Shown piece by piece: positions 1-64,000 of a stretch of 64,000 nt of DNA. The DNA lies in the NCBI RefSeq assembly GCF_014644535.1, contig NZ_BMKW01000011.1, positions 94,722-158,721 on the forward strand. The letters are read 5' to 3'. Made by a program: the position numbers and the translations under genes. The stretch comes from Neoroseomonas lacus. Its GTDB lineage: Bacteria > Pseudomonadota > Alphaproteobacteria > Acetobacterales > Acetobacteraceae. Under the pieces are notes generated by a model. That model had not been told where the DNA came from, did no database searches, and worked only from the letters and a program-made list of their open reading frames with translations. How positions within the stretch are numbered: position 1 is the stretch's first letter; the number at the start of each line of letters is the position of its first letter.

Positions 1-240
1 GCGCAGGGCGGTGTCGCGGCCGACGCTGAATTGCCGGGCGCATTCCAGCACCAGGAAGCCGCGCAGCCGCTTGCCGCCACCCATCGAAGCATAACGCATG
101 GCATCGAACAGCCGCGCTTCGGGACCTTCCGAGGGCGGGATCAGCATGTCGAGCGCGAGGTCGATATCGGCGGCAGCCTCGGCCATCGCGACGCGCAGCG
201 CTTCGTCCGCGGCCGGGAGCGTGTCCATGTTATTCGACAT
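1..240 (-). CDS. ispA: Farnesyl diphosphate synthase (polyprenyl synthetase), N-terminal part, cut by window edge
   Basis: Only the first 80 codons are present; the gene runs off the left edge. The visible protein has an acidic N-terminus followed by the YASMGGGKRLRGFLVLE stretch (about residues 52-68), the GGKR-xR substrate-binding signature of trans-prenyltransferases. The product would condense IPP with DMAPP/GPP to make farnesyl diphosphate for quinone, hopanoid and undecaprenyl carriers in the cytoplasm. The ATG lies inside the end of xseB (11-bp overlap), the usual xseB-ispA arrangement, which indicates translational coupling. A second ATG four codons downstream is an alternative start. 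The aspartate-rich motifs lie outside the window. Confidence 0.85.
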   Translation of the reverse strand, partial: MSNNMDTLPAADEALRVAMAEAAADIDLALDMLIPPSEGPEARLFDAMRYASMGGGKRLRGFLVLECARQFSVGRDTALR

Positions 241-487
241 CCCTGAGCGTCAGCCCGGCGGGGCCTTCGACAATGGCCTGCACCTTCTGCTCGGCCTCGG
301 CGAGCTTGCGTTCGCAATGCGCCCGCAATGCGGCGCCACGCTGATAGGCGGCGACCGAGGCCTCCAGCGCCCCCTGTCCGCTCTCCAGCGCCTTGACGAT
401 ACCTTCGAGCTCGGACAGCGCCTGCTCGAAGGTGAGGGTTTCGATATCGGCGGGCATCTCGCCCGCCTCGGTCCGTTTACTGGCCAT
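230..487 (-). CDS. xseB: Exodeoxyribonuclease VII small subunit
   Basis: 85-residue protein, the normal size for XseB. The core FEQALSELEGIVKALESGQ (about residues 20-38) is the family signature, followed by a helix ending in EAEQKVQAI. XseB binds the XseA large subunit to form exonuclease VII, which degrades single-stranded DNA in both directions in the cytoplasm. It overlaps the ispA start by 11 bp, so the two are co-transcribed. xseA is not adjacent here; the next upstream gene is an unrelated binding protein. Confidence 0.92.
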   Translation of the reverse strand: MASKRTEAGEMPADIETLTFEQALSELEGIVKALESGQGALEASVAAYQRGAALRAHCERKLAEAEQKVQAIVEGPAGLTLRDVE

Positions 488-521
488 GCCCGGTCATTGT
501 ACCGCCAAAGGGAGGCGCGGG

Positions 522-1490
522 CTATTCCGGCTCGATGCCAGCCTGGCGGATGGCGTTGGTCCATTTCACCGTCTCGGCGCGGACGAAGGCGGCGGCCTCG
601 GCCGGGGTCGAGGAACGGATGTTCATCCCGAAGGTGCCCAGGCGCGCGCGGACTTCCTCGGTGGCCAGGGAGGCGACGGCGGCGGCGTTCAGCTTCGCAA
701 CGCGGTCCGCCGGGGTGCCGGCCGGGGCGAACAGGGTGAACCAGGCGATCACCTCGTAATCCGGCAGGCTGGCGGCCTCGCGCACCGTGGGCACGTCCGG
801 CACGGCGGCGGAACGCTCGGCCGAGGTGACGGCAAGGATGCGCAGCGTGCCCGCCTGGGCCTGCGGCAGGATGACGGCCTGGTCGGCGATGAACAGGTCC
901 ACCCGGCCCGACAGCACGTCCTGCACCGCGAGCGGCGAGGAGCGGTAGGGCACGTAGAGCATCTTCACATTGGCCTGTGCCGCCAGGGATTCCGTGGCGA
1001 CGCGCTGCGAGGAGGAGGCCGAGGCAAAGGTGATCGCCTCCGGCCGGGCGCGTGCGGCGGTGATCAGCTCGGCCAGCGTCCGGTACGGGCTGTCGGCCTT
1101 CACGGCGACCAGCAGCGGCACGGTGGCGATGGTGGAGACGGGGATGAAGCCGTTCTCCATGTCGAAGGGGACGCGCTTGAACAGGGCGTTGGCGGCGGCG
1201 TTGGTGGAGTTGGTGCCGATCAGGACGGTGTTGCCGTCGGCGGGCGCGCGGGCGACGGCCTCGGCGCCGATCAGGCCGTTGGCGCCGGCGCGGTTTTCCA
1301 CCACGACGGGCTGGCCGAGGGTCGGGCGCATGCCGTCGGCCACCACGCGGGCGACGGTGTCGGTGGCGGAGCCGGGGGCGAAGGGGACGATGGCGCGGAT
1401 GGGCTGGTCGGGCCAGGCGGCCTGGGCGACGGCGAGGCGCGGCAGCAGGGTTGCCGCCGGCAGGGCGGCGAGCAGGGCGCGGCGGTTCAT
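522..1490 (-). CDS. Bug/TctC-family periplasmic solute receptor (orphan)
   Basis: 322-residue secreted protein. The start at 1490 is chosen because a GGGGAGGAG Shine-Dalgarno lies just upstream and the protein then begins MNRRALLAALPAA, a signal peptide ending near AVAQA. The mature part opens with WPDQPIRAIVPFAPGSATD, the typical Bug opening, and has the VVENRAGANGLIGAEAVA segment that forms the ligand clamp. Bug proteins capture carboxylates (tricarboxylates, nicotinate, terephthalate and others) for TctAB-type carriers. No tctA or tctB is near, as is common for this expanded family. The ligand cannot be predicted. Confidence 0.9.
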   Translation of the reverse strand: MNRRALLAALPAATLLPRLAVAQAAWPDQPIRAIVPFAPGSATDTVARVVADGMRPTLGQPVVVENRAGANGLIGAEAVARAPADGNTVLIGTNSTNAAANALFKRVPFDMENGFIPVSTIATVPLLVAVKADSPYRTLAELITAARARPEAITFASASSSQRVATESLAAQANVKMLYVPYRSSPLAVQDVLSGRVDLFIADQAVILPQAQAGTLRILAVTSAERSAAVPDVPTVREAASLPDYEVIAWFTLFAPAGTPADRVAKLNAAAVASLATEEVRARLGTFGMNIRSSTPAEAAAFVRAETVKWTNAIRQAGIEPE

Positions 1491-1565
1491 CGAGAATTCT
1501 CCTCCCCGGATAAGCACGGGAGGGGATAGGGCGCGGCTGGCCGCGCGGCAAGCCGAGGTGGCCGG

Positions 1566-1844
1566 TCAGCCGTGCTCGAAGACTATGGCGACGCCGTTCC
1601 AGCCCGCGATCGGATCCTCGACCAGGACGGAGGCGGTGGGAGTGGGAAGGCCGGTCAAATCAGAGCGATTGATGCGCACAGTGATCTGCTTCGTCAGGTG
1701 GTCCACCGCGACCCTCGCCTTCTCCTTGAGCGGGTGCCAGTCGGCGCCGGTCCAGATGAAGGCTGCCCCTTTCTGGTGGACGAGCATGGATTTGTCGTCC
1801 GGCGACCTGACCTTGATTTGGCCGAGTGCGATGACGTGCGACAT
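1566..1844 (-). CDS. Hypothetical protein, 92 aa
   Basis: I do not recognise this protein. The start at 1844 is supported by GGAGAACGAAC immediately before ATG; an upstream ATG at 1892 has no such site. The product begins MSHVIALGQIKV, has no signal peptide or membrane segment, and is rich in beta-type residues (for example FIWTGADWHPLKEKARVAV near the middle). The gene stands alone between a Bug receptor and a deacetylase-like gene on the same strand. The sequence just upstream (1845-1915) is more AT-rich than the surroundings and probably carries its promoter. Confidence 0.6.
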   Translation of the reverse strand: MSHVIALGQIKVRSPDDKSMLVHQKGAAFIWTGADWHPLKEKARVAVDHLTKQITVRINRSDLTGLPTPTASVLVEDPIAGWNGVAIVFEHG

Positions 1845-1915
1845 GTTCGTTCTCCATTCGGAACAAACATCGGCAATCTTGTACGGTATCACAACGAAAA
1901 TCGGTTTGGCTGCCG

Positions 1916-2845
1916 CTACGCCCGCATCAACGCCCTAACATGCGCTGCCGTCGACCGCCCCAGCGCCTCCAGGTCATACCCGCCTTCCAGCATCGACACG
2001 ACCCGCCCCTCGCAGCAGCGATCCGCCAGCGCGCAAAGCGCTTCCGTCAGATACGCGAAGTCCACCTCGCGCACCCTCAGCTGCGCCAGCGGGTCCGCCG
2101 CATGCGCGTCGAAGCCGGCCGAGATCACCAGCAGGTCGGGCGCGAAGGCCTCGACCGCCGGGATGATGTGGTCGACCCAGGCGGCACGGAACGCCTCGCC
2201 ATCCGCACCCGGCGGCAGCGGCACGTTGAGGATGTTGCCGACGCCATGCTCCGCCGCGTCCCCGGTGCCCGGATAGAGCGGCCATTGATGCGACGACCCG
2301 TAGAAGATCGACCCGTCCGCCTCGAAACAGGCCTGCGTCCCATTGCCGTGATGGACATCGAAATCGACGATGGCGACGCGCCTGGCGCCATGCACCGCCT
2401 GCGCGTGGCGGGCGGCGATCGCGGCGTTCGCGAACAGGCAGAACCCCATCGGCCGCGCCGGTTCACAGTGATGCCCCGGCGGGCGCGTGGCGCAGAAGGC
2501 GCGGCGAAATTCGCCCTTCATCACCGCATCCACCGCGGCGATGCTCGCACCCGCGGCGCGCAGGGCGGCCTCGGCGCTGCCCCAGGACATGACAGTGTCG
2601 CCATCGAGGGCAACCGTCTCATCCGGTTCCGGCCGGATCGCCAGGATCGCCGAGACGTAGTTCTCCGGATGCACTCGCGTCAGTTGCTCGACGGTGGCGA
2701 GCGGCGCCTGGTCGCGGATCAGGTCGACGAATTCCCCGGCATCGAGCGCCTTCAGCACCGACCGCAGCCGGTCCGGGCATTCCGGGTGGTGCGGCCCCGG
2801 GTCGTGGTGCAGGCAGGCACGATGGGTCAGCAGCAGCACGCTCAC
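1916..2845 (-). CDS. Histone-deacetylase-family amidohydrolase
   Basis: 309-residue class II HDAC-like enzyme (AcuC / acetylpolyamine amidohydrolase superfamily) that hydrolyses acetyl-amide bonds with one zinc. Visible motifs are RPPGHHCEP (about 121-129) with the catalytic His pair, DFDVHHGNGTQ (161-171) with the Asp and His zinc ligands, SAGFDAHAADPL (242-253) with the third ligand, and a C-terminal GGYDLEAL. The GTG at 2845 overlaps the TGA of the upstream tusA-like gene as GTGA, so the two genes are translationally coupled. The substrate (acetyl-lysine, polyamine or other) cannot be read from the sequence. Confidence 0.9.
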   Translation of the reverse strand: MSVLLLTHRACLHHDPGPHHPECPDRLRSVLKALDAGEFVDLIRDQAPLATVEQLTRVHPENYVSAILAIRPEPDETVALDGDTVMSWGSAEAALRAAGASIAAVDAVMKGEFRRAFCATRPPGHHCEPARPMGFCLFANAAIAARHAQAVHGARRVAIVDFDVHHGNGTQACFEADGSIFYGSSHQWPLYPGTGDAAEHGVGNILNVPLPPGADGEAFRAAWVDHIIPAVEAFAPDLLVISAGFDAHAADPLAQLRVREVDFAYLTEALCALADRCCEGRVVSMLEGGYDLEALGRSTAAHVRALMRA

Positions 2846-3081
2846 GCGGGCGGGTCTTCCCGCTTGCGGATGACGAAGCGGTAGGCGCCCGCCTGTTCCC
2901 CGAACGAGACGAGCTGGTGACCGGTTTCCTTGCAGAAGGCGCGGAAGTCGGCGACCGAGGCCGGGTCGGTGGCGAGCACTGTCAGCCGCGCCCCGGCCGG
3001 CAGGCCGCGCAGCGTCTTGTTGGCCTTGAGCACCGGCAGGGGGCATGTCAGCCCCTTCACGTCGAGCAGCGTTTCACCCAT
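2842..3081 (-). CDS. TusA-family sulfurtransferase
   Basis: 79-residue protein of the sulfur-carrier family. It begins MGETLLDVKGLTCPLPVLKA; Cys13 in the CPLP motif would carry the persulfide. It has the usual beta-alpha-beta-alpha-beta layout, with ATDPASVADFRAFCKETGH in the middle. Members pass sulfur to tRNA thiolation, molybdenum cofactor or sulfur oxidation pathways. It is the first gene of a two-gene unit with the deacetylase-like gene (4-bp overlap), and no other sulfur genes are adjacent, so the partner is unknown. Confidence 0.88.
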   Translation of the reverse strand: MGETLLDVKGLTCPLPVLKANKTLRGLPAGARLTVLATDPASVADFRAFCKETGHQLVSFGEQAGAYRFVIRKREDPPA

Positions 3082-3179
3082 CGGGGGATTGCACCACCCG
3101 CCGCCTCGCGGGGCAAGCGTGGTGAACGGGGTTCCGCGCCGCGCGGGCCGCGGTGCACAGTGGCGATGGAGGTGCCCCC

Positions 3180-4361
3180 ATGACGCTCGATTCGACGGGA
3201 ACGCTCGCGCTGGCCGCGGCGATCCTTCTGGCGGGGCGTTTCCTCAATGCCGGCATCGCACTGCTGGCGCGCTACAACATTCCGCAGCCGATCTCGGGCG
3301 GCCTGGCCTTCGCGCTGGTCGCGGCTGGGCTGCATGCTTGGTCGGGGCTGATGATCGAGACCTCCGCCGTGCTGCGCGGGCCCTTGCTGCTGGCCTTCTT
3401 CGCCTCGGTCGGCCTGTCGGCTGATCTCGGCCGGCTGCGCCGCGGCGGGCCGAAGCTGATGCTGTTCCTCGCCTGCGTCGTGCCCTTCCTGATGGCGCAG
3501 AACGCGCTCGGCACCTTCATGGCGATCCTGCTCGACCAGCACCCGCTGATCGGGCTGATCGGCGGCTCGGTCACGCTGGTCGGCGGGCATGGCACCGGGG
3601 CGGCCTATGCGCGGATTTTCGAGGAGACGCACAGCCTGGCCGGGGTGATGGGCTTGGCCATGGCCTCGGCGACCATCGGGCTTGTGCTGGGTGGCGTGGT
3701 CGGCGGGCCGGTCGCGCAATACCTGCTGCGCGGGCGGGCGCCGATCGAAGCCGGCGCGGTGGCGGCGGCCGACGAAGCGGTCGAGCCCGCCACCACCGAG
3801 GGGGCGATCGTGACCACCTGCCTCGTGCTGTTCTGCCTGCTGCTCGGGGGCTGGATGGCCTGGCTGACCCAGGGTGCGCCGATCGCCCTGCCGGATTTCC
3901 TGTGGTGCCTGTTCGCCGGCGTGGTCGTGCGCAACCTGATCGCGCCGCTGATCCGGCTGCCGGTGTCGGATGCCTCGGTGGATTTGGTGGGCAGCACGGC
4001 GCTGGCGCTGTTCCTGGCGATGACCATGGCGACGATCCGGTTGTGGGAACTCGCCGCCCTGGCCGGGCCGCTGATGATGATCGTCGCCTCCCAGGCGGTT
4101 TTCGCGGTGATCTATGCTGTGCTGGTGGTCTATCGCATGATGGGCCGGGATTATGAGGCGGCGGTGGCGACCGCCGGCTTCCTCGGCTTCTCGATGGGGG
4201 CGACGGCGACGGCCATCGCCAATATGCAGGCGGTGGCCGGGCGTTATGGGCCGGCGCCGGTTGCCTTCCTGGTGGTGCCGCTGACCGGGGCCTTCTTCAT
4301 CGACCTCGCCAATGCGCTGGTGCTGACCGGCGGATTGTCGCTTCCGATCTACGGGGAGTAG
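3180..4361 (+). CDS. gltS: Sodium/glutamate symporter
   Basis: 393-residue inner-membrane carrier of the ESS family, importing glutamate with sodium. The start at 3180 follows a GGAGGTG ribosome site. About ten hydrophobic segments are visible. The two inverted halves carry the family's glycine-rich pore loops, GGSVTLVGGHGTGAA (about 127-141) and GFSMGATATAIANMQAV (about 335-351). A TAXI-type binding protein begins 5 bp after the stop, which suggests a transcript shared by two unrelated uptake proteins. Confidence 0.92.
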   Translation: MTLDSTGTLALAAAILLAGRFLNAGIALLARYNIPQPISGGLAFALVAAGLHAWSGLMIETSAVLRGPLLLAFFASVGLSADLGRLRRGGPKLMLFLACVVPFLMAQNALGTFMAILLDQHPLIGLIGGSVTLVGGHGTGAAYARIFEETHSLAGVMGLAMASATIGLVLGGVVGGPVAQYLLRGRAPIEAGAVAAADEAVEPATTEGAIVTTCLVLFCLLLGGWMAWLTQGAPIALPDFLWCLFAGVVVRNLIAPLIRLPVSDASVDLVGSTALALFLAMTMATIRLWELAALAGPLMMIVASQAVFAVIYAVLVVYRMMGRDYEAAVATAGFLGFSMGATATAIANMQAVAGRYGPAPVAFLVVPLTGAFFIDLANALVLTGGLSLPIYGE

Positions 4362-4366
4362 GGGCC

Positions 4367-5830
4367 ATGCTGCGTCGCCTCCTTCTGTTCGTCGTGCTGC
4401 TGGTCGCCCCGCCGGCCCTGGCCATGCCCGACACCGAAGCGCTACGCGCCATGGTGGCCGCCCGCATCGTCGAGGCGGCCGGGCCGGGGCTGCTCGAGAT
4501 CGAGAGTTTCCGTCGCATGGGCCAGGCGCCCGACCCGGCGGGCGGGGCGCGCATCGCCTATTTCGCCGCGCGGCTGCGGCTGACGCGCGACCATGAATTC
4601 GGCGCCTGGGACGGGCGCAACCTGCAGGCCCTGGCCGCCGCGCTGGGGGCGGCGCCGCGCGCCATCCTCGGGGCCAATCGCGACGGCAATCGGGCCGGCG
4701 ACGTAATTCGCGTCAATGGCGCGCTGCGCCTGCGCGAGGAGGCGGGGCGCTGGGTGCCGCTGGCCTCCGCCGCCTGGGACGATACGCCGCCAGCCAATTT
4801 CGACGGGCCAGGCGCGCAGGCCGAGCGGCTGCTCGCCGCCATCGGCACCGCGTTGACCGCCGGCGGGCGCGCGGCGGGGGCCGAGATGACGCCGGTAATC
4901 GAACAGGAACTCGCCCAGGCCTGGCGCAACATCGAGGCACGGCAGGCACGGCTGCGCCATGGCGTGCCAATCGCGGGCGGCGCCGCCGGGTCAGAATATG
5001 CGCGCCTCGCCGAGGCGATGACCCGGATGCCGCCAGGGCCCGGCCTGGGCCGCACCGTCGCGCTGGCCTCGGCCGGCAGTGTCGAGAATCTGCGCCTGAT
5101 CGCCAACCGTACCGCGCTCGCCGGCATCGCGCAGGCCGATGTCGCGCTGGCGGCGCTGCAGGGCGGGACGCCGGCCTGGGACCTGCCGGCGATACCCGAC
5201 CTGCGCGCCATCGCAGCGCTGTTTCCCGAAGCGGTGCATGTCGCCGTGCCGGTGGCATCGGGCATTCGCCGCATGGCCGAACTCGCCGGGCGGCCGGTCG
5301 GTGTGGGCGTGTCGGGCTCGGGGGCGCGGGTGACGGCCGAAGAGGTGCTGCTCGCCCATGGCCTCGATGCCACGACGACGCCGCGCGTGGCGCTGGCGCC
5401 GGAGGCGGTGGCGGCGGCCTTCGCCGACGGGCGCATTGCCGCGGCGATCGCGGTCAGCCTGGCGCCGGCCCAGGCGGAGTTGCGGCTGGCCGATGCGCTG
5501 CCGCTGCGCTTCCTCCCCCTGGAGGAGGCCGCCATGGCCAGTTTGGTCGATGCGCAGGGGCCGTTGATCCGCTTCGCCATCCCGGCCGGCACCTACCCCA
5601 ACCAGGACCTGGCGGTGCCGACGCTCGCCACCCAGGCCGTGCTGGTCGCGGCTGACACGTTGACGCAGGCCGAGGTCACCACCTTGTTGATAACGTTGCT
5701 GGACGGGCAGGGGCTGGTCGCCGCGGGCGGTCCGGCGGCGATGATGATCCGGCGGGAGACGGCGGGCGGGCCGCTGCCGCTACCGTTCCACCCGGCGGCG
5801 ATCGCGTTTTTCGACCAAGGCAGGAGATAG
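4367..5830 (+). CDS. TAXI-family TRAP-type solute-binding protein with long N-terminal domain
   Basis: 487-residue secreted protein with signal peptide MLRRLLLFVVLLVAPPALA. The C-terminal half (from about residue 225) resembles TAXI receptors: GSVENLRLIANRTALAGIAQADVA, then a pocket strand near VAVPVASGIRRMAELAGRPVGVG. The first 200 mature residues are extra compared with the usual TAXI size of about 320, and I do not recognise that part. No TRAP permease is adjacent. It directly follows gltS and precedes a ROK kinase by 4 bp, so the three may be co-transcribed. Assignment to TAXI is good for the C-terminal half only. Confidence 0.7.
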   Translation: MLRRLLLFVVLLVAPPALAMPDTEALRAMVAARIVEAAGPGLLEIESFRRMGQAPDPAGGARIAYFAARLRLTRDHEFGAWDGRNLQALAAALGAAPRAILGANRDGNRAGDVIRVNGALRLREEAGRWVPLASAAWDDTPPANFDGPGAQAERLLAAIGTALTAGGRAAGAEMTPVIEQELAQAWRNIEARQARLRHGVPIAGGAAGSEYARLAEAMTRMPPGPGLGRTVALASAGSVENLRLIANRTALAGIAQADVALAALQGGTPAWDLPAIPDLRAIAALFPEAVHVAVPVASGIRRMAELAGRPVGVGVSGSGARVTAEEVLLAHGLDATTTPRVALAPEAVAAAFADGRIAAAIAVSLAPAQAELRLADALPLRFLPLEEAAMASLVDAQGPLIRFAIPAGTYPNQDLAVPTLATQAVLVAADTLTQAEVTTLLITLLDGQGLVAAGGPAAMMIRRETAGGPLPLPFHPAAIAFFDQGRR

Positions 5831-5834
5831 GGTA

Positions 5835-6725
5835 TTGCGGTTTGGCATCGACCTCGGCGGCACCAAGATCGAAATTGTGGCACTGGACCGGGAGGGGGCG
5901 GTGCGCTTGCGCAAGCGCGTCGCCACGCCGTCCGGCTATGCCGCGACGGTCGAGACGATCGCCGCGCTGGTGCGCGATGCGGAGCACGAGACGGGCGGGC
6001 GCGGGACGGTCGGCGTCGGCATTCCCGGCAGCCTCAGCCCGGCCACCGGCCTGATGCGCAATGCCAATTCCCAGGCGCTGAACGGGAAGCCGCTGGACCG
6101 CGACCTCGGCGCCGCGATCGGCCGGGCGGTGCGCATCACCAACGACGCCAATTGCCTGGCGATGAGCGAGGCGGCGGATGGCGCCGGGGCGGGGTATCGC
6201 ACCGTCTTCGCCGTCATCATCGGCACCGGTTGCGGCGGTGGCATCGTCTCTTCCGGCCGGCTGCTGGACGGGCCGAACGGTACTGCGGGGGAATGGGGTC
6301 ACACGCCGCTGCCATGGATGCGGGCGGAGGAATTCCCCGGGCCGCGCTGCTGGTGCGGGCGAGACGGCTGCCTGGAGACCTTCCTGTCCGGCCCGGGCCT
6401 CGCCGCCGATTGCGACGGGCCGGGGGCACGCGATGCCGGGTCGATCCCGGCTCGCGCGGCGGCCGGGGAGGCCAAGGCGGCGGCGGCGCTGGCGCGGCAC
6501 ACGGACCGGCTGGCGCGCGCGCTCGGGCAGATCGCCAATATCCTCGACCCGGATGTGGTCGTGCTCGGCGGTGGCTTGTCGAATATGCAGCATCTGTACG
6601 TCGATGTGCCGCCGCTGATGGCGCGACACGTACTGGGCGACGTGGCGCGCACGCCGATCGTGCAGGCGAGGCACGGGGATTCGTCGGGCGTGTTCGGGGC
6701 GGCGCGGTTGTGGGATACGCCGTGA
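5835..6725 (+). CDS. ROK-family sugar kinase (fructokinase / N-acetylhexosamine kinase type)
   Basis: 296-residue cytoplasmic kinase. The start is TTG at 5835, supported by AGGAG inside the end of the previous gene, and the protein starts directly with the phosphate loop RFGIDLGGTKIE. Other marks are the catalytic Asp in ITNDANCLA (about 101-109), GEWGHTPLP with zinc-ligand His156, and the ROK zinc motif CWCGRDGCLE (172-181). Fructokinase (Mak) and N-acetylglucosamine kinase (NagK) share these features, so the sugar is not decided. It ends just before repeat element copy A. Confidence 0.88.
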   Translation: MRFGIDLGGTKIEIVALDREGAVRLRKRVATPSGYAATVETIAALVRDAEHETGGRGTVGVGIPGSLSPATGLMRNANSQALNGKPLDRDLGAAIGRAVRITNDANCLAMSEAADGAGAGYRTVFAVIIGTGCGGGIVSSGRLLDGPNGTAGEWGHTPLPWMRAEEFPGPRCWCGRDGCLETFLSGPGLAADCDGPGARDAGSIPARAAAGEAKAAAALARHTDRLARALGQIANILDPDVVVLGGGLSNMQHLYVDVPPLMARHVLGDVARTPIVQARHGDSSGVFGAARLWDTP

Positions 6726-6740
6726 GGCGCGGCGGTGGCA

Positions 6741-6969
6741 CGGAGAGGGGCGCCGCCCCTCTCCGGACCTCACCCCGCCAAAGGCCGGGAGGCCTTTGGA
6801 AACCGATACCTGGGGCGGGGCCAGGCCGTCATGCCGGCCCGCGCAAGACGCTCCGGGCGCTGGAGCGGGTCTCGGCACGTGGCCTTGCCGTGGGGCACGG
6901 CGCCAACAGATGGCAATCCAAAGGGCACTGCCCTTTGGTGGGGTGGTTTGGAGGGGCAACGCCCCTCCA
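6741..6969. repeat. Two-arm inverted palindromic element, copy A (229 bp)
   Basis: Complete copy. The left arm has an outer hairpin CGGAGAGGGGC-GCC-GCCCCTCTCCG (6741-6765), then CACCCCG and an inner hairpin CCAAAGGC-CGGGA-GGCCTTTGG (6778-6799), then AAACCGATAC. The right arm is the inverted counterpart: CGCCAACAGATGGC, inner hairpin CCAAAGGGC...GCCCTTTGG (6918-6938), GTGGGGTGG, and outer hairpin TGGAGGGGC-AAC-GCCCCTCCA (6949-6969). The core contains GGGTCTCGGC. It lies right after the ROK kinase stop and before a small membrane-protein gene. It may act as a terminator or mRNA-protecting structure; no T-run follows. Confidence 0.85.
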
Positions 6970-6987
6970 CGGCGGCGACCCGCCAGG

Positions 6988-7386
6988 ATGACGCCGGGCT
7001 TGACCTATGGCGGCCTCGCCTTCCTGGCCGGCGCGGTGCTGGGGCCGCTGCGCGAACTGATCCTTGCCCCACGGATCGGTGGATTGCCGGCGGCGCTTGC
7101 CGAAGCCGCCGCCATGGCCGCCTTGCTGTGGCTCGCCGCGCGGCATGTCATGGCGCGGCTGGTGCCGCCGATCCCGAAGCGGGTTCGAGCGACGGTGGCC
7201 GGGGTCGCCCTGCTGGTGGTGATCGCCCTGGATGTCCTGCTGCGCCTGGCCTTGCAGGCGAGCGGCCTCGCCGAGGGCCGCGCGCCGCGCAGCCCGGCGG
7301 AGCAGGCCGTCATGCTGCCGCTGCTCGCCTGGCTCGTCGTCTTGCCCTTCATCATGGGCCGCTGCCATGCCGACGCTGTGTCGTGA
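6988..7386 (+). CDS. Small integral membrane protein, unknown function
   Basis: 132-residue protein with four predicted membrane segments: near LTYGGLAFLAGAVLGPLREL (5-24), ALAEAAAMAALLWLAARHVM (about 36-55), ATVAGVALLVVIALDVLLRL (about 68-87) and VMLPLLAWLVVLPFIM near the C-terminus. The start at 6988 is the first in-frame ATG after repeat element A, preceded by a weak AGG. Its last 20 bp overlap the start of the DNA polymerase IV gene, so the two are probably co-transcribed. I do not recognise a specific family. Confidence 0.65.
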   Translation: MTPGLTYGGLAFLAGAVLGPLRELILAPRIGGLPAALAEAAAMAALLWLAARHVMARLVPPIPKRVRATVAGVALLVVIALDVLLRLALQASGLAEGRAPRSPAEQAVMLPLLAWLVVLPFIMGRCHADAVS

Positions 7387-8623
7387 CTGCCTGCACCGCG
7401 TCGAGCCCGCCGTCACGCGGTGCGTCGCCTGCGGGTCGCGCCGCGTCGTCTCGCACCCCGAACTGTTCCGGCTGACCGTCGCGCATGTCGATTGCGACGC
7501 CTTCTATGCCAGCGTCGAGAAACGCGACCGGCCGGAACTGCTGAGCCGCCCGGTGATCGTGGGTGGTGGCAAGCGCGGCGTGGTCTCGGCCTGTTGCTAC
7601 ATCGCGCGGACGCGTGGCGTGCGCAGCGCGATGCCGATGTTCAAGGCGCTCGCGGCCTGCCCGGATGCCGTGGTGATCAAGCCTGAGATGGCGAAATACG
7701 TCCATGAAGGCCGCCGCATCCGCACCATGATGGAGGCGCTGACGCCGCTGGTGCAGCCGATGTCGATCGACGAGGCGGTGCTCGACCTGGCGGGGACCGA
7801 GGCGCTGCACGGCGCGCCGCCGGCGGTGGTGCTGGCGCGCTTCGCCCTGGCGGTGGAACGCGAGGTCGGCGTTACCGTCTCGATCGGCCTGGCGGCGAAC
7901 CGGCTGATGGCGAAGCTCGCCGCCGAACGCGACAAGCCGCGCGGCTTCGCGGTGATCGGCGCCGATGAGGCCGCCGGATGGTTGGCGCCGCAGCCCGTCT
8001 CGCTGCTGCCCGGCGTCGGGCCGGCGATGGCCAAGCGGCTGCAGGCGGCGGGGTTCTCGACACTGGGGCAACTCGGCGCGCTGGAGCCGCGTGAGGCGAT
8101 GCGCCGGTTCGGTGATGAAGGGCCGGCGCTCGCCGCCCGCGCGCGGGGCGAGGATGCGCGGCGGGTGAACCCCGACCGCGAGACGAAATCCATCAGCGCC
8201 GAAACCACCTTCGAGACCGACATCGCCGCGCGGGAGGCGCTCGAAGCCCCGTTGTGGCGGTTGTGCGAGAAACTGGCGCGGCGGCTGACGGAGAAGGGCT
8301 TCGCCGCCGGTGGCGTCACGCTGAAACTGAAGACGGCCGCCTTCGCCACCCGCACGCGCGCGGCGCGCCTGCCGCAGCCGACGCGGCTGCCGGATGTGCT
8401 TTTCGCCGCCGTGCGGCCGCTGCTGGCGAAGGAGGCGGACGGCACGGCCTTCCGGCTGATCGGGATTGGCGCGCAGCCGCTGGCGGCGGCGGCGGACGCC
8501 GATCTCGGTGACCTCGCCGATCCGGAGGCGCCGAAGCGCGCGGCGCGCTGGGCGGCGGTGGAGACGCTGCGGGCGAAGTTCGGCGACGGCGCGGTGATGC
8601 GCGGGCGCGGGCTGCGGAAGTGA
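7367..8623 (+). CDS. dinB: DNA polymerase IV (Y-family) with N-terminal zinc-ribbon
   Basis: 418-residue translesion polymerase. The catalytic core begins VAHVDCDAFYASVE (about 38-51; Asp42 binds metal). It carries SMSIDEAVLDL-type catalytic acidic residues (found as MSIDEAVLDL), a helix-hairpin-helix LLPGVGPAMAKRLQAAGF and a little-finger domain ending near residue 400. Before the polymerase core is a short ribbon with Cys5, Cys8, Cys19 and Cys22 (CxxC...CxxC). The ATG at 7367 was chosen because it includes this ribbon. It is synthesized in the cytoplasm for error-prone bypass; no LexA box was identified. Confidence 0.92.
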   Translation: MPTLCRDCLHRVEPAVTRCVACGSRRVVSHPELFRLTVAHVDCDAFYASVEKRDRPELLSRPVIVGGGKRGVVSACCYIARTRGVRSAMPMFKALAACPDAVVIKPEMAKYVHEGRRIRTMMEALTPLVQPMSIDEAVLDLAGTEALHGAPPAVVLARFALAVEREVGVTVSIGLAANRLMAKLAAERDKPRGFAVIGADEAAGWLAPQPVSLLPGVGPAMAKRLQAAGFSTLGQLGALEPREAMRRFGDEGPALAARARGEDARRVNPDRETKSISAETTFETDIAAREALEAPLWRLCEKLARRLTEKGFAAGGVTLKLKTAAFATRTRAARLPQPTRLPDVLFAAVRPLLAKEADGTAFRLIGIGAQPLAAAADADLGDLADPEAPKRAARWAAVETLRAKFGDGAVMRGRGLRK

Positions 8624-8645
8624 GGCTGCGCCATAGGCGCGAAGA

Positions 8646-8871
8646 TTGGAGGGGCCTTGCCCCTCCAAACCACCCCACCAAAGGCCCGAGGCCTTTGGAA
8701 ACCGATACGTGGCGCAGGGCATGAAAGGCAGGACGGGTACCCGAATGAACGCTCGTGCCCAGCGCAGCTTTCGCAAGTGTTCCCTCCCTCATGCCCGGCA
8801 CCAGGTATTGGTGTCCAGAGGCCCTTAGGCCTTTGGTGGGGGTGGTCCGGAGGGGGCAAAGCCCTCTCCGG
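8646..8871. repeat. Two-arm inverted palindromic element, copy B (226 bp)
   Basis: Complete copy filling most of the 301-bp gap (8624-8924) between dinB and the FliI-type gene. The left outer hairpin is TTGGAGGGGC-CTT-GCCCCTCCAA (8646-8668), followed by ACCACCCCA and inner hairpin CCAAAGGC...GCCTTTGG, then AAACCGATAC. The right arm differs in its inner part (GGTGTCCAGAGGCCCTTAGGCCTTTGG) and ends in outer hairpin CCGGAGGGGGC...GCCCTCTCCGG (8847-8871). The 53 bp between the element and the next start hold only a weak CTCCTGG-type site. Confidence 0.85.
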
Positions 8872-8924
8872 TTTCCAACGCCGATTAACGCCCCGCCAAG
8901 CTCTCCTGGCGCAACTATCGCCGC

Positions 8925-10250
8925 ATGCCGCCAGACCTAGCCGCCGCTGCCGCCGTCATCGACGCTCTGCCATACGAGACCATCCATGGCTCCGTCGCCG
9001 GGCTTGGCGGGCTCGGCGTCACGCTGGAGGGTTTCGGCCCCTTGGCGGCGATCGGCGACAGGGTACGGCTGGAAGCACCCAACGGCATCTCGATTCTGGC
9101 CGAGATCGCCGCCTTCCGCGACGGGCGCGCCGAGGCCATCGCCATGGGCCCGCTGGCTGGCCTGTCGGATGGGGTGCGCGCGGTACTGGCGCCGCGCCCA
9201 GCGCTGGCGGTCTCCGAGGCCTGGCTCGGCCGTGTGCTCGACCCGATGGGGCAGCCGATGGATGGCCTGCCTGCCCCCGTGCCCGGGGCGCGCCCGCGCG
9301 TGACCCATGCGCCCGCCCCTCCGGCGGGGCAGCGGGCGCGGCTTGGCCCGCGCATGGCGCTGGGGGTCCGGGCGCTCGACCTGTTCACGCCGGTACGGCA
9401 GGGGCAGCGGCTGGGGCTGTTCGCCGCCTCGGGCGTCGGCAAATCGACGCTGATGGCGATGCTGGCTGGCGGTGTGGAGGCGGAGGTCATCGTCTTCGCT
9501 CTGGTCGGCGAGCGCGGGCGGGAATTGCGCGAATTCATCGAGGACGACCTCGGCCCCGAGCGGCTGGCCAGGTCCGTGGTGGTCTGCGCGACCTCCGACA
9601 CCGCGGCGCCGGTGCGGCGCGAGGCCGCCTATGCCGCCATGACCGTCGCCGAGCATTTCCGCGACCAGGGCCGCCAGGTGCTGCTGCTGATGGACAGCGT
9701 GACGCGCTTCGCCCTGGCGCTGCGCGAGATCGGGCTGGCAGTACGGGAGCCACCGGCGACGCGCGGCTTCCCGCCCTCGGTCTTCACCGAATTGCCGCGG
9801 CTGCTGGAACGCGCCGGGCCGGGGCCGGATGGCTGCGGCGGCGCGATCACTGCCCTGTTCACCGTGCTGGTCGAAGGCGACGACCATGACGAGCCGATCG
9901 CCGATGCAGTGCGCGGCATCCTCGATGGTCATGTCGTGCTCGACCGCCGCATCGCCGAGGCGGGCCGCTATCCGCCCATCGATGTGTTGCGGTCGCTGTC
10001 GCGCACGGCGCCGGCGGTGCTTGACCCGCATGAGCGGCCGTTGGTGGCCGAGGCGCGGCGGGTTCTCTCAACCTTTGGCGAGGTGAGGGATCTGGTGCGG
10101 CTGGGGGCCTATCGCAGCGGGAGCGACCCGGTTTCGGATGATGCGGTGCGGCTGGCCCCGGCAATCGAGGCGGTGCTGGCGCAGGGCAAGTCCGAGCCGA
10201 GCGATCCGGACCAGGCCTTCGGTGCCTTGGCCGTGGCGCTGGGCGGGTAG
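8925..10250 (+). CDS. fliI: FliI/YscN-type secretion ATPase (flagellum-specific ATP synthase)
   Basis: 441-residue cytoplasmic ATPase related to F1 beta subunits, which energises flagellar (or type III) protein export. Walker A is AASGVGKS (167-174), Walker B is VLLLMD (252-257) followed by SVTRFALALREIGLA, the stretch typical of FliI. The N-terminal barrel (1-95) and C-terminal helical domain are both present, so the protein is full length. No other flagellar or injectisome gene is nearby, so the gene is an orphan here. The flanks are a repeat element and a convergent Bug gene. Confidence 0.85.
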   Translation: MPPDLAAAAAVIDALPYETIHGSVAGLGGLGVTLEGFGPLAAIGDRVRLEAPNGISILAEIAAFRDGRAEAIAMGPLAGLSDGVRAVLAPRPALAVSEAWLGRVLDPMGQPMDGLPAPVPGARPRVTHAPAPPAGQRARLGPRMALGVRALDLFTPVRQGQRLGLFAASGVGKSTLMAMLAGGVEAEVIVFALVGERGRELREFIEDDLGPERLARSVVVCATSDTAAPVRREAAYAAMTVAEHFRDQGRQVLLLMDSVTRFALALREIGLAVREPPATRGFPPSVFTELPRLLERAGPGPDGCGGAITALFTVLVEGDDHDEPIADAVRGILDGHVVLDRRIAEAGRYPPIDVLRSLSRTAPAVLDPHERPLVAEARRVLSTFGEVRDLVRLGAYRSGSDPVSDDAVRLAPAIEAVLAQGKSEPSDPDQAFGALAVALGG

Positions 10251-10279
10251 CGTGACAACCGGCCGGCCTGTCGCGGCCT

Positions 10280-11254
10280 TCAATCCACCCGGATATTGCC
10301 GACGCGGATCACCTCCCGCCACCGGGTCAACTCGTCGCGGATCAGGGTGGTGTAGCCTTCGGCGCCCATCGTGCCGGGGCGTACGCCGATGCTGGCGAAG
10401 CGCTGCTGAACCGCGTCGCTGGTCAGCGCCGCGCCGATCTCCGCCTCCCAGCGTGCGGCGATCTCGGACGGGATTCCGGCCGGGGTGGAGAAGCCGAACC
10501 AATTGGTCGAGGTGACGGTGGCGAGGCCCGCCTCGGCGAAGGTCGGCACGTCGGGCAGGGCGGGCGAACGCTCCGCCTCGCTGGTCGCGATCGGCCGCAT
10601 GCGGCCGCCACGGATGTTGCCGATGGCGGTCGGCAGGCTTTCCATCAGCGCGGGGATCTGCCCGCCCATCAGGTCGGTCATCGCCGGGGCCGAACCGCGA
10701 TAGGGCACATGCGTCAGCTCGACGCCGGCCGTGCGCGCAAGCAATTGCCCGATCAGATGGTTCATCGTGCCATTGCCGCCGGAGCCGTAGGTGATCTCGC
10801 CCGGCCGCGACCGCGCCAGCGCCAGCAGTTCCGCGACGTTGGCGACGGCGACATTCGGCCCGACGATCAGCACGGAGGGAAAGGTGCCGACCAGGTGGAT
10901 ATGGGTAAAATCCGCCAGCGGGTCGTAGGGCACATTGGCGTAGAGCACGGGCCCGATGCCATGCGAGGCCGCCGAGGACATCATCACGATATGCGTGTCG
11001 CCGCGCGCCTTGGCGACCAGGTCCGCGCCGAGCATGCCGCCGGCGCCGGGACGGTTCTCGATGACGATGGGTTGGCCGAGCTTGTTGCCGAAATGCTCGC
11101 CCAGCGTGCGGGAGAGAATGTCCGCCGCGCCACCGGGCGGGAAGTTCACGATCCAGCGGATCGGCCGCGCCGGCCAGGCCTGCGCGGCGGCGATGCGAGG
11201 TGCGGCGAGCAGCGGCGCGGCGAGCAGCGTTCGGCGAGCGATGGTGATGGACAT
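10280..11254 (-). CDS. Bug/TctC-family periplasmic solute receptor
   Basis: 324-residue secreted protein. The ATG at 11254 is chosen because CCGGAGGAAACC precedes it and the product then starts with signal peptide MSITIARRTLLAAPLLAAPRIA. The mature part opens WPARPIRWIVNFPPGGAADIL and contains IVIENRPGAGGMLGADLVAK, the two landmarks of this family. It is divergent from a cytosine-deaminase-like amidohydrolase gene 110 bp away. A shared promoter region suggests it may bring in that enzyme's substrate, which is inference only. Confidence 0.9.
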   Translation of the reverse strand: MSITIARRTLLAAPLLAAPRIAAAQAWPARPIRWIVNFPPGGAADILSRTLGEHFGNKLGQPIVIENRPGAGGMLGADLVAKARGDTHIVMMSSAASHGIGPVLYANVPYDPLADFTHIHLVGTFPSVLIVGPNVAVANVAELLALARSRPGEITYGSGGNGTMNHLIGQLLARTAGVELTHVPYRGSAPAMTDLMGGQIPALMESLPTAIGNIRGGRMRPIATSEAERSPALPDVPTFAEAGLATVTSTNWFGFSTPAGIPSEIAARWEAEIGAALTSDAVQQRFASIGVRPGTMGAEGYTTLIRDELTRWREVIRVGNIRVD

Positions 11255-11364
11255 GGTTTCCTCCGGCAGGGGCAGGGTATGGCACGGACAATGCAAGCCC
11301 CACGCCATCGACGCGCCGCGGCCGGCGTGGTTCGATCCGCCCGAATGCCTGCCGGAGCCTGCCG

Positions 11365-12606
11365 ATGGATTTCGACCTGTTGCTGCGCCATGTCCGCCCG
11401 CCCGAGGCGAAGCCCGGCGCGCCGCCCGTGGATATCGGCGTCACCGGCGGCCGCATCGCCGCCATCGCGCCGGCGCTGCCCGGCACGGCGCGCGAGGAAG
11501 TGGATGGCGGTGGGCGCCTCGTGTGTTCCGGCTTCGTCGAGACGCATATCCATCTCGACAAATCCTGCATCCTGGCGCGCTGCGCCTGCGAGGCGCAGCG
11601 GCATCCGCATGGCGCGATGGAGCGCGTCTCCGCAGTGAAGCATACCTTCACGGTGGAGGACGTGACCGAACGCGCGTCACGCACCATCGAGAACTGCATC
11701 TTGCATGGCGCGACGCGCATGCGCACGCATGTCGAGGTGGACCCGAAGGTCGGGCTGCGCGGGCTCGAAGGCGTGAAGGCACTGATCGAGAAATACCGCT
11801 GGGCGATCGACCTCGAGATTTGCGTCATGCCGCAGGAGGGCCTGACCAACAATCCGGGCACCGACGAGTTGATGGTCGCGGCGCTGCGGAACGGCGCGAC
11901 GGTGGTGGGTGCGGCACCGAACTACGACAGCGATCGGGCCGCGCAGATCCGCCGCGTCTTCGAGATGGCGCGCGACTTCGACATCGACATCGACATGCAT
12001 CTGGACAGCGGCATCGCGGCGGACGATCTCGACACGCTGCTGGTCTGCGACCTCACCGAGCAATACGGCTGGGGTGGACGTGTCGCCGTCGGCCATGTCA
12101 CGAAGCTTGCGGCGGCACCTTGGGCGCGGTTGGACGCGGTGGCGAAGCGCATGGCCGGTGCCGGCGTCGCGCTGACGGTGCTGACGGCGACGGACCTGTA
12201 TCTCGGCGGCCGCCACACCGACCACAACGTGCCGCGCAACGTGGTCGATGCGAACCGACTGGCCGAACAGGGCGTGCTGTGCTCGGTGGCATCGAACAAC
12301 ATCCTGAACCCCTTCACGCCCTTCGGTGACGGGCAGTTGCTGCGCCAGGCGAACTTGCAGGCGATCGTCACGCATCGCGGTTCGGACGCCGAGGTGCGCG
12401 CGGTGTGGAACATGACCACGCGGGATGCGGCGAGGCTGCTGCGCCAGGACGACTACGGCATCGAAGTCGGCAACCCTGGAGACCTGGTGGTGCTGGATGC
12501 GGAGACCCCCGAGATGGCGCTGCGCACGGTCGCGCCGGTGCTGGCGGCGTTCAAGCGCGGCCGGCGCACGATGACGCGCGACAAGGCGCGGCTGCATCGG
12601 CCGTAG
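11365..12606 (+). CDS. Cytosine-deaminase-like amidohydrolase
   Basis: 413-residue metal-dependent hydrolase. Visible metal-site pieces are GFVETHIHLDKSC (about 55-67), THVEVDP (about 124-130), DMHLDSG (about 210-216), VGHVTKLAA and a C-terminal SNNILNPF segment, all in the order found in the CodA / N-isopropylammelide hydrolase branch. A start at ATG 11365 has GGAG upstream. The enzyme would remove an amino group from a pyrimidine, triazine or similar ring in the cytoplasm; the exact substrate is unknown. The divergent Bug receptor may supply it. Confidence 0.85.
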   Translation: MDFDLLLRHVRPPEAKPGAPPVDIGVTGGRIAAIAPALPGTAREEVDGGGRLVCSGFVETHIHLDKSCILARCACEAQRHPHGAMERVSAVKHTFTVEDVTERASRTIENCILHGATRMRTHVEVDPKVGLRGLEGVKALIEKYRWAIDLEICVMPQEGLTNNPGTDELMVAALRNGATVVGAAPNYDSDRAAQIRRVFEMARDFDIDIDMHLDSGIAADDLDTLLVCDLTEQYGWGGRVAVGHVTKLAAAPWARLDAVAKRMAGAGVALTVLTATDLYLGGRHTDHNVPRNVVDANRLAEQGVLCSVASNNILNPFTPFGDGQLLRQANLQAIVTHRGSDAEVRAVWNMTTRDAARLLRQDDYGIEVGNPGDLVVLDAETPEMALRTVAPVLAAFKRGRRTMTRDKARLHRP

Positions 12607-12649
12607 CACGGATGGACAACGTCATCGGACCAGGGCTTGTAGGCAGGTG

Positions 12650-14101
12650 ATGCTGACATCCGTCCATCTCGTCCTGGTCGTTGCCTTCGCGGTGGCCCAT
12701 GGGCTCGTCATCCTGCGCGCCCTGCTGGTGGACGGAAGGGACCCCATGTCGCGCGCGGCCTGGGTGCTCGCCCTGCTGCTGCTGCCGGGCGTGGGGGTGG
12801 GGCTGTACCTGCTGGTGGGCGAGCCGCACCTGGCGCGACGGCTGCGCCATCGTTCGGTCGTCGTCCTCGATCTTCTCGCGGGACGGGTACAGGCCACCAG
12901 CCAGGCGTCGGCGGCGGCGCGGGACGCCGTGCCGGAACGCTTCCGCCCGGCCTTCCGCCTGTGCGAGGCGCTGGCGCGCTGCCCGACGGTTGGCGGCAAT
13001 GCCGCGCGTCTCGCCACCGATTCCGATGCGGCCATCACGGCGATGGTGGCGGCGATCGATGCCGCGACATCGACGGTCCATATCTCCTTCTATATCTGGC
13101 TCGCCGACAACAATGGGCTGAAAGTCGTCGAGGCCCTGCGGCGGGCGGCGCAGCGCGGTGTCATATGCCGCGTCATCGCCGATGGCATCGGGTCGCGGCC
13201 GCTGGTGCGGTCACGCCACTGGCGCGACATGGGCGAGGCCGGCGTGCGGCTGCAGAGCGCCTTGCCCGTGGCGCGTGGCGCGCTGATGTTCCTCGGCAGC
13301 CGCGTCGATCTGCGCAATCACCGCAAGATCGTCGTCATCGACAACCGAATCACCTTCTGCGGCAGCCAGAACTGCGCCGATCCGGCCTTTCGCATCAAGG
13401 CGCGCTTCGCGCCCTGGGTGGATATCATGCTGTGCTTCGAGGGGCCGGTCGTGCTGCAGAACCAACTGCTTTTCGCCAGCGACTGGATGGCGGAATCCGG
13501 CGAGGACCTGACCGAGGTGCTTGCCGTGCCGCCGGGTCCCGCGAGGCCGGGCGGGTTTCCCGCCATCGCCTTCGGCACCGGCCCCAGCTCGCCGCGCGGT
13601 GCTATGTCGGATGTGTTCGTCGCCCTGCTCGGCGGCGCGGAGCGGGAGGTGGTGATCTCCACGCCCTACTTCGTGCCGGATGCGCCGTTGCTCGCCGCAT
13701 TGGTTTCCTGCGGCCGGCGCGGTGTCGAGACCACGCTGATCCTGCCGGCGCGAAACGATTCCTGGGCGGTCGGCGCCATCAGCAAGGCGTATTACCCTGA
13801 ACTGCTGGCCGCCGGCATCCGCGTGTTCGAATTCCATGGCGGGTTGCTGCACGCGAAAACGCTGGTGGCGGACCGTTGCGTCGGCCTGGTCGGTTCGGCG
13901 AACATGGATCGCCGCAGCATGGACCTGAATTTCGAGAACAATATCCTGCTCTGCTCCGAGGCGACGGCGCGCGAGATCCGCGCGCGGCAGGATGCCTATC
14001 TGGCCGACGCCACCGAGATCTTGCCGGAGACGCTGCGGCGGCGCTCCATCCCGCGCCGCCTGTGGGAGAATACGCTGACGATGTTCAGCCCGGTGCTGTG
14101 A
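12650..14101 (+). CDS. cls: Cardiolipin synthase (phospholipase D family)
   Basis: 483-residue membrane enzyme that makes cardiolipin from two phosphatidylglycerols. It has two N-terminal membrane segments (2-24 and about 37-55), then two PLD domains. The first HKD motif is NHRKIVVIDNRITFCGSQN (His224, Lys226, Asp231) and the second is LHAKTLVADRCVGLVGSANMD near residue 400. A GTG three bases upstream (12647) is an alternative start. It ends 6 bp before the convergent LLM monooxygenase gene, with no room for a separate terminator. Confidence 0.92.
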   Translation: MLTSVHLVLVVAFAVAHGLVILRALLVDGRDPMSRAAWVLALLLLPGVGVGLYLLVGEPHLARRLRHRSVVVLDLLAGRVQATSQASAAARDAVPERFRPAFRLCEALARCPTVGGNAARLATDSDAAITAMVAAIDAATSTVHISFYIWLADNNGLKVVEALRRAAQRGVICRVIADGIGSRPLVRSRHWRDMGEAGVRLQSALPVARGALMFLGSRVDLRNHRKIVVIDNRITFCGSQNCADPAFRIKARFAPWVDIMLCFEGPVVLQNQLLFASDWMAESGEDLTEVLAVPPGPARPGGFPAIAFGTGPSSPRGAMSDVFVALLGGAEREVVISTPYFVPDAPLLAALVSCGRRGVETTLILPARNDSWAVGAISKAYYPELLAAGIRVFEFHGGLLHAKTLVADRCVGLVGSANMDRRSMDLNFENNILLCSEATAREIRARQDAYLADATEILPETLRRRSIPRRLWENTLTMFSPVL

Positions 14102-14107
14102 CGTGCC

Positions 14108-15475
14108 TCAATCCGCAGCCTGGGCGCGCCGCGCGGCGGTGTAGCGGTTCTCCGGCACGCGCAGGCCGAGATTCTCCCGCAGCGTCCTGCCTTCATACGC
14201 CGTGCGGAAAATGCCGCGCCGCTGCAATTCGGGGATGACCAGGGTCGAGAAATCCTCGAAGGGCTTCGGGTAGTAGTTGCAGATGACGTTGAAGCCGTCG
14301 GCGGCATCCTTCTCCAGCCATTCCTGCAGCTCGTCGGCGATGTATTCGGGCGTGCCGACCAGCACGCGATGGCCCTGCGCGGCGGAGACCGAGCGCGCGA
14401 CCTGAAGCAGCGTCATGTTGTTCTTCTTCGCCATGTCCATGATCAGCTTCTGGCGCGACTTGGCGGAATTCGCCTCCGGCAGGTCGGGCATCGGCCCATG
14501 CAGCGGGTAGGAGAAAATGTCGATGCCGCGGGTGAAGCGTGCCAGCGCGGCCAGCGCCACATCGTCGGGTAGCAGCGCCTGGAGCTGGTCGTATTTCTCC
14601 TGCGCTTCCTCCATGGTGCGGCCGATCACCGGGGTGATGCCGGGCATGATCTTGATGTCGTCCAGCGTACGCCCGTATTTCGCCGTGCGGCCTTTCACAT
14701 CGGCGAAGAACTCCCGCGCGGCTTCCAGCTCCGTCTGCGCGGTGAACACCACATCCGCGGTGCGCGCGGCGAGTTCCCGCCCGGGTTCCGACGAACCCGC
14801 CTGCGCCACTACCGGCCGGCCCTGCGGCGTACGCGAGACATTCAGCGGGCCGCGCACATGGAAGTGCTTTCCGTGGTGGTCGAGGAAATGCATCTTGTCC
14901 ACGTCGAACCAGACGCCGCTGTCCTTGTCGCGCAGGAAGGCGTCGGCCTCCCAGGAATCCCAGAGCCCGGCAACGACTTCGTAGAATTCGATGGCGCGCT
15001 CGTAGCGCGCGGCGTGGTCGACATGGGTGTCGAGGTTGAAGTTGGCGGCTTCGTCCTCGATCTGCGACGTCACCAGGTTCCAGCCGCAACGGCCATTGCT
15101 GATGTGGTCGATGGTCGAGAAGCGGCGGGCGATGTTGTAGGGCTCGTTGAAGGTCGTCGTCGCCGTCGCCACCAGGCCGATATGCGAGGTGCCGACGGCC
15201 ATGGCGGCGAGACACGCGGTTGGCTCCAGCTTGACGATGCGCGACAGCCGGGTGCGCGTCATGTCGCCGGCCTTGAGCGCATCGCTGCCCGCCACCGCCA
15301 CCGTGTCCTGGAAGAAGATGGTGTCGTACAGGTGCTTCTCGGCCATCTGTGCGAGGCGCATGTACCAGCCGAAATCCATGTCGGTCTCGGCCACCGCATC
15401 GGGGTGGCGCCAGCCGGCCAGGTGGTTGCCGGGCACCGACAGGAAGGCACCGAGCTTGAGCTGCTTCTTGGTCAC
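14108..15475 (-). CDS. LLM-class flavin-dependent monooxygenase (NtaA/SnaA/DszA family)
   Basis: 455-residue FMNH2-dependent oxygenase. It begins MTKKQLKLGAFLSVPGNHLAGWRHP, shows the family's GRCGWNLVTSQ and GRPVVAQAGSSEPGRELAA pieces, and ends with a VIPELQRRG...YEGRTLRENLGL tail. The start is GTG 15475 with GGGGGA upstream. Relatives oxidise nitrilotriacetate, EDTA, dibenzothiophene sulfone or methionine-derived sulfur compounds. It is the last gene of an operon with an ABC binding protein and a second LLM enzyme, so the binding protein probably supplies a substrate to both. Confidence 0.9.
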   Translation of the reverse strand: MTKKQLKLGAFLSVPGNHLAGWRHPDAVAETDMDFGWYMRLAQMAEKHLYDTIFFQDTVAVAGSDALKAGDMTRTRLSRIVKLEPTACLAAMAVGTSHIGLVATATTTFNEPYNIARRFSTIDHISNGRCGWNLVTSQIEDEAANFNLDTHVDHAARYERAIEFYEVVAGLWDSWEADAFLRDKDSGVWFDVDKMHFLDHHGKHFHVRGPLNVSRTPQGRPVVAQAGSSEPGRELAARTADVVFTAQTELEAAREFFADVKGRTAKYGRTLDDIKIMPGITPVIGRTMEEAQEKYDQLQALLPDDVALAALARFTRGIDIFSYPLHGPMPDLPEANSAKSRQKLIMDMAKKNNMTLLQVARSVSAAQGHRVLVGTPEYIADELQEWLEKDAADGFNVICNYYPKPFEDFSTLVIPELQRRGIFRTAYEGRTLRENLGLRVPENRYTAARRAQAAD

Positions 15476-15494
15476 GACGTTTTCCCCCAGATGG

Positions 15495-17078
15495 TCAACG
15501 GGCGAGGCGGATGCCGGTCGCCATGGTGTATTGGTCTCCGCGCGGCACCAGCGTCATGTTCTTCGCCGTACCCCAGCCGGAGCGGACGAAGAAGACCGGG
15601 ATGATCGCGGCTTCCTCCATTGCGCGCCGCACCGCCTGTTGCGTCAGTTCCTCGCGCCTCGTGTCGTCGAGCGTAGTCTCGATCTGGCCGAGCAGCCCAT
15701 CCAGCACCGCATCGGAATAGCGGCCGCGGTTGGATGCCCCGTGGCGCAGGTCGTTGTTGTAGGTGCGCAGGATGGAGTTCATCCCCTCCGGCGCCGCGCC
15801 CGTGGTGGTGAAGAACATCGAAAGGGACACCGAGAATTCCGGATTGCCGTTCGCACCCCGATTGGCGCGGCGGAAGAAGATGGATGACGGCAGCGCCTCC
15901 ACCTCGGTCCTGATGCCGATGGCGGTCAGCATCTGGCCGATCGCCTGGCAGCTGCGCGCATCGCCGGCGAAGCGGTCGCCGGTGCATTGGATGGTGAGGC
16001 CGAAGCCATTCGGATACCCGGCCTCGGCGAGCAGCGCGCGCGCACGCGCGGGGTCATAGGCCGGCACGGGCAGGTCGGGGACATAGCCGATGAAATTCGC
16101 CGGCGCGATCTGCCCCGCCGGCTCAGCGCCGCCCTCCATGGCCCGTTCGGCGAGTGCGGTGCGGTTGATGGCATGCGACAGCGCGAGGCGCACGCGCCGG
16201 TCGCGCAGCGGGTTGTTGGGCAGTGGCTGGCCATCGGGGCCGGTGACGAAGGTCGAAACCGCACGTCCGCTGTCGATGTACATGTAGAAATTGAAGCCCG
16301 AGGTCGCGGTGACCAGTTCGCTGCGCGGGTCAGCCCGCACGCGACCATACAACGCGGGCGGCACCGCATCGACGACGGAGACATCGCCGGCGAGCAGCGC
16401 CGAGACGCGCGCGCTGTCATTCGGAATGAAGCGGAACACCACGCGTTCCCATGGCTCGGTCGGTGCCCAATGATGCGGTGCGCGTTCGAGCGTGACGTCG
16501 CTGCCGGGCGTGAAGCGCACCCAGCGATACGGCCCGGTACCGACCGCGGCGCGGCCACCGTTGAAATCCTGCTCGGTTGCCGTGGTGCCGACCGCGACGG
16601 CGGAGACGATCATGATGGCGGCGAGATTGCTCGGCAGCAGCGGCGAAGGCCCGTCGGTGCGGATGCGCACGGTGCCCGCATCGACCGTCTCCACCGCTAC
16701 GATGCTGCGCGTCTGCGCGCTATAGGTGCGGAGGCCTTGCGCGGCCGCCGCCCGGCGGATCGAGAAGGCGACGTCTTCCGGTGTCAGTGGCGTGCCGTCA
16801 TGGAAGGTCACGCCCTCGCGGAGCCGGAATTCCCAGGTGTTGTCGTCCACTACGCGCCAGGATTCGGCGAGGCCCGGGACCGGTCGCAGGTTCTCGTCCT
16901 GGAACACCAGCGACTCATACACGTGCATCTGCACATTGCGGTTCGGACTGTAGGACTGGTGCGGATCGGAGCCATCCACCGCGGCCTTCATGCCGATGCG
17001 CAGCGTCTGCGCGGCAGCGGGCGATACGGCGAGGCCGCAGGCAAGCAGCAGGGCGATGCCCAGCGTGTGATTGCGCAT
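15495..17078 (-). CDS. ABC transporter substrate-binding protein, family 5 (peptide/opine/nickel type)
   Basis: 527-residue periplasmic protein. The start at 17078 is preferred because CTGGAG precedes it by a normal distance and the product begins MRNHTLGIALLLACGLAVSPAAAQ, a clean signal peptide. An ATG at 17099 overlaps the upstream stop as ATGA but has no ribosome site. The mature protein has SBP_bac_5 features: VYESLVFQDENLRPVPGLAESW, YSPNR, EFRLREGVTFHDGTPLTPEDV. It sits between two LLM monooxygenases with gaps of 17 and 19 bp. No permease or ATPase is nearby. Confidence 0.88.
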   Translation of the reverse strand: MRNHTLGIALLLACGLAVSPAAAQTLRIGMKAAVDGSDPHQSYSPNRNVQMHVYESLVFQDENLRPVPGLAESWRVVDDNTWEFRLREGVTFHDGTPLTPEDVAFSIRRAAAAQGLRTYSAQTRSIVAVETVDAGTVRIRTDGPSPLLPSNLAAIMIVSAVAVGTTATEQDFNGGRAAVGTGPYRWVRFTPGSDVTLERAPHHWAPTEPWERVVFRFIPNDSARVSALLAGDVSVVDAVPPALYGRVRADPRSELVTATSGFNFYMYIDSGRAVSTFVTGPDGQPLPNNPLRDRRVRLALSHAINRTALAERAMEGGAEPAGQIAPANFIGYVPDLPVPAYDPARARALLAEAGYPNGFGLTIQCTGDRFAGDARSCQAIGQMLTAIGIRTEVEALPSSIFFRRANRGANGNPEFSVSLSMFFTTTGAAPEGMNSILRTYNNDLRHGASNRGRYSDAVLDGLLGQIETTLDDTRREELTQQAVRRAMEEAAIIPVFFVRSGWGTAKNMTLVPRGDQYTMATGIRLAR

Positions 17079-17095
17079 CGTCGTGCTCCAGGTCT

Positions 17096-18475
17096 TCATT
17101 GGGCGGCGCTGCCGAGTTGTTGGGCGAGGGCGGCGCGGCGCGCGGCGGCGGCGGGGTGTTCGGGCCAGGCAAGGCCGAGATTCTCGCGCAGCGTGCGGCC
17201 TTCATAGGCGGTGCGGTACAGCCCGCGGCGCTGCAATTCGGGGATGACCATCTCGACCACCTCCTCGAGCCCGCCGGGCAGCCAGGTGGGCAGCAGGTTG
17301 AAGCCGTCCGCGCCGCCGCCGTGGAACCATTCCTCCATCGCGTCGGCGATGTCGGCCGGCGTGCCGACCACCATGCGATGGCCGTTGCCGCCGGCGATGG
17401 ACAGATACAGCTGGCGGATGGTCAGGTTTCCGCGCCGCGCCATCTCGAGGAAGATCGTACCGCGACTGTGGTCGCGCCGGTCGGCGGGGTCCGGTTCCGG
17501 CACCGGGCCATCGAGATCGTATGCCGACAGGTCGCCGAGGTAATTCGCCAGCGCGCCGAGGCCAGCGACCGGCTGCACCAGTTCCTGCAGCACCTCGTAG
17601 CGGTCCTGCGCTTCCTGCCGCGTGCGGCCTGGCACCGCCATGATGCCGGGCATGATCTTCAGATGCTCCGGCTCGCGGCCGTACCGCGCCATGCGGCCCT
17701 TCACGTCGTCGTAGTAGGCGCGCGCATCCTCGATGGTCTGCGAGGCGGCATAGATCACATCCGCCGTCGCGGCGGCGAGTTCGCGCCCCTGGTCCGAGGC
17801 GCCGGCCTGGATGATGATCGGCCGCCCCTGCGGCGTGCGCGCGACGTTGAGCGGACCCTTTACACGGAAATGCGCGCCCTCGTGGTTCAGCACATGGACC
17901 TTGGCGGGGTCGTAGTTGAGCCCGGAGGCCTTGTCGCGGATGAAGGCGTCGTCTTCCCAGGACTCCCAGAGTCCCTTGACCACCTCGACGAATTCGGCGG
18001 CACGGTCGTAGCGGCCGGTCTTGGGCGGGGCGCCGACCAGGCCGAAATTCTGCGCCTCCATGTCGGTCGCGCTGGTCACCACATTCCACGCCGCGCGCCC
18101 GCCGCTGATGTGGTCGAGCGAGGCGAACTTGCGGGCGATGTGATAGGGCTCGTTGTAGGTCGTGGAGGCCGTCGCCGCGAGGCCGACATGGCTGGTCACC
18201 ATCGCCAGCGCGGAGAGCAGCGTCAGTGGTTCGAACTGCACGTTCTTGCTGGTATGCGATAGCGCACCGGCCGGCACGTCGTTGAAGCGGATGCCGACGC
18301 CATCGGCAAGGAAGGCCATGTCGAGCAGGCCGCGCTCGGCGGTCTGCGTCACGCGCACGGCGTGCTGGAGCTCCATGTTGCCGCCGGCCGAAGCGTCTGG
18401 GTGCCGCCACCCCGCGAGGTGGTAGCCCATGCCGATCATGGAGACGCCGAGGCGGATCTTGCGTGGGGCAGCCAT
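17096..18475 (-). CDS. LLM-class flavin-dependent monooxygenase, second copy
   Basis: 459-residue enzyme related to the gene at 14108-15475. It starts MAAPRKIRLGVSMIGMGYHLAGWRHPD with GGAGGG upstream of ATG 18475. Shared blocks are GRAAWNVVTS, GRPIIIQAGASDQGRELAA and the YEGRTLRENLGLAWPEHPA tail. It is the first gene of the three-gene unit and its stop overlaps or abuts the binding-protein gene. Two such enzymes around one binding protein suggest stepwise attack on, or a range of, imported organosulfur or amine compounds; the substrate is unknown. Confidence 0.9.
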   Translation of the reverse strand: MAAPRKIRLGVSMIGMGYHLAGWRHPDASAGGNMELQHAVRVTQTAERGLLDMAFLADGVGIRFNDVPAGALSHTSKNVQFEPLTLLSALAMVTSHVGLAATASTTYNEPYHIARKFASLDHISGGRAAWNVVTSATDMEAQNFGLVGAPPKTGRYDRAAEFVEVVKGLWESWEDDAFIRDKASGLNYDPAKVHVLNHEGAHFRVKGPLNVARTPQGRPIIIQAGASDQGRELAAATADVIYAASQTIEDARAYYDDVKGRMARYGREPEHLKIMPGIMAVPGRTRQEAQDRYEVLQELVQPVAGLGALANYLGDLSAYDLDGPVPEPDPADRRDHSRGTIFLEMARRGNLTIRQLYLSIAGGNGHRMVVGTPADIADAMEEWFHGGGADGFNLLPTWLPGGLEEVVEMVIPELQRRGLYRTAYEGRTLRENLGLAWPEHPAAAARRAALAQQLGSAAQ

Positions 18476-18796
18476 GGGTGTGGCCCTCCGGTCCCGCGTG
18501 ATGGCCGCGCGCCGGATGCGGCGCTTGGGTCAATCACCTTCCGGAGAGAAGCAGACACCCGGGATGGCGGCGTGGCAATCCGTGTCGTGGGCGCAAAATA
18601 GAGGCCGCCGCGCCCGGTTGAACGCGGCGGCGGCAATGCCTGCGGAAATCCTGGGCAAGGCGCCCCGGTGCCATACCGTTCAGCTTTCAGATGACGGGGT
18701 CGTCGGAAAGGCGAACGGTATGGTGCTCAGGAGCAGTATCGCGGCTGCGCGCGAAACCAGGATTCTGATACGGATCAGCCGCAAGGTTGGCCGGTA
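18476..18796. promoter_or_regulatory. 321-bp gene-free stretch with two inverted repeats
   Basis: This region separates two minus-strand genes and must hold the promoter of the LLM operon; no clear -35/-10 pair stood out. It contains an imperfect long hairpin, with arm GCCATACCGTTCAGCTTTC at 18670-18688 facing GAAAGGCGAACGGTATGGT at 18705-18724. A second hairpin CTGATACGG...CCGGTATCAG (18765-18800) overlaps the stop of the aminotransferase gene. No open reading frame here looks real. Confidence 0.6.
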
Positions 18797-19651
18797 TCAG
18801 ACGACTTTCGGGGCGGCTTCCATCCAGCGCCAGTACATCTCGCGCGCCTGCGTCGCGAAGCGGCCGATCTGCATGTCGCGCCCGTTGTAGCGGGTGCAGG
18901 GCTGCACCTTGGCGTAGTTGCCGGTCGAGAAGATTTCGTCCGCAGCCTCGAGCTCGGCCGGCTTCACCGTGCGTTCCTCGACCGTCACGCCGGCATCCTT
19001 GAACAGCGTGATGATGCGCTGCCGCGTGATGCCGTTGAGGAAGGTGAAGTTCGCCGCCGGCGTGACGACGCGCCCATCCTTGGCGAACCACAGATTGGCC
19101 GAGGCGAATTCCGCCACATGGCCCATCGCGTCGCACATCACTGCATTGTCCGCACCCTGGGCCGCGGCAAAGGCCGAAGCGCGCGCGCCGTTCGGGTACA
19201 GGCAGGCGGCCTTGGCATCGGTCGGCGCCATTTCCGGCGTCGGGCGGCGGAACGGCGCCATCACGGCCGAGAAGCCCGCCCAATTCGGCATCGGGTTGTC
19301 ATAAACCGACAGGATGAAATCCGTGCTGTCGGGGTCCGGCCGCGCGGCGCCGAGGCCCTTGCGGATGAAGAACATCGGACGGATGTAGAGCTCGGCCTCG
19401 GGCCCCATGCGGCGGATGCCTTCGCGGCACAGGGCCTCGATCTCGGCGGCGGTCTTGGTCGGCTTCATCAGCATCGCCTTCGCCGAGGCGACGGCGCGGG
19501 CACAGTGACGGTCGAGGTCGGGCGCCCAGCCCTTGATGGCACGGCCGCCGTCGAAAATCACCGAGCCCAACCAGAAGGCATGGTCCATCGGGCCGACAAT
19601 CTTCGGCTCCTCGGTTGTCCATGTGCCATCGTACCAGAACACGCCGGCCAT
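18797..19651 (-). CDS. ilvE: Branched-chain amino acid aminotransferase-like (PLP fold type IV)
   Basis: 284-residue aminotransferase. It begins MAGVFWYDGTWTTEEPKIVGPMDHAFWLGSV-type sequence after a CTGGAGGG site at ATG 19651. The PLP-binding lysine is Lys147 in TDAKAACLYPN, and FNGITR-type and EIFSTGNYAKVQP segments (about residues 200-250) bind the cofactor phosphate. The enzyme would transfer amino groups between branched-chain amino acids and 2-oxoglutarate in the cytoplasm; fold IV also holds D-amino-acid aminotransferases and ADC lyases. It is divergent from a PaaK-like gene. The stop lies inside a hairpin. Confidence 0.82.
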   Translation of the reverse strand: MAGVFWYDGTWTTEEPKIVGPMDHAFWLGSVIFDGGRAIKGWAPDLDRHCARAVASAKAMLMKPTKTAAEIEALCREGIRRMGPEAELYIRPMFFIRKGLGAARPDPDSTDFILSVYDNPMPNWAGFSAVMAPFRRPTPEMAPTDAKAACLYPNGARASAFAAAQGADNAVMCDAMGHVAEFASANLWFAKDGRVVTPAANFTFLNGITRQRIITLFKDAGVTVEERTVKPAELEAADEIFSTGNYAKVQPCTRYNGRDMQIGRFATQAREMYWRWMEAAPKVV

Positions 19652-19729
19652 CTTTCCCTCCAGGCTCGTCAGGCGGAGGATGTGCCACGAAGGCAGCACC
19701 CAGAGAAGAGCCTGCCAGGAAGGGACGCC

Positions 19730-20959
19730 ATGGGAGAATTTTTTGACGCGCGCGAGACGCGCAGTGCCGATGCGCGGGACGCAGAGCTGGCTCGCCTGTT
19801 GCCGGAGGTGGTCATGGCTGCTGCGCGGGCCCCGGCCCAGGCGACGCGGCTCTCGGGCATCGACCCGGTCACGGTGACCGGCCGGCCGGCGCTGGCGCGC
19901 ATCCCGGTGCTGCGCAAGGCCGATCTGCCGGCGGCACAGAAGGCCGACCCGCCCTTTGGCGGCCTTGGGGCGACCGCCCCAGGGTCCTTCGCGCGGCTCT
20001 TCATGTCCCCGGGGCCGATTTTCGAGGGCGAATCCCGAAGCCCTGACCCCTGGCACCTGGCGAGTGCCTTCGTCGCGGCCGGATTCCGGGCCGGCGACGT
20101 GGCGCTGAACACCTTCGCCTATCACCTGACCCCGGGCGGTTGGATGATGGATCATGGATTGCAGGCGGTCGGCTGCGCGGTGATTCCGGCCGGGCCGGGC
20201 AATACCGAGGCGCAGTTGCAACTGATCGAGGCCTATCGGCCCACCGGCTATGCCGGCACGCCGGACTTCCTGAAGATACTGCTTGATGCGGCCGAGCCGG
20301 GCGGGCGCGATGTGCGTTCGATCCGCAAGGCGCTGGTCTCCGGCGCGGCCTTTCCGCCATCATTGCAGGCGGAGATCAAGGCGCGCGGCATCGACGCCTA
20401 CCAGATGTACGGCACCGCCGATCTCGGCTGCGTCGCCTACGAGACCGCCGCGCGCGAAGGCATGGTGGTGGCCGAGCAGGTACTGGTCGAGATCGTCCGC
20501 CCCGGCACCGGCGACCCGGTGGTTGATGGTGAGGTCGGCGAGGTCGTCGTCACCGTGCTGGATCCGGCACATCCGGTGCTGCGCCTGGCGCTCGGGGACC
20601 TCTCGGCGGTACAGCCTGGCGTGTCGTCCTGTGGGCGGACCAACATGCGGATCACCGGCTGGCGCGGCCGCGCCGACCAGACGGCAAAGGTGAAGGGAAT
20701 GTTCGTGCGGCCGGAGCAGGTGGCCGAGATCGCGCTGCGTCATCCGGGCGTGGGGCGGCTGCGCCTGGTGGTCACGCGCATGGCGGAGCAGGACGCGATG
20801 ACCTTGCGCGTGGAGGCGCCGGCGGCGGCGGGGCTGGCCGATGCGGTGGCGGCGTCGTTGCAGGCCGTGACGCGGCTGCGTGGCACGGTCGAGATCGTGC
20901 CCTTCGGCAGCCTGCCGAATGATGGAAAAGTCATTGCGGATGAGCGACCTGTCGGGTGA
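19730..20959 (+). CDS. Phenylacetate-CoA-ligase-like AMP-binding enzyme
   Basis: 409-residue adenylate-forming enzyme of the PaaK branch. ATG 19730 follows AGGAAGGG. It shows the PaaK-type core VALNTFAYHLTPGGWMMDHG, then YAGTPDFLKILLD, the A5-like YQMYGTADLGCVAYE (about 222-236) and a C-terminal domain with KVKGMFVRPEQV. The usual P-loop SSGTTG is replaced by FMSPGPIFEGES, so ATP binding may differ. The reaction is probably formation of an aryl-CoA, acting in the cytoplasm. It is not next to other paa genes. Confidence 0.8.
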   Translation: MGEFFDARETRSADARDAELARLLPEVVMAAARAPAQATRLSGIDPVTVTGRPALARIPVLRKADLPAAQKADPPFGGLGATAPGSFARLFMSPGPIFEGESRSPDPWHLASAFVAAGFRAGDVALNTFAYHLTPGGWMMDHGLQAVGCAVIPAGPGNTEAQLQLIEAYRPTGYAGTPDFLKILLDAAEPGGRDVRSIRKALVSGAAFPPSLQAEIKARGIDAYQMYGTADLGCVAYETAAREGMVVAEQVLVEIVRPGTGDPVVDGEVGEVVVTVLDPAHPVLRLALGDLSAVQPGVSSCGRTNMRITGWRGRADQTAKVKGMFVRPEQVAEIALRHPGVGRLRLVVTRMAEQDAMTLRVEAPAAAGLADAVAASLQAVTRLRGTVEIVPFGSLPNDGKVIADERPVG

Positions 20960-20974
20960 CCGGGGCAGCCCGCG

Positions 20975-21003
20975 TTGACCACCCTCCGCCGCCGCCCTAG
21001 CGT
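20975..21003 (+). promoter_or_regulatory. Candidate promoter TTGACC-N17-TAGCGT
   Basis: TTGACC (20975-20980) and TAGCGT (20998-21003) are 17 bp apart, 31 bp before the start of the UxaA small subunit. The same pair with near-identical boxes and spacing stands before three other genes in the window (30480, 45893, 63802). Confidence 0.5.
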
Positions 21004-21033
21004 CGTGCCACAGTACCAAGGGGAGGGCACGAC

Positions 21034-21318
21034 ATGACCGTGCATTTCTGCGTCCATGACGAAGGCGATTCCGCCGGCGTCGTGGTCGTCGAGGGGATCA
21101 AATCCGGCCAGACGCTCAACGGCTGGATCATGGACCAGGACCGGATGATCGAATTCCCGGCCAAGTCCGACATTCCGATCGGCCACAAGGTCGCCATCAA
21201 GGCGATTGCCAAGGGCGACACCATCATCAAGTACGGCGTGGATATCGGTAAGGCCGTCGCCGACATCGGCGCGGGCGAACATCTGCACGTCCACAACGTC
21301 AAGACGAAGCGGTGGTAA
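21034..21318 (+). CDS. UxaA-family dehydratase/sulfo-lyase, small (SAF) subunit
   Basis: 94-residue protein equal to the N-terminal SAF domain of altronate/galactarate dehydratases. It begins [20 protein letters not shown] and ends [16 protein letters not shown], the usual HVHN landmark. AGGGGAGGG precedes the ATG. The large subunit follows 5 bp later, so the enzyme is split in two chains, as in (2R)-sulfolactate sulfo-lyase SuyAB and some sugar-acid dehydratases. Which acid it acts on cannot be decided; no sugar-acid or sulfonate genes are adjacent. Confidence 0.88.
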
Positions 21319-21323
21319 GCGCC

Positions 21324-22499
21324 ATGGGCATCAATCTCAAGAACGCCACCTTCGAAGGCTGGCGCCGCGACAATGGCCGCATGGGCGTGCGCAACCACGT
21401 GCTCATCCTGCCGGTGGACGACATCTCCAATGCCGCGGCCGAAGGCGTGGCGCGCAACATCCAGGGCACGCTGGCGATCCCCCATGCCTATGGCCGCCTG
21501 CAGTTCGGCGCGGATCTCGACCTGCATTTCCGCACCATCATCGGCACAGGCTGTAACCCGAATGTCGCGGCCGTCGTGGTCATCGGCATCGAACTCGGCT
21601 GGGCGTCGAAGGTGGCCGAGGGCATCGCCGCCACCGGCAAGCCGGTCGAGTATTTCGCCATCGAGCAGAATGGCGACATCAACACGATCGCCGCCGCCTC
21701 CCGCGCCGCCTATCGCATGGTGAAGTACGCGACCGCGCTGAAGAAGACGCGCGCGCCGATGGTGGACCTGTGGGTGTCGACGAAGTGCGGTGAATCCGAC
21801 ACGACCTCCGGCCTCGCTTCCTGCCCGACCGTTGGCGATTCCTTCGACAAGCTCTGGGAGAACGGCAATACGCTGGTCTTCGGCGAGACAACGGAGCTCA
21901 CGGGCGGCGAGCACCTGGTCGCGGCGCGGTGCAAGACGCCCGAGATCCGCGCCGACTTCATGCGGATGTTCGACCGCTACCAGGCGATCGTCGAAGCCAA
22001 CAAGACCTCCGACCTGTCCGACAGCCAGCCGACCAAGGGCAACATCGAGGGTGGCCTGACCACCATCGAGGAAAAGGCGCTCGGCAACATCCAGAAGATC
22101 GGCAAGAAGTGCACGGTCGATGGCGTGCTCGACAAGGCCGAGATGCCGACGCATCCGGGCCTGTGGTTCATGGATTCATCCTCGGCGGCAGCCGAGATGG
22201 TGACGCTCTGCGCGGCCTCCGGCTTTGCGGTGCACACCTTCCCGACCGGTCAGGGCAACGTCATCGGCAACCCAATCCTGCCGGTGATCAAGCTGACGGC
22301 CAATCCGCGCACCATGCGGACCATGTCCGAGCACGTCGACGTGGACGTGACCGGACTGCTGCAGAAGCAGATGAACCTGCACGATGCCGGCGAGGCGCTG
22401 CTCGACTGCATCATCCGCACCGCGGACGGTCAGTTCACCGCGGCGGAAATCCTCGGGCATCGCGAGTACAGCCTGACGCGGTTGTACGAGAGCGCGTGA
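21324..22499 (+). CDS. UxaA-family dehydratase/sulfo-lyase, large subunit
   Basis: 391-residue catalytic chain. Landmarks are [20 protein letters not shown] at the N-terminus, IIGTGCNPN (about 73-81), [20 protein letters not shown] (about 150-170) and [20 protein letters not shown] (about 305-325), as in altronate and galactarate dehydratases and SuyB. The cysteines in GTGCNPN and KCGESD fit iron binding. The start ATG 21324 is chosen over an in-frame GTG four codons earlier. It removes water (or sulfite) from a 2,3-substituted acid to give a 2-keto acid. The gene ends just before repeat element copy C. Confidence 0.88.
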
Positions 22500-22505
22500 C
22501 GTGCC

Positions 22506-22767
22506 CCGGAGAGGGGCTTTGCCCCTCTCCGGACGTCACCCCACCAAAGGCCCGAGGCCTTTGGAAACCGATACTTGGTGTTGAGCAGAGCGGGGCTTTT
22601 GCGGGAGCGGGACGCCCGCTCCGCCCGTTGCCAAGCGGATTCCCTGGCACTGGGCCCGGCGCGACTTTTCTTGTCCTGGCCAGACCATCGGGCCCGACGC
22701 CAATTCAAGGTGTCCAGAGGCCCTTAGCCCTTTGGCGGGGCGGTTTGGAGGGGCAGCGCCCCTCCAA
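22506..22767. repeat. Two-arm inverted palindromic element, copy C (262 bp)
   Basis: Complete copy between two convergent genes, whose stops are 6 bp away on each side. The left outer hairpin is CCGGAGAGGGGC-TTT-GCCCCTCTCCGG (22506-22532), the left inner hairpin CCAAAGGCCCGAGGCCTTTGG, then AAACCGATAC. The right arm has GGTGTCCAGAGGCCCTTAGCCCTTTGG and outer hairpin TTGGAGGGGC-AGC-GCCCCTCCAA (22745-22767). The core is about 35 bp longer than in the other copies. Its place between convergent stops fits a bidirectional terminator role. Confidence 0.85.
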
Positions 22768-22772
22768 CCGTC

Positions 22773-23948
22773 TCACCCCACCCGCGGCATCTTCTGCTCG
22801 ACCAGCGTCGCCATCATCCCCGCCCCATACGGGATTGCGGCGTCGTTGAAGTCGTAATGCACGTTATGCACCTCGCATCCCCAGGCATCGCCAACGCCGT
22901 TGCCGACATGGATATACGCGCCGGGCTTCTCCAGCAGCATGTAGGCGAAATCCTCGCTGCCCATCACCGGCGAGCGGTTGCGTTCGACATGCGCCTCGCC
23001 GACCAGCGCGGCGGCGGCGTCGCCTATCGCGACCGCTTCTTCCGGTGTGTTGATGGTGGGCGCGGCGATCTCGCGGATGATCACCTCGGCGGTGGCGCCA
23101 AAGCCGGCGGCGATGGATTGCGCCACCATGCGCATGCGCTCCTCGACCAGGCGCATCGTCTCCACCTTGAAGGCGCGCACGGTGCCCTTCATCGTCACGC
23201 GGTCGGGAATGACGTTGTGGGCGTCACCCGCATTGAAGCCGGTCACGCTGATCACCGCCGAATCCAGGGCGGCGACGTTGCGCGACACGATGGTCTGCAA
23301 TGCTGAGACGATCTGTACGCCGACGATCACCGGATCGATCGTCGATTCCGGCCGCGCGCCATGCCCGCCGCGACCCTGCACGATGATGTCGAAGAACAGC
23401 GCGCCGGCCATCACCGGACCGGGGCGGATGGCGAATTTCCCGACCGGCAGGCCGGGGCGGTTGTGCAGCCCGAACACCGCATCGCAGGGGAAGCGATCGA
23501 ACAACCCGTCAGCGAGCATCGCCTGCGCGCCGCCGCGGCCTTCCTCGGCGGGTTGGAAGATGAAGTGGACGGTGCCGTCGAAATTTTTCGTCTCCGCGAG
23601 ATACCGCGCGGCGGCGAGCAGGATGGTGGTGTGCCCGTCATGCCCGCATGCATGCATCTTGCCGTCGATCGTGGAACGATGCGCGACGTCATTCGCCTCG
23701 GGCATCGGCAGCGCGTCCATGTCGGCGCGCAGGCCAATGCGGCCTTGGCCATTGCCGTTGCGCAGCACGCCGACCACGCCGGTCCTGCCGATGCCGCGAT
23801 GCACCTCGATGCCCCAGGAAGCGAGGCGTTCAGCCACCAGCGCGCTGGTGCGTACCTCCTCGAATCCGAGTTCGGGATGGGCATGGAAGTCTCGCCGCCA
23901 GGCGGTGAATTCATCCTGCCAGTCGCGGATCCGGTCCACTGCGCTCAC
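22773..23948 (-). CDS. M20-family amidohydrolase (hippurate hydrolase type)
   Basis: 391-residue dinuclear zinc peptidase/amidohydrolase. Landmarks are RDFHAHPELGFEE (about 19-31), LRADMDALPM (about 72-81), MHACGHDGHTT (about 98-108; Cys and His ligands), the PAEEGRGG catalytic glutamate pair (about 132-139) and GSEDFAYML near the C-terminus. The start is GTG 23948 with TGGAG upstream. It hydrolyses N-acyl amino acids such as hippurate or N-acetylated compounds in the cytoplasm. It is divergent from a Bug receptor whose gene leads into an Ldh-type enzyme. Confidence 0.9.
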   Translation of the reverse strand: MSAVDRIRDWQDEFTAWRRDFHAHPELGFEEVRTSALVAERLASWGIEVHRGIGRTGVVGVLRNGNGQGRIGLRADMDALPMPEANDVAHRSTIDGKMHACGHDGHTTILLAAARYLAETKNFDGTVHFIFQPAEEGRGGAQAMLADGLFDRFPCDAVFGLHNRPGLPVGKFAIRPGPVMAGALFFDIIVQGRGGHGARPESTIDPVIVGVQIVSALQTIVSRNVAALDSAVISVTGFNAGDAHNVIPDRVTMKGTVRAFKVETMRLVEERMRMVAQSIAAGFGATAEVIIREIAAPTINTPEEAVAIGDAAAALVGEAHVERNRSPVMGSEDFAYMLLEKPGAYIHVGNGVGDAWGCEVHNVHYDFNDAAIPYGAGMMATLVEQKMPRVG

Positions 23949-24042
23949 GCGTCACTCCATCGCTGTCGGGGAAAGCAAACCCTATAGGGCGCGACGCGCG
24001 ACTGAGCTACCGTTGCCCCAACGATAAGACCAGGAGAGGACC

Positions 24043-25023
24043 ATGTTCATGCTCAATCGCCGTTCTCTGCTCGCCGGCATTCCGGCCGCGACGCTTCTGC
24101 CCGTTGCGGCGCGGGCGCAGGGCGCCTTCCCCGACCATCCCGTCCGCTACATCGTGCCTTTCCCGCCGGGTGGCCTCACCGACATCATGGCGCGCCTCGT
24201 CGGGCAGAAGCTGTCCGAAATCTGGAACAAACCCGTCATCATCGAGAACCGCGCCGGCGGCAATGCGCTGATCGGCGCCGACGCGGTCGCCAAGAGCGCG
24301 CCGGACGGCTACACGCTGCTCGCCATCACCATGACGCATACGGTCAACGCCACGCTGTTCCCGAATGCGCCGTTCAATTTCCGTGAGGATTTGACAACGG
24401 TCTCGGTACTCGGCTCGCTGCCGCTGGTGGTGGTGGTGAATGCGGAGAAGAATCCGTCGCGCAGCCTGGCCGACCTGATCACGCGGGCGCGCACCGAGCG
24501 GATGAATGCGGGTTCCTCGGGCAATGGGTCGCCGCCGCATCTCGGTCTCGAATTGTTGCGCATCGCGGCGCATGCGGGCGACAATCTGCAGCATGTTCCC
24601 TATCGCGGCGGCGCGCCGGTCATCACGGATCTGGTCGCTGGCAACATCGATTTCGTCGTCGCCAATCTGCCGGAATGCATCGCGCAGGTGCAGGCAGGGC
24701 GGCTGCGCCCGCTCGCCATCACCTCGGCCGAACGCCACCCGCTGCTGCCCGATGTGCCGACGGTCAAGGAACTTGGTCAGCCGGGGCTCGAAATGACCAA
24801 TTGGACCGCGATGATGGTGCCTGCCGCGGTGCCTGCGCCGATTCTCGCACAGATCGAAGCGGCGACGCTCGCCGCCATCCGCGACCCGGACGTGTCACGC
24901 CGCGCGCGCGAGGGAGGCTTCACGGTGGAGGGCTGGGATCGTACACGGTCCATCACATTCGTTACGGCGGAGACCGCGCGCTGGGCGCGGTTGGTCCAGG
25001 AAGCAGGATTGCGCGCGGACTGA
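24043..25023 (+). CDS. Bug/TctC-family periplasmic solute receptor
   Basis: 326-residue secreted protein; AGGAGAGG precedes ATG 24043. Signal peptide MFMLNRRSLLAGIPAATLLP...ARAQ is followed by FPDHPVRYIVPFPPGGLTDI and VIIENRAGGNALIGADAVAK. It is the first gene of a probable operon: its TGA overlaps the next ATG (TGATG), linking the receptor to an Ldh-family dehydrogenase. This is the only one of the three Bug genes here coupled to an enzyme, which suggests a hydroxy-acid ligand (inference). Confidence 0.9.
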   Translation: MFMLNRRSLLAGIPAATLLPVAARAQGAFPDHPVRYIVPFPPGGLTDIMARLVGQKLSEIWNKPVIIENRAGGNALIGADAVAKSAPDGYTLLAITMTHTVNATLFPNAPFNFREDLTTVSVLGSLPLVVVVNAEKNPSRSLADLITRARTERMNAGSSGNGSPPHLGLELLRIAAHAGDNLQHVPYRGGAPVITDLVAGNIDFVVANLPECIAQVQAGRLRPLAITSAERHPLLPDVPTVKELGQPGLEMTNWTAMMVPAAVPAPILAQIEAATLAAIRDPDVSRRAREGGFTVEGWDRTRSITFVTAETARWARLVQEAGLRAD

Positions 25024-26024
25024 TGCGGATATCTCTCGACGACGCGGAAGCGCTCGCGCGCACCGCCCTGGCCGCCGCTGGCGCGGGGCCTGACATGGCG
25101 GCGGCGACCGCCCGCGCCCTGGCGGCGGCGGAAGCCGCCGGCCAGGCCGGACATGGCCTGTCGCGCGTGCCGCAATACGCGGCGTTCCTGAGCAACGGCC
25201 GCGCCGATGGCGCCGCAGTGCCGCGGATCGTCAATGAACGTGGCGGCGCGGTGCTGGTCGATGCACGGCACGGCCTCGCCTATCCGGCGCTGGCGCTGGC
25301 GGAAGCGGAAGCCGCCTGGCGCGCTCGCGCCCATGGCGTCGCCTTTGCCGGCGTTACCAATTCGCACCATTCGGGCGCGATGGGCCTGCCGGTCGCGCGA
25401 CTGGCCGGGCAGGGGCTGGTGGCGCTGGCCTTCACCAATTCGCCGGCGGCAATGCCGGTGCCCGGCGGCGCGCGCCCGCTGATGGGCACCAACCCGATTG
25501 CCGCCGCCTTCCCGCGCCGCGGCGGACCGCCGCTGGTTATCGACATGGCGCTGTCGGAAGTCGCGCGCGGCAAGATCATGGTCGCCGCCAAGGAAGGTCG
25601 CCCGATCCCCGAAGGCTGGGCGGTCGACGCGCTCGGCCGGCCGACCACCGACCCGAAGGCCGCCTTGTCGGGCGCGATGCTCGCCATGGGTGGGGCCAAG
25701 GGCGCGCTGCTGGCGATGGTGGTGGAACTGCTGTGCTGCGCCCTGACCGGTGCCGCCTTCGGCTTCGAAGCCGACAGTTTCTTCGAGGATGCCGGCAACC
25801 GTCCGCGGCTGGGCCAGGCATTGCTGGTAGTGGACCCTGGCGCCCTCGCCGGCACCGACGCCTTCGCCGCCCGCATCGAGACTTTCGTCGCCGCCATGAC
25901 CGCCGAGGATGGCGTCCGCCTACCCGGCAGCCGGCGCGACGCGTTGACGGCGCGCGCCGCATCCGATGGCGTCGATATCCCCGACGCGCTGCATCAACGC
26001 CTGCTGGCCCTCTCCGCATTGTGA
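25023..26024 (+). CDS. Ldh-family NAD(P)-dependent malate/L-lactate-type dehydrogenase
   Basis: 333-residue oxidoreductase of the YlbC/YjmC/ComC fold. It begins MRISLDDAEALARTAL and has GHGLSRVPQYAAFL (about 41-54), THNSHHSG-like TNSHHSGAMGLPV, and a GTNPIAAAFPR loop that binds cofactor. The ATG shares its A with the receptor's stop (TGATG), and the stop is overlapped by the next gene's GTG, so three genes are translationally chained. It oxidises a 2-hydroxy acid, or reduces the keto acid or an imine, in the cytoplasm. The substrate is not decided. Confidence 0.88.
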   Translation: MRISLDDAEALARTALAAAGAGPDMAAATARALAAAEAAGQAGHGLSRVPQYAAFLSNGRADGAAVPRIVNERGGAVLVDARHGLAYPALALAEAEAAWRARAHGVAFAGVTNSHHSGAMGLPVARLAGQGLVALAFTNSPAAMPVPGGARPLMGTNPIAAAFPRRGGPPLVIDMALSEVARGKIMVAAKEGRPIPEGWAVDALGRPTTDPKAALSGAMLAMGGAKGALLAMVVELLCCALTGAAFGFEADSFFEDAGNRPRLGQALLVVDPGALAGTDAFAARIETFVAAMTAEDGVRLPGSRRDALTARAASDGVDIPDALHQRLLALSAL

Positions 26025-26758
26025 GCGCCCAGCAGGACCTGGACCGGCATTGCGGGCCGGCCGCCGTCGCCGCGTTGTTTGCGCGCCGGCCGCAGGATGT
26101 GATGCGCCTGTTCCACACGCCGGAGCGCCGGCGCGAGGCCGGACCGCATTGCGCCATCATGGCGCGTCATCGCCGTCCCTATCGGGAGGTGACGGCCGCC
26201 GACCTCGCCCGCATTGCCGGCACGCAGCACAATGGCGGGCTGGTGGCGCTGGCGCTGCCGCGGCCGGTGCTGGCGCTCGATCCGCGCAACCTGCCGCCGT
26301 CCATCACCGCGACGCGCGTCACGCCGGTGCTCGATGGCATCGGCAATCCGCACAATCTCGGCGCCATCGCGCGCTCAGCGGCGTTTTTCGGCTGTCGCGC
26401 CCTGCTGCTGTCGGGGGACCCGCGCCAGGCCGGGTTGTCGGATGCCGCCTTCCGCACCTCGGAGGGTGGGCTGGAAGCCCTGGACATCTATGGCGCGGCG
26501 GACCTCCCTCTGGCGCTGCGCGGCATCGCGCCCGGCATCCTGACGGTCGCCGCGGTGGCGCGCGGCGGCGTGCCGCCCCAGGCGATCCCGCGCGACACCG
26601 CCATCGCCCTGGTGCTGGGCAATGAGGAGGTGGGGCTCGGCGCCGCGACGCTCGGCGCCTGCGCGATGCGCGTGACGCTGCCGCCGGCCGGGCCGGTCGA
26701 GAGCCTGAACGTCTCGGTCGCCGCCGCCGTGCTGATCCACACGCTCAGCGGCGGATGA
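26021..26758 (+). CDS. SpoU/TrmH-family RNA 2'-O-methyltransferase
   Basis: 245-residue methyltransferase. The N-terminal 70 residues resemble the RNA-binding SpoU substrate-binding domain. The knot domain shows LDGIGNPHNLGAIARSAAFFG (about 104-124, motif 1), IALVLGNEEVGLG (about 198-210, motif 2) and LPPAGPVESLNVSVAAAVLIH (about 220-240, motif 3), which make the SAM pocket. GTG 26021 overlaps the ldh stop (GTGA). It methylates a ribose in rRNA or tRNA; RlmB-type specificity is possible but not shown. Confidence 0.88.
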   Translation: MSAQQDLDRHCGPAAVAALFARRPQDVMRLFHTPERRREAGPHCAIMARHRRPYREVTAADLARIAGTQHNGGLVALALPRPVLALDPRNLPPSITATRVTPVLDGIGNPHNLGAIARSAAFFGCRALLLSGDPRQAGLSDAAFRTSEGGLEALDIYGAADLPLALRGIAPGILTVAAVARGGVPPQAIPRDTAIALVLGNEEVGLGAATLGACAMRVTLPPAGPVESLNVSVAAAVLIHTLSGG

Positions 26759-26850
26759 TGGGCACGGGCCGGGCTTCATGCGGGCCCGCTCATCGGGATG
26801 TGCCCCGGTAGGGGCTTGCGGTGCGGTGCGGTATCGGTCCAATCGAGCGG

Positions 26851-27963
26851 ATGGACGCAAGCCCGGGCGACGCGACAGCGCAGATCGAGGCGCTCACCGA
26901 AGGCGGCAGCCGCGTGCTGCGCGTCAGTGGGCGCATCGACATCGCCGCCGCCGCCCGGCTGTGGCCCCAGGCGATGAAGGCGGCGCAGGGCGACCCGATC
27001 GCCGCGCTCGACCTCAGCGACCTTGAATCGGTCGATTCCGCCGGCGCCGTCATGTTGCTGACCGCCGCGCCGGATGCCGAACTGCGCGGCGCGCCGGACC
27101 AGGCGGCAGCCGTGCTGGAACGCACCCGCAAGGCGCTCGCCACCATCCCGCCACCCGGCCCGCCGCCGCCATGGCACCCGATCACCGCGATCGGCCGCGC
27201 CACGGTGGGCAAGGTGCGCAACGGCATAGCGGGCGTGGCCTTCATGGGGGAGGCGCTGGTCACCATCCTGCGCACCCTGGCCCGCCCGCGCCTGCTGCGC
27301 TGGTCGGATGTGCTGCGCCACCTGGACGAAGTCGGCACCCGGGCCTTTCCGCTGACCCTGCTGCTCGGCTTCCTGATCGGCGTGATCCTCGCCTACCAGT
27401 CCTCCATCCCGTTGCGGCGTTTCGGGGCTGAGGTGTTCGTTCCGAACCTCGTTGGCATCTCGCTGTTGCGCGAACTGGGGCCACTTCTGGCCGGCGTGGT
27501 GCTGGCCGGGCGCACCGGCTCGGCCTTCGCTGCCGAGCTCGGCACCATGACGGTGAATGAGGAAGTGGACGCGCTGAAGATCATGGGGATCGACGCCACC
27601 GCCATGCTGGTGCTGCCGCGGCTGATTGCGGCGACGCTCGCCATGCCGGTGCTGGCGATGCTGATGAATGTCGCGGGTCTCGCCGGCATGACCTTGATCA
27701 TGGGCACGCTCGGCTACCCCTGGGCTTCGGTGCAGAGCCAGTTGCAGCAGTGGCTGTCGCTGCAGGACCTGGCCGGCGGGCTGTTCAAGGCGGCCTGCTT
27801 CGGGCTGGTGATCGCGGGCATCGGCTGCCGCGCCGGGCTGTCGGCCGGGCGCGGGCCGCGCGCGGTGGGCGACGCGGCGACCGCGGCGGTGGTCGGCGGC
27901 ATCGTCGCCATCGTCATGATGGATGGCGTCTTCGCCGTGCTGTTCTTCCGGCTGGGCATCTGA
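26851..27963 (+). CDS. mlaE: MlaE-family ABC permease with fused N-terminal STAS domain
   Basis: 370-residue inner-membrane protein. Residues 10-95 resemble a STAS fold (LDLSDLESVDSAGAVML), the role usually played by separate MlaB. The rest is the MlaE permease with ELGPLLAGVVLAGRTGSAFAAELGTM (about 210-235) and five membrane segments. It is part of the system that moves phospholipids between the inner and outer membranes. ATG 26851 is chosen; GTG 26821 is an alternative. It is followed by mlaF (2 bp), mlaD and a lipoprotein gene, one operon. Confidence 0.92.
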   Translation: MDASPGDATAQIEALTEGGSRVLRVSGRIDIAAAARLWPQAMKAAQGDPIAALDLSDLESVDSAGAVMLLTAAPDAELRGAPDQAAAVLERTRKALATIPPPGPPPPWHPITAIGRATVGKVRNGIAGVAFMGEALVTILRTLARPRLLRWSDVLRHLDEVGTRAFPLTLLLGFLIGVILAYQSSIPLRRFGAEVFVPNLVGISLLRELGPLLAGVVLAGRTGSAFAAELGTMTVNEEVDALKIMGIDATAMLVLPRLIAATLAMPVLAMLMNVAGLAGMTLIMGTLGYPWASVQSQLQQWLSLQDLAGGLFKAACFGLVIAGIGCRAGLSAGRGPRAVGDAATAAVVGGIVAIVMMDGVFAVLFFRLGI

Positions 27964-27965
27964 CC

Positions 27966-28718
27966 ATGGCCGAAGACCCTGTCATCCGCGCCGAGGGCCT
28001 GTCCGTGCGCTTCGGCAGCAAGACCATCTTCAAGGATGTCAGCTTCGAGGTCCGCCGGGGTGAGATTTTCGTGATCCTCGGTGGGTCGGGCTGCGGCAAG
28101 TCCACCCTGCTCAAGGCGTTGATCGGCCTTGTGCCGCTCGCCGCTGGCCACGCCTGGCTGCTGGGCGAGGAACTGGCCAAGGAAGACGACAACGAGCGGC
28201 GTGCCTTGTTGCGCCGCATCGGCGTGATGTGGCAGTCCGGCGCGCTGTTCGGCAGCATGACCCTGGCGGAGAATGTCGAATTGCCGCTCGAGGAACATAC
28301 CGACCTGTCGCGCCCGGCGCGTGAGGCGCTGGCGCGGTCCAAGCTCGGCCTGGTGGGGCTCGGCGATGCCGCGGCCAAGTTGCCGGCGGAGATTTCCGGC
28401 GGCATGGCGAAGCGGGCCGGCATCGCCCGCGCCATGGCGCTCGACCCACCCCTGCTCTTCCTCGACGAGCCCGGGGCGGGGCTCGACCCGATCACCTCGG
28501 CCGGGCTCGACAAGCTGATCAAGGACATCGCGCGCGACACCGGCACGACCTTCGTGGTGGTGACGCATGAACTGCAGTCGATCCTGGCAATCGGCGATCG
28601 CTGCATCATGCTGGACAAGGAAGCGCAGGGCATGATCGCCGAAGGCGACCCACGGCAGCTCAAGGCGGAGAGCACCCAGCCCACCGTGCGGGCCTTCTTC
28701 CGGCGGGAGGCCGCTTAG
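27966..28718 (+). CDS. mlaF: MlaF-type ABC ATPase
   Basis: 250-residue ATPase of the lipid-transport complex. Walker A is GGSGCGKST (39-47), the Q-loop is in VMWQSGALFGSMT, the signature is ISGGMAKRAGIARA and Walker B is LLFLDEPGAGLDP. The VxWQSGALFxSxT segment is typical of MlaF/MkL. It couples ATP hydrolysis to the MlaE permease on the cytoplasmic face. It starts 2 bp after mlaE and ends 1 bp before mlaD. Confidence 0.94.
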   Translation: MAEDPVIRAEGLSVRFGSKTIFKDVSFEVRRGEIFVILGGSGCGKSTLLKALIGLVPLAAGHAWLLGEELAKEDDNERRALLRRIGVMWQSGALFGSMTLAENVELPLEEHTDLSRPAREALARSKLGLVGLGDAAAKLPAEISGGMAKRAGIARAMALDPPLLFLDEPGAGLDPITSAGLDKLIKDIARDTGTTFVVVTHELQSILAIGDRCIMLDKEAQGMIAEGDPRQLKAESTQPTVRAFFRREAA

Positions 28719-28719
28719 C

Positions 28720-29763
28720 ATGGCCCGTTCCGGACGTTCGCTCTATCTGCGCGTCGGCACGCTGGTGGTGGTCGGCGCCGCGCTGGGGATCGGCTTCATC
28801 CTGTTCCTCACCTCTGGCGGCTTCGGGTCGCGGCAGGTGATGTTCGAGACCTATGTGCGGGAATCGGTCGCCGGGCTCGAGGTCGGCGCGCCGGTGCGCT
28901 TCCGCGGCGTGGCGGTCGGGCGGGTCACCGAACTCGGGCTGACCTCGGTCGTCTATGGCGTATCCGGTGGCGGCGTGGACGACGCGGCGAACCGGCTGGT
29001 GCTGATCCGTTTCGCCCTCGACCCCAGGCGCTACGGCAATTCGTCGGTCGAGAATGCGGTGCGTGCCGGCCTGCGGGTGCGCATGGCCAGCACCGGGGTC
29101 ACCGGCGTCTCCTATCTCGAGGCCGATTTCGTCGATCCGGAGCGGTTCCCGCCGATCGTGGTGCCGTGGACGCCGGCCTACCCCTACATCCCGTCCATTC
29201 CGTCCACCATCAGCCAGGTGACCTCCGCCGCCGAGCGGCTGATGAGCCGCCTGTCGGATGTCGACCTCGAAGCGCTGTTCGGCTCCGCCACGGACCTCAT
29301 CCAGGATCTGCGCAGCCAGGTGAGCGGCCAGGGCGACCTCGCCCTGACCCTGCGCGAGGCGGCGGCGACGATGACCGCGCTGCGCGAGGCGATCGAGGGT
29401 GCCGAGTTGGCCGCCACGGTGCGCGATGTGCGCGTGGCGGTGAACCGCGTCGGCGGCGCCGGCCAGGCCGCAGAGGAACTGCTACAAGGCCCCGCCGTGG
29501 CTGGTGCGGTGAACAACATCAGCCAGGCCGCGGCCGATTTGCGCACCTCCATTGCGCGGCTGCCGGCGGTGATCCAGTCGCTCGAACTCGCGCTGCGCAG
29601 CGTGCGCGGCACCACGAGCGATGCGCAGGCCGACCTCGGCCCGCTGCTGCGCGACCTGCGCGCGACCGCCGCCAGCCTGCGCGACACCGCCGAGGCGCTG
29701 CGCCGCAGCCCCTCGCAATCGCTGTTCGGCCAGCCGCCGCCGCCGCCACGGGACCGACGCTGA
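28720..29763 (+). CDS. mlaD: MlaD/MCE-domain periplasmic lipid-shuttle protein
   Basis: 347-residue protein with one N-terminal membrane anchor (about 9-28, LRVGTLVVVGAALGIGFILF) and an MCE domain (about 38-118, with VGAPVRFRGVAVGRVTELGL). The C-terminal half is helical, with repeated ladders such as LREAAATMTALREAIEGAELA, as in longer MCE proteins that build tubes. It hands phospholipid to or from the MlaFE core. The downstream lipoprotein gene starts directly after its stop. Confidence 0.92.
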   Translation: MARSGRSLYLRVGTLVVVGAALGIGFILFLTSGGFGSRQVMFETYVRESVAGLEVGAPVRFRGVAVGRVTELGLTSVVYGVSGGGVDDAANRLVLIRFALDPRRYGNSSVENAVRAGLRVRMASTGVTGVSYLEADFVDPERFPPIVVPWTPAYPYIPSIPSTISQVTSAAERLMSRLSDVDLEALFGSATDLIQDLRSQVSGQGDLALTLREAAATMTALREAIEGAELAATVRDVRVAVNRVGGAGQAAEELLQGPAVAGAVNNISQAAADLRTSIARLPAVIQSLELALRSVRGTTSDAQADLGPLLRDLRATAASLRDTAEALRRSPSQSLFGQPPPPPRDRR

Positions 29764-30369
29764 ATGACCCATCGCCGAAGCCTTCTGCTTGCCCCGCTTG
29801 CCCTCGCCGCCTGTTCGGTGCTGCCCGACCGGCCCTATCTCGAGACGCAGCGCTTTCCGCTGGAACCGCGACGGATCGGGGCACCGCGGACCGGGCGCGG
29901 TCGGCGTACGCTGCTGCTGCGCACGCTGCGCGCCGGGGCGGGGATGGAGACGCGCAACCTGCGCATCATCCGCCCCGACGGCACCGAGAGCCTCGATTTC
30001 TACGCCGAATGGGCCGCGCCGCCGGCCGAGGCCGCGGAGCAGTCGCTGCGCCGCTGGCTGATCGATTCGCATCTGTTCGCCGCCATCCTGTCACCCGGCA
30101 GCCGGGTGACGCCCGACTTCGTCATGGAGGGCGAGATCACCGCGCTCGCTGCCATGCAGGGCCAGGGCGTCGGCCGGGCGGAACTGACGCTGCTGCTGGT
30201 GGATGAACGCAATGGCAGCCGGCTGGTCGGGCAGCTGGTGACGGATGGCACGGCCCCGCTCGCGAGCGGCACCGCGCCGCCGACCGCCGAGCAGGCGGCG
30301 GCGGCGATGTCGGCGGCGCTCGGCAATGCGTTGGCTTCGCTGGAACAGGCGCTGGCGCGCTACGCCTGA
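29764..30369 (+). CDS. ABC-type transport auxiliary lipoprotein (PqiC/YmbA-like)
   Basis: 201-residue lipoprotein. Signal MTHRRSLLLAPLALAAC gives the lipobox LAAC with Cys17. The mature part has the family's YLETQRFPLEPRR-like strand, RPDGTESLDFYAEWAAPPAEAAEQSLRRWL middle segment and a C-terminal helix. These proteins sit in the outer membrane and complete MCE/Pqi/Mla lipid bridges. It starts at the base after the mlaD stop, so it belongs to the operon, perhaps in place of MlaC, which is absent. Confidence 0.85.
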   Translation: MTHRRSLLLAPLALAACSVLPDRPYLETQRFPLEPRRIGAPRTGRGRRTLLLRTLRAGAGMETRNLRIIRPDGTESLDFYAEWAAPPAEAAEQSLRRWLIDSHLFAAILSPGSRVTPDFVMEGEITALAAMQGQGVGRAELTLLLVDERNGSRLVGQLVTDGTAPLASGTAPPTAEQAAAAMSAALGNALASLEQALARYA

Positions 30370-30398
30370 AATGCTTCGCATGGTGTGATGTGGCGCTG

Positions 30399-30427
30399 TT
30401 GGCGCTGTCATCGGGCTCGGCTAGCGT
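30399..30427 (+). promoter_or_regulatory. Candidate promoter TTGGCG-N17-TAGCGT
   Basis: TTGGCG (30399-30404) and TAGCGT (30422-30427) are 17 bp apart, 53 bp before the domain X gene. The same box pair is found before three other genes in the window. Confidence 0.45.
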
Positions 30428-30479
30428 ATGCGCGGAATGAACGGGCGACATGCCCGGACCCTCGGGAAGGAGAGCCCGC

Positions 30480-31142
30480 ATGCTGTTCAGACGTCTGGTC
30501 ATCGCCGCTGCCGCCGTTCTCGCCATGGGGGGCCTGGTCCCCGTGGCGCAGGCGCAGACCGGCGACCCATCCTTCAACCTGGTAAACCGAAGCAACCGGG
30601 TGATCTACGAGGCCTACGCCTCGCCCTCCTCGGACAGCAACTGGGGCCAGGACCGGCTGGGCCAGAACATCGTGCCGGCGGGGCGCAACTTCGTCATCCG
30701 CCTGCCGCAGGGCGAATGCATCTACGACCTGCGCGTCGTCTACGACCGCCAGGGCGGCCCGCCCGAGGAACGCCGCAACGTCAACCTGTGCAACCTGACC
30801 GAGGTCGTCTTCGACGGCCGGCCGCAGCAGGGCGGGCAGCAGCGGCAGGCGCCGCAGCAGGGCCAGACCCAGGGCCCGCGCGGCAACCCGTCCTTCAACC
30901 TGGTGAACCAGGGGCAGGTTGTGGTGATGGAGGTCTATGCCTCGCTGGCCACCGACCAGAACTGGGGCCCCGACCGGCTTGGCAATGACACCGTTGCGCC
31001 GGGCGCCACCTTCCCGATCCGGCTGCCGGAAGGCGACTGCATGTACGATATGCGCTTCGTCTACCAGAACGGCCAGTCGCAGGAACGCCGCGGGGTGAAC
31101 CTGTGCGATGTGACCAACGTGACGGTGCCGCTGCCGCAGTAA
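30480..31142 (+). CDS. Secreted protein with tandem copies of an unknown two-cysteine domain (domain X)
   Basis: 220-residue protein with signal peptide MLFRRLVIAAAAVLAMGGLVPVAQA and AAGGAG before ATG 30480. It holds two copies of a domain of about 80 residues (29-113 and 137-220) joined by a Gln/Gly-rich linker (116-134). Each copy runs FNLVN...EAYAS...NWGxDRLG...PxGxxFxIRLPxGxC-YDxR and ends ERRxVNLC. Cysteines are 80/104 and 187/209, probably two disulfides in the periplasm. The same domain ends the TIR protein at 53674-55011 and forms the small protein at 54948-55319. I do not know its function. Confidence 0.8.
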   Translation: MLFRRLVIAAAAVLAMGGLVPVAQAQTGDPSFNLVNRSNRVIYEAYASPSSDSNWGQDRLGQNIVPAGRNFVIRLPQGECIYDLRVVYDRQGGPPEERRNVNLCNLTEVVFDGRPQQGGQQRQAPQQGQTQGPRGNPSFNLVNQGQVVVMEVYASLATDQNWGPDRLGNDTVAPGATFPIRLPEGDCMYDMRFVYQNGQSQERRGVNLCDVTNVTVPLPQ

Positions 31143-31161
31143 GCGGGCTGGCAAACTATGA

Positions 31162-31191
31162 GGGCGGACCTGCGAGGGTCCGCCCTTTTTG
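31162..31191 (+). terminator. Intrinsic terminator after the domain X gene
   Basis: Perfect 10-bp stem AGGGCGGACC / GGTCCGCCCT with loop TGCGAG, followed by TTTTT (31187-31191). It lies 20 bp after the stop. It is the only classical hairpin-plus-T-run terminator noticed in the window. Confidence 0.9.
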
Positions 31192-31240
31192 TTCCCGCGG
31201 AGCGCATGCGCCCACGCCGGCGACGCAGCCGGCCCATCCT

Positions 31241-31316
31241 GCCCGGCGCCAACAAGTGCCATTCCAAAGGACACTGTCCTTTGGTGGGGTGATCCGGAGG
31301 GGCAAGGCCCCTCCGG
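31241..31316. repeat. Solitary right arm of the palindromic element, copy D
   Basis: Only the right arm is present: GCCCGGCGCCAACAAGTGCC, inner hairpin CCAAAGGACACTGTCCTTTGG (31264-31284), GTGGGGTGAT, outer hairpin CCGGAGGGGC-AAG-GCCCCTCCGG (31294-31316). It sits between two convergent genes, 6 bp from the stop of the dehydrogenase gene. No left arm is visible before it; the intrinsic terminator of the upstream gene takes that place. Confidence 0.75.
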
Positions 31317-31322
31317 CCTTTC

Positions 31323-33653
31323 TCAGGCTGCGGCCTTCGCCAGCGCCTTCCACACCGCCTCGGGCGTCGCCGGCATGTCGATGGTGGCGACGCCGGATTC
31401 CGCCAGCGCATCGACCAGCGCGTTCATCACCGCCGGCGGCGAGCCGACCGCGCCGGCCTCGCCCGCGCCCTTCACGCCCATCGGGTTGGTTTCGCAGAGC
31501 ACCTCGATCAGGTCGACATCGATGTCGGGCAGGTCATCCGCCCGTGGCACCGCGTAGTCCATGAACGATGCCGAGATGAGCTGTCCGCTCTCGCCGTCAT
31601 AGGCGGTGCGTTCCAGCAGCGCCTGGCCGATGCCCTGGGTCACGCCGCCATGCACCTGCCCACGCACGATCAGTGGGTTCAGCGCATGGCCGACATCGTC
31701 CACCACGATGTAGCGCGGGATGGAGACGATGCCGGTCTCGGGGTCGACCTCCACCTCGGCGACGTGGCAGCCATTGGGGAAGGTGTGGGATTTGATCTCG
31801 GCGGTTTCCTGCGCGTCGAGGATGGTCGCCTCGATGCCGGCCGCGACCTTCTTCCGCTGCGCGGCGGCGAGGTCGAGGATGCCGATGCTGCGGTCGGTGC
31901 CGACCACGGTGAAACCACCCTCGCGCGGAGTGAATTCGATGTCGGCGACGGAGGCTTCGAGGTGTTCGGACGCCGCCTTCTTGCCCTTCTCGACCACCGT
32001 CGCGGTGGTCACCAGGATCGCCTGGCCCTCGGAATAGAGGCTGCGCGCGCCGCCGGTGCCGCCGCCATCTGGCAGCGTGTCGGAATCGCCCTGCTTGACG
32101 CGGATCTTCTCGATCGGAATGCCGAGTTCGAAGCTCGTCATCATGGCATAGGCGGTCTCGTGCCCCTGGCCGGTGGATTGCGTACCGACATAGACATCGA
32201 CGAAGCCGTCATCGGCGAACTTCACCGCGGCATTCTCGGTCGGCGCGCCGCCGGTGGCCTCGAGGTAATAGGCGAGGCCGATGCCGCGCTTCTTGCCGCG
32301 CTTCGCAGCCGCGGCCTTGCGGGCGGGGAAGCCGGCCCAGTCCATTTTGGTCAGCGCGGCATTCATCAGCATGGCGAATTCGCCGGAATCGTACCGCTGC
32401 CCCATCGCCGAGGTGTAGGGCATGGCCGAGGACGGCACCATGTTCCGCTTGCGCAGCTCGATGCGGTCGATGCCGACCTCGCGCGCCGCCGTATCGATCA
32501 GGCGTTCGACCAGGTAGTTGCTCTCCGGCCGCCCGGCGCCGCGATAGGCATCGACGGGCACGGTGTTGGTCATCACGCCGATGACTTGCGCGTGGATCGC
32601 CTGGAAGCCATAGACCGAGGCGAGCACCTTGGTCCCCGCCCCGGTCGGGATGAAGGGGGCGAAGGTGCTCAGATACGCGCCCATCCCCGCCCAGTTCTTG
32701 GTGCGCATCGCGAGGAACTTGCCGTCCTTGTCGAGCGCCAACTCGCCGATGGTGATGTTGTCGCGGCCATGGGTGTCGGACTGGAACGCCTCGGTGCGTT
32801 CCGACGTCCACTTCACTGCGCGGCCGATCGCGCGTGCCGCGAAGCAGGTCAGCACGTGCTCGGGGTAGATGAAGATCTTCATCCCGAAGCCGCCGCCGAC
32901 ATCGGGGGTGACGACGCGGAAATTGTCGGTCGAGACGTTGAAGATGTTCTTGGCCAGCACGTTGCGGACCAGCCAGGAGCCCTGAGTATTGGTCGTCAGC
33001 GTCCAATGCTGGCGCCCGGCGTCGTAGTCGGCGTGCGCGGCGCGCGCTTCCATCGAATTGACGACGACGCGGTTGTTCACCACGCGCAGCGTCGTGACGT
33101 GGGCGGCCTGCCTGATCAGCGCGTCCACCTTGGCGGCGTCGCCGATATGCCAGTCGAAGCAGGTATTGTTCGGCGCGCTCGGCCAGATCTGCGGCTGGCC
33201 GGCCTCGGTCGCCGTGGCGAGGTCGGTCGCCGCCGGCAGCACGTCGTACTCCACCTCGATCGCCTCGGCGGCATCGCGCGCCTGGGTGATGGTCTCGGCG
33301 GCGATGAAGGCGACCGGGTCGCCAACATAACGGACGACGCCGTCGGCCAGCACCGGATGCGGCGTGTCCGAGGTCGGGCTGCCATCGACCGACTTCACCG
33401 GGGCGAGGCAGGGCAGGTGGCCGATGCCGGCAGCGGTGAGGTCCGTCGCGGTCCAGACGCCGAGCACGCCAGGCATCGCCTTCGCGGCAGCGGTGTCGAT
33501 CGAGGCGATCCTCGCATGGGCGTGCGGGCTGCGCAGGACATAGCCCTGCGCCTGGCCCGCCACGGCGACGTCATCCGTGTAGCGGCCGCCACCCTTGAGA
33601 AGGCGCGGATCCTCGACGCGACGGATGGATTGGCTCAGGCCGAACTTTGCCAT
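31323..33653 (-). CDS. Xanthine dehydrogenase/CoxL-family molybdopterin-binding subunit (orphan)
   Basis: 776-residue molybdenum hydroxylase large subunit. It opens QSIRRVEDPRLLKGGGRYTDD, typical of the CoxL branch, and holds GGGFGMK (about 252-258), DAYRGAGRPE (about 363-372), GQGHETAYAMM (about 505-515) and MGVKGAGEAGAVGSPPAV (about 718-735), the cofactor and Glu base region. The CO-dehydrogenase loop AYRCSF is replaced by AYRGAG, so it is not a CO dehydrogenase. The iron-sulfur and FAD subunits are not adjacent. It may oxidise an aldehyde or N-heterocycle, with partners elsewhere. Confidence 0.9.
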   Translation of the reverse strand: MAKFGLSQSIRRVEDPRLLKGGGRYTDDVAVAGQAQGYVLRSPHAHARIASIDTAAAKAMPGVLGVWTATDLTAAGIGHLPCLAPVKSVDGSPTSDTPHPVLADGVVRYVGDPVAFIAAETITQARDAAEAIEVEYDVLPAATDLATATEAGQPQIWPSAPNNTCFDWHIGDAAKVDALIRQAAHVTTLRVVNNRVVVNSMEARAAHADYDAGRQHWTLTTNTQGSWLVRNVLAKNIFNVSTDNFRVVTPDVGGGFGMKIFIYPEHVLTCFAARAIGRAVKWTSERTEAFQSDTHGRDNITIGELALDKDGKFLAMRTKNWAGMGAYLSTFAPFIPTGAGTKVLASVYGFQAIHAQVIGVMTNTVPVDAYRGAGRPESNYLVERLIDTAAREVGIDRIELRKRNMVPSSAMPYTSAMGQRYDSGEFAMLMNAALTKMDWAGFPARKAAAAKRGKKRGIGLAYYLEATGGAPTENAAVKFADDGFVDVYVGTQSTGQGHETAYAMMTSFELGIPIEKIRVKQGDSDTLPDGGGTGGARSLYSEGQAILVTTATVVEKGKKAASEHLEASVADIEFTPREGGFTVVGTDRSIGILDLAAAQRKKVAAGIEATILDAQETAEIKSHTFPNGCHVAEVEVDPETGIVSIPRYIVVDDVGHALNPLIVRGQVHGGVTQGIGQALLERTAYDGESGQLISASFMDYAVPRADDLPDIDVDLIEVLCETNPMGVKGAGEAGAVGSPPAVMNALVDALAESGVATIDMPATPEAVWKALAKAAA

Positions 33654-33733
33654 GCGCGGGGTCTCCCTTGGTTCCTGAGCCCATCATCTGCGATGCGGGG
33701 CGGGAAAGGGAAGGGGGGACGGTCCTGACGCGG

Positions 33734-34006
33734 CGGAGAGGGGCGCCGCCCCACTCCGGACCTCACCTCGCCAGGGGCACCTAACGATGTTGCACAGCAA
33801 AGTCGTTGGGTGCCCATCGGCCGGGGGGCCTTCGGAAACCGATACCGGGTGTCGGGTGGAAGGGCGCAGCGCGACCCGCGAAACACCCGCTGGGCACCGA
33901 GGCGGGTTTCGGCATCGGTCCCGGAGCGGTGCCCAATGCCAACAGATGGCATTCCAAAGGGCACTGCCCTTTGGTGGGGTGGTCTGGAGGGGCGACGCCC
34001 CTCCAG
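33734..34006. repeat. Two-arm inverted palindromic element, copy E, with a nested hairpin insertion
   Basis: Complete copy of 273 bp. The left outer hairpin is CGGAGAGGGGC-GCC-GCCCCACTCCG (33734-33758). The left inner hairpin is interrupted by an added 41-bp palindrome GGGCACCTAACGA...TCGTTGGGTGCCC (33775-33815), then continues GGCCGG...GGCCTTCGGAAACCGATAC. The right arm matches copy A: CCAACAGATGGC, CCAAAGGGC...GCCCTTTGG, outer hairpin CTGGAGGGGC-GAC-GCCCCTCCAG (33984-34006). The core has GGGTTTCGGC. Without the insertion the length is about 229 bp, the same as copy A. Confidence 0.85.
33775..33815. repeat. Small palindrome inserted in element copy E
   Basis: 13-bp arms GGGCACCTAACGA and TCGTTGGGTGCCC (one G-T mismatch) around a 15-nt loop. 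It splits the CCAAAGG half of the inner hairpin of copy E. No other copy was noticed in the window. Confidence 0.6.
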
Positions 34007-34013
34007 CCTTCAC

Positions 34014-37000
34014 TTACGACACAGCGGCCTTCCGCCCGAACTTCCGTTTCGACCATTCCCGCATGCTTTGGAACACGACATAGAGCATCGGGATGATGAA
34101 GATGCCGATGACCGCGGCACCAATCATGCCGCCGAACACCGCCGTGCCCACCGCGCGACGCGACAGCATCGCCGCGCCCGTAGCGAAGACCAGCGGCACC
34201 AGGCCGAGCACGAAGGCGATCGAGGTCATCATCACCGCGCGAAAGCGCAGCCTGGCCCCCATGATCGCCGCCTCGCGGATGGAAAGGCCTTCCTCGCGCT
34301 TTTCCTTGGCGAATTCGACGATCAGGATGCCGTTCTTGGCGGCCAGCGCGATCAGCACCACCAGGCCGATCTGCGCATAGATGTCGAGCGGCATCTTGGC
34401 GACGAACAGCGCCCCGAAAGCCGACAGCACGCCGACCGCCACCGACAGCAGCACCGGCACCGGGATGACCCAAGATTCGTACAGCGCGACGAGGAACAGG
34501 TAGGCGAACATCACTGCCAGCGCGAGGATGTAGGCCGTCTGCCCGGAGGCGAGCTTCTCCTGATACGCCGTGCCGGTCCATTCATAGCCATAGCCGCGTG
34601 GCAGCACGCGGGCCGACAGGGCTTCCATCGCCGCAAGCCCCTCGCCCGAGGAAACCCCCGGCCGTGGTGCGCCGTTGATCGAGATGGCGCGGTAGTTGTT
34701 GTAGCGGAAGATGGTCTGCGGCCCGAGCCGCGTCTGCACATCGGCGACCGCGCGCAGCGGCACCATCTCGCCACGGTTGTTGCGCACATGGATGCGCCAG
34801 ATGTTGTCGACGTCGCGCCGGTCGGCCGCCTCGGCCTGCAGGTTCACCTGCCAGGTCCGGCCGAACAGGTTGAAGTCGTTGACATAGAAGCCGCCCAGCG
34901 TCGCCTGCAGCGTGGCGAAAACGTCCGAGATGCGCAGCCCGAGCGCCTGTGCCTTCTCGCGGTCGAGGTCGAGAAACAGCGTCGGATTGGTGGCGTTGAA
35001 AGTGGAGAAGACCGCGGTCAGGTTGGGGTCCTGGTTCGCGGCCACCACCAGCGACAGCATCACCGCGCCAAGGTCCGCCGGCGGCCGGCCCTCGTAATCC
35101 TGCAGGATGTATTCGAAGCCGCCGCCGGTGCCCAGGCCGATGATCGGCGGCAGGTTGAAGGCGAAGACATTCGCCGTACGGATCGCACTGCCCGCGCCGA
35201 AGACCCGGCCGATCGCCGCCTGCACCGACATCGCCGCCGTGGTGCGGTCGGCGAAGGGCTTCAGCCGCGCCACCAGGAAGGCGGAATTCGACTGCGCGCC
35301 GCCATCGATCAGCGAGAAGCCGACGATCGCCAGTGTCCCCTGCACCGAGGGGATGGCTTTCAGGATTTCCTCGACCTGGACCACCGCCTCGCGCGTGCGG
35401 GAGACGGAAGCCCCCTGCGGCAACTGCACCTGCACGAAGAAGGCGCCCTGGTCTTCCTGCGGCAGGAAGCCCGAGGGCGTGATCTTCGACATCTCCCAGA
35501 TGCTGAAGAAGAAGACGCCGGTCAGCACGATGGACAGGATCGACACGCGCACCAGCCGCGTCACGATCCCGGCATAGCGGTCGCGCACCCAGTCGATGCC
35601 GCGCAGCCAGCGGCCCATGATGCCGGGCCGATGCCCGCCGGCATGCGGGTGCGGCCGCAGGAACACCGCGCACAGCGCGGGCGAGAGCGTCAGCGCATTC
35701 ATCGCGCTGATGATCATCGCCGCGCTGATCGTCACCGCGAACTGGCGGAACAACTCGCCCGACAGGCCCGGGATGAAGCCGATCGGCACGAAGACCGAAA
35801 GCAGCACGAGCGTGATGGCGATGATCGGCGCGGTGATCTGCGCCATCGCCTTCTTGGTCGCCTCGGCGGGGGTGAGGTGCGGTTCCTCTTCCATCACCCG
35901 TTCGACATTCTCCACCACCACGATGGCGTCATCGACGACGATGCCGATGGCCAGCACCATGGCCAGCAGCGAGATGGTGTTCGCCGAATATCCGAGCGCG
36001 AGCAGGATGATGAAGGCGCCGATCAGGCTGACCGGCACCGCGATGGTCGGGATGATCGTCGCGCGCATGTTCCCCAGGAACAGGAACACCACGATGACGA
36101 CGAGGATGAAGGCCTCGATGAGGGTCTTGATCACCTCGTGGATCGTGTCGTTCACAAAGTCCGAGGTGTCGAAGAAGACGCGGTGGTTGACGCCCGCCGG
36201 GTAGCGGGTGCGCATTTCGTTCAGGGCCTGCCGTACATTCTCGGCGGCCGTCACCGCATTGGCGCCGGGCTGGAGATAGACGCCGAAGGTCACCGCCGGC
36301 TTGCCGTCGAAGCGGCTCTCGGTGTCCATGCTGGCGGCGCCGAGTTCGACGCGCGCGACATCACGCACCCGCAGCACCGACCCGTCGGGGTTGGCGCGGA
36401 TCAGGATGTCGCCGAACTCCTCGGGCGTGGACAATCGTCCGCGGGTTTCGAGGTTGATCTGGAACTGCTGGTCATCAGGCACCGGCCGGCCGCCAAGCCG
36501 GCCGACGGGTGCCTGCACATTCTGCGCCTGAATCGCCGCGACCACGTCCGATGGCGTGAGGTTGAGGCTGATCAGCCGGTCCACCTCGAACCAGATGCGC
36601 ATGGAATAATCCATCGCGCCGAACAGGTTCACCTGGCCGACGCCGGGCACGCGGGCCAGCCGGTCGACGATATTGATGGTCGCGTAGTTCGACAGGAACA
36701 GCGGCGTGTGCTCGCCGCTCTCGGAATACAGGAAGATGAACTGCAGCACCGCGGAGGACTGCTTGCGCACGGTCACGCCCTGGCGCTGCACCTCCTGCGG
36801 CAGTCGCGCGAGCGCGGCCTGCACGCGGTTGTTGACGTTGACGGTGGCGAGGTCCGGGTTGGTGCCGAGCTGGAAAGAGACGTTGAGGCTGTAGGACCCG
36901 TCATTGGCGCTGTTCGAGCGCATGTAGATCATGCGGTCGACGCCATTGACCGAGGCCTCGATCACCTGCGCGACGGTCTGTTCGATGACGGTCGCCGAGG

Positions 37001-37157
37001 CGCCGGGGAAGCGAGTGGTCACCGAGACCTGCGGCGGCACGATGTCCGGCAGCTGGGAGACCGGGATGCGCAGCATCGCCAGCGAGCCGGCCAGCGCCGT
37101 GACGATGGCGATGACCATCGCGAAGCGCGGCCGGTCGACGAAAATGGCTGAGAACAC
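34014..37157 (-). CDS. RND multidrug efflux permease (AcrB/MexB type, HAE1)
   Basis: 1047-residue inner-membrane pump, the usual length. It begins (GTG) [19 protein letters not shown] with the first membrane helix and has two large periplasmic loops. The proton-relay Asp pair is in [18 protein letters not shown] of helix 4 (about 400-417). [22 protein letters not shown]-type sequence marks helix 10-11 (about 945-965). It exports drugs or other hydrophobic compounds using the proton gradient together with the adaptor encoded 6 bp upstream. No outer-membrane TolC-type gene or local regulator is adjacent. Confidence 0.94.
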
Positions 37158-37163
37158 GGGCGC

Positions 37164-38345
37164 TCAGCCCCGCGCCGGAGTGGCGGCTCGTGCCGGCGGC
37201 GGCGCTGCTGGCGCGGGATTCACCGGCTGGCCTGGCCGGACGCGCTGCACGCCGTCTACCACCACGGTCTCGCCGCCCTGCAGGCCGGTCTCGACGACCG
37301 CGACCTCGCCGGTCGAACGGCCGAGGGTGATGTTGCGCCGCTCCGCCTTGTTGCCCTCGCCGACGATGAAGACATAGGCCCCCTGCTGGTCCTGCAGCAC
37401 GGCGGCGCGCGGCAGGGTGATGGTCAGCACCGGCTCCGCGCCTTCCAGATAGACGGTGACGAACTGGCCATCGATCAGGAAGCGCGGGGTGACCGGCGTC
37501 TCGCTCTCGGTGGCGCGGCGCACCGGGTTCGGGATCAGCGCGCGGATCAGGATGGTGTCGGTGTTGCGATCGATCTGGTTGTCAACGAAGTCGACGCGGC
37601 CGACCTGGTCATACATCCGCCCATCGGCGGTTCGGATGCGCACGCGCAACGCATCAGGCCCGCCGCGCCCTTCGAAGCGGTTGCGCAGGTCGAGCGCGGT
37701 GCGCTGGCTGACCGTGAAGGCGACGCGCATCGGGTCCTGGCTCACGATGGTCGCGAGCGTTCCGGCATCCGGCCCGACGACATTGCCGACCGACAGCAGC
37801 GCGCGACCGATCTGCCCGGCCACCGGCGACTTGATGTCCGTGTAGTCGAGGCTGATCTGCGCGACGCGGACCGCCGCCTGGGCCGACAGCACCGAGGCCG
37901 CGGCGGTGCGTTCGGCCGCCTGCGCATTGTCGAGCGCGACCTGCGTGCCCGCGCCGGTGCGCCGTAGATCCTGCGCACGGCTGAGTGCGACCCGCGCATT
38001 CTCGAGCGTCGCGGTGGCACCAGCGAGACTCGCCTGCGCCTGTTCGAGCTGCGCCTCGAAGGGGGCGCGCTCGATGCGGAACAGCACCTCGTTCTCGGTG
38101 ACGTCGCCGCCCTCGCGGAACAGCCTTTCCTGCAGGAAGCCGACGACGCGGGCGCGGATGTTGACGCGGTCCGTGGCCTCGACCCGGCCGACGAATTCCG
38201 ATGTCTCGGTGACAGGGCGGCGTTCGGCGGTGATGACGCCCACCGCGGGTGGCCCCTGCGGTCCGAACTGCGCGGCGGCCGGCTGCGCACCGGCGAGGAG
38301 CAGCGCGACAGCGCCGGCAAACAGTCGATTCATGACGACATCCAT
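37164..38345 (-). CDS. RND efflux periplasmic adaptor (membrane fusion protein)
   Basis: 393-residue adaptor with a signal peptide (MDVVMNRLFAGAVALLLAGAQPAAAQ). It has the barrel-sandwich piece GRVEATDRVNIRARVVGFLQ, a coiled-coil hairpin rich in Ala/Gln (about 95-165), the LDYTDIKSPVAGQIGRALLSVGN lipoyl half and a C-terminal membrane-proximal domain. It bridges the RND pump and an outer-membrane channel. ATG 38345 is used; ATG 38333 is possible. The 11-bp inverted repeat just upstream may be its operator. The C-terminus is Pro/Ala-rich. Confidence 0.92.
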   Translation of the reverse strand: MDVVMNRLFAGAVALLLAGAQPAAAQFGPQGPPAVGVITAERRPVTETSEFVGRVEATDRVNIRARVVGFLQERLFREGGDVTENEVLFRIERAPFEAQLEQAQASLAGATATLENARVALSRAQDLRRTGAGTQVALDNAQAAERTAAASVLSAQAAVRVAQISLDYTDIKSPVAGQIGRALLSVGNVVGPDAGTLATIVSQDPMRVAFTVSQRTALDLRNRFEGRGGPDALRVRIRTADGRMYDQVGRVDFVDNQIDRNTDTILIRALIPNPVRRATESETPVTPRFLIDGQFVTVYLEGAEPVLTITLPRAAVLQDQQGAYVFIVGEGNKAERRNITLGRSTGEVAVVETGLQGGETVVVDGVQRVRPGQPVNPAPAAPPPARAATPARG

Positions 38346-38363
38346 TGGCGAACCCCGGAGATG

Positions 38364-38395
38364 GGGCGGGCTTGTGCAGGGCGTCAAGCCCGCCC
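38364..38395. promoter_or_regulatory. Perfect 11-bp inverted repeat upstream of the RND operon
   Basis: GGGCGGGCTTG (38364-38374) and CAAGCCCGCCC (38385-38395) with a 10-nt spacer, 19 bp before the adaptor start and after the UspA stop. There is no T-run, so an operator or leader hairpin is as likely as a terminator. The adjoining 38400-38440 is unusually AT-rich and may hold the promoter. Confidence 0.5.
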
Positions 38396-38454
38396 GAGCC
38401 TCGTTCGAAACTTAACAGTCTCCAATAAAATTTCCGTGACGAGCGGATGTCGCT

Positions 38455-39288
38455 TCAATGGGCAACGAAAACCGGGCAGGGCGAGGCGGTCAGCAGCTTC
38501 TCGGTCTTCGACCCGCGGAACAGGTTGCGCAGGCCGGAATGCCCATACGCGCCCATCACCATCATGCGCGCGGGCATGGCCGTCGCTTCGGCGAGCAGCG
38601 CGTCGAGCGGATGGCTGCTGACCACCGCAACGGGTTCTGCCGTCAGGTCGTGGCTGCGCAGATAGGCCGACCCTTCCTCGGCGAGGCGCTGCGCGTCCGG
38701 CTTGGCGGCGGCGATCGAGAGCACCTTCACCGGCAGGCCGGCGCCGATGCCAAGCAGCGCGAAAAGCTGCATCGCCCGCATCGAGGAGATCGACCCGTCA
38801 TAGCCGACCAGCACGCCGCCGGCCGCCGGCACCGGCTCGGCCGGGACAACGAGCAGCGGGCGCGCGCCGTCGCGCAGCAGCGCCTCGATCACCGGCGCCA
38901 GGCCGCCGTCATTGACCTCTAGCCCGAGCGTCGCATCGCGGCCGATGACGAGCAGGTCATGCGAGGCACCAACGGCGAGCAGCGCTTCCTCCGGCGCCTC
39001 GGTCAGGCGCTGCTTGGTGAAGGGCGTATCGCCGGCGGCCACGATGCAGGCGGCGAAGGCCTGGTCGGCCTCGGCTTCCAGCCGCTGGGCGCGGGCGGCG
39101 TCGCGCCGTTCCTTGAAGGCGCCGGCACCGGGCGGCACGGCTTCATTGGCGTCGCGCGCATGCGGCCAGTCGAGCACGGTGGCGGCGGTCAACGCGGCGC
39201 CGGTCTGCCGGGCCAGCGCGAAAGCGAGGTCCCGCGCCCGGGTGGAGCCCTCGGTATCGTCCAATGCGACCAGGATACTGCGCAGCAT
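38455..39288 (-). CDS. Universal stress protein, tandem UspA domains
   Basis: 277-residue protein with two Usp domains. Domain 1 begins MLRSILVALDDTEGS and has DLLVIGRDATL. Domain 2 begins GGVLVGYDGSISSMRA and ends MVMGAYGHSGLRNLFRGSKTEKLL, the GxxGHSxxxxxxxGS ATP-binding motif. Only the second domain keeps the full ATP motif. Such proteins help survival under stress in the cytoplasm. It precedes the RND operon on the same strand with a 109-bp gap. Confidence 0.9.
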   Translation of the reverse strand: MLRSILVALDDTEGSTRARDLAFALARQTGAALTAATVLDWPHARDANEAVPPGAGAFKERRDAARAQRLEAEADQAFAACIVAAGDTPFTKQRLTEAPEEALLAVGASHDLLVIGRDATLGLEVNDGGLAPVIEALLRDGARPLLVVPAEPVPAAGGVLVGYDGSISSMRAMQLFALLGIGAGLPVKVLSIAAAKPDAQRLAEEGSAYLRSHDLTAEPVAVVSSHPLDALLAEATAMPARMMVMGAYGHSGLRNLFRGSKTEKLLTASPCPVFVAH

Positions 39289-39567
39289 GGCTCAACCCTC
39301 GCCCAGGATTCTGGAGCCTGTCCCGCACGGGCGGAGCCTGGCGCCGTGTCATTCCCGCCCGGCGGCGGGACCGCGCAGCGCCGACGCAAGGGCGATGATC
39401 GGGCCGGTGCCGGCAGATGGGCACACGCTCTAACGCGGATCGCCCCTGGCGCGAAGCCTGGCGGGCTGTCCTGACGCGCCGGCACCGGCCCGCGCGCCCG
39501 TCCATCCAGGATGCTGACGTCGGGCGGCCGGGTGGGGGGGCGGGCCGGCGCCGGCCGGAACACACGC
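39289..39567. other. 279-bp intergenic stretch, no gene seen
   Basis: Very GC-rich sequence between UspA and the phosphonate-type permease, both minus strand. It contains a GC palindrome near 39540-39558 (GGGCCGGCGCCGGCC) after a run of eight G, and no convincing reading frame. The position where a phnC ATPase gene might be expected holds none. Confidence 0.5.
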
Positions 39568-40335
39568 TCACGGGCGGATCAACCGCAGCCGTAGCGTGCG
39601 GCTGGCCCAGTCGATCACCGCCACGGCGGCGAGGATCATCAGGATGATGAAGGCCGCCTCGTCCCAGTTGTTGATGCGGATCCTGTCCGACAGCGCGAGG
39701 CCGATCCCCCCGGCGCCGGCCACGCCGAGGATGGTCGCCGAGCGCGTGTTCGATTCCAGCGTGTAGAGCACCTGCGAGAGCATCACCGGTGCGACCTGCG
39801 GCAGCAGCCCCAGCCGCACCGCGAGCAGTCGGCCCGCCCCGGCCGCGCGCACCGCCTCCACCTGGCGGCGATCGGCCGCTTCCAGCGCCTCGCTGAACAG
39901 CTTCGCCAGGGTGCCGATATCCGGCACCATCAGCGCCAGGATGCCGGCGAAGGGACCCATCCCCACCGCCGAGACGAAGATCAGCGCCCAGACCAGCGTG
40001 TCAACGCCGCGCAGCCCGTCATAGAGCCGCCGCACGGAGAAGCGTAGCAGCGCGGAACCGACCACATTGCCGGCGCCCAGCAGCGACAGCGGCAGCGCCA
40101 GGCTGGCCGCCAGCACGGTGCCGAGGAAGGCCATGGCGAGGCTCTGGGCGAGGCCTTCGAGCAGGTCGGGCAGGTCGCCGCCTGGGCTCGGCGGCCACAT
40201 CAGCGCCAACAGCCAGCCAAGCCGCGACAGCCCTTCCCAGACGCGGCCGGGCGAGGCATCGACGCGCCACAGCGCCGCGGCCAGCAGCAGGAAGCCGGTG
40301 GCGAAGATCACCGGCGCGGTGCCGAACCGCCTCAT
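39568..40335 (-). CDS. phnE: Phosphonate/phosphite-type ABC permease (second PhnE)
   Basis: 255-residue permease. ATG 40335 overlaps the stop of the first permease gene (ATGA). About six membrane segments and the EAA loop EAVRAAGAGRLLAVRLGLLPQVAPVM (about 155-180) are visible, followed by LESNTRSATILGVAGAGGIGLAL, the PhnE signature. With the preceding permease it would form a heterodimer channel for phosphonate, phosphite or a related oxyanion. The ATPase gene phnC is missing nearby. Confidence 0.85.
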   Translation of the reverse strand: MRRFGTAPVIFATGFLLLAAALWRVDASPGRVWEGLSRLGWLLALMWPPSPGGDLPDLLEGLAQSLAMAFLGTVLAASLALPLSLLGAGNVVGSALLRFSVRRLYDGLRGVDTLVWALIFVSAVGMGPFAGILALMVPDIGTLAKLFSEALEAADRRQVEAVRAAGAGRLLAVRLGLLPQVAPVMLSQVLYTLESNTRSATILGVAGAGGIGLALSDRIRINNWDEAAFIILMILAAVAVIDWASRTLRLRLIRP

Positions 40336-41186
40336 GCGCGCGGCCCGATCACGCGCCGGCGCAGCCGTTCGCACAGCAGGTCGATGGCCGCGACGGTCGT
40401 CAGGATCAGCACCACGATGGCCGAGATGTCCGGGTATTCGAACTGACGCACGGCGAGGTAGAGTTCCTCCCCGATGCCGCCGGCACCGACGATGCCGAGC
40501 ACGCTCGCCTCGCGCATGTTGATCTCGAAGCGCAGCAGGCCATAGCTCAGCACGCCCGGCATCGATTGCGGCAGCACGCCGAAGCGCATCTGCTGCGCCC
40601 AGGACCCGCCGGCCGAACGGACGCCATCGACCGGGCCGTGCTGGGCGTTCTCATGTTCCTCGGCGAACAGCTTGCCGAGCGCGCCGGTGCTGTGCACCGC
40701 GATCGCCAACATGCCGGCGAAGGAGCCGAGGCCGAAGGCGTAGACAAAGATCAGCGCCAGCACGAGCACCGGCACTGTGCGCGCCAGTTCCAGCAGCCGC
40801 CGCGCCGGCATCACCGCCCAGCGCGGCGCGAAGGTCGCGGCGGCGGGGAAGGAGAGCAGCAGCGCCGCCAGCCCGCCCAGCACCGTGCCGGCATAGGCGA
40901 TCAGCAATGTATCCCCCAGCAGGCGCAGCCAATGGCCGAGGCCCCACATCCACTCGGCGAGGTCGGCACCCAGCGTGTCCAGCCGCAGCGTCGGGATGGT
41001 GCGCCAGATGTAGTCCGCCGCCATTGGCAACCCGGCGGCGAGGCGCCGTGGATCGACCTCGCCGACCCGCGCGGCGAGGATCACGGCGGCGAGGAAGACC
41101 GCGGCGCCGACCAGCAGCGTCCGGCGCCGTGCCAGCGCGGCCTGCCGCCAGCGCCCTGCGGCGGCGCTCTGCGCGAGGCTGGTCAC
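40332..41186 (-). CDS. phnE: Phosphonate/phosphite-type ABC permease (first PhnE)
   Basis: 284-residue permease; GTG 41186 overlaps the phnD stop (GTGA). It contains a long first loop, VDGVRSAGGSWAQQMRFGVLPQSMPGVLSYGLLRFE (the EAA loop in two pieces, about 188-225) and INMREASVLGIVGAGGIGEEL, the family signature. The two permeases share this C-terminal block but are otherwise diverged, so they likely pair rather than being recent duplicates. Confidence 0.85.
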   Translation of the reverse strand: MTSLAQSAAAGRWRQAALARRRTLLVGAAVFLAAVILAARVGEVDPRRLAAGLPMAADYIWRTIPTLRLDTLGADLAEWMWGLGHWLRLLGDTLLIAYAGTVLGGLAALLLSFPAAATFAPRWAVMPARRLLELARTVPVLVLALIFVYAFGLGSFAGMLAIAVHSTGALGKLFAEEHENAQHGPVDGVRSAGGSWAQQMRFGVLPQSMPGVLSYGLLRFEINMREASVLGIVGAGGIGEELYLAVRQFEYPDISAIVVLILTTVAAIDLLCERLRRRVIGPRA

Positions 41187-42094
41187 GTGCCGCGGTTGCG
41201 GCGACGCGCCAGGTTCTCCTGCACCACCTCGATCACGTCGAGATAATCCTCATGCGTCGCCGGCGCGATGCCGCGGGCGTCGGAAGCGGCGACGCGGAAG
41301 GCGGCGGGGTCCTCGGTTGGCAGCGCCATCACCGCGGCGATCCAGTCGCGTTTCAGGCTCTCGGGCAGTTCCGTGCGCAGCACCCAGGGAGAGTTCGGGA
41401 TCTCGGGGCTGGTCCAGATGATCCGCGTGCTGCCCGCCGGGATCATCCCCTTCTCCTCCATGCGCTGGATGTTGCCGCGCGTGGCACTGTTCCAATAGGT
41501 CGCGCCGGCATCGTAGGTGCCGTTGAGCACGGCGATGACGCTCTGCTCATGGCTGCCGGAGAAGCCGGTGCGCGAGAAATAGGTGGCCGGGTCGAAGCCG
41601 CCGCGACGCAGGAAATAGGACGGAAAAGCGAACCCCGAGGTCGAGTTCGGGTCGGCGAAGGCGAAGGACTTGCCGCGCAGGTCCTCCATCCGCTGATAGG
41701 GGCTGTCGGCCTTCACGAAGGCGACGGAATTGTACCCGGTGCGTCCGTCATCGCCGATGTCCTTGGCGAAGGCGACGACGCGATCGCCCATGACGCGGCG
41801 TGCGAGTGCGTAGTTGGCCGGCCCGATGCGGGCGAATTCGATGTTGTTCGATCGCATCGCCTCGACCACGCCGGCATAGTCGGTGGCGCGATAGACGCGC
41901 AGCGGCACGCCGAGCTTGCGCTCCATATAGGCGGCGAAGGGCTGCTGGCGCGCGATGGCGTCGCGTTCATTCTCGGCCGAGGAGATGCCCAGGCGCAGTT
42001 CGCGATACTGCGCGCGCCAATCGGCCTGGCCGAGGGCCGGGCGGGCGAGCACGGCGAGGGCGGGCAAGCCCAGGAACAGGCGGCGCGAGGACAT
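41183..42094 (-). CDS. phnD: Phosphate/phosphite/phosphonate-type ABC binding protein
   Basis: 303-residue periplasmic receptor. ATG 42094 follows CGGAGA, and the product begins MSSRRLFLGLPALAVLARPALG, a signal peptide. PhnD features are LRLGISSAENERDAIARQQPF, LGVPLRVYRATDYAGVVEAM, FARIGPANYAL and FADPNSTSGFAFPSYFL (about 148-164). It binds a phosphorus oxyanion or a similar ligand and delivers it to the two PhnE permeases encoded directly downstream. Confidence 0.88.
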   Translation of the reverse strand: MSSRRLFLGLPALAVLARPALGQADWRAQYRELRLGISSAENERDAIARQQPFAAYMERKLGVPLRVYRATDYAGVVEAMRSNNIEFARIGPANYALARRVMGDRVVAFAKDIGDDGRTGYNSVAFVKADSPYQRMEDLRGKSFAFADPNSTSGFAFPSYFLRRGGFDPATYFSRTGFSGSHEQSVIAVLNGTYDAGATYWNSATRGNIQRMEEKGMIPAGSTRIIWTSPEIPNSPWVLRTELPESLKRDWIAAVMALPTEDPAAFRVAASDARGIAPATHEDYLDVIEVVQENLARRRNRGT

Positions 42095-42282
42095 GGCGGG
42101 TCTCCGGTGCAGGACGGCGCCCCGGTGCCATGGCGATCGCGACGCTTCGGTGACGCGATGATGAATTGCCCGTGATGCAAGGCTTTGGCGGGCACAAGCG
42201 GCCCGCTTGTCCGGCCTGGAGCAGGTCCCGATCGGGCGACGCCACCTGATCGGGTGAAGAGGCGCGCATAGGCAACAGCCAA

Positions 42283-42318
42283 GGGGTGGATTCCGTGAGC
42301 TGGAGCGAACGGAACCCC
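42283..42318 (-). terminator. Hairpin after the MFS gene, terminator-like
   Basis: GGGGTGGATTCCGT (42283-42296) pairs with ACGGAACCCC (42309-42318) around a 12-nt loop, touching the MFS stop. There is no T-run on the minus strand. Confidence 0.4.
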
Positions 42319-43500
42319 CTAGCGCGGCCCGGGCAGCCGTAGGAAGGCCAGGGTGCAGACCGAAAGCGCCGCCGCGAAGACCAGCAGCGCCGCCGCCAGC
42401 CCACCCGAGGCGGCCGCGACGCCCGAGGCCGCCTGCAGCACCGCCGCGCCGCCGAAGAACGACACATTCATCGCCGACAAGGCACGGCCGACGCGTTCGG
42501 GCGGCACCGCAGCGCGCACCAGGGCGAAGCAGATCACCTGGGTGGAGACCAGCAGCCCGAAGGCGAACAACAGCAAGGCATCCGCCGCCACCCCCCAGCC
42601 GAGCGCGCCGCCGGCGACGATCAGCACGATCGCCGCCGCGGCACCGAGTTGCCCGGCAGCCAGCATGCCGCGCCGGTGCCGCTGGAAGCGCCTCTCCAGC
42701 ATGCCGGCAACGGCAGGGCCGATGATCAGCGCGATGGTGCAGGCCAGCAGCACATTGCCCGCCGGCACCCGCGCCAGGCCCTTCACCTCCATCAGCCAGG
42801 GCCCGCCCCATAGCCCGCGCACGCCGAGCACCGCGGCGAAGGAGGCGAAGGCGATCACCACCGGCCCGCGAATGTCACGCGACAGGCCAAGAGTGACGAC
42901 GTCGCGCGCATCCTCCAGCATGGACCGTCGCGCCTGCGGCGCGACGCGCACTTCCCGCACCACGACCGCGACGGTGAGCGCCGCGCCCAGCGCCAGCATG
43001 GCGCAGGCGACATAGCCGCTGCGCCAACCGGCATGGTCCACCAGCAGCGCCAGCGGGCTGGCGGACAGCAGCATGCCGGTATTGCCGAAGGCCTGGATCA
43101 CACCGCCCCACAGGCCGAACGCCTGCGGCGGCAGGTTCTTCGCCGCATAGGTCATGGGGCACATCAGCATCCCCGAACAGCCGACGCCGAGCACCAGCTG
43201 CGCCGCCAGCATCGACCATGGCCCGGTCGCCACCGCGCCGAGCGCCGCGCCCACCGCCGCGATGGCCAACAGGGCCAGCGCCGTCGGCTTCACGCCGAAG
43301 CGGTCGAGCGCCACGCCCACCGGCAGCATGGTTAGCGCGAAAGCGGCGGGAAAGGCGCCGGTCAGTGCGGCGAGGCCATCCGCGCTGACGCCGAGGTCGG
43401 CCTGCAGCACATCCGCCGCCATCGCCGGCAGGGTCCGCACTGCATTCGAGAATACATGGCCGAGGGTGAGGGCGAGGATCGCGATGCCGAGCGCGCTCAC
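42319..43500 (-). CDS. MFS transporter
   Basis: 393-residue protein with twelve membrane segments. GVALDRFGVKPTAL (about 62-75) is the MFS loop 2-3 motif, and a central cytoplasmic loop carries REVRVAPQARRSM. The start is GTG 43500. It is the third gene after the amidinohydrolase and GlcD genes on the same strand (gap 34 bp), so it probably moves their substrate or product across the inner membrane. The ligand is unknown. Confidence 0.82.
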   Translation of the reverse strand: MSALGIAILALTLGHVFSNAVRTLPAMAADVLQADLGVSADGLAALTGAFPAAFALTMLPVGVALDRFGVKPTALALLAIAAVGAALGAVATGPWSMLAAQLVLGVGCSGMLMCPMTYAAKNLPPQAFGLWGGVIQAFGNTGMLLSASPLALLVDHAGWRSGYVACAMLALGAALTVAVVVREVRVAPQARRSMLEDARDVVTLGLSRDIRGPVVIAFASFAAVLGVRGLWGGPWLMEVKGLARVPAGNVLLACTIALIIGPAVAGMLERRFQRHRRGMLAAGQLGAAAAIVLIVAGGALGWGVAADALLLFAFGLLVSTQVICFALVRAAVPPERVGRALSAMNVSFFGGAAVLQAASGVAAASGGLAAALLVFAAALSVCTLAFLRLPGPR

Positions 43501-43534
43501 GCCGCCACCGCGCCCGCCTGGCTGTCCATGCCGG

Positions 43535-44926
43535 TCAGTTCCGGAAGATCTTGCCCGGATTCATGATGCCGCGCGGGTCGAGGCTCGCCTTGATGCCGCG
43601 CATGACCGCGAGCGCTTCCACCCCATGTTCCTGTTCGAGGAATTCCCGCTTGCCGAGGCCGACGCCATGTTCGCCCGAACAGGTGCCGCCCAGCGCGAGG
43701 CCCTGCGCGACGATGGCGCGGTCGAGCGCCCAGGCCTTCTCCAGCCCTTCCTGGCTGCCTTCTGGGAACAGGATGAGGCAGTGGAAATTGCCATCCCCAA
43801 CATGGCCGACGATGCAGGAGGTCAGGCCCGACGCCTTGGCGGTTTCCTTCGCCTGGACCACCGCTTCGGCGAGGCGCGAGATCGGTACGCAAACGTCGGT
43901 GGTGATGCCGCGATGTGCCGGCTTTAGGTTCACCGCCGCCCAATAGGCATCGTGCCGCGCCTGCCACAGCCTGTTGCGCGCCTCGGCATCGGTCGCCCAG
44001 GCGAAGCCGGAGGCGCCAAAATCGGCGGCGATCGCCTCGACCGATTCCGCCTGTTCCTTCACCGAGGCATCGGTGCCGTGGAATTCGAGGAACAGCGTCG
44101 GCAGCGGCGCGAAGCCTTCCAGCTTCGAATATTTGATGCAGGCTTCCATCTGATCCTCGTCGAGCAGCTCGATGCGCGCGACAGGCACGCCGGTCTGCAT
44201 GACGGTGATGACGGTCTCGACCGCCGCGGCGAGCGTGGGGAACTGGCACACCGCCGCCGACATCGCCTCGGGGATGCCATGCAGCCGCAGCCGTACCTTG
44301 GTGATGACGCCGAGCGTGCCTTCCGAGCCGATGAACAGCCGCGTTAGATCATAGCCGTTCGATGCCTTGCGCACCCGCCCGCCGGTCTCGATGACACGGC
44401 CATCCGCCAGCACCACTTCGAGCCCCAGCACATTTTCCCGAATGGTGCCGTAGCGCACGGCGTTGGTGCCCGAGGCACGCGTCGCGCACATGCCGCCGAT
44501 CGTCGCGTGGCTGCCGGGGTCGACCGGGAAGAACATGCCCTTGTCGCGCAGGAAGGCGTTCAGTGCCTGCCGCGTAACGCCCGGTTCGATCAGGCAGTCC
44601 ATGTCCTCCTCGTTGACTTCCAGCACTGCCGTCATGCGCGACAGGTCGAGCGAGATGCCGGCGCGGACCGGATTCACATGGCCTTCCAGTGAAGTGCCGG
44701 CGCCGAAGGGCGTCACCGCCACGCCATGCTGGTGGCACAAGGTGAGGATGCGGCTGACCTCCTCGGTCGTCTCCACGAAGGCGACGGCGTCGGGCAGCGT
44801 CGGCGTCGTGGTGTCCTCGCCGCGGCTGTGCTGTTCGCGCACCGAGGCATTGACGGAAAGCCGCTCGCCGAGAAGGTCGCGCAGGGTGGCGATGACGGTC
44901 TCGACAGGCGTGGTGGTGAGGGACAT
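43535..44926 (-). CDS. FAD-linked 2-hydroxy-acid dehydrogenase (GlcD/D-lactate dehydrogenase type)
   Basis: 463-residue flavoprotein. ATG 44926 follows GGAG in the end of the previous gene. The FAD domain shows VTPFGAGTSLEGH (about 86-98), DPGSHATIGGMCATRASGTNAVRYG (about 148-172) and GSEGTLGVITKVRLRLHG. The C-terminal cap ends in CSGEHGVGLGKREFLEQE and LDPRGIMNPGKIF. It oxidises glycolate or D-lactate-like acids and feeds electrons to the respiratory chain. It lacks GlcE and GlcF partners, so it resembles single-chain D-lactate dehydrogenases. Confidence 0.9.
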   Translation of the reverse strand: MSLTTTPVETVIATLRDLLGERLSVNASVREQHSRGEDTTTPTLPDAVAFVETTEEVSRILTLCHQHGVAVTPFGAGTSLEGHVNPVRAGISLDLSRMTAVLEVNEEDMDCLIEPGVTRQALNAFLRDKGMFFPVDPGSHATIGGMCATRASGTNAVRYGTIRENVLGLEVVLADGRVIETGGRVRKASNGYDLTRLFIGSEGTLGVITKVRLRLHGIPEAMSAAVCQFPTLAAAVETVITVMQTGVPVARIELLDEDQMEACIKYSKLEGFAPLPTLFLEFHGTDASVKEQAESVEAIAADFGASGFAWATDAEARNRLWQARHDAYWAAVNLKPAHRGITTDVCVPISRLAEAVVQAKETAKASGLTSCIVGHVGDGNFHCLILFPEGSQEGLEKAWALDRAIVAQGLALGGTCSGEHGVGLGKREFLEQEHGVEALAVMRGIKASLDPRGIMNPGKIFRN

Positions 44927-44931
44927 CGGGC

Positions 44932-45780
44932 TTACTCCACCCGCCCGAGTGGGCAGGTCAGGCAATGGGGGCCGCCGCCACCGGCGGTGAACAAGGACAG
45001 ATCGGGGTCGAGCACGGTCAGCCCCTCGGCCCGCAGCGCCGCGTTCAGCGCCGCCGACCCGCGGGCGGATACCACCTGATCCCTACCCAGCGCCAGGATG
45101 TTGCAGCCGAGTTGCATCGCGTCGCGATACGCCACGTCGATGCAGCGAATGCCATGCCCGGCGAGCCAGGCGACGAAGTCGGGGTCGAGCACATCTAGGC
45201 AGGCCACCGCCAGCCCGGGCGCCGCCATGCAGAACAACACGTCGAGATGCAGGAAATGTTCGTCGAACACCTCGACCCGCACCTCCCAGCCTTCGCCGCG
45301 CAGCCAAGTGGCGAATTGCTCGGCGCCCGCAAGGTCGGTGCGCCCGCCCGAGGCACCGACACAGGCGAGCCCCGGCCGGATGATGTGGATGTCGCCGCCT
45401 TCCAGCGTGCCGGCGCTCGACTTGCGCCAGAAATCCCCGCCATGGAAGTCGATGACGGCGGCGTATTCGCCACGCCGCTGCGGCCGTTCGAGCTGCGTCA
45501 GCACCGGCCCCCAGGGCGTCACCACCGCCGAATCCCGCGTATAGGCCATGTAGGGCAGGTGCGGTTCGGGTGGCAGCACGTGCACCCGCGCACCGCCCTG
45601 TTTCAGCGCCGCGACCAACTCGCCATGCTGCGCGGCCAGCGCCATGGCCGAGGGCTGCTGCGCCCCCGCCAGCGTGCGCCGGACGATCGAATTGGTCGGT
45701 ATCCAGCGATAGTGATCGGGCGGGCAGACCAGCACATCGGTCAGCGCGCCGGTCTCGGAATGGACGGCCCAGGATGACAT
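44932..45780 (-). CDS. Amidinohydrolase/deiminase-like protein (dimethylarginine dimethylaminohydrolase type)
   Basis: 282-residue protein of the guanidino-modifying fold. Visible features are TDVLVCPPDHYRW at the N-terminus, YMAYTRDSAVV, GTLEGGDIHIIRPGLACVG with the substrate-acid loop, EHFLHLDVLF with the catalytic His, and a C-terminal GGGPHCLTCPLGR with the catalytic Cys. Members hydrolyse methylated arginines or arginine, or move amidino groups. It starts the minus-strand unit with glcD (5-bp gap) and the MFS gene. Confidence 0.85.
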   Translation of the reverse strand: MSSWAVHSETGALTDVLVCPPDHYRWIPTNSIVRRTLAGAQQPSAMALAAQHGELVAALKQGGARVHVLPPEPHLPYMAYTRDSAVVTPWGPVLTQLERPQRRGEYAAVIDFHGGDFWRKSSAGTLEGGDIHIIRPGLACVGASGGRTDLAGAEQFATWLRGEGWEVRVEVFDEHFLHLDVLFCMAAPGLAVACLDVLDPDFVAWLAGHGIRCIDVAYRDAMQLGCNILALGRDQVVSARGSAALNAALRAEGLTVLDPDLSLFTAGGGGPHCLTCPLGRVE

Positions 45781-45825
45781 GGCCGAACCCTGCCCCGCCC
45801 CCCGCGCGGCGTCCAGCACCGGGGT

Positions 45826-45854
45826 TTGACGCTTTTCGGGACCCAGCCTAGCGT
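45826..45854 (+). promoter_or_regulatory. Candidate promoter TTGACG-N17-TAGCGT
   Basis: TTGACG (45826-45831) and TAGCGT (45849-45854), 17 bp apart, 39 bp before the HpaI-type aldolase start. The region also separates the aldolase from the divergent amidinohydrolase gene. Confidence 0.5.
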
Positions 45855-45892
45855 CCCTGCCATAGCAGCCCAACAAGAGAGGAAGCAGCGCC

Positions 45893-46651
45893 ATGGCAAA
45901 TGCGGTCAAGGAAGCGTGGAAGGCCGGCAAGGCCGTGGTGAATGGGTGGCTCGCCATCCCGAACGCGTTCTCCGCCGAGATGTATTCGAAGTGCGGCTGG
46001 GACAGCGTGACCGTCGACATGCAGCATGGCGTTCAGGACTACCTGTCCTGCGTGGCGTGCTTCCAGGGCATCCAGCTCTCCTCCGCCACGCCGATGGTGC
46101 GCGTGCCGTGGAACGAGCCCGGAATCGTCGGCAAGGTGCTCGACGCCGGCGCCATGGGCATCATCTGCCCGATGGTGAACACCGAGGCCGAGGCCCGCGC
46201 CCTGGTGCAGTACGCGAAGTACCCGCCCGCCGGCACCCGTTCCAACGGGCCGATCCGCGCCGGTGCCTATGGTTCCTCGGGCAACTACCAGAAGACCGCC
46301 AATGATGAGATCCTGATCATCCCGATGATCGAGACCAAGACGGCGATCGAGAACATCAAGGCGATCCTCGACGTTCCAGGCATCGACGGAATCTATGTCG
46401 GTCCCTCGGACCTCTCCTTCTCCTACGGCAAGGAGCCGAAGCTCGACGTCGAGGACCCGGAAATCCTGGCGATCTACGACATGCTGCTGACGGAGACGTC
46501 CAAGCGTGGCATCGCGGCGGGGCTGCACAACGGCTCCCCGGCCTATGCCAACAGGATGATCCAGAAGGGCTTCAAGCTGGTCACCATCGCCAATGAGGTC
46601 GGGCTGATGTGCCAGGCCGCGACGGCGGCGGTGAAGACCGCGCGGGGCTGA
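45893..46651 (+). CDS. HpcH/HpaI-family 2-keto acid aldolase
   Basis: 252-residue class II aldolase; AGAGGAAG precedes ATG. Landmarks are WDSVTVDMQHGVQDY (about 36-50), GAMGIICPMVNT (about 88-99), GTRSNGPIRAG, LIIPMIETKTAIEN (metal Glu near 147) and DGIYVGPSDLSFSYG (about 166-180). It splits 4-hydroxy-2-keto diacids to pyruvate and an aldehyde using a divalent metal. It begins a plus-strand operon with a thioesterase (2-bp gap), GMC oxidoreductase and MFS carrier. Confidence 0.88.
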   Translation: MANAVKEAWKAGKAVVNGWLAIPNAFSAEMYSKCGWDSVTVDMQHGVQDYLSCVACFQGIQLSSATPMVRVPWNEPGIVGKVLDAGAMGIICPMVNTEAEARALVQYAKYPPAGTRSNGPIRAGAYGSSGNYQKTANDEILIIPMIETKTAIENIKAILDVPGIDGIYVGPSDLSFSYGKEPKLDVEDPEILAIYDMLLTETSKRGIAAGLHNGSPAYANRMIQKGFKLVTIANEVGLMCQAATAAVKTARG

Positions 46652-46653
46652 GG

Positions 46654-47124
46654 ATGGACGGCGCGGTGAAGCGGCAGCCAAGCCGCGCCGACTTCCGGTT
46701 CTTCCTGTCCCACCGGGTGCGTTACGTCGAACTCGACACCCAGGGCATCGTCTTCAACGCCCATTACCTGACCTGGTATGACGAGGCGGTGTCGGACTAC
46801 ATCCGCGCCGCCGGCTGGGCCTATCAGGATGAGGTGAAGGCTTCCGGCGCCGATTTCCACGTCGTCCGCGGCCTGGTCGAATACAAGGTCGCGATCGGCC
46901 GCAAGGCGGAGATCGAGATCGGCGCCCGTTGCACGCGCATCGGGCGTTCCTCGGTCACCTTCCAGCCGGCCGTCTTCCCCGCCGGCGGCGACACGCTGCT
47001 GGCGACCGGCGAGATCGTCTGGGTGCTGACCGACCAGGCGACGCGCCGGCCCATCCCCGTCCCCGACAAGCTGCGCAGCATGCTTTCCGTCTTCGAGGGG
47101 ATGGATTTCAGCGCCGCACCGTAG
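46654..47124 (+). CDS. Hotdog-fold acyl-CoA thioesterase (4HBT family)
   Basis: 156-residue protein. The catalytic segment VRYVELDTQGIVFNAHYLTWYDEA (about 21-44, Asp in LDTQG) is that of 4-hydroxybenzoyl-CoA/YbgC thioesterases. The next strands VEYKVAIGRKAEIEIGARC and VTFQPAVF build the hotdog sheet. It frees an acyl or aryl acid from CoA in the cytoplasm. The start is ATG 46654, 2 bp after the aldolase stop. Confidence 0.88.
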   Translation: MDGAVKRQPSRADFRFFLSHRVRYVELDTQGIVFNAHYLTWYDEAVSDYIRAAGWAYQDEVKASGADFHVVRGLVEYKVAIGRKAEIEIGARCTRIGRSSVTFQPAVFPAGGDTLLATGEIVWVLTDQATRRPIPVPDKLRSMLSVFEGMDFSAAP

Positions 47125-47155
47125 GACGCTGCCGCGAACACTGCGGAAGCTTGGG

Positions 47156-48748
47156 ATGGAAACGGATTATCTGATCATCGGCGCCGGGTCGGCCGGCTGC
47201 GTCGTCGCCGCGAGGCTTTCCGAGACCGGCGCGCGCGTCACGCTGCTGGAAGCCGGGCCGAAGGACCGCCATCCCTGGATCCACATCCCGGCCGGCATGC
47301 TGAAGCTGCTGCAGAACCAGAACCTGGTGAACTGGGGCTATGTCGCCGAACCGGACAAAGCGGTGAACGACCGCGAGATCCGCTGGCCGCGCGGCCGCAC
47401 GCTGGGCGGCACGTCATCAATCAATGGCATGCTCTATGTCCGCGGCAATCCTGCGGATTTCGACACCTGGACGCAGATGGGCTGCCGCGGCTGGTCCTAT
47501 GCCGATGTGCTGCCCTTCTTCCGCCAGTCCGAAACCTATCGAAACGGCGGCGACACCAATTTCCGCGGCACCGACGGCCCGCTGCAGGTCGAGGATTACC
47601 GCACCATCCTGCCGCTGACCCATCGCTTCATCGAGGCGGCACAACAGGCCGGCCACCCTTTCCGCAAGGACCTCAACGGCGAGGAACAGGAAGGCGTCGG
47701 CTATTCCCAGATGACGCGTGTCGGTCGCTGGCGTGGGTCGACCGCGCGGACGTATCTGCGCGCCGCCGGCGACAGCGTTCGCGTTGAAACCGAGGCCCAG
47801 GTCAGTCGATTGCTGTTCGACGGCCGCCGCTGCATCGGCGCCGAATTCCGCCAGGGCGGCGAGCTGCGCCGCATCACCGCGACGCGCGAAGTGGTCCTCT
47901 CCGGCGGCACGGTGAATTCGCCGCATGTGCTGCAGATCTCCGGCATCGGCCCGGCGGAACACCTTCGCTCCCTCGGCATCGAGGTGCTGGCCGACATGCA
48001 AGCGGTCGGCGCCAACCTCCAGGACCACTACGTCTCCCGCGTGCAGCACCGGGTGAAGAACAGCCTGTCCACCAACCAACTGGCGCGCGGCGTGCGGTTG
48101 GCCGGCGAGGTCGCGCGCTTCTTCCTGCGCGGCAATGGCGCGCTGACGTTTGGCGTCACCACCGCGCAGGTCTTCGCGCGGTCGCGCGACAGCCTGGCCA
48201 GCCCCGACCTGCAATTGCTGTTCACGCCGGCCTCCTACGCGCTCGGCCAGTTCGGCGTGCTCGAGAAGGAACCCGGCATGACCTGCGCCATCTGCCCGGT
48301 GAAGCCGGACAGCCGCGGCACCGTGATGGCGCGTTCCGCCGACCCCTTCGAGAAGCCGGCGATCCGCCCGAACTACCTCTCGGCACGTTCCGACCAGGCG
48401 CTGCTCGCTGCCGGCATCCGCATGGTGCGCGACATCTTCGCGCAACCCGCCATCGCGCAGCATAGCGTGCAGGAAATCCTCCCCGGCCCCGGCGTTGCCA
48501 GCGATGACGAGATGCTCGCCTTCAATCGCCAATACGGCACCACGATCTACCACCCGGTCGGCACCTGCCGCATGGGCGAGGATCCCGCCAGCGTCGTCGA
48601 CAGCCGCCTGCGCCTGCGCGGCTTCGAGGGCCTGCGGGTGATCGACGCCTCGGTGATGCCGACGCTGACCACCGGTAACACCAACGCGCCGACCATCATG
48701 ATCGGCGAAAAGGGCGCGGCGATGATTAAGGAGGATGCAGCGGCGTAG
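47156..48748 (+). CDS. GMC-family FAD oxidoreductase (choline dehydrogenase type)
   Basis: 530-residue flavoprotein. The Rossmann start is DYLIIGAGSAGCVVAARLSE (4-23). GMC signature 1 is RGRTLGGTSSINGMLYVRG (about 79-97), signature 2 is SGGTVNSPHVLQISGIGP (about 249-266), and the active-site His is in YHPVGTCRMGED, with the NTNAPTIMIGEKGA C-terminus. It oxidises an alcohol to an aldehyde or acid, probably donating electrons to quinone. It shares the operon with aldolase and thioesterase; the substrate is unknown. Confidence 0.92.
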   Translation: METDYLIIGAGSAGCVVAARLSETGARVTLLEAGPKDRHPWIHIPAGMLKLLQNQNLVNWGYVAEPDKAVNDREIRWPRGRTLGGTSSINGMLYVRGNPADFDTWTQMGCRGWSYADVLPFFRQSETYRNGGDTNFRGTDGPLQVEDYRTILPLTHRFIEAAQQAGHPFRKDLNGEEQEGVGYSQMTRVGRWRGSTARTYLRAAGDSVRVETEAQVSRLLFDGRRCIGAEFRQGGELRRITATREVVLSGGTVNSPHVLQISGIGPAEHLRSLGIEVLADMQAVGANLQDHYVSRVQHRVKNSLSTNQLARGVRLAGEVARFFLRGNGALTFGVTTAQVFARSRDSLASPDLQLLFTPASYALGQFGVLEKEPGMTCAICPVKPDSRGTVMARSADPFEKPAIRPNYLSARSDQALLAAGIRMVRDIFAQPAIAQHSVQEILPGPGVASDDEMLAFNRQYGTTIYHPVGTCRMGEDPASVVDSRLRLRGFEGLRVIDASVMPTLTTGNTNAPTIMIGEKGAAMIKEDAAA

Positions 48749-48816
48749 CGCGGGGACACATCTGCGCTGCTTATCCGGCTTGGCGGCAACGCGCCCCGGG
48801 CTGAGGATGCGTGGCG

Positions 48817-49977
48817 ATGAGCATTGCCACCAACCGCGCCCTGACTGTCGCCGTGCTGGGCACGACGCAGACCCTGTCCTGGGGGGCATCCTATTATCTG
48901 CCCGCCATCCTCGCGACACCGATCGCCGCCGAGTTCGGCGTCTCGCGCGCCACCATCTTCGGGATATTCTCCCTGGCGCTGCTGTTGACGGCGGTGCTCG
49001 GCCCGGCGGCCGGCCGCGCGATCGACCGGCGTGGCGGCCGCGACGTGCTCGCGGTGTCCAACGTCGTCTTCGCCATCGGCCTGGTGATGATGGGCCTGGC
49101 GCCGGGGCTGCCGGTGTTCTGTCTGGCCTGGGCGGTGATGGGCATGGCGATGGCGATGGGGCTGTACGATGCCGCCTTCGCCACCCTCGCCGGGCTGTAC
49201 GGCAAGGATGCGCGCAACAGCATCACCGGCATTACGCTGATCGCCGGCTTCGCCAGCACGGTGGGTTGGCCCACCTCGGCCTTCATGGAGGCTGAATGGG
49301 GCTGGCGCGGTGCCTGCTTCGGTTGGGCGGCGTTGCAGATCCTGCTCGGTCTGCCGCTCAACCGCCTGCTGATCCCCCGCGTGCCGCCGCCGGCCAAGGC
49401 GGCACCGGTCGCGACCGCCTCCGGGCCCGAACCGCAACTGCGCGACATGGTGCTGCTCGCCTTCGTGCTGGCGACGGCGGGATTCAGCGCGGCGGCGCTT
49501 GGGGCGCATCTGCCCGGCCTGCTGCAATCGGCCGGCGCCACGGCGGCCGCGGCGGTGGCCGCCGGCACGCTGCTCGGCCCGGCGCAGGTCGGCGCGCGGA
49601 TCCTGGAATTCAGCTTCCTGCGCAACATCAATCCGCTGGTCTCGGCACGCATCGCCGTGGTGGCGCATCCGCTCGCCGTCGCCGTGCTGATGCTGGGCGG
49701 CGCGCCGATGGCCGCGGTCTTCGTGCTGATCCATGGGGCGGGGAACGGGATGCTGACCATCACGCGCGGCACGCTGCCCCTCGCGCTGTTCGGCCCGGTC
49801 GGCTACGGGCACCGCCAGGGGCTGATCACCGCCCCGGCACGCGCCTCCCAGGCCTTCGCGCCGTATTTCTTCGGGCTGCTGGTCGATGCCGTCGGTGTGC
49901 AGTCACTGTGGCTGACGGCGGGGCTCGGCATGGCCGCGCTGGGCGCGCTGTTCCTGCTGCGGATGCGGGAGGCGTGA
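48817..49977 (+). CDS. MFS transporter
   Basis: 386-residue carrier with twelve membrane segments. The loop 2-3 motif is GPAAGRAIDRRGGRDVL (about 62-78). ATG 48817 is chosen with GAGG 10 bp before it; GTG 48811 is an alternative. It is the last gene of the plus-strand group and is followed by the relic element F. The ligand cannot be predicted. Confidence 0.82.
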   Translation: MSIATNRALTVAVLGTTQTLSWGASYYLPAILATPIAAEFGVSRATIFGIFSLALLLTAVLGPAAGRAIDRRGGRDVLAVSNVVFAIGLVMMGLAPGLPVFCLAWAVMGMAMAMGLYDAAFATLAGLYGKDARNSITGITLIAGFASTVGWPTSAFMEAEWGWRGACFGWAALQILLGLPLNRLLIPRVPPPAKAAPVATASGPEPQLRDMVLLAFVLATAGFSAAALGAHLPGLLQSAGATAAAAVAAGTLLGPAQVGARILEFSFLRNINPLVSARIAVVAHPLAVAVLMLGGAPMAAVFVLIHGAGNGMLTITRGTLPLALFGPVGYGHRQGLITAPARASQAFAPYFFGLLVDAVGVQSLWLTAGLGMAALGALFLLRMREA

Positions 49978-50345
49978 TGAGCGCGCCACGCCGTCCCTGA
50001 TCGGGATCGAGGAACCGACAGGGGCCTCTTCCACCAAAGCCCGAGAGCAGATCGCCGTTGGATGGAATCACCCGACCGGGTGACGATGCTCGCCCAAGAT
50101 TGGCGGGAGCAGACGGCGTGAACGCGCGTGACGGCAGCCTGCTCCAAGCGTCTCGGGACACGGCCCCTTGGCGCCGAGGGCAGGATCGGCGCCGAGACCC
50201 ACCATGGTGCACAGACCGTGCAGAGCGGGGGCAGCATACCCACGATGCCCGGCACCAGACGACGGCTTTCCAAATGACACTGTCATTTGGTGGGGTGGTT
50301 TGGAGGGGCAAAGCCCCTTCAATCCCCACCAACCGACACGCGCCA
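49978..50345. other. 368-bp gene-free stretch with element copy F
   Basis: This lies between convergent genes. Its right part is the arm of copy F. At 50031-50045 the text CCACCAAAGCCCGAG matches the left-arm consensus (CCACCAAAGGCCCGAG) with one base missing, suggesting a decayed left arm. A hairpin TCACCCGACCGGGTGA is seen at 50069-50084. No reading frame looks real. Confidence 0.55.
50247..50321. repeat. Right arm of the palindromic element, copy F
   Basis: GCCCGGCACCAGACGACGGC, inner hairpin CCAAATGACACTGTCATTTGG (50270-50290), GTGGGGTGGT, outer hairpin TGGAGGGGC-AAA-GCCCCTTCA. The inner hairpin is identical to that of copy H. The upstream core holds GCCGAGACCC, the reverse of the box in copies A and E. 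Confidence 0.75.
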
Positions 50346-51014
50346 CTACCGCGGCAGCGTCTCGACGAAATACTCGTAGTTATCGGCATTCTCCGCCGCC
50401 TGGGCGGCGTTCTCCTTCGCCAGCCGCATCGCCCCGCTCGGCCGATAGGCATGGTCCACCGTATTCGCCGCGATGTGCGAGGTTTCGTGGATCAGGATGC
50501 CCCAACGCGCATCCGTCCCCTCCATCCGCGCGCGGAAATAGGGCGGGCAGAGGCCGAGCACGAAGTCCCGGCCCCGCGCATAGGCGAAGCGCCCGCCCGG
50601 GCAGCCGGCCGGGTCGTTGCAGCGGATATCGACCGCTTCCATATCCGCCAGCCGCGCCGCCGTGACCTCCAGCGAGAGGCGGATCGTCTTGCGCGGCGCA
50701 TCGCCGAACCAGCGCCGGACATGGGGGTCGTCGGGCCGGTCGCGCACCAGCGCGATGGCGGCGGCAAGCCGCGTGCGCGCCTCGGCCAACGCGTCGTCGA
50801 TCAGCGCGCGATGGGCCGGCGCGCAGGCGGGGCCCGGCATGTCGGCGGCGGTCACCACGGCCGGCGGCGGCTTCTCGGTGGGCAGCGGCACCTGCAGCAC
50901 CTGGCGGTTCGGCTCCAGCGCCGGCGGTTTCTCGGTCGGCAGGCCGGACGGCACATCCGTCGCCGCCATCAACAGCAGCGCGGCGGGCAGCAGGGGGAAC
51001 AACAGTCGGTTCAT
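50346..51014 (-). CDS. Secreted M35-type (aspzincin-like) zinc metallopeptidase
   Basis: 222-residue protein with a signal peptide (MNRLLFPLLPAALLLMAATD). It has a repeated LPTEKPP motif (25-31 and 44-50) before the catalytic domain. The zinc site is LIHETSHIAANTVDHAY (174-190): HETSH (176-180) with the third ligand probably Asp187. It is followed by AMRLAKENAAQAAENADNYEYF, very like deuterolysin / peptidyl-Lys metalloendopeptidases. It probably acts in the periplasm or outside the cell. It is downstream of the Crp-like gene (46-bp gap) on the same strand. Confidence 0.78.
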   Translation of the reverse strand: MNRLLFPLLPAALLLMAATDVPSGLPTEKPPALEPNRQVLQVPLPTEKPPPAVVTAADMPGPACAPAHRALIDDALAEARTRLAAAIALVRDRPDDPHVRRWFGDAPRKTIRLSLEVTAARLADMEAVDIRCNDPAGCPGGRFAYARGRDFVLGLCPPYFRARMEGTDARWGILIHETSHIAANTVDHAYRPSGAMRLAKENAAQAAENADNYEYFVETLPR

Positions 51015-51060
51015 CGCGCTCGATCATGCCACGGCGCGAGCGGCGGCGCGCTGAATTGCT

Positions 51061-51780
51061 TCACATGCCGTCCCGCGGCCCGGCGGCGACGGCGGCCAGC
51101 CCGGCCTCATCCAGCACGAACAGAAACGCCTTCTCGGTGTCGTAGGCCACGAGGTTCGACCCGCGCCAGGCATTCAGGATCGAGATGATGCTGCGCGTCG
51201 TCGCCCCCAGTAGGTCGGCGAGGTCGCCCTGCCGGAAACGCGCTGCCAGCCGCACGCCGCGCTCGGTCTTCACGCTGTCGGTCTTGAGCAGGTAAAGCAC
51301 CTGGCGCGCGAGCCGCACCTCGAGCGGCGCGAAGGTCGCATCCTGCAGCAGCCCGAAGGTGCGCCGCAGCCGGGCCGAGAGCATCCGCGCCAGCGCCAGG
51401 CCGAGCGCCGGTTCGCTCTCCGCCGTCTCCAGGAAGGCGGCGGCCGGGATGCGGGCGAGTTTCACATCTCCCATCACCAGCGCATCGGCGCTGCGCGCGG
51501 CGCCGTCGAGCACGCCGATCTCGCCGAATATGTCACCGGCGCGGAACACCTCGACCATCAGCCGCTTGGCCGCGGTGTCCGGGGCGCCGACGCGCACCCG
51601 CCCGCGGCCCTCGAGCACGGCATAGACGGCATCGGGCGCATCGCCCTGGGCGAAGAGCGGCGCGCCATCCGGCGGGGCGACGCGCCGCGCGCCCTCGGCC
51701 AGCCGCGCCAGCGCCGAAGGCGGCAGGTCGCGGAACAAGGTCATGCCGCCGAGTTCCTCGGCGAGGCGCGTGTCGCTCAT
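51061..51780 (-). CDS. Crp/Fnr-family cyclic-nucleotide-type transcription regulator
   Basis: 239-residue regulator. Residues 10-125 form a cyclic-nucleotide-binding barrel with GDIFGEIGVLDGAARSADALV (about 83-103), the phosphate-binding cassette region. A dimer helix follows, and a winged helix-turn-helix RQGDLADLLGATTRSIISIL (about 181-200). ATG 51780 overlaps the stop of the cyclase gene (ATGA). The enzyme that makes a cyclic nucleotide and the protein likely to sense it are therefore translated together. There are no cysteines suited to an Fnr iron-sulfur cluster. Confidence 0.88.
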   Translation of the reverse strand: MSDTRLAEELGGMTLFRDLPPSALARLAEGARRVAPPDGAPLFAQGDAPDAVYAVLEGRGRVRVGAPDTAAKRLMVEVFRAGDIFGEIGVLDGAARSADALVMGDVKLARIPAAAFLETAESEPALGLALARMLSARLRRTFGLLQDATFAPLEVRLARQVLYLLKTDSVKTERGVRLAARFRQGDLADLLGATTRSIISILNAWRGSNLVAYDTEKAFLFVLDEAGLAAVAAGPRDGM

Positions 51781-53498
51781 GCCATATCCTCCTCGAAGCC
51801 CGAGCGCCGCAGCGCATAGAGCGGCATTGACCCGAAACTCTTGGCCGTCGGGATGTGGCCGGCATAGTCGCAGGCGAGACCAGCCCCGCGCGGCAGCAGC
51901 GCGACCTCGCAGGCAAAGGCTTCGGTGGCGAAGATCCGCCCCGGCGGCGTGACCGGTTCGATCCGCGCCGCGCGCGTCATCGCCCTGCCGGAATATTTGT
52001 GCGCGCGCTGTACCGAATCGTACACCGGCAGCATCGGGCCAAAATCCAGCGCGAAGCGCGGGTGGATCGGCGGTTCCTGGGTCTCCAGCGCGGCGCGCAT
52101 GTCGAAGGCGCAGGCGGCGGCGCCGGTTATCTCCTCGAAGGTGATCTGCACCGCGTCGCCCCAGCAGTTGCAATAGGTGAAGGGGTGGCGTTCCAGCGCC
52201 GCGCCCATCGCCACCAGCGGGCCTTCGTAGAAGCGCGCCAAGCCCTCATCGTCCAGCGCGCTGAAGCGCGGCAGGTCGCCGAACAGCACCGCCATGGGCC
52301 GCCGCCGCGGCTCGGGCAGCGCCTCGACCGGACCGTTGCGCGGCCAGGGCCAACCGAGGAACAGCGACTGCCCGCCGGCGTTCGTCCAGGCCGCCACATC
52401 CGCGCCGGTGCCGGCCGACCCGCGCGAGGGCACCTGGTCCCAGGCGGCGACCTGCACCGCCGTCCCGTCGCGATGGCGGGCATGCAGCCGCGCCAGCCCC
52501 ATGGCGCGCCGCGCCGCCATGGCGAGGTGCAGGTCATCGCCGGCGAAGGGCCGTTCATCGAGATGCATCAGGCGCACGCGCGGCAACAGCGCACGGTAGC
52601 GCGCGACCCAGCGTTCGCCGGCCGGCAGGACGGACGCGGCCTCATAGGTGTCGGCGTCGCAGGGCAGCACGACGGTCGGTGTCACCCCGGCGCGCAGCAG
52701 CGCCTCGACCGCCAGGATGTCGAGCCCGGCGGCCAGCCCGCCGAACGCCATGCCGACGCGTTGCGCGGCAATGGTCGCATCGAGCGTCGCGCTGATCAGC
52801 CCTTCGATCGCCGGGTCGTCCTGGCCGGGCTTGGGCATGTGGCCGGTGTAGTGCAGTACAGCCGGGATGCGCAGCGCATCGACGATGGCGGGCGACACGC
52901 CGAGCGCGATCGCCTCCCGCCGCAACTGCCGTCGCGTGGTGGCGCGGGCCGACAGATCCGACCCCGCGCGCGCCTCGGCTTCCTCCAGCGCGGTGCGGGC
53001 GGCGAGTTCGCGCCCGGCCAGCAGTTGCGCCTCGGCCTCGGTCGCCGCCGACCAGTAGTCGCCTGCATCGCGATGGCCGCGCAGCACGTCCTCGGCGATC
53101 GCCACCGCACGCGGCCGGTCGCCGCCCAGCAGATGCATGGCGGCGGCATTGACGCCGTGCCAGCCGGCGCCGCCGCGACGCCATAGATCCTCATAGCGCC
53201 GCGCCGCCTCGGCGAGCAGCGGGCCGCGCGCGGCGACCGGGCGTTCGAAGGCGCGGTCCTTGATCAGCCGGGCGCCGAGCGCGGCGATCTCCGGGTCGGG
53301 TTCGGCATCGAGGCGGAGCTGGTGGAACAGGTCGAGCGCGCGGCCCGTCGCGCCGGCGCGCGCGATGGTCAGCGTGGCGCGATACCGCAGCGCGGGGTCG
53401 TCGGGGTGGTCGGCCATGGCGGCCATGGCCCTGTCATGGGCCGAAAGGAGGAGGCCTTCAGCCTCCAGGGCCAGGACCTCCGCAAGGGAGTCGGACAT
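51777..53498 (-). CDS. TPR / SLOG-like / class III nucleotide cyclase protein
   Basis: 573-residue soluble protein. Residues 1-210 are helical repeats (TPR or TRAFs-binding type). Residues 215-385 look like a Rossmann SLOG-type domain: GMAFGGLAAGLDILAVEALLRAG then TVVLPCD (248-281). Residues 400-540 are a class III cyclase domain with metal Asp408 (VLFGD) and Asp448 (GDAV) and Arg512 (AARIE). The usual base-selecting Lys is Asn444 and the transition-state Asn is Thr508, so the nucleotide may not be ATP or activity may be lost. ATG 53498 follows CAGGAA. Coupled to the Crp-like gene. Confidence 0.82.
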   Translation of the reverse strand: MSDSLAEVLALEAEGLLLSAHDRAMAAMADHPDDPALRYRATLTIARAGATGRALDLFHQLRLDAEPDPEIAALGARLIKDRAFERPVAARGPLLAEAARRYEDLWRRGGAGWHGVNAAAMHLLGGDRPRAVAIAEDVLRGHRDAGDYWSAATEAEAQLLAGRELAARTALEEAEARAGSDLSARATTRRQLRREAIALGVSPAIVDALRIPAVLHYTGHMPKPGQDDPAIEGLISATLDATIAAQRVGMAFGGLAAGLDILAVEALLRAGVTPTVVLPCDADTYEAASVLPAGERWVARYRALLPRVRLMHLDERPFAGDDLHLAMAARRAMGLARLHARHRDGTAVQVAAWDQVPSRGSAGTGADVAAWTNAGGQSLFLGWPWPRNGPVEALPEPRRRPMAVLFGDLPRFSALDDEGLARFYEGPLVAMGAALERHPFTYCNCWGDAVQITFEEITGAAACAFDMRAALETQEPPIHPRFALDFGPMLPVYDSVQRAHKYSGRAMTRAARIEPVTPPGRIFATEAFACEVALLPRGAGLACDYAGHIPTAKSFGSMPLYALRRSGFEEDMA

Positions 53499-53673
53499 CG
53501 GTTCCTGCCGCGCGTGTGGCGTGATCCTAGAAGGCGGGCGCCGCGCCGGGCAATGTGTGGTCTCAGATTCTGTTAGGGAACACGCCATCCGGCGCCGGAC
53601 GTTCCAAACGGACTCCAAGCGCATGGCGCTGTCGCGCCGCCTGTGCGAGAAACCGCACGTCCGGACGCCGCCC
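53499..53673. promoter_or_regulatory. Divergent promoter region between cyclase and TIR genes
   Basis: 175 bp shared by two oppositely directed genes. It holds the 12-bp palindrome TCCGGCGCCGGA (53589-53600). There is also a wider inverted pair, with CCGGACG near 53595 and CGTCCGG near 53659. No clear -35/-10 pair was recognised. Confidence 0.4.
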
Positions 53674-55011
53674 ATGCCACATGACGTCTTCCTGAGCTAC
53701 GCGTCTACCGACCGTGCCGCAGCCGAGGCTGTCTGCGCGGCGCTGGAGACGCGCGGCATCCGCTGTTGGATCGCCCCGCGCGACGTGCCCGCCGGCGCCG
53801 ATTGGGGCGAGGCTATCCTGACCGCGATCGGCCGCGCCCACGCCATGGTGCTGGTGCTGTCCCGCGCCACCGCGAATTCCGTCCATGTCAGGAACGAGGT
53901 CGTCACCGCGGTCTCGCAATCACTCGCCCTGGTGCCGGTGCGGATCGAGGATTGCCAGCCGGGCGGCGCCCTGCGGCTGCATCTGGCCGGGTCGCATTGG
54001 CTCAATGTCTTCCCCATGCCGATCGAACAGCATGCGGATGTGCTGGCGGTCGGCGTGCGCCTGGCGCTGGCGGCGGATGCGACGGTCGAGATCCCGCGCG
54101 CCCAGGCGATGGCCCTGGTCGCGGCGGCGCGTGCCTCCCATGCGGCGGCCCCTGCCGTGGCGCCGCCCGCGCGAGCTGCGCCACCGCGCGTGGCGCCGGC
54201 CCGTGCCGTGCCGGCTGGCGTAGCGGTTGCCCAGGCCTCGGCCGAACCGACCGGGTCGCGCCGCCGCGCTGGGGCGGGGGTGATGCTTGGGCTTGGCGTG
54301 GTGCTGTTACTGATGGTGCTTGGTGCCGCGGCCTGGTTCCTGGAGCCGCGCCTGCGCAGCTTGTTGGGCGCCGCGCCCGCCGCCCCGTCGGCGGTGACGG
54401 GCACGGCGGCGCCCGGGCGTGCCGATGCTGCGCCGTCCGCGATGACGGACAGGGCCTCGGACCGATCGGCCGACCCGATCGAGGCCGCTGTCGCCGACCG
54501 GGCCCGGCATGCCGGGGTCGACCCCGCCCGAAACGGTGGTGCCGTCGCGACGCCGGCCGATCCACCACCGCGTTCACTCGCGCCGTCGGCGTCGCTGGCC
54601 GGACTCGGCGGACTCATCCCGCTGCCGGATGCGGGCGTGCCTGCACCGCTGGCCTCGGTGCCTCGACCCACTGCGGCGCCATCATCCCCCGACCCGCTGC
54701 CGGCCAGCATCCCCCCGCCGGTTGCCGCCCCGGCGACGCGGCTGCTGAACGTGGCGAGCATCACCATCTCCCGCCTCTTCGTCTCCCCGGTGAGCGCGGG
54801 GGTGGGCCGCGAGGATTGGCTCGGCAATGCGCAGATCACGCCGGGCAATGCGGTGCAGATCCGCGCGCCGGAGGGGCAGGGTTGCGTCTTCAACATCCGC
54901 GCTGTCTATGTTGGTGGCAGGACAGAGGATCGTCCGGGGGTGGATCTTTGCGCGGCGCCGGAACTGCGTTTCGAGGGTGGCAAGAACGCGGGTGGGGCAT
55001 CCTCGCGCTGA
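53674..55011 (+). CDS. TIR-domain membrane protein with C-terminal periplasmic domain X
   Basis: 445-residue protein. A TIR domain fills residues 1-130: HDVFLSYASTDRAAAE (3-18), CWIAPRDVPAGADWGEAI (31-48) and SVHVRNEVV with the likely NAD-cleaving Glu75. An Ala/Pro-rich linker leads to one membrane helix (201-223). A long Pro/Ala/Ser stretch follows (about 230-355) and then domain X (357-445, Cys404 and Cys426). TIR would be in the cytoplasm and domain X outside. ATG 53674 starts directly before the TIR fold. It is divergent from the cyclase and overlaps a secreted domain X gene. Confidence 0.82.
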   Translation: MPHDVFLSYASTDRAAAEAVCAALETRGIRCWIAPRDVPAGADWGEAILTAIGRAHAMVLVLSRATANSVHVRNEVVTAVSQSLALVPVRIEDCQPGGALRLHLAGSHWLNVFPMPIEQHADVLAVGVRLALAADATVEIPRAQAMALVAAARASHAAAPAVAPPARAAPPRVAPARAVPAGVAVAQASAEPTGSRRRAGAGVMLGLGVVLLLMVLGAAAWFLEPRLRSLLGAAPAAPSAVTGTAAPGRADAAPSAMTDRASDRSADPIEAAVADRARHAGVDPARNGGAVATPADPPPRSLAPSASLAGLGGLIPLPDAGVPAPLASVPRPTAAPSSPDPLPASIPPPVAAPATRLLNVASITISRLFVSPVSAGVGREDWLGNAQITPGNAVQIRAPEGQGCVFNIRAVYVGGRTEDRPGVDLCAAPELRFEGGKNAGGASSR

Positions 55012-55319
55012 GCCTGCTGGCCGCGCCCGCCATGGCGCAACAGGACCAGCGACCGCACCCCTTCATGGTGATGAACCAAGGCCCGGCGACCATCGTCGGG
55101 CTCGAATTGTCGTCGGTGGGGCAGGGGCAGTTCGGCCACTCCCTGATCGGTCGCGTCGAATTGCCGCCGGGCAATGCCCTGCATGTCACCCCGCCCTCCG
55201 GCTCCGGCTGCCTCAACGACCTGCGCATTCGTTGGTCCGACGGACGTGCCGAGGAGCGCCCGCGCGAGGACCTTTGCCAGGCCCAGCGCGTGCTGCGCCT
55301 GACCACCCCATCCCCCTGA
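54948..55319 (+). CDS. Small secreted single domain X protein, overlapping the TIR gene
   Basis: A second reading frame begins inside the end of the TIR gene. With TTG 54948 as start the product is 123 residues with a credible signal peptide (Arg near the N-terminus, ILALSLLAAP core, AMA-QQ cut after residue 30). The mature part is one domain X: HPFMVMNQG...PPGNALHV...SGCLNDLRIRWSDGRAEERP...LC. The only in-frame ATG (55032) would remove the signal. Overlap with the TIR gene is 64 bp. The start codon is an inference. Confidence 0.6.
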   Translation: MRGAGTAFRGWQERGWGILALSLLAAPAMAQQDQRPHPFMVMNQGPATIVGLELSSVGQGQFGHSLIGRVELPPGNALHVTPPSGSGCLNDLRIRWSDGRAEERPREDLCQAQRVLRLTTPSP

Positions 55320-55335
55320 AGGACGCATCGCCGAC

Positions 55336-57024
55336 ATGACCCTGGATTGGACCCTGCGCGCCGGCACGCGCTTCACCACCGAGAAGCGTCCCGCGATGGG
55401 CACCAAGGGCATGGTGGTGACGAACCACCCGCTCGCCTCCGCCGCCGGCGCGGAGATGCTGGCGGCCGGCGGCAACGCCGTGGATGGCGCGATCGCCGCG
55501 CTGTTCACCCTCACCGTCGTCGAGCCGATGATGGTCGGGCTACTCGGCGGCGGCACCGCGCATCTGCGCCTGCCGGACGGCACGCATACCGTGATCGACG
55601 GCATGGCGACCTGTGCGGCCGCCGCGCGGGCCGACATGTTCACCCCGGCCCAGCCGGACAATCCGCGCGCGCTGGAATCGGTCGGCCGCACCAATACGGT
55701 GGGCGGGCTGTCGGTGGCGACGCCGGGCAACCTCAAGGCGTGGTGCGAGACGCTGGCGCGCTTCGGGTCGTTCTCGCTCGCCGATGTCATGGCGCCGGCG
55801 ATCCGCCATGCCGAACGCGGTTACCGCGCGACGCCCTACCTCGCCGAATGCGCCAAGGAAGCCGCGCCCGACATGGCGAAGGACCCGGCGATCAGCGCCA
55901 TCTATCTGCCTGGTGGGATGGCGTTGCAGCCCGGCCATCGCGTCGTGCAGTCGGACTATGCCGAGACGCTGAAGGCGATCGCGCAGCAGGGTGCGGCGGC
56001 GCTGGATGGTGCGCTCGGCCAGGCCGTTGCCGATGGCATCGCGCGCGCCGGCGGCATCGTCACGGTGGATGACATCCGCGGCTATCGCACCGTGGAACGC
56101 ACCCCGCTGCGCGGCCCGTATCGCGACGTCGAGATCGTGCTTCCGCCGCCGCCGGCATCGTCCGGCGTGCATGTGTTGCAGATGCTGAACATGCTCTCGG
56201 GCTGGGACCTGCGCGCGCTCGGCTTCGGGTCTGCCGACACGCTGCACCTGCTCGCCGAATGCCTGAAGATCGCCTTCGCCGACCGCGCCGCCGCCTCGGG
56301 CGACCCGGCCTTCGTGGATGTGCCGGTGGAGAAACTCATCTCCGCCGCCTATGGCGCCGAGCGCCGCGCGCTGATCGACATGGCCCGCGCCCAGGTCTGG
56401 GGTCCCGGCGTCGCGGCTGAAAGCCCGAACACCACCCACATCACCGTGGCGGATGGGGAAGGGCGCATCGTCTGCTCGACCCAGACCATCAACTCCACCT
56501 TCGGCGCGCGCTTCATCGTCCATGGCACCGGGATGATCCCGAACAACTACATTGCCACCTTCGACCCGCGGCCGGGGCGCGCGCTGTCCATCGCGCCCGG
56601 CAAGCGCGTCACCACCTCGATGGCGCCGATGATCGTGCTGCGCGACGGCAAGCCGGCCTATGCCCTCGGCATGCCCGGCGGGTTGCGCATCTTCGGATGT
56701 GTCATGCAGGGCATGCTGAACTTGGTCGATCACGGCATGTCGTTGCAGGAAGCGGTGGAAGCGCCGCGGCTGTGGACGCAGGGCGATGCCGTGGAGATGG
56801 AGCCGGCCTTCGGCGAGGCGGTGCGCGCGGCGCTGGCCGAACGCGGGCACGAGATCGCCCGCATGCCGCATGTCGGCGGCGGGATGGGGGCGATCGCCTT
56901 CCACCCAGACGGCACGATGGAGGGTGCCGCCTGCTGGCGCGCGGATGGGACGGCGATCGGAGTCGGCGGCGGGTTGGCGCGGGAAGGGGTGCGGTTTTGG
57001 CCGGATTCGGCCGGGGCGCGGTGA
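55336..57024 (+). CDS. ggt: Gamma-glutamyltransferase family protein
   Basis: 562-residue Ntn-hydrolase. It contains MVVTNHPLASAAGAEMLAAGGNAVDGAIAA-like N-terminal sequence (about 27-55, Ggt signature), RTPLRGPYRD and the self-cleavage site NTTHITVADGEG (Thr366/Thr367). Then follow NSTFGARF and GKRVTTSMAPMIVLRDGKP (about 418-436). It should split into two chains and transfer or hydrolyse gamma-glutamyl groups. No signal peptide is visible, so a cytoplasmic role is likely. It starts 16 bp after the domain X gene. Confidence 0.9.
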   Translation: MTLDWTLRAGTRFTTEKRPAMGTKGMVVTNHPLASAAGAEMLAAGGNAVDGAIAALFTLTVVEPMMVGLLGGGTAHLRLPDGTHTVIDGMATCAAAARADMFTPAQPDNPRALESVGRTNTVGGLSVATPGNLKAWCETLARFGSFSLADVMAPAIRHAERGYRATPYLAECAKEAAPDMAKDPAISAIYLPGGMALQPGHRVVQSDYAETLKAIAQQGAAALDGALGQAVADGIARAGGIVTVDDIRGYRTVERTPLRGPYRDVEIVLPPPPASSGVHVLQMLNMLSGWDLRALGFGSADTLHLLAECLKIAFADRAAASGDPAFVDVPVEKLISAAYGAERRALIDMARAQVWGPGVAAESPNTTHITVADGEGRIVCSTQTINSTFGARFIVHGTGMIPNNYIATFDPRPGRALSIAPGKRVTTSMAPMIVLRDGKPAYALGMPGGLRIFGCVMQGMLNLVDHGMSLQEAVEAPRLWTQGDAVEMEPAFGEAVRAALAERGHEIARMPHVGGGMGAIAFHPDGTMEGAACWRADGTAIGVGGGLAREGVRFWPDSAGAR

Positions 57025-57031
57025 GCGCCTT

Positions 57032-57054
57032 GGAGAGGGGCGCCGCCCCTCTCC
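57032..57054. repeat. Solitary outer hairpin of the palindromic element, copy G
   Basis: GGAGAGGGGC-GCC-GCCCCTCTCC, identical in sequence to the left outer hairpin of copies A and E. It lies between two convergent stops (8 and 6 bp away). No inner hairpin or second arm is present, so it is either a remnant or a minimal form acting on both genes. Confidence 0.7.
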
Positions 57055-57060
57055 GCGCGC

Positions 57061-58404
57061 CTACTCCGACACGCTCTCCGGGCCCGCCGCAAGCAACTCG
57101 GCGAGCACCGCGACCCCCTGCTCCATCGCCGTCATCGACGGTGAGGAAAACGCGATCCGCACCCCGTTCGGCGCATGCCCCGGCTGCGACGCGAAGGCGC
57201 TTGATGGCGTGACGGCCACCCCGCGCCGGGCGGCTGCCGTGGCGAAGGCGTCAGACCGCCAGGGTTCCGGCAATTCCAGCCACAGATGATAGGCGCGCGG
57301 GTCGCCATGCAGCGCCTGCCCCTCCAGCCCGGCACGCAGCACCGCCTGGCGGGCCTGCGCGTCCAGCCGCTTCTGCGCTTCCAGACGGCGCAGCAACCCG
57401 CTTTCCATCCAGGCCGTCGCAGCGGCCAAGCCGATCGGCGAGGCATGCCAGGCGCCGGCGCGGATCGCCGCCGCCACGCGCCGCCGCAGCGCCGCCGAGG
57501 GCGCCGCGATGAAGCCGCTGCTCAGCCCCGGCGAGGCGCGCTTCGACAGCCCGTCCACCAGCAGCACGCGGTCGGGCGCGAGGGCGATCAGCGGCGGTGT
57601 CGGCGCGTCGTCGAGGAAGCCGAAGACGGCGTCCTCGATCAGGATGATCTCCTCGCGCGCGGCGAGGGCGGCGAGGGCCCGACGGCGTGCCTCGGACATG
57701 GTCGCGCCGGTCGGGTTGTGGATGACGGGTTGGAGGTAAATTGCCTTCAGCGGGCCGGTGCGGGCGGCCGCCTCCACGGCCTCGGGGGTGACGCCCTCGG
57801 CATCCATTGCCAGCGGCACGAGCACCAGGCCGAGCCGCAGCGCGGCGGCCTTCACCGCCGGGTAGGTCATCGCCTCGATGCCGACGCGATCCCCGGCGCC
57901 GGCGCAGGCTGCCAGTGCGGCGGCGATCGCCTGCCGGCCGCCACCGGTGAACAGGATCTGCTCCGGGCTGGGCGCCCAGCCGGCACGGGCGAGGTGGCGG
58001 GAGGTGGCCTGGCGCGCCGCCTCATGCCCGGCGGCGCCGACCGGGCGCATCGCCTTGGCGGCGCGCTCGGGGGCAAGCGCGTCTCGCAGCGCCTCCGCCA
58101 GCGCCTCGGCCTGGCCGGGCACGGCGGGGAAGTTGAACTCGAAATCGATGACGCCGGGGCGACCGGGCTCGGCGAGTGGCGGTGCGGCGAGCCCGGCGCG
58201 GACGAAGGTGCCGCGGCCGACCTCCCCGGCGACCAGCCCGCGCCGCGCCAACTCGGCGTAGACGCGATTGGCTGTGGAGACGGCGATGCCGCGCCCATAG
58301 GCATAGCGCCGCACCGGGTCGAGCCGCGCGCCGGGGCGCAGCCTGCCGGTGGCGATCTCGACGGCCATGGCGTCGGCGAGGCGGCGGTAATCGGTCTCAG
58401 GCAT
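57061..58404 (-). CDS. MocR/GntR-type regulator with aminotransferase domain
   Basis: 447-residue PLP-dependent regulator. The N-terminal winged helix (1-75) has GRLRPGARLDPVRRYAYGRGIAVSTANRVY and GLVAGEVGRGTFV. The aminotransferase-like part (about 95-440) has HNPTGATMS, the VLLVDGLSKRASPGLSSGF segment with the PLP lysine, and AWHASPIGLAAATAWM. ATG 58404 is chosen because it starts just before the helix-turn-helix domain. It is divergent from an aspartate-aminotransferase-like gene, a usual MocR target layout; PLP or an amino-acid adduct is the likely signal. Confidence 0.88.
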   Translation of the reverse strand: MPETDYRRLADAMAVEIATGRLRPGARLDPVRRYAYGRGIAVSTANRVYAELARRGLVAGEVGRGTFVRAGLAAPPLAEPGRPGVIDFEFNFPAVPGQAEALAEALRDALAPERAAKAMRPVGAAGHEAARQATSRHLARAGWAPSPEQILFTGGGRQAIAAALAACAGAGDRVGIEAMTYPAVKAAALRLGLVLVPLAMDAEGVTPEAVEAAARTGPLKAIYLQPVIHNPTGATMSEARRRALAALAAREEIILIEDAVFGFLDDAPTPPLIALAPDRVLLVDGLSKRASPGLSSGFIAAPSAALRRRVAAAIRAGAWHASPIGLAAATAWMESGLLRRLEAQKRLDAQARQAVLRAGLEGQALHGDPRAYHLWLELPEPWRSDAFATAAARRGVAVTPSSAFASQPGHAPNGVRIAFSSPSMTAMEQGVAVLAELLAAGPESVSE

Positions 58405-58445
58405 ATTGATCTCAGGACAATATCGCGATTGATCCGAGGCATTGT
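58405..58445. promoter_or_regulatory. Direct repeat in the MocR divergent region, probable binding site
   Basis: ATTGATCTCAGGACAAT (58405-58421) and ATTGATCCGAGGCATTGT (58428-58445) share ATTGAT-CnnAGG-ATT/AAT and start 23 bp apart. MocR proteins usually bind direct repeats between themselves and their target gene. The first copy touches the regulator's own start codon, which fits autorepression. Confidence 0.55.
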
Positions 58446-58497
58446 GTCGCACACCTTCAGCCCCGTTGTCGCCAGCCGTGATGCGGAGACTCTCGCC

Positions 58498-59769
58498 GTG
58501 ACCCTACTCTCCCCGGAAGCCCTTGCCGCGCAGGGCGCGGAAGCCCGCGCCGCCTATGCCCGCCTCGCTGCAGCGGGGCTGAAGCTCGACATGACGCGCG
58601 GCAAGCCGTCGCCGGAACAGCTCGACCTCGCCGACGGCATGCTGGCGCTTCCCGGCAACCGGGATTTCGTCACCGAAACCGGCGAGGACGCCCGCAACTA
58701 CGGCGGCTTGCAGGGGCTGGTCGAGGCGCGGCGGCTGTTCGGCGCCATGCTCGGCGTGTCGCCCGAGGCGGTGGTGGTGAACGAGAATTCCTCGCTCGCC
58801 GTGATGCATGACTGCATCGTCTGGGCGCTGCTGAAGGGTGTTGCGGGCGGCAAGCCGTGGGTCGGCCAGGATGTCGCCTTCCTCTGCCCGGTACCGGGCT
58901 ACGACCGGCATTTCGGCCTGTGCGAGGGCTTCGGCATCCGCCTGATCCCGGTGCCGATGACCGGCGAAGGCCCCGACATGGATGCGGTGGAACGCCTCGT
59001 CGCCGACCCGGCGGTGAAGGGCATGTGGTGCGTGCCGGTGTATTCCAACCCGGATGGCGTGACCTATTCGGACGCGACGGTCCGGCGCCTCGCGGCGATG
59101 CCCACCGCCGCGCCGGATTTCCGCCTGTTCTGGGACAATGCCTATGGCGTGCACCACCTGACCGAGAACCGCCCGGCACCGCATGACATCCTTGGCCTGA
59201 CCGCGGCGGCCGGCCACCCGGACCGCGCCTTCATCTTCGCCTCGACGTCGAAGATCACCCTGGCCGGGGCGGGGCTCGCCTTCTTCGCCGGGTCGAAGGG
59301 CAATGTCGCCTGGTACTTGGAACAGGTCGGCCGACGGACGATCGGGCCGGACAAGTTGAACCAGCTGCGCCACACCCGCTTCCTGCGTGACCTCGACGGC
59401 ATCCATCGCCACATGGCAGCGCATCGCCGCTTGATCGCGCCGAAATTCGCCGCGGTGCTGGAGGCGCTGGACACCCGCCTCGGCGGCCTCGGCCTGGCGC
59501 GCTGGACCACGCCCGAGGGCGGCTACTTCATCACCGTCGAGATGCTGCAAGGCTCGGCCAAGCGGGTGGTGGAATTGGCGCGCGGCCTCGGTATCGCGCT
59601 GACGCCGGCCGGCGCTACCTCGCCCCATGGCCGCGACCCGACCGATGCCGTGCTGCGCCTCGCGCCGACCTATCCCTCCGTCGAGGATGTGCGCGCCGCG
59701 GCCGAGGGCATCGCGCTGTGCATCCATCTCGCGGCGCTGGAGGCGGCGGGGCTCGACCGCGCGGCGTGA
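58498..59769 (+). CDS. Aminotransferase, MocR-associated class (aspartate aminotransferase-like)
   Basis: 423-residue PLP enzyme. The start is GTG 58498 with GGAG upstream. It has LDMTRGKPSPEQLDLADGML (about 30-49), ARNYGGLQGLVEARRLFG, MWCVPVYSNPDGVTYSD, LFWDNAYGVHHL and IFASTSKITLAGAG with the PLP lysine, the pattern of the family that includes mycobacterial aspartate aminotransferase Rv3722c. It would move amino groups between aspartate (or kynurenine-like donors) and 2-oxoglutarate. It is divergent from the MocR gene, and its stop overlaps the GST gene start. Confidence 0.85.
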   Translation: MTLLSPEALAAQGAEARAAYARLAAAGLKLDMTRGKPSPEQLDLADGMLALPGNRDFVTETGEDARNYGGLQGLVEARRLFGAMLGVSPEAVVVNENSSLAVMHDCIVWALLKGVAGGKPWVGQDVAFLCPVPGYDRHFGLCEGFGIRLIPVPMTGEGPDMDAVERLVADPAVKGMWCVPVYSNPDGVTYSDATVRRLAAMPTAAPDFRLFWDNAYGVHHLTENRPAPHDILGLTAAAGHPDRAFIFASTSKITLAGAGLAFFAGSKGNVAWYLEQVGRRTIGPDKLNQLRHTRFLRDLDGIHRHMAAHRRLIAPKFAAVLEALDTRLGGLGLARWTTPEGGYFITVEMLQGSAKRVVELARGLGIALTPAGATSPHGRDPTDAVLRLAPTYPSVEDVRAAAEGIALCIHLAALEAAGLDRAA

Positions 59770-60395
59770 CCACGCCGCTGCGCATCCTCGGCAAGGCCTC
59801 CTCGATCAATGTCCGCAAGGTACTGTGGACCTGCGTCGAGGCCGGCATCCCCTTCACGCGCGAGGATTACGGCAGCGGCTTCATGCCCACCGACACGCCC
59901 GGCTTCCTGGCGATGAATCCGAACGGGCTGGTGCCCGTCATCGCCGTGCAGGACGGCTTCCTGTGGGAGTCGAACAGCATCTGCCGCTGCCTCGCCGGCA
60001 TGGCGGGACGGGATGACCTGCTGCCGCGCGATCCGCTGGCCCGCGCCCGGGTCGAGATGTGGATGGACTGGCAGGCGACCGAGCTGAACAGCGCCTGGCG
60101 TCCTGTCTTCATGACCTTGCTGCGCGGTGCGACGTCCTTCACCGTGGCGCAGCTGACCGCCGGCATCGCCGAGTGGAATGCCAGGATGGCGCTGCTCGAC
60201 GCGCAGCTGGCACGCACCGCGGCCTTTGTCGCCGGGCCGGCCTTCACCCTCGCCGATGTGGTGATCGGCCTGTCGGTCAATCGCTGGCTGATGACGCCGA
60301 TCGAGCGGCCCACCTTGCCCGCCGTCACGGCATATCTCGACCGGCTCGATGCGCGCCCCGGCTGGCGCGCCCACGGCCACAACGGCCTTCCCTGA
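59766..60395 (+). CDS. Glutathione S-transferase family protein
   Basis: 209-residue enzyme. GTG 59766 overlaps the previous stop (GTGA). The thioredoxin-like half starts LRILGKASSINVRKVLWTCVEAGIPF with Ser in the SSIN site, and has NPNGLVPVI and LWESNSICRCLA (glutathione-binding Glu-Ser). The helical half ends RLDARPGWRAH. It uses glutathione for conjugation or isomerisation in the cytoplasm. It belongs to a three-gene run with the aminotransferase and PhzF genes. Confidence 0.9.
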   Translation: MTTPLRILGKASSINVRKVLWTCVEAGIPFTREDYGSGFMPTDTPGFLAMNPNGLVPVIAVQDGFLWESNSICRCLAGMAGRDDLLPRDPLARARVEMWMDWQATELNSAWRPVFMTLLRGATSFTVAQLTAGIAEWNARMALLDAQLARTAAFVAGPAFTLADVVIGLSVNRWLMTPIERPTLPAVTAYLDRLDARPGWRAHGHNGLP

Positions 60396-60411
60396 CACCT
60401 GGAGGACATCC

Positions 60412-61251
60412 ATGCCCCGTTTCGACTTCCAGCAGGTCGACGTCTTCGGCGCCACGCCCCTCAAGGGCAATCCGCTGGCGGTGGTGCTCGGCGCCGATGG
60501 GTTGAGCGACGACCAGATGGCCGCCTTCGCCAATTGGACCAACCTCAGCGAGACGACCTTCCTGCTGCGCCCGACCGACCCGGCTGCCGACTACCGCGTG
60601 CGCATCTTCACGCCGTCGCGGGAGCTGCCCTTCGCCGGGCATCCGACGCTCGGTTCCTGCCACGCCTGGTTGCAGACGGGCGGCGTGCCGAAGGGCGCCG
60701 ACATCGTGCAGGAATGCGCCGTCGGCCTGGTGCCGATCCGGCGCGGGGCGGGTGGCCTCGCCTTCGCCGCCCCGCCGCTGATCCGCTCCGGCCCGGTCGC
60801 GCCCGACCTCGTCGAGCGCATCCACACCGGCCTCGGCCTACCCAAGGAAGCCGTCACCAATGCCCATTGGGTCGATAACGGCCCCGGCTGGGTCGCGGTG
60901 AAGCTGCGTTCGCGCGCCGATGTGCTGGCGGCGGTGCCGGACTACGCGGCGCTGGGGCCGCTGGTGCTGGGCCTGGTCGGCCCCTGGGACCCGGCGGTGG
61001 ACGGCACCGAGGCGCAGTTCGAAATCCGCGCCTTCGTCTGCCGCGAGGGATACGAGGACCCGGTGACGGGCAGCCTGAATGCCTCGCTGGCGCAATGGCT
61101 GATCGGCACCGGGCAGGCGCCGGAATCCTATGTCGCGCGACAGGGCACGGCGCTGGGGCGCGCCGGCCGGATTGCGCTGCGCCGGCAGGACGGCGCGATC
61201 TGGGTCGGCGGCGCGACGGTGACCTGCATCGAGGGCCGCGTCGGCATCTGA
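60412..61251 (+). CDS. PhzF-family isomerase
   Basis: 279-residue protein of the PhzF/diaminopimelate epimerase fold. CTGGAGG precedes ATG. It shows FQQVDVFGATPLKGNPLAVVL (6-26), NLSETTFLL with catalytic Glu47, FTPSRELPFAGHPTLGSCHA (about 64-83) and DPVTGSLNASLAQWL (about 217-231). PhzF enzymes isomerise a cyclic acid; most homologues outside phenazine clusters have no known substrate. There are no other phenazine genes. It probably shares a transcript with the GST gene (16-bp gap). Confidence 0.88.
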   Translation: MPRFDFQQVDVFGATPLKGNPLAVVLGADGLSDDQMAAFANWTNLSETTFLLRPTDPAADYRVRIFTPSRELPFAGHPTLGSCHAWLQTGGVPKGADIVQECAVGLVPIRRGAGGLAFAAPPLIRSGPVAPDLVERIHTGLGLPKEAVTNAHWVDNGPGWVAVKLRSRADVLAAVPDYAALGPLVLGLVGPWDPAVDGTEAQFEIRAFVCREGYEDPVTGSLNASLAQWLIGTGQAPESYVARQGTALGRAGRIALRRQDGAIWVGGATVTCIEGRVGI

Positions 61252-61629
61252 TCGGTGCGGCGCATGATCTGGCCGGTGGACCGAGAGGGGCTCTGCCCCT
61301 CCCGGACCCTCCCCGCCAGAGACCTAAGGGCCTCTGGACACCTCGACTTGGCGCCGGGCGCCTAGGGCAGAATAAGCGGCGAGACCCGCTCTCGCGCACG
61401 GCGCGTGTTTTGGGGGCAGCGAGCCTGCACGGCCTCGCGCCAACAGTTGGCTTTCCAAATGACACTGTCATTTGGTGGGGTAGTTTGGAGGGGCAAAGCC
61501 CCGCCATCCTTCCCGAGCGCAGGTCATCAACCAGGGCCGTTGGTGAGGCAGGTCCGGGGGGGGGGGCGCGCCGCTGACCCGTACGAGCCCCGCGCCAATC
61601 GGGCAGAACCCCGCGCGCCGCCGCCGCGA
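61252..61629. other. 378-bp gene-free stretch holding element copy H
   Basis: This lies between convergent genes. Copy H fills 61281-61505. The rest (61506-61629) has no hairpin of the family and includes a run of eleven G (61556-61566), unusual in this window. No reading frame looks real. Confidence 0.55.
61281..61505. repeat. Two-arm inverted palindromic element, copy H (225 bp)
   Basis: Complete copy. The left outer hairpin is CCGAGAGGGGC-TCT-GCCCCTCCCGG (61281-61305) and the left inner hairpin CCAGAGACCTAAGGGCCTCTGG (61316-61336), then ACACC, which is the reverse complement type of the right arms of copies B and C. The right arm has GCGCCAACAGTTGGC, CCAAATGACACTGTCATTTGG (61455-61475), GTGGGGTAGT and an outer hairpin ending 61505. 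The core has GGCGAGACCC. Confidence 0.85.
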
Positions 61630-62214
61630 TTACCGGGCCAGCACCTGCAGCGCCGGCCAGCGCGCCGCCCAGCCCTTGGCGGCGATGCGGGCGACCATCG
61701 CCGCCGGATGCGCCCGATGCGCCGGTGTCGGCCGCGCGACCAGCGCCAGCAAATCGGCTAGGCCATGCGGGGCCAGGATCTCGACGCCGCCCGGCCCGAG
61801 CCGCGCGGCGATCGCCGTCGCCGTCTCGGGCCAATGCGCCAGGGCGTCCGCCAGGTCGTGATACGGCGCGTGGCCGTTGCGGCCAGGCATGCGCGCCTGG
61901 TTGGTCACCGACCAGGGCAGGCCGGGGGCTGCGGCCAGCAGCTTCGCCTCGGCGGCAGCGTCGCGCGCGGCCGACACATCCGCCATGTCGAAGAACACCA
62001 CATCGAGGTCGGCGGGCGGGATGGCATCGGGGTCGCGCCCGGTCAGCGCATCCCACACCGCGTTGCGCAGGAAGCCGGCGCCAATCCACGCCCTGGCCGG
62101 GCCGTGCGAGGCAATGGTCGACAGGCGCGTCATCATGGTCGGCTGGCTCAGCACGAAGCGGGACAGCCCCGCCGCGTCGCGCATCCGGTCGGCATCGTTC
62201 TGGGTATGGGTCAT
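61630..62214 (-). CDS. Nucleotidyltransferase-like protein (NTP_transf_6/DUF925 type)
   Basis: 194-residue protein. IGAGFLRNAVWDALTGRDPD (about 45-64) followed by PPADLDVVFFDMADV (about 69-83) gives the G-x-x-R-N and DLDVVFFD acidic pair of this nucleotidyltransferase group. ATG 62214 overlaps the amidase stop (62211). The target that is nucleotidylated is unknown. It ends the minus-strand run DnaJ-like / amidase / nucleotidyltransferase. Confidence 0.8.
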   Translation of the reverse strand: MTHTQNDADRMRDAAGLSRFVLSQPTMMTRLSTIASHGPARAWIGAGFLRNAVWDALTGRDPDAIPPADLDVVFFDMADVSAARDAAAEAKLLAAAPGLPWSVTNQARMPGRNGHAPYHDLADALAHWPETATAIAARLGPGGVEILAPHGLADLLALVARPTPAHRAHPAAMVARIAAKGWAARWPALQVLAR

Positions 62215-62897
62215 CTGGTGCAGGCCGCGGCGACGGCGGTGAGGCGCGCCATCGTGGCCTCGTCGGCGATGCCATCCGCGCGTCCCGGCAGCCAATGGCG
62301 CTGGAAGGCGGTGAGCAACACCGAGAGCGGCAAATCCGTTCGATAGCCGATGGCGCCGAGCAGGTTCATCGCATCCTGCGGGGGCGTCGGCAGCGGGTCG
62401 TCGGCTGGCCACAGCCCGACGCCATTCGCGGCGAGGCCCTGCCAGTCGAACAACTCGCCGGGGTCCTGCTTGCGGTCCGGTGCGATGTCGCTGTGGCCGA
62501 CGACATTGCGCGGCGGGATCGGGTGGCGGCCCAGGATATCGAGGCACAACTCGCAGACCGCCGCCATCTGCAGGGCGGGGAAGTCGCGATAGCCCCATTC
62601 GTGGCCGGGATTGACGATCTCGATGCCGACCGAGCGGGCGTTCAGCGCCTCGTGGCCGCGCCAGTGCGACGTCCCGGCATGCGCGGCGCGACAGTCTTCC
62701 GGCACCAGACGGAAGATGCGGCCATCCTCCTTGACGACATAGTGCGAGGAGACCTTGGCCACCGGGTCGCGAAGCCGCGCGATCGCCTCGGCCCCTGTGC
62801 GCATGCCGGTGTAGTGCAGCACCAGCATGTCGATGGGGGTGCCCGCCGGACGGTCGTCCCGGTTCGGGCTGGGGGCTTCGATGACGCGCAGGGTCAG
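62211..62897 (-). CDS. N-acetylmuramoyl-L-alanine amidase (AmiD/AmpD type), probable CTG start
   Basis: Zinc amidase that cuts the lactyl-peptide bond of peptidoglycan. LVLHYTGM holds the first zinc His (His28 if started at 62897), SSHYVVKEDGRIFRLVPED and the HSDIAPDRKQDPG ligand pair follow, and a peptidoglycan-binding C-terminus. The only ATG (62828) begins four residues before the zinc His and would lose the N-terminal strand TLRVIEAPSPNRD. CTG 62897 overlaps the upstream stop as CTGA and has GGGAG 8 bp before it, so it is preferred. 228 residues. Confidence 0.82.
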   Translation of the reverse strand: MTLRVIEAPSPNRDDRPAGTPIDMLVLHYTGMRTGAEAIARLRDPVAKVSSHYVVKEDGRIFRLVPEDCRAAHAGTSHWRGHEALNARSVGIEIVNPGHEWGYRDFPALQMAAVCELCLDILGRHPIPPRNVVGHSDIAPDRKQDPGELFDWQGLAANGVGLWPADDPLPTPPQDAMNLLGAIGYRTDLPLSVLLTAFQRHWLPGRADGIADEATMARLTAVAAACTR

Positions 62898-63664
62898 AGG
62901 CCGCGCTCCCGCTTGATCCGGTCCCAGGCGGCATTGATGTCCGCCACCTTGGCTGTCGCGCGCTTGACGAATTCCTCCGGCACGCCGCGCGAGGCCAGGC
63001 TGTCGGGGTGGTTCTCCCGCATCAGCTGGCGCCAGGCGAGGCGCACCTGTTCGTCGCTCGCCTCCCGCGTCAGGCCGAGCACCGGATAGGGGTCTTCCAT
63101 CTGCTGCGCCGCCGCGCCGCGCGGGGTGCCGCCCTTGGCGCGCTGCCAGGCCGCGGCATCGAGGCCGAAGCGGGCATGGATGCCGCGCAGCATGTCACCT
63201 TCGAACTTCGTCACCGGCCCATCGGCGCGGGCGATGCGTACCAGGGCGGCGAGCACATCCTCCAGCATCGTCTTGTTGTCGGCGAAGGCCTCGCCGAGCT
63301 TGTCGGCGAAGGGCTCCCAGCCCTCGGCGGTCTCGCGCGCCTGGTCGAACAGCCGGCCGACATCGCGCAGCCCTTCATCCGGCACGCGGAACATCTGGCG
63401 GAAGGTCTCGATCTCGGCGCGCTTCACCGGCCCGTCCACCTTGGCGAGCTTGGCCGAGAGCACCACCACCGCGAACGAGAACAGGTTCTCCTTGCCGCCC
63501 AGCATATGCACCATGTCCGCGGCATTGGGCGGGATCCGCCCGGCACCCGGAATCGCCCCCTGGTCGGCGGCATGGCCGAGCGCTGCGCCCATCATGGCGC
63601 CAAAGGGACCGCCCATGGCGAATCCCGCCATGCTGCCCAGGATCTTGCCCCAGAAACCCATCAT
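62894..63664 (-). CDS. DjlA-like protein with TerB and DnaJ domains
   Basis: 256-residue protein. A glycine-rich hydrophobic N-terminus (MGFWGKILGSMAGFAMGG, 2-19) may anchor it. A TerB-like helical domain (about 55-150, VVLSAKLAKVDGPVKRAEIETF) and a C-terminal J domain follow (about 190-256), with the HPD triad in MRENHPDSLASRG. It would stimulate DnaK ATPase at the membrane. Its TGA overlaps the proposed CTG start of the amidase gene. Confidence 0.88.
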   Translation of the reverse strand: MMGFWGKILGSMAGFAMGGPFGAMMGAALGHAADQGAIPGAGRIPPNAADMVHMLGGKENLFSFAVVVLSAKLAKVDGPVKRAEIETFRQMFRVPDEGLRDVGRLFDQARETAEGWEPFADKLGEAFADNKTMLEDVLAALVRIARADGPVTKFEGDMLRGIHARFGLDAAAWQRAKGGTPRGAAAQQMEDPYPVLGLTREASDEQVRLAWRQLMRENHPDSLASRGVPEEFVKRATAKVADINAAWDRIKRERGL

Positions 63665-63744
63665 GCCGCACCTGCTAGCACGGCAGCGGGTCCCGCGTCA
63701 GGCGCGTTCCCGCGAGATCTTCATCATGGCCGGCCGCATCTCCC

Positions 63745-63774
63745 CTGACCCGGGGCCTGGCGTTCGGCTAGCGT
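63745..63774 (+). promoter_or_regulatory. Candidate promoter CTGACC-N18-TAGCGT
   Basis: CTGACC (63745-63750) and TAGCGT (63769-63774), 18 bp apart and 28 bp before the start at 63802. This is the fourth case of this box pair in the window. Confidence 0.4.
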
Positions 63775-63801
63775 CCCGGCAACCCGAAGGATTCGCCCGA
63801 G

Positions 63802-64000
63802 ATGCAGACCTGGCAGCTGGCCTTCACGCCGCGCTACATCACCCTGACGCTGGCCGCGCTTGGCAGCCTGCTGTGCCTCATGGTCATCGCTGCCATGCCT
63901 TCGGTCTGGGGCTGGTGGCTGCCCGCCCTCGCCTTGTGCGGCGGTCTCACCGCCCTCGGCATCCGCGACATCACCCAGACGCGCCACGCCGTGCTGCGCA
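63802..64000 (+). CDS. FMN-binding glutamate synthase family protein, N-terminal part, cut by window edge
   Basis: 66 codons are visible. The product begins MQTWQLAFTPRYITLTLAAL and has two hydrophobic segments (about 13-33 and 38-52) followed by ALGIRDITQTRHAVLR, the lead-in found in membrane-anchored FMN-binding GltB-like enzymes. The catalytic FMN domain lies outside the window, so the call rests on this short leader. It is divergent from the DjlA-like gene, with a TAGCGT-type promoter candidate in between. Confidence 0.6.
   Translation, partial: MQTWQLAFTPRYITLTLAALGSLLCLMVIAAMPSVWGWWLPALALCGGLTALGIRDITQTRHAVLR

Follow-up and report, generated by a model that had tools for sequence, protein, structure and literature searches.

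A conserved TIR, class III nucleotide cyclase, and Crp locus of Neoroseomonas lacus, a putative signalling relay

The window analyzed here is a 64,000-nucleotide stretch of DNA from the soil bacterium Neoroseomonas lacus, and all coordinates refer to it. It contains, where an earlier note had placed them, five genes encoding a secreted M35 peptidase, a Crp regulator, a TPR-S/SLOG-like/class III cyclase, a divergent TIR-transmembrane-domain X protein (TIR-TM-X), and a secreted X protein. The 222-residue M35 (aspzincin) metallopeptidase (50346..51014, minus strand; Pfam PF14521, E 7.9e-23), which exhibits a HETSH motif and a signal-like N-terminal segment, closes the cyclase-crp-M35 run. The Crp-type regulator (51061..51780, minus strand) is assigned by Pfam the two domains that define Crp/Fnr proteins, a cyclic-nucleotide-binding domain (CNBD) and a Crp HTH. 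Its gene overlaps by 4 bp that of the cyclase (P0002, 573 residues; 51777..53498, minus strand), and a divergent intergenic region (53499..53673) lies between the cyclase gene and the TIR gene (53674..55011, plus strand). The stand-alone X protein (54984..55319, plus strand) starts with a signal-like segment (..ILALSLLAAPAMA), and TTG 54948 is an alternative possible start of its gene. A gamma-glutamyltransferase-like gene (55336-57024), named from reading its sequence without a family scan, begins 16 bp past the end of the stand-alone X gene.

The cyclase comprises three regions. Its residues 1-200 (52899..53498, minus strand) form a TPR-S region whose fold resembles the central regulatory region of ASK1, residues ~211-380 (52359..52868, minus strand) a SLOG-like Rossmannoid domain, and residues 396-573 (51780..52313, minus strand) the class III cyclase domain. 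In the latter, alignment and a PDB profile search identify the class III homology domain with both metal aspartates, and column counts over 73 aligned rows indicate that the metal Asp pair, D408 (52275-52277) and D448 (52155-52157), and the arginine R512 are invariant (73/73). The canonical base residues, Lys/Asp for ATP or Glu/Cys for GTP, are absent, as is the catalytic Asn. What we take to be the usual base-recognition Lys position is occupied by Asn444 (Asn in 71/73), and what we take to be the catalytic Asn position by Thr508 (Ser/Thr in 71/73). Because of this last replacement, the activity of the cyclase may be altered. The assignment of the middle domain as SLOG-like, best matched to LOG, is of moderate strength. 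Its AF2 model displays a Rossmannoid α/β order, and hhalign analysis reports a hit with the LOG family (49% probability, E 1.8e-4), as compared with 0.2-1% for the cyclase, TIR, and Crp profiles and with 14% for DprA against LOG, two true relatives used as a yardstick. A DprA-type SLOG was rejected, its profile returning only 0.5%. The best PDB profile match is a LOG enzyme at a non-significant E of 0.79, Pfam returns no convincing match for this domain, and the VIA-align list for the cyclase shows no SLOG match, but cyclase matches fill that list. According to a passage of PMC9503650, LOG-like SLOG domains include enzymes and not sensors alone.

Alignment of the Crp regulator indicates that its GE and RSA motifs are retained and that, in the C-helix, a Phe follows the Thr where E. 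coli CRP has Ser128 (a residue described in a passage of PMC11224242), so that the two differ at the adenine contact. A TGTGC(N)AGAA element (53642-53651) is located 32-33 bp ahead of the TIR ATG in 13 of 15 sequences. A full conserved Crp-like palindrome was not seen in any of the 15 divergent regions.

The TIR-TM-X protein has 445 residues when started at ATG 53674. A start at ATG 53623, which yields the 462-residue version P0003, was dropped, being in frame in only 9 of 15 sequences. Pfam (TIR_2), the start comparison, and the sequence itself delineate a TIR domain (53680..54012, plus strand), a Pro/Ala linker, a single transmembrane helix, a second Pro/Ala linker, and domain X. The candidate catalytic residue is Glu75 (Glu92 in P0003 numbering; codon 53896-53898), which a Thoeris TIR would likewise be expected to carry. 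It follows the WxxxE rule for the TIR catalytic site given in a passage of PMC11374754, and the WxxxE glutamate is kept in 57/57 TIR domains spanning different sequence groups. The Glu of 'WGEAI' was rejected as catalytic, since it is a Gln in L100-L102 and the published site is WxxxE. The Pfam ThsB_TIR score falls just under the cut-off (20.2 vs 21.2 bits), PADLOC reports weak matches with several defence TIR models (best 4e-9), and the Pfam and PADLOC scans of P0003 return TIR matches only, hence no CNBD. The membrane helix VMLGLGVVLLLMVLGAAAWFL (54279..54341, plus strand), read from the sequence, is Arg-rich on its cytosolic side, and the predicted topology is N-in, C-out, which would place domain X (54724..54972, plus strand) in the periplasm. 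In a crude hydropathy window scan, 9 of 13 Neoroseomonas-group loci show a corresponding segment, and the remaining four are truncated by a contig edge ahead of that position. Domain X has no Pfam match and is found again in other Acetobacteraceae proteins. The earlier reading of an envelope-facing TIR is a sensible one.

Within the Neoroseomonas group, the order Crp, cyclase, TIR is identical in 14/14 relatives, with Crp at 87-92% identity, and these three genes are conserved to the same degree as the flanking metabolic genes. The M35 gene is present in 13 of the 14, the contig ending in the 14th, and it belongs with the gamma-glutamyltransferase-like gene to the syntenic block. The locus is a stable conserved module in its group, and the refuting condition set by the earlier note, genes dispersed in relatives, does not apply to Crp, cyclase, and TIR. 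The full block is missing from 20 of 35 same-genus genomes. The cyclase is found in 5 of 6 species of another genus, and in 26 of 385 genomes of an evenly drawn sample of the class.

The association of the cyclase with a TIR protein extends well beyond the genus. Among 67 related loci (the best 80 of 247 matched relatives, a similarity-biased set, minus 13 of the Neoroseomonas group), a TIR ORF lies within 1.5 kb of the cyclase in 35 and within 200 bp in 28, distances being measured with stop-to-stop ORFs. About 0.03 would be expected from a background of 65 PF13676 matches in 142 genomes at an assumed mean size of 2.85 Mb, this profile differing from the TIR profile applied to the loci. A cNMP ORF lies within 1.5 kb in 6 of the same 67 loci, with 0.35 expected (305 matches in 58 genomes, 165.5 Mb). 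The Poisson values for linkage are only indicative, related loci not being independent. Synteny and this wide TIR-cyclase linkage rule out chance neighbours. The pairs occur in four orientations with visibly different TIR sequence groups, and a quick tree of the cyclases, in which 18 of 70 inner branches are open, implies at least 15 changes of TIR presence (gains or losses) and 23 of orientation. Of 40 TIR-bearing tree rows, 17 have a same-strand TIR upstream of the cyclase ORF, which it frequently abuts or overlaps. L099 is the sole row of these 17 with a cNMP ORF at 1.5 kb or less, and the TIR-cyclase link is therefore independent of a local Crp. In the class sample, where the flanks of all 26 cyclases were inspected, the association is weaker: a TIR is near 6 and a cNMP protein near 6, and either partner is therefore dispensable. 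Hydropathy predicts a membrane segment in 28 of the 35 adjacent TIR partners and none in 7; where the protein is large, as in L099 and L110, the segment and the TIR are far apart. The outer parts include LprI and SH3_3+YARHG, and some partners carry WD40 or TPR and are not obviously envelope sensors. Among the clusters shown for the other neighbours of distant loci, many of which are antisense ORFs, only lineage-specific genes recur. By MAG record titles, the pair is present in Pseudomonadota, Actinobacteria, and Acidobacteria, bearing in mind that MAG binning may err. This recurrent pairing was absent from the earlier note, and no description of a TIR paired with a TPR-S/SLOG-like cyclase was found in the literature at the level of titles, abstract openings, and passages.

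The locus probably constitutes a signalling relay that has not been described before, and not a phage-defence system of standard type. What is observed is the gene order and linkage, the domains, the conservation of candidate catalytic residues, and the recurrent TIR-cyclase and Crp-cyclase linkage; from these we infer the enzyme activities, the ligands, the direction of signal flow, and the targets. The relay would run from a receptor to transcription and use two successive nucleotide messengers, a reading to which we give a probability of about 0.4. The TIR-TM-X protein would sit in the inner membrane with its TIR facing the cytosol, and its X domain, like the secreted X protein, would lie outside. 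An envelope signal would cause the TIR domains to assemble and to convert NAD to an ADP-ribose-type messenger. The SLOG-like domain would bind this messenger, as the ThsA SLOG does in Thoeris, and switch the cyclase on, and the resulting cyclic mononucleotide would bind the co-encoded Crp and change transcription, plausible targets being the locus itself (M35 peptidase, X, and gamma-glutamyltransferase-like genes). A nucleotide-sensor-like domain in the cyclase, together with the lack of any CNBD match in the TIR protein, suggests that the signal passes from TIR to cyclase. Also counted in favour of the relay are the TIR-cyclase linkage with its changing orientations, the invariant TIR Glu and cyclase Asp pair and Arg, the membrane segments of most adjacent TIR partners, the TGTGC(N)AGAA element, and the ties between Crp and cyclase, namely the 4-bp overlap, the cNMP ORFs near 6 of 67 loci, and the fused and overlapping crp-like ORFs of other genomes (L078; L168, L170, L171). 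Counted against the relay are the moderate SLOG assignment, the enzymes among LOG-like SLOG domains, the dispensable partners, the WD40 and TPR partners, and the 7/35 TIR proteins devoid of a membrane segment, as well as the Ser/Thr at the catalytic Asn site of the cyclase, the Crp C-helix adenine contact, and the lack of a full Crp palindrome.

Alternatively, the TPR-S cyclase and Crp may form an intracellular stress switch that induces the TIR-X, X, M35, and gamma-glutamyltransferase-like genes, the TIR being an output and not an input of the cyclase. We consider this unlikely. The divergent layout in Neoroseomonas agrees with it, a Crp site might include the TGTGC(N)AGAA element, and the M35 and gamma-glutamyltransferase-like genes lie inside the syntenic block. 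Moreover, a same-genus genome encodes a one-polypeptide Crp-cyclase fusion (L078), and in a distant genus crp-like ORFs overlap cyclases near which no TIR is found (L168, L170, L171). However, the same-strand upstream TIRs, all but one without a nearby cNMP ORF, and the missing palindrome argue against such a switch. The TIR could also be a non-enzymatic membrane scaffold that binds the TPR-S cyclase directly so as to recruit or cluster it, in which case the SLOG-like domain would sense something unrelated. This is improbable: the likeness of TPR-S to the ASK1 regulatory region, an assembly platform, speaks for it, but a WxxxE glutamate kept throughout different TIR sequence groups fits enzymes better than scaffolds. 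That TIR domains signal via assembly, as a passage of PMC11364022 states, likewise favours the scaffold.

Abortive infection of the Pycsar type, in which a phage would trigger the cyclase and its cyclic nucleotide would activate the TIR to destroy NAD, has a similarly low probability. A TIR, a class III cyclase, and a cNMP-binding protein do share one locus, and PADLOC models for PycTIR and PycC match the Crp regulator (P0001) along its CNBD, in addition to the weak defence matches of the TIR. ASK signalosome components are also said, in a passage of PMC8195603, to derive from bacterial conflict systems. At E 1e-10, cyclase relatives occur in four plasmid records, of which only Caballeronia SBC2 has annotated neighbours; there, TIR and DUF4231 genes lie a few kb from the relative. 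However, a Pycsar effector, whether TIR or TM, bears a CNBD that P0003 lacks, and P0002 matches no PADLOC family at E 0.1, in a library that may omit some PycC clades. Standard Pycsar was rejected on this domain layout, with the CNBD on a DNA-binding Crp, in line with the earlier view that the system is not a standard one. The proposed phage-defence role was not supported: the check for a defence island found none, the 8 neighbouring genes having no PADLOC match at E 1e-5, 50,697 phage records yield no match, no relative is confirmed in IMG/VR, and the locus is stable and conserved in its group, the cyclase being kept likewise in 5 of 6 species of another genus. A defence role may nevertheless exist elsewhere, given the 20/35 same-genus absences and the plasmid relative near the TIR and DUF4231 genes.

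Returning to the relay from TIR through cyclase to Crp, a wider version of it would be a bacterial Toll-like receptor relay, in which TIR receptors that cross the membrane once, their outer domains being interchangeable, produce a messenger from NAD for a SLOG-bearing class III cyclase, and a second, non-canonical cyclic mononucleotide acts on Crp, resulting in transcriptional control and not suicide, with the pair serving in several phyla. This generalization we regard as somewhat unlikely. Most of what is known of bacterial TIR enzymes concerns virulence factors or phage defence by cell suicide. If the relay holds, an envelope-facing TIR receptor feeding a cyclase and a transcription factor would bring TIR chemistry into ordinary signalling, join the messenger worlds of TIR and class III cyclases, and constitute a bacterial counterpart to Toll-like receptor and ASK1 architectures. 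It raises the questions of which ligand binds SLOG-like domains beside cyclases and which cNMP is made by a cyclase family with this unusual active site.

Compared with known systems, the locus resembles Thoeris (ThsB TIR and ThsA SIR2-SLOG) in pairing a TIR with a partner bearing a SLOG, here SLOG-like, domain whose ligand would be the TIR product; a passage of PMC10022894 reports that the ThsA SLOG senses TIR products. In contrast to ThsA, which combines a SIR2 or TM effector with SLOG or Macro, the partner here has no SIR2 match, its output being a class III cyclase with TPR-S and not a SIR2 NADase; the TIR is anchored in the membrane and has an outer domain, a Crp follows, and no defence context was found. 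As in Pycsar (PycC with PycTIR or PycTM), a class III cyclase, a TIR, and a CNBD protein occupy one locus. However, the CNBD is on a DNA-binding Crp instead of the TIR, the cyclase has no PADLOC match and includes a TPR-S and a SLOG-like domain, and the proposed signal order is reversed. A Pycsar cyclase would be expected to make cCMP or cUMP; in the cyclase here the base residues usual for adenylyl or guanylyl cyclases are absent. A Crp gene adjoining an adenylyl cyclase gene is a known bacterial arrangement, and here too a cNMP synthase adjoins its likely receptor, from which the locus differs by the unusual Asn444 and Thr508, the Crp C-helix Phe, and the TIR gene alongside. Lastly, the TPR-S region is like the central regulatory region of ASK1 (MAP3K5), and in place of the other ASK1 domains, kinase and DRHyd, the protein possesses the SLOG-like and cyclase domains.

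The sequence bears out the five genes proposed in the earlier note as a possible signalling or defence module. Three of them lie on the reverse strand: the TPR-S cyclase gene (51777-53498), the crp gene (51061-51780), which overlaps it by 4 bp and encodes a protein assigned a CNBD and a Crp HTH by Pfam, and the gene of a secreted M35 aspzincin peptidase (50346-51014; PF14521, E 7.9e-23). Side-by-side duplicates of the M35 gene occur in four relatives (L067, L070, L071 and L072). Divergent from this run, the forward-strand TIR-TM-X gene (53674-55011) encodes a TIR domain (TIR_2, Pfam E 8e-22), a membrane helix and a C-terminal domain X, and is followed on the same strand by the secreted X gene, ending at 55319. 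A gamma-glutamyltransferase-like (GGT-like) gene (55336-57024), named from its sequence without a Pfam scan, starts 16 bp later. The TIR start at ATG 53674 is compatible with all 15 sequences compared; ATG 53623, 17 codons upstream, was rejected because just 9 of the 15 have it in frame. A TGTGC(N)AGAA element (53642-53651), located 32-33 bp before the TIR ATG and common to 13 of the 15 sequences, may be a regulatory site; it occurs twice more in the 64-kb window.

The cyclase itself returned no cyclase match in Pfam, and the profile of its family found class III cyclases in the PDB (E 3.5e-13). Residues D408, D448 and R512 are invariant in the alignment of 73 cyclases. Class III cyclases normally use a lysine for base recognition and an asparagine for the transition state. 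Here the first site is occupied by Asn444 in 71 of the 73 sequences and the second by Ser or Thr, also in 71. Other residues are named for cCMP and cUMP makers (PMC11224242). The candidate catalytic glutamate of the TIR domain, that of the WxxxE motif (PMC11374754), is conserved across all 57 TIR domains compared and is the Glu75 picked out earlier.

Within the genus, the cyclase, TIR-X and Crp genes are present at high identity in 15 of 35 genomes, N. lacus counted in, and the full block is missing from 20. Crp, cyclase and TIR keep an identical order in all 14 relatives holding the block, and M35 is kept in 13, the contig of the 14th coming to an end. Five of the 14 contigs end inside the TIR gene; the secreted X and GGT-like genes are kept in all nine relatives whose contigs extend past it. 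Crp (87-92% identity), cyclase (76-88%) and the TIR domain (85-93%) are about as conserved as the GGT-like (85-92%) and MFS (80-86%) genes that flank the block, X and M35 being more variable. In a tested sample of the genus, 20 of the 21 genomes carry the GGT-like gene, nine of them without the block; therefore, the TIR-cyclase-Crp block has been gained or lost beside a stable gene. In G002, G005, G007, G008, G015 and G020, which lack the full block, the GGT-like gene shares its contig with an X-domain gene at a distance of about 5 kb. This suggests that the neighbourhood is a conserved region that either acquired the block or lost it.

Relatives were also sought in GTDB contigs: of 318 matching stretches, 247 are relatives, and the 80 closest to the query comprise 13 loci of the Neoroseomonas group and 67 others. 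Among these 67 (from the best 80 of 247), a TIR ORF is present anywhere in the fetched flank at 41 loci, within 1.5 kb at 35 (about 0.03 expected) and within 200 bp at 28, and a cNMP-binding ORF in the flank at 12 and within 1.5 kb at six (0.35 expected). On the cyclase tree, TIR is adjacent in 40 of 73 rows, requiring at least 15 changes in adjacency and at least 23 in TIR orientation. The partners belong to TIR sequence groups that differ visibly, and hydropathy predicts a membrane segment in 28 of the 35 adjacent ones. Nine partners scanned beyond the TIR carry LprI (L128), SH3_3 and YARHG (L159), WD40 (L107, L109 and, weakly, L155), TPR (L149) or no known domain (L101, L111, L153). Such recurrent re-pairing provides the best evidence that TIR and cyclase are functionally linked. 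An even sample of the class (385 genomes) holds 26 with the cyclase, and inspection of all 26 flanks places a TIR near six (N. lacus, G057, G062, G382, G168, G290), so most cyclases there have no adjacent TIR; a cNMP protein is also near six (N. lacus, G061, G088, G312, G215, G290).

In the same-genus genome G020 (L078, 8362-11031), a relative with 31% identity carries a Crp (CNBD plus HTH) at its N-terminus, forming a single ORF of 889 residues in the order Crp, TPR-S, SLOG-like domain and cyclase region. In the alignment, the latter has Glu at the first metal aspartate and matches the second only with a one-position shift, and the fusion may be a cNMP binder rather than a maker. Two upstream ORFs resemble dynamin-type GTPases by the look of their unscanned sequence. 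In the genus of G088, five of six species have the cyclase, and in the three with fetched flanks a crp-like ORF overlaps and adjoins it, with no TIR found nearby. At L079 of G061 (6349-8688 and 8797-10872), a protein with a cytochrome P450-like part, read but unscanned, and cNMP-binding domains is the divergent neighbour of a TPR-S cyclase, whose product it may also read directly.

Genomes of the Acetobacteraceae contain several X-like copies each, and neither the TIR-TM-X protein nor the secreted X protein returned a Pfam match across X, which therefore seems to be an envelope domain specific to the lineage. At 30450-31142, the forward strand encodes a protein that looks secreted and has domain X twice.

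Regarding defence, none of eight neighbouring genes matches PADLOC at E 1e-5, and the cyclase itself matches no PADLOC model. No cyclase relative was confirmed in IMG/VR or found in 50,697 phage records. Four plasmid records hold relatives, and one of the two inspected is unannotated. The mobilizable Caballeronia plasmid L223 (1-8611) carries a TPR-S cyclase relative a few kb from genes annotated as TIR and DUF4231, a conflict-system-like setting. Parts of the ASK signalosome are said to derive from bacterial conflict systems (PMC8195603); a conflict origin of the locus is therefore plausible, even if it now serves another purpose.

Because of the Arg-rich side of its membrane helix, the TIR is predicted to lie in the cell and X on the outer side of the membrane. 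No cyclic-nucleotide-binding domain was seen in the TIR protein, and the cyclase protein has a domain resembling the superfamily which, in Thoeris, acts as the sensor of TIR products (PMC10022894). Given both features, the parsimonious signal flow would run from TIR to cyclase to Crp; we infer every activity, ligand and target of this relay from the observed genes, linkage, domains and conserved residues. Titles, abstract openings and some passages of the literature yielded no published TIR and TPR-S/SLOG/cyclase pairing, and prior notice is possible. Relative to Pycsar, the flow of the proposed relay would be reversed.
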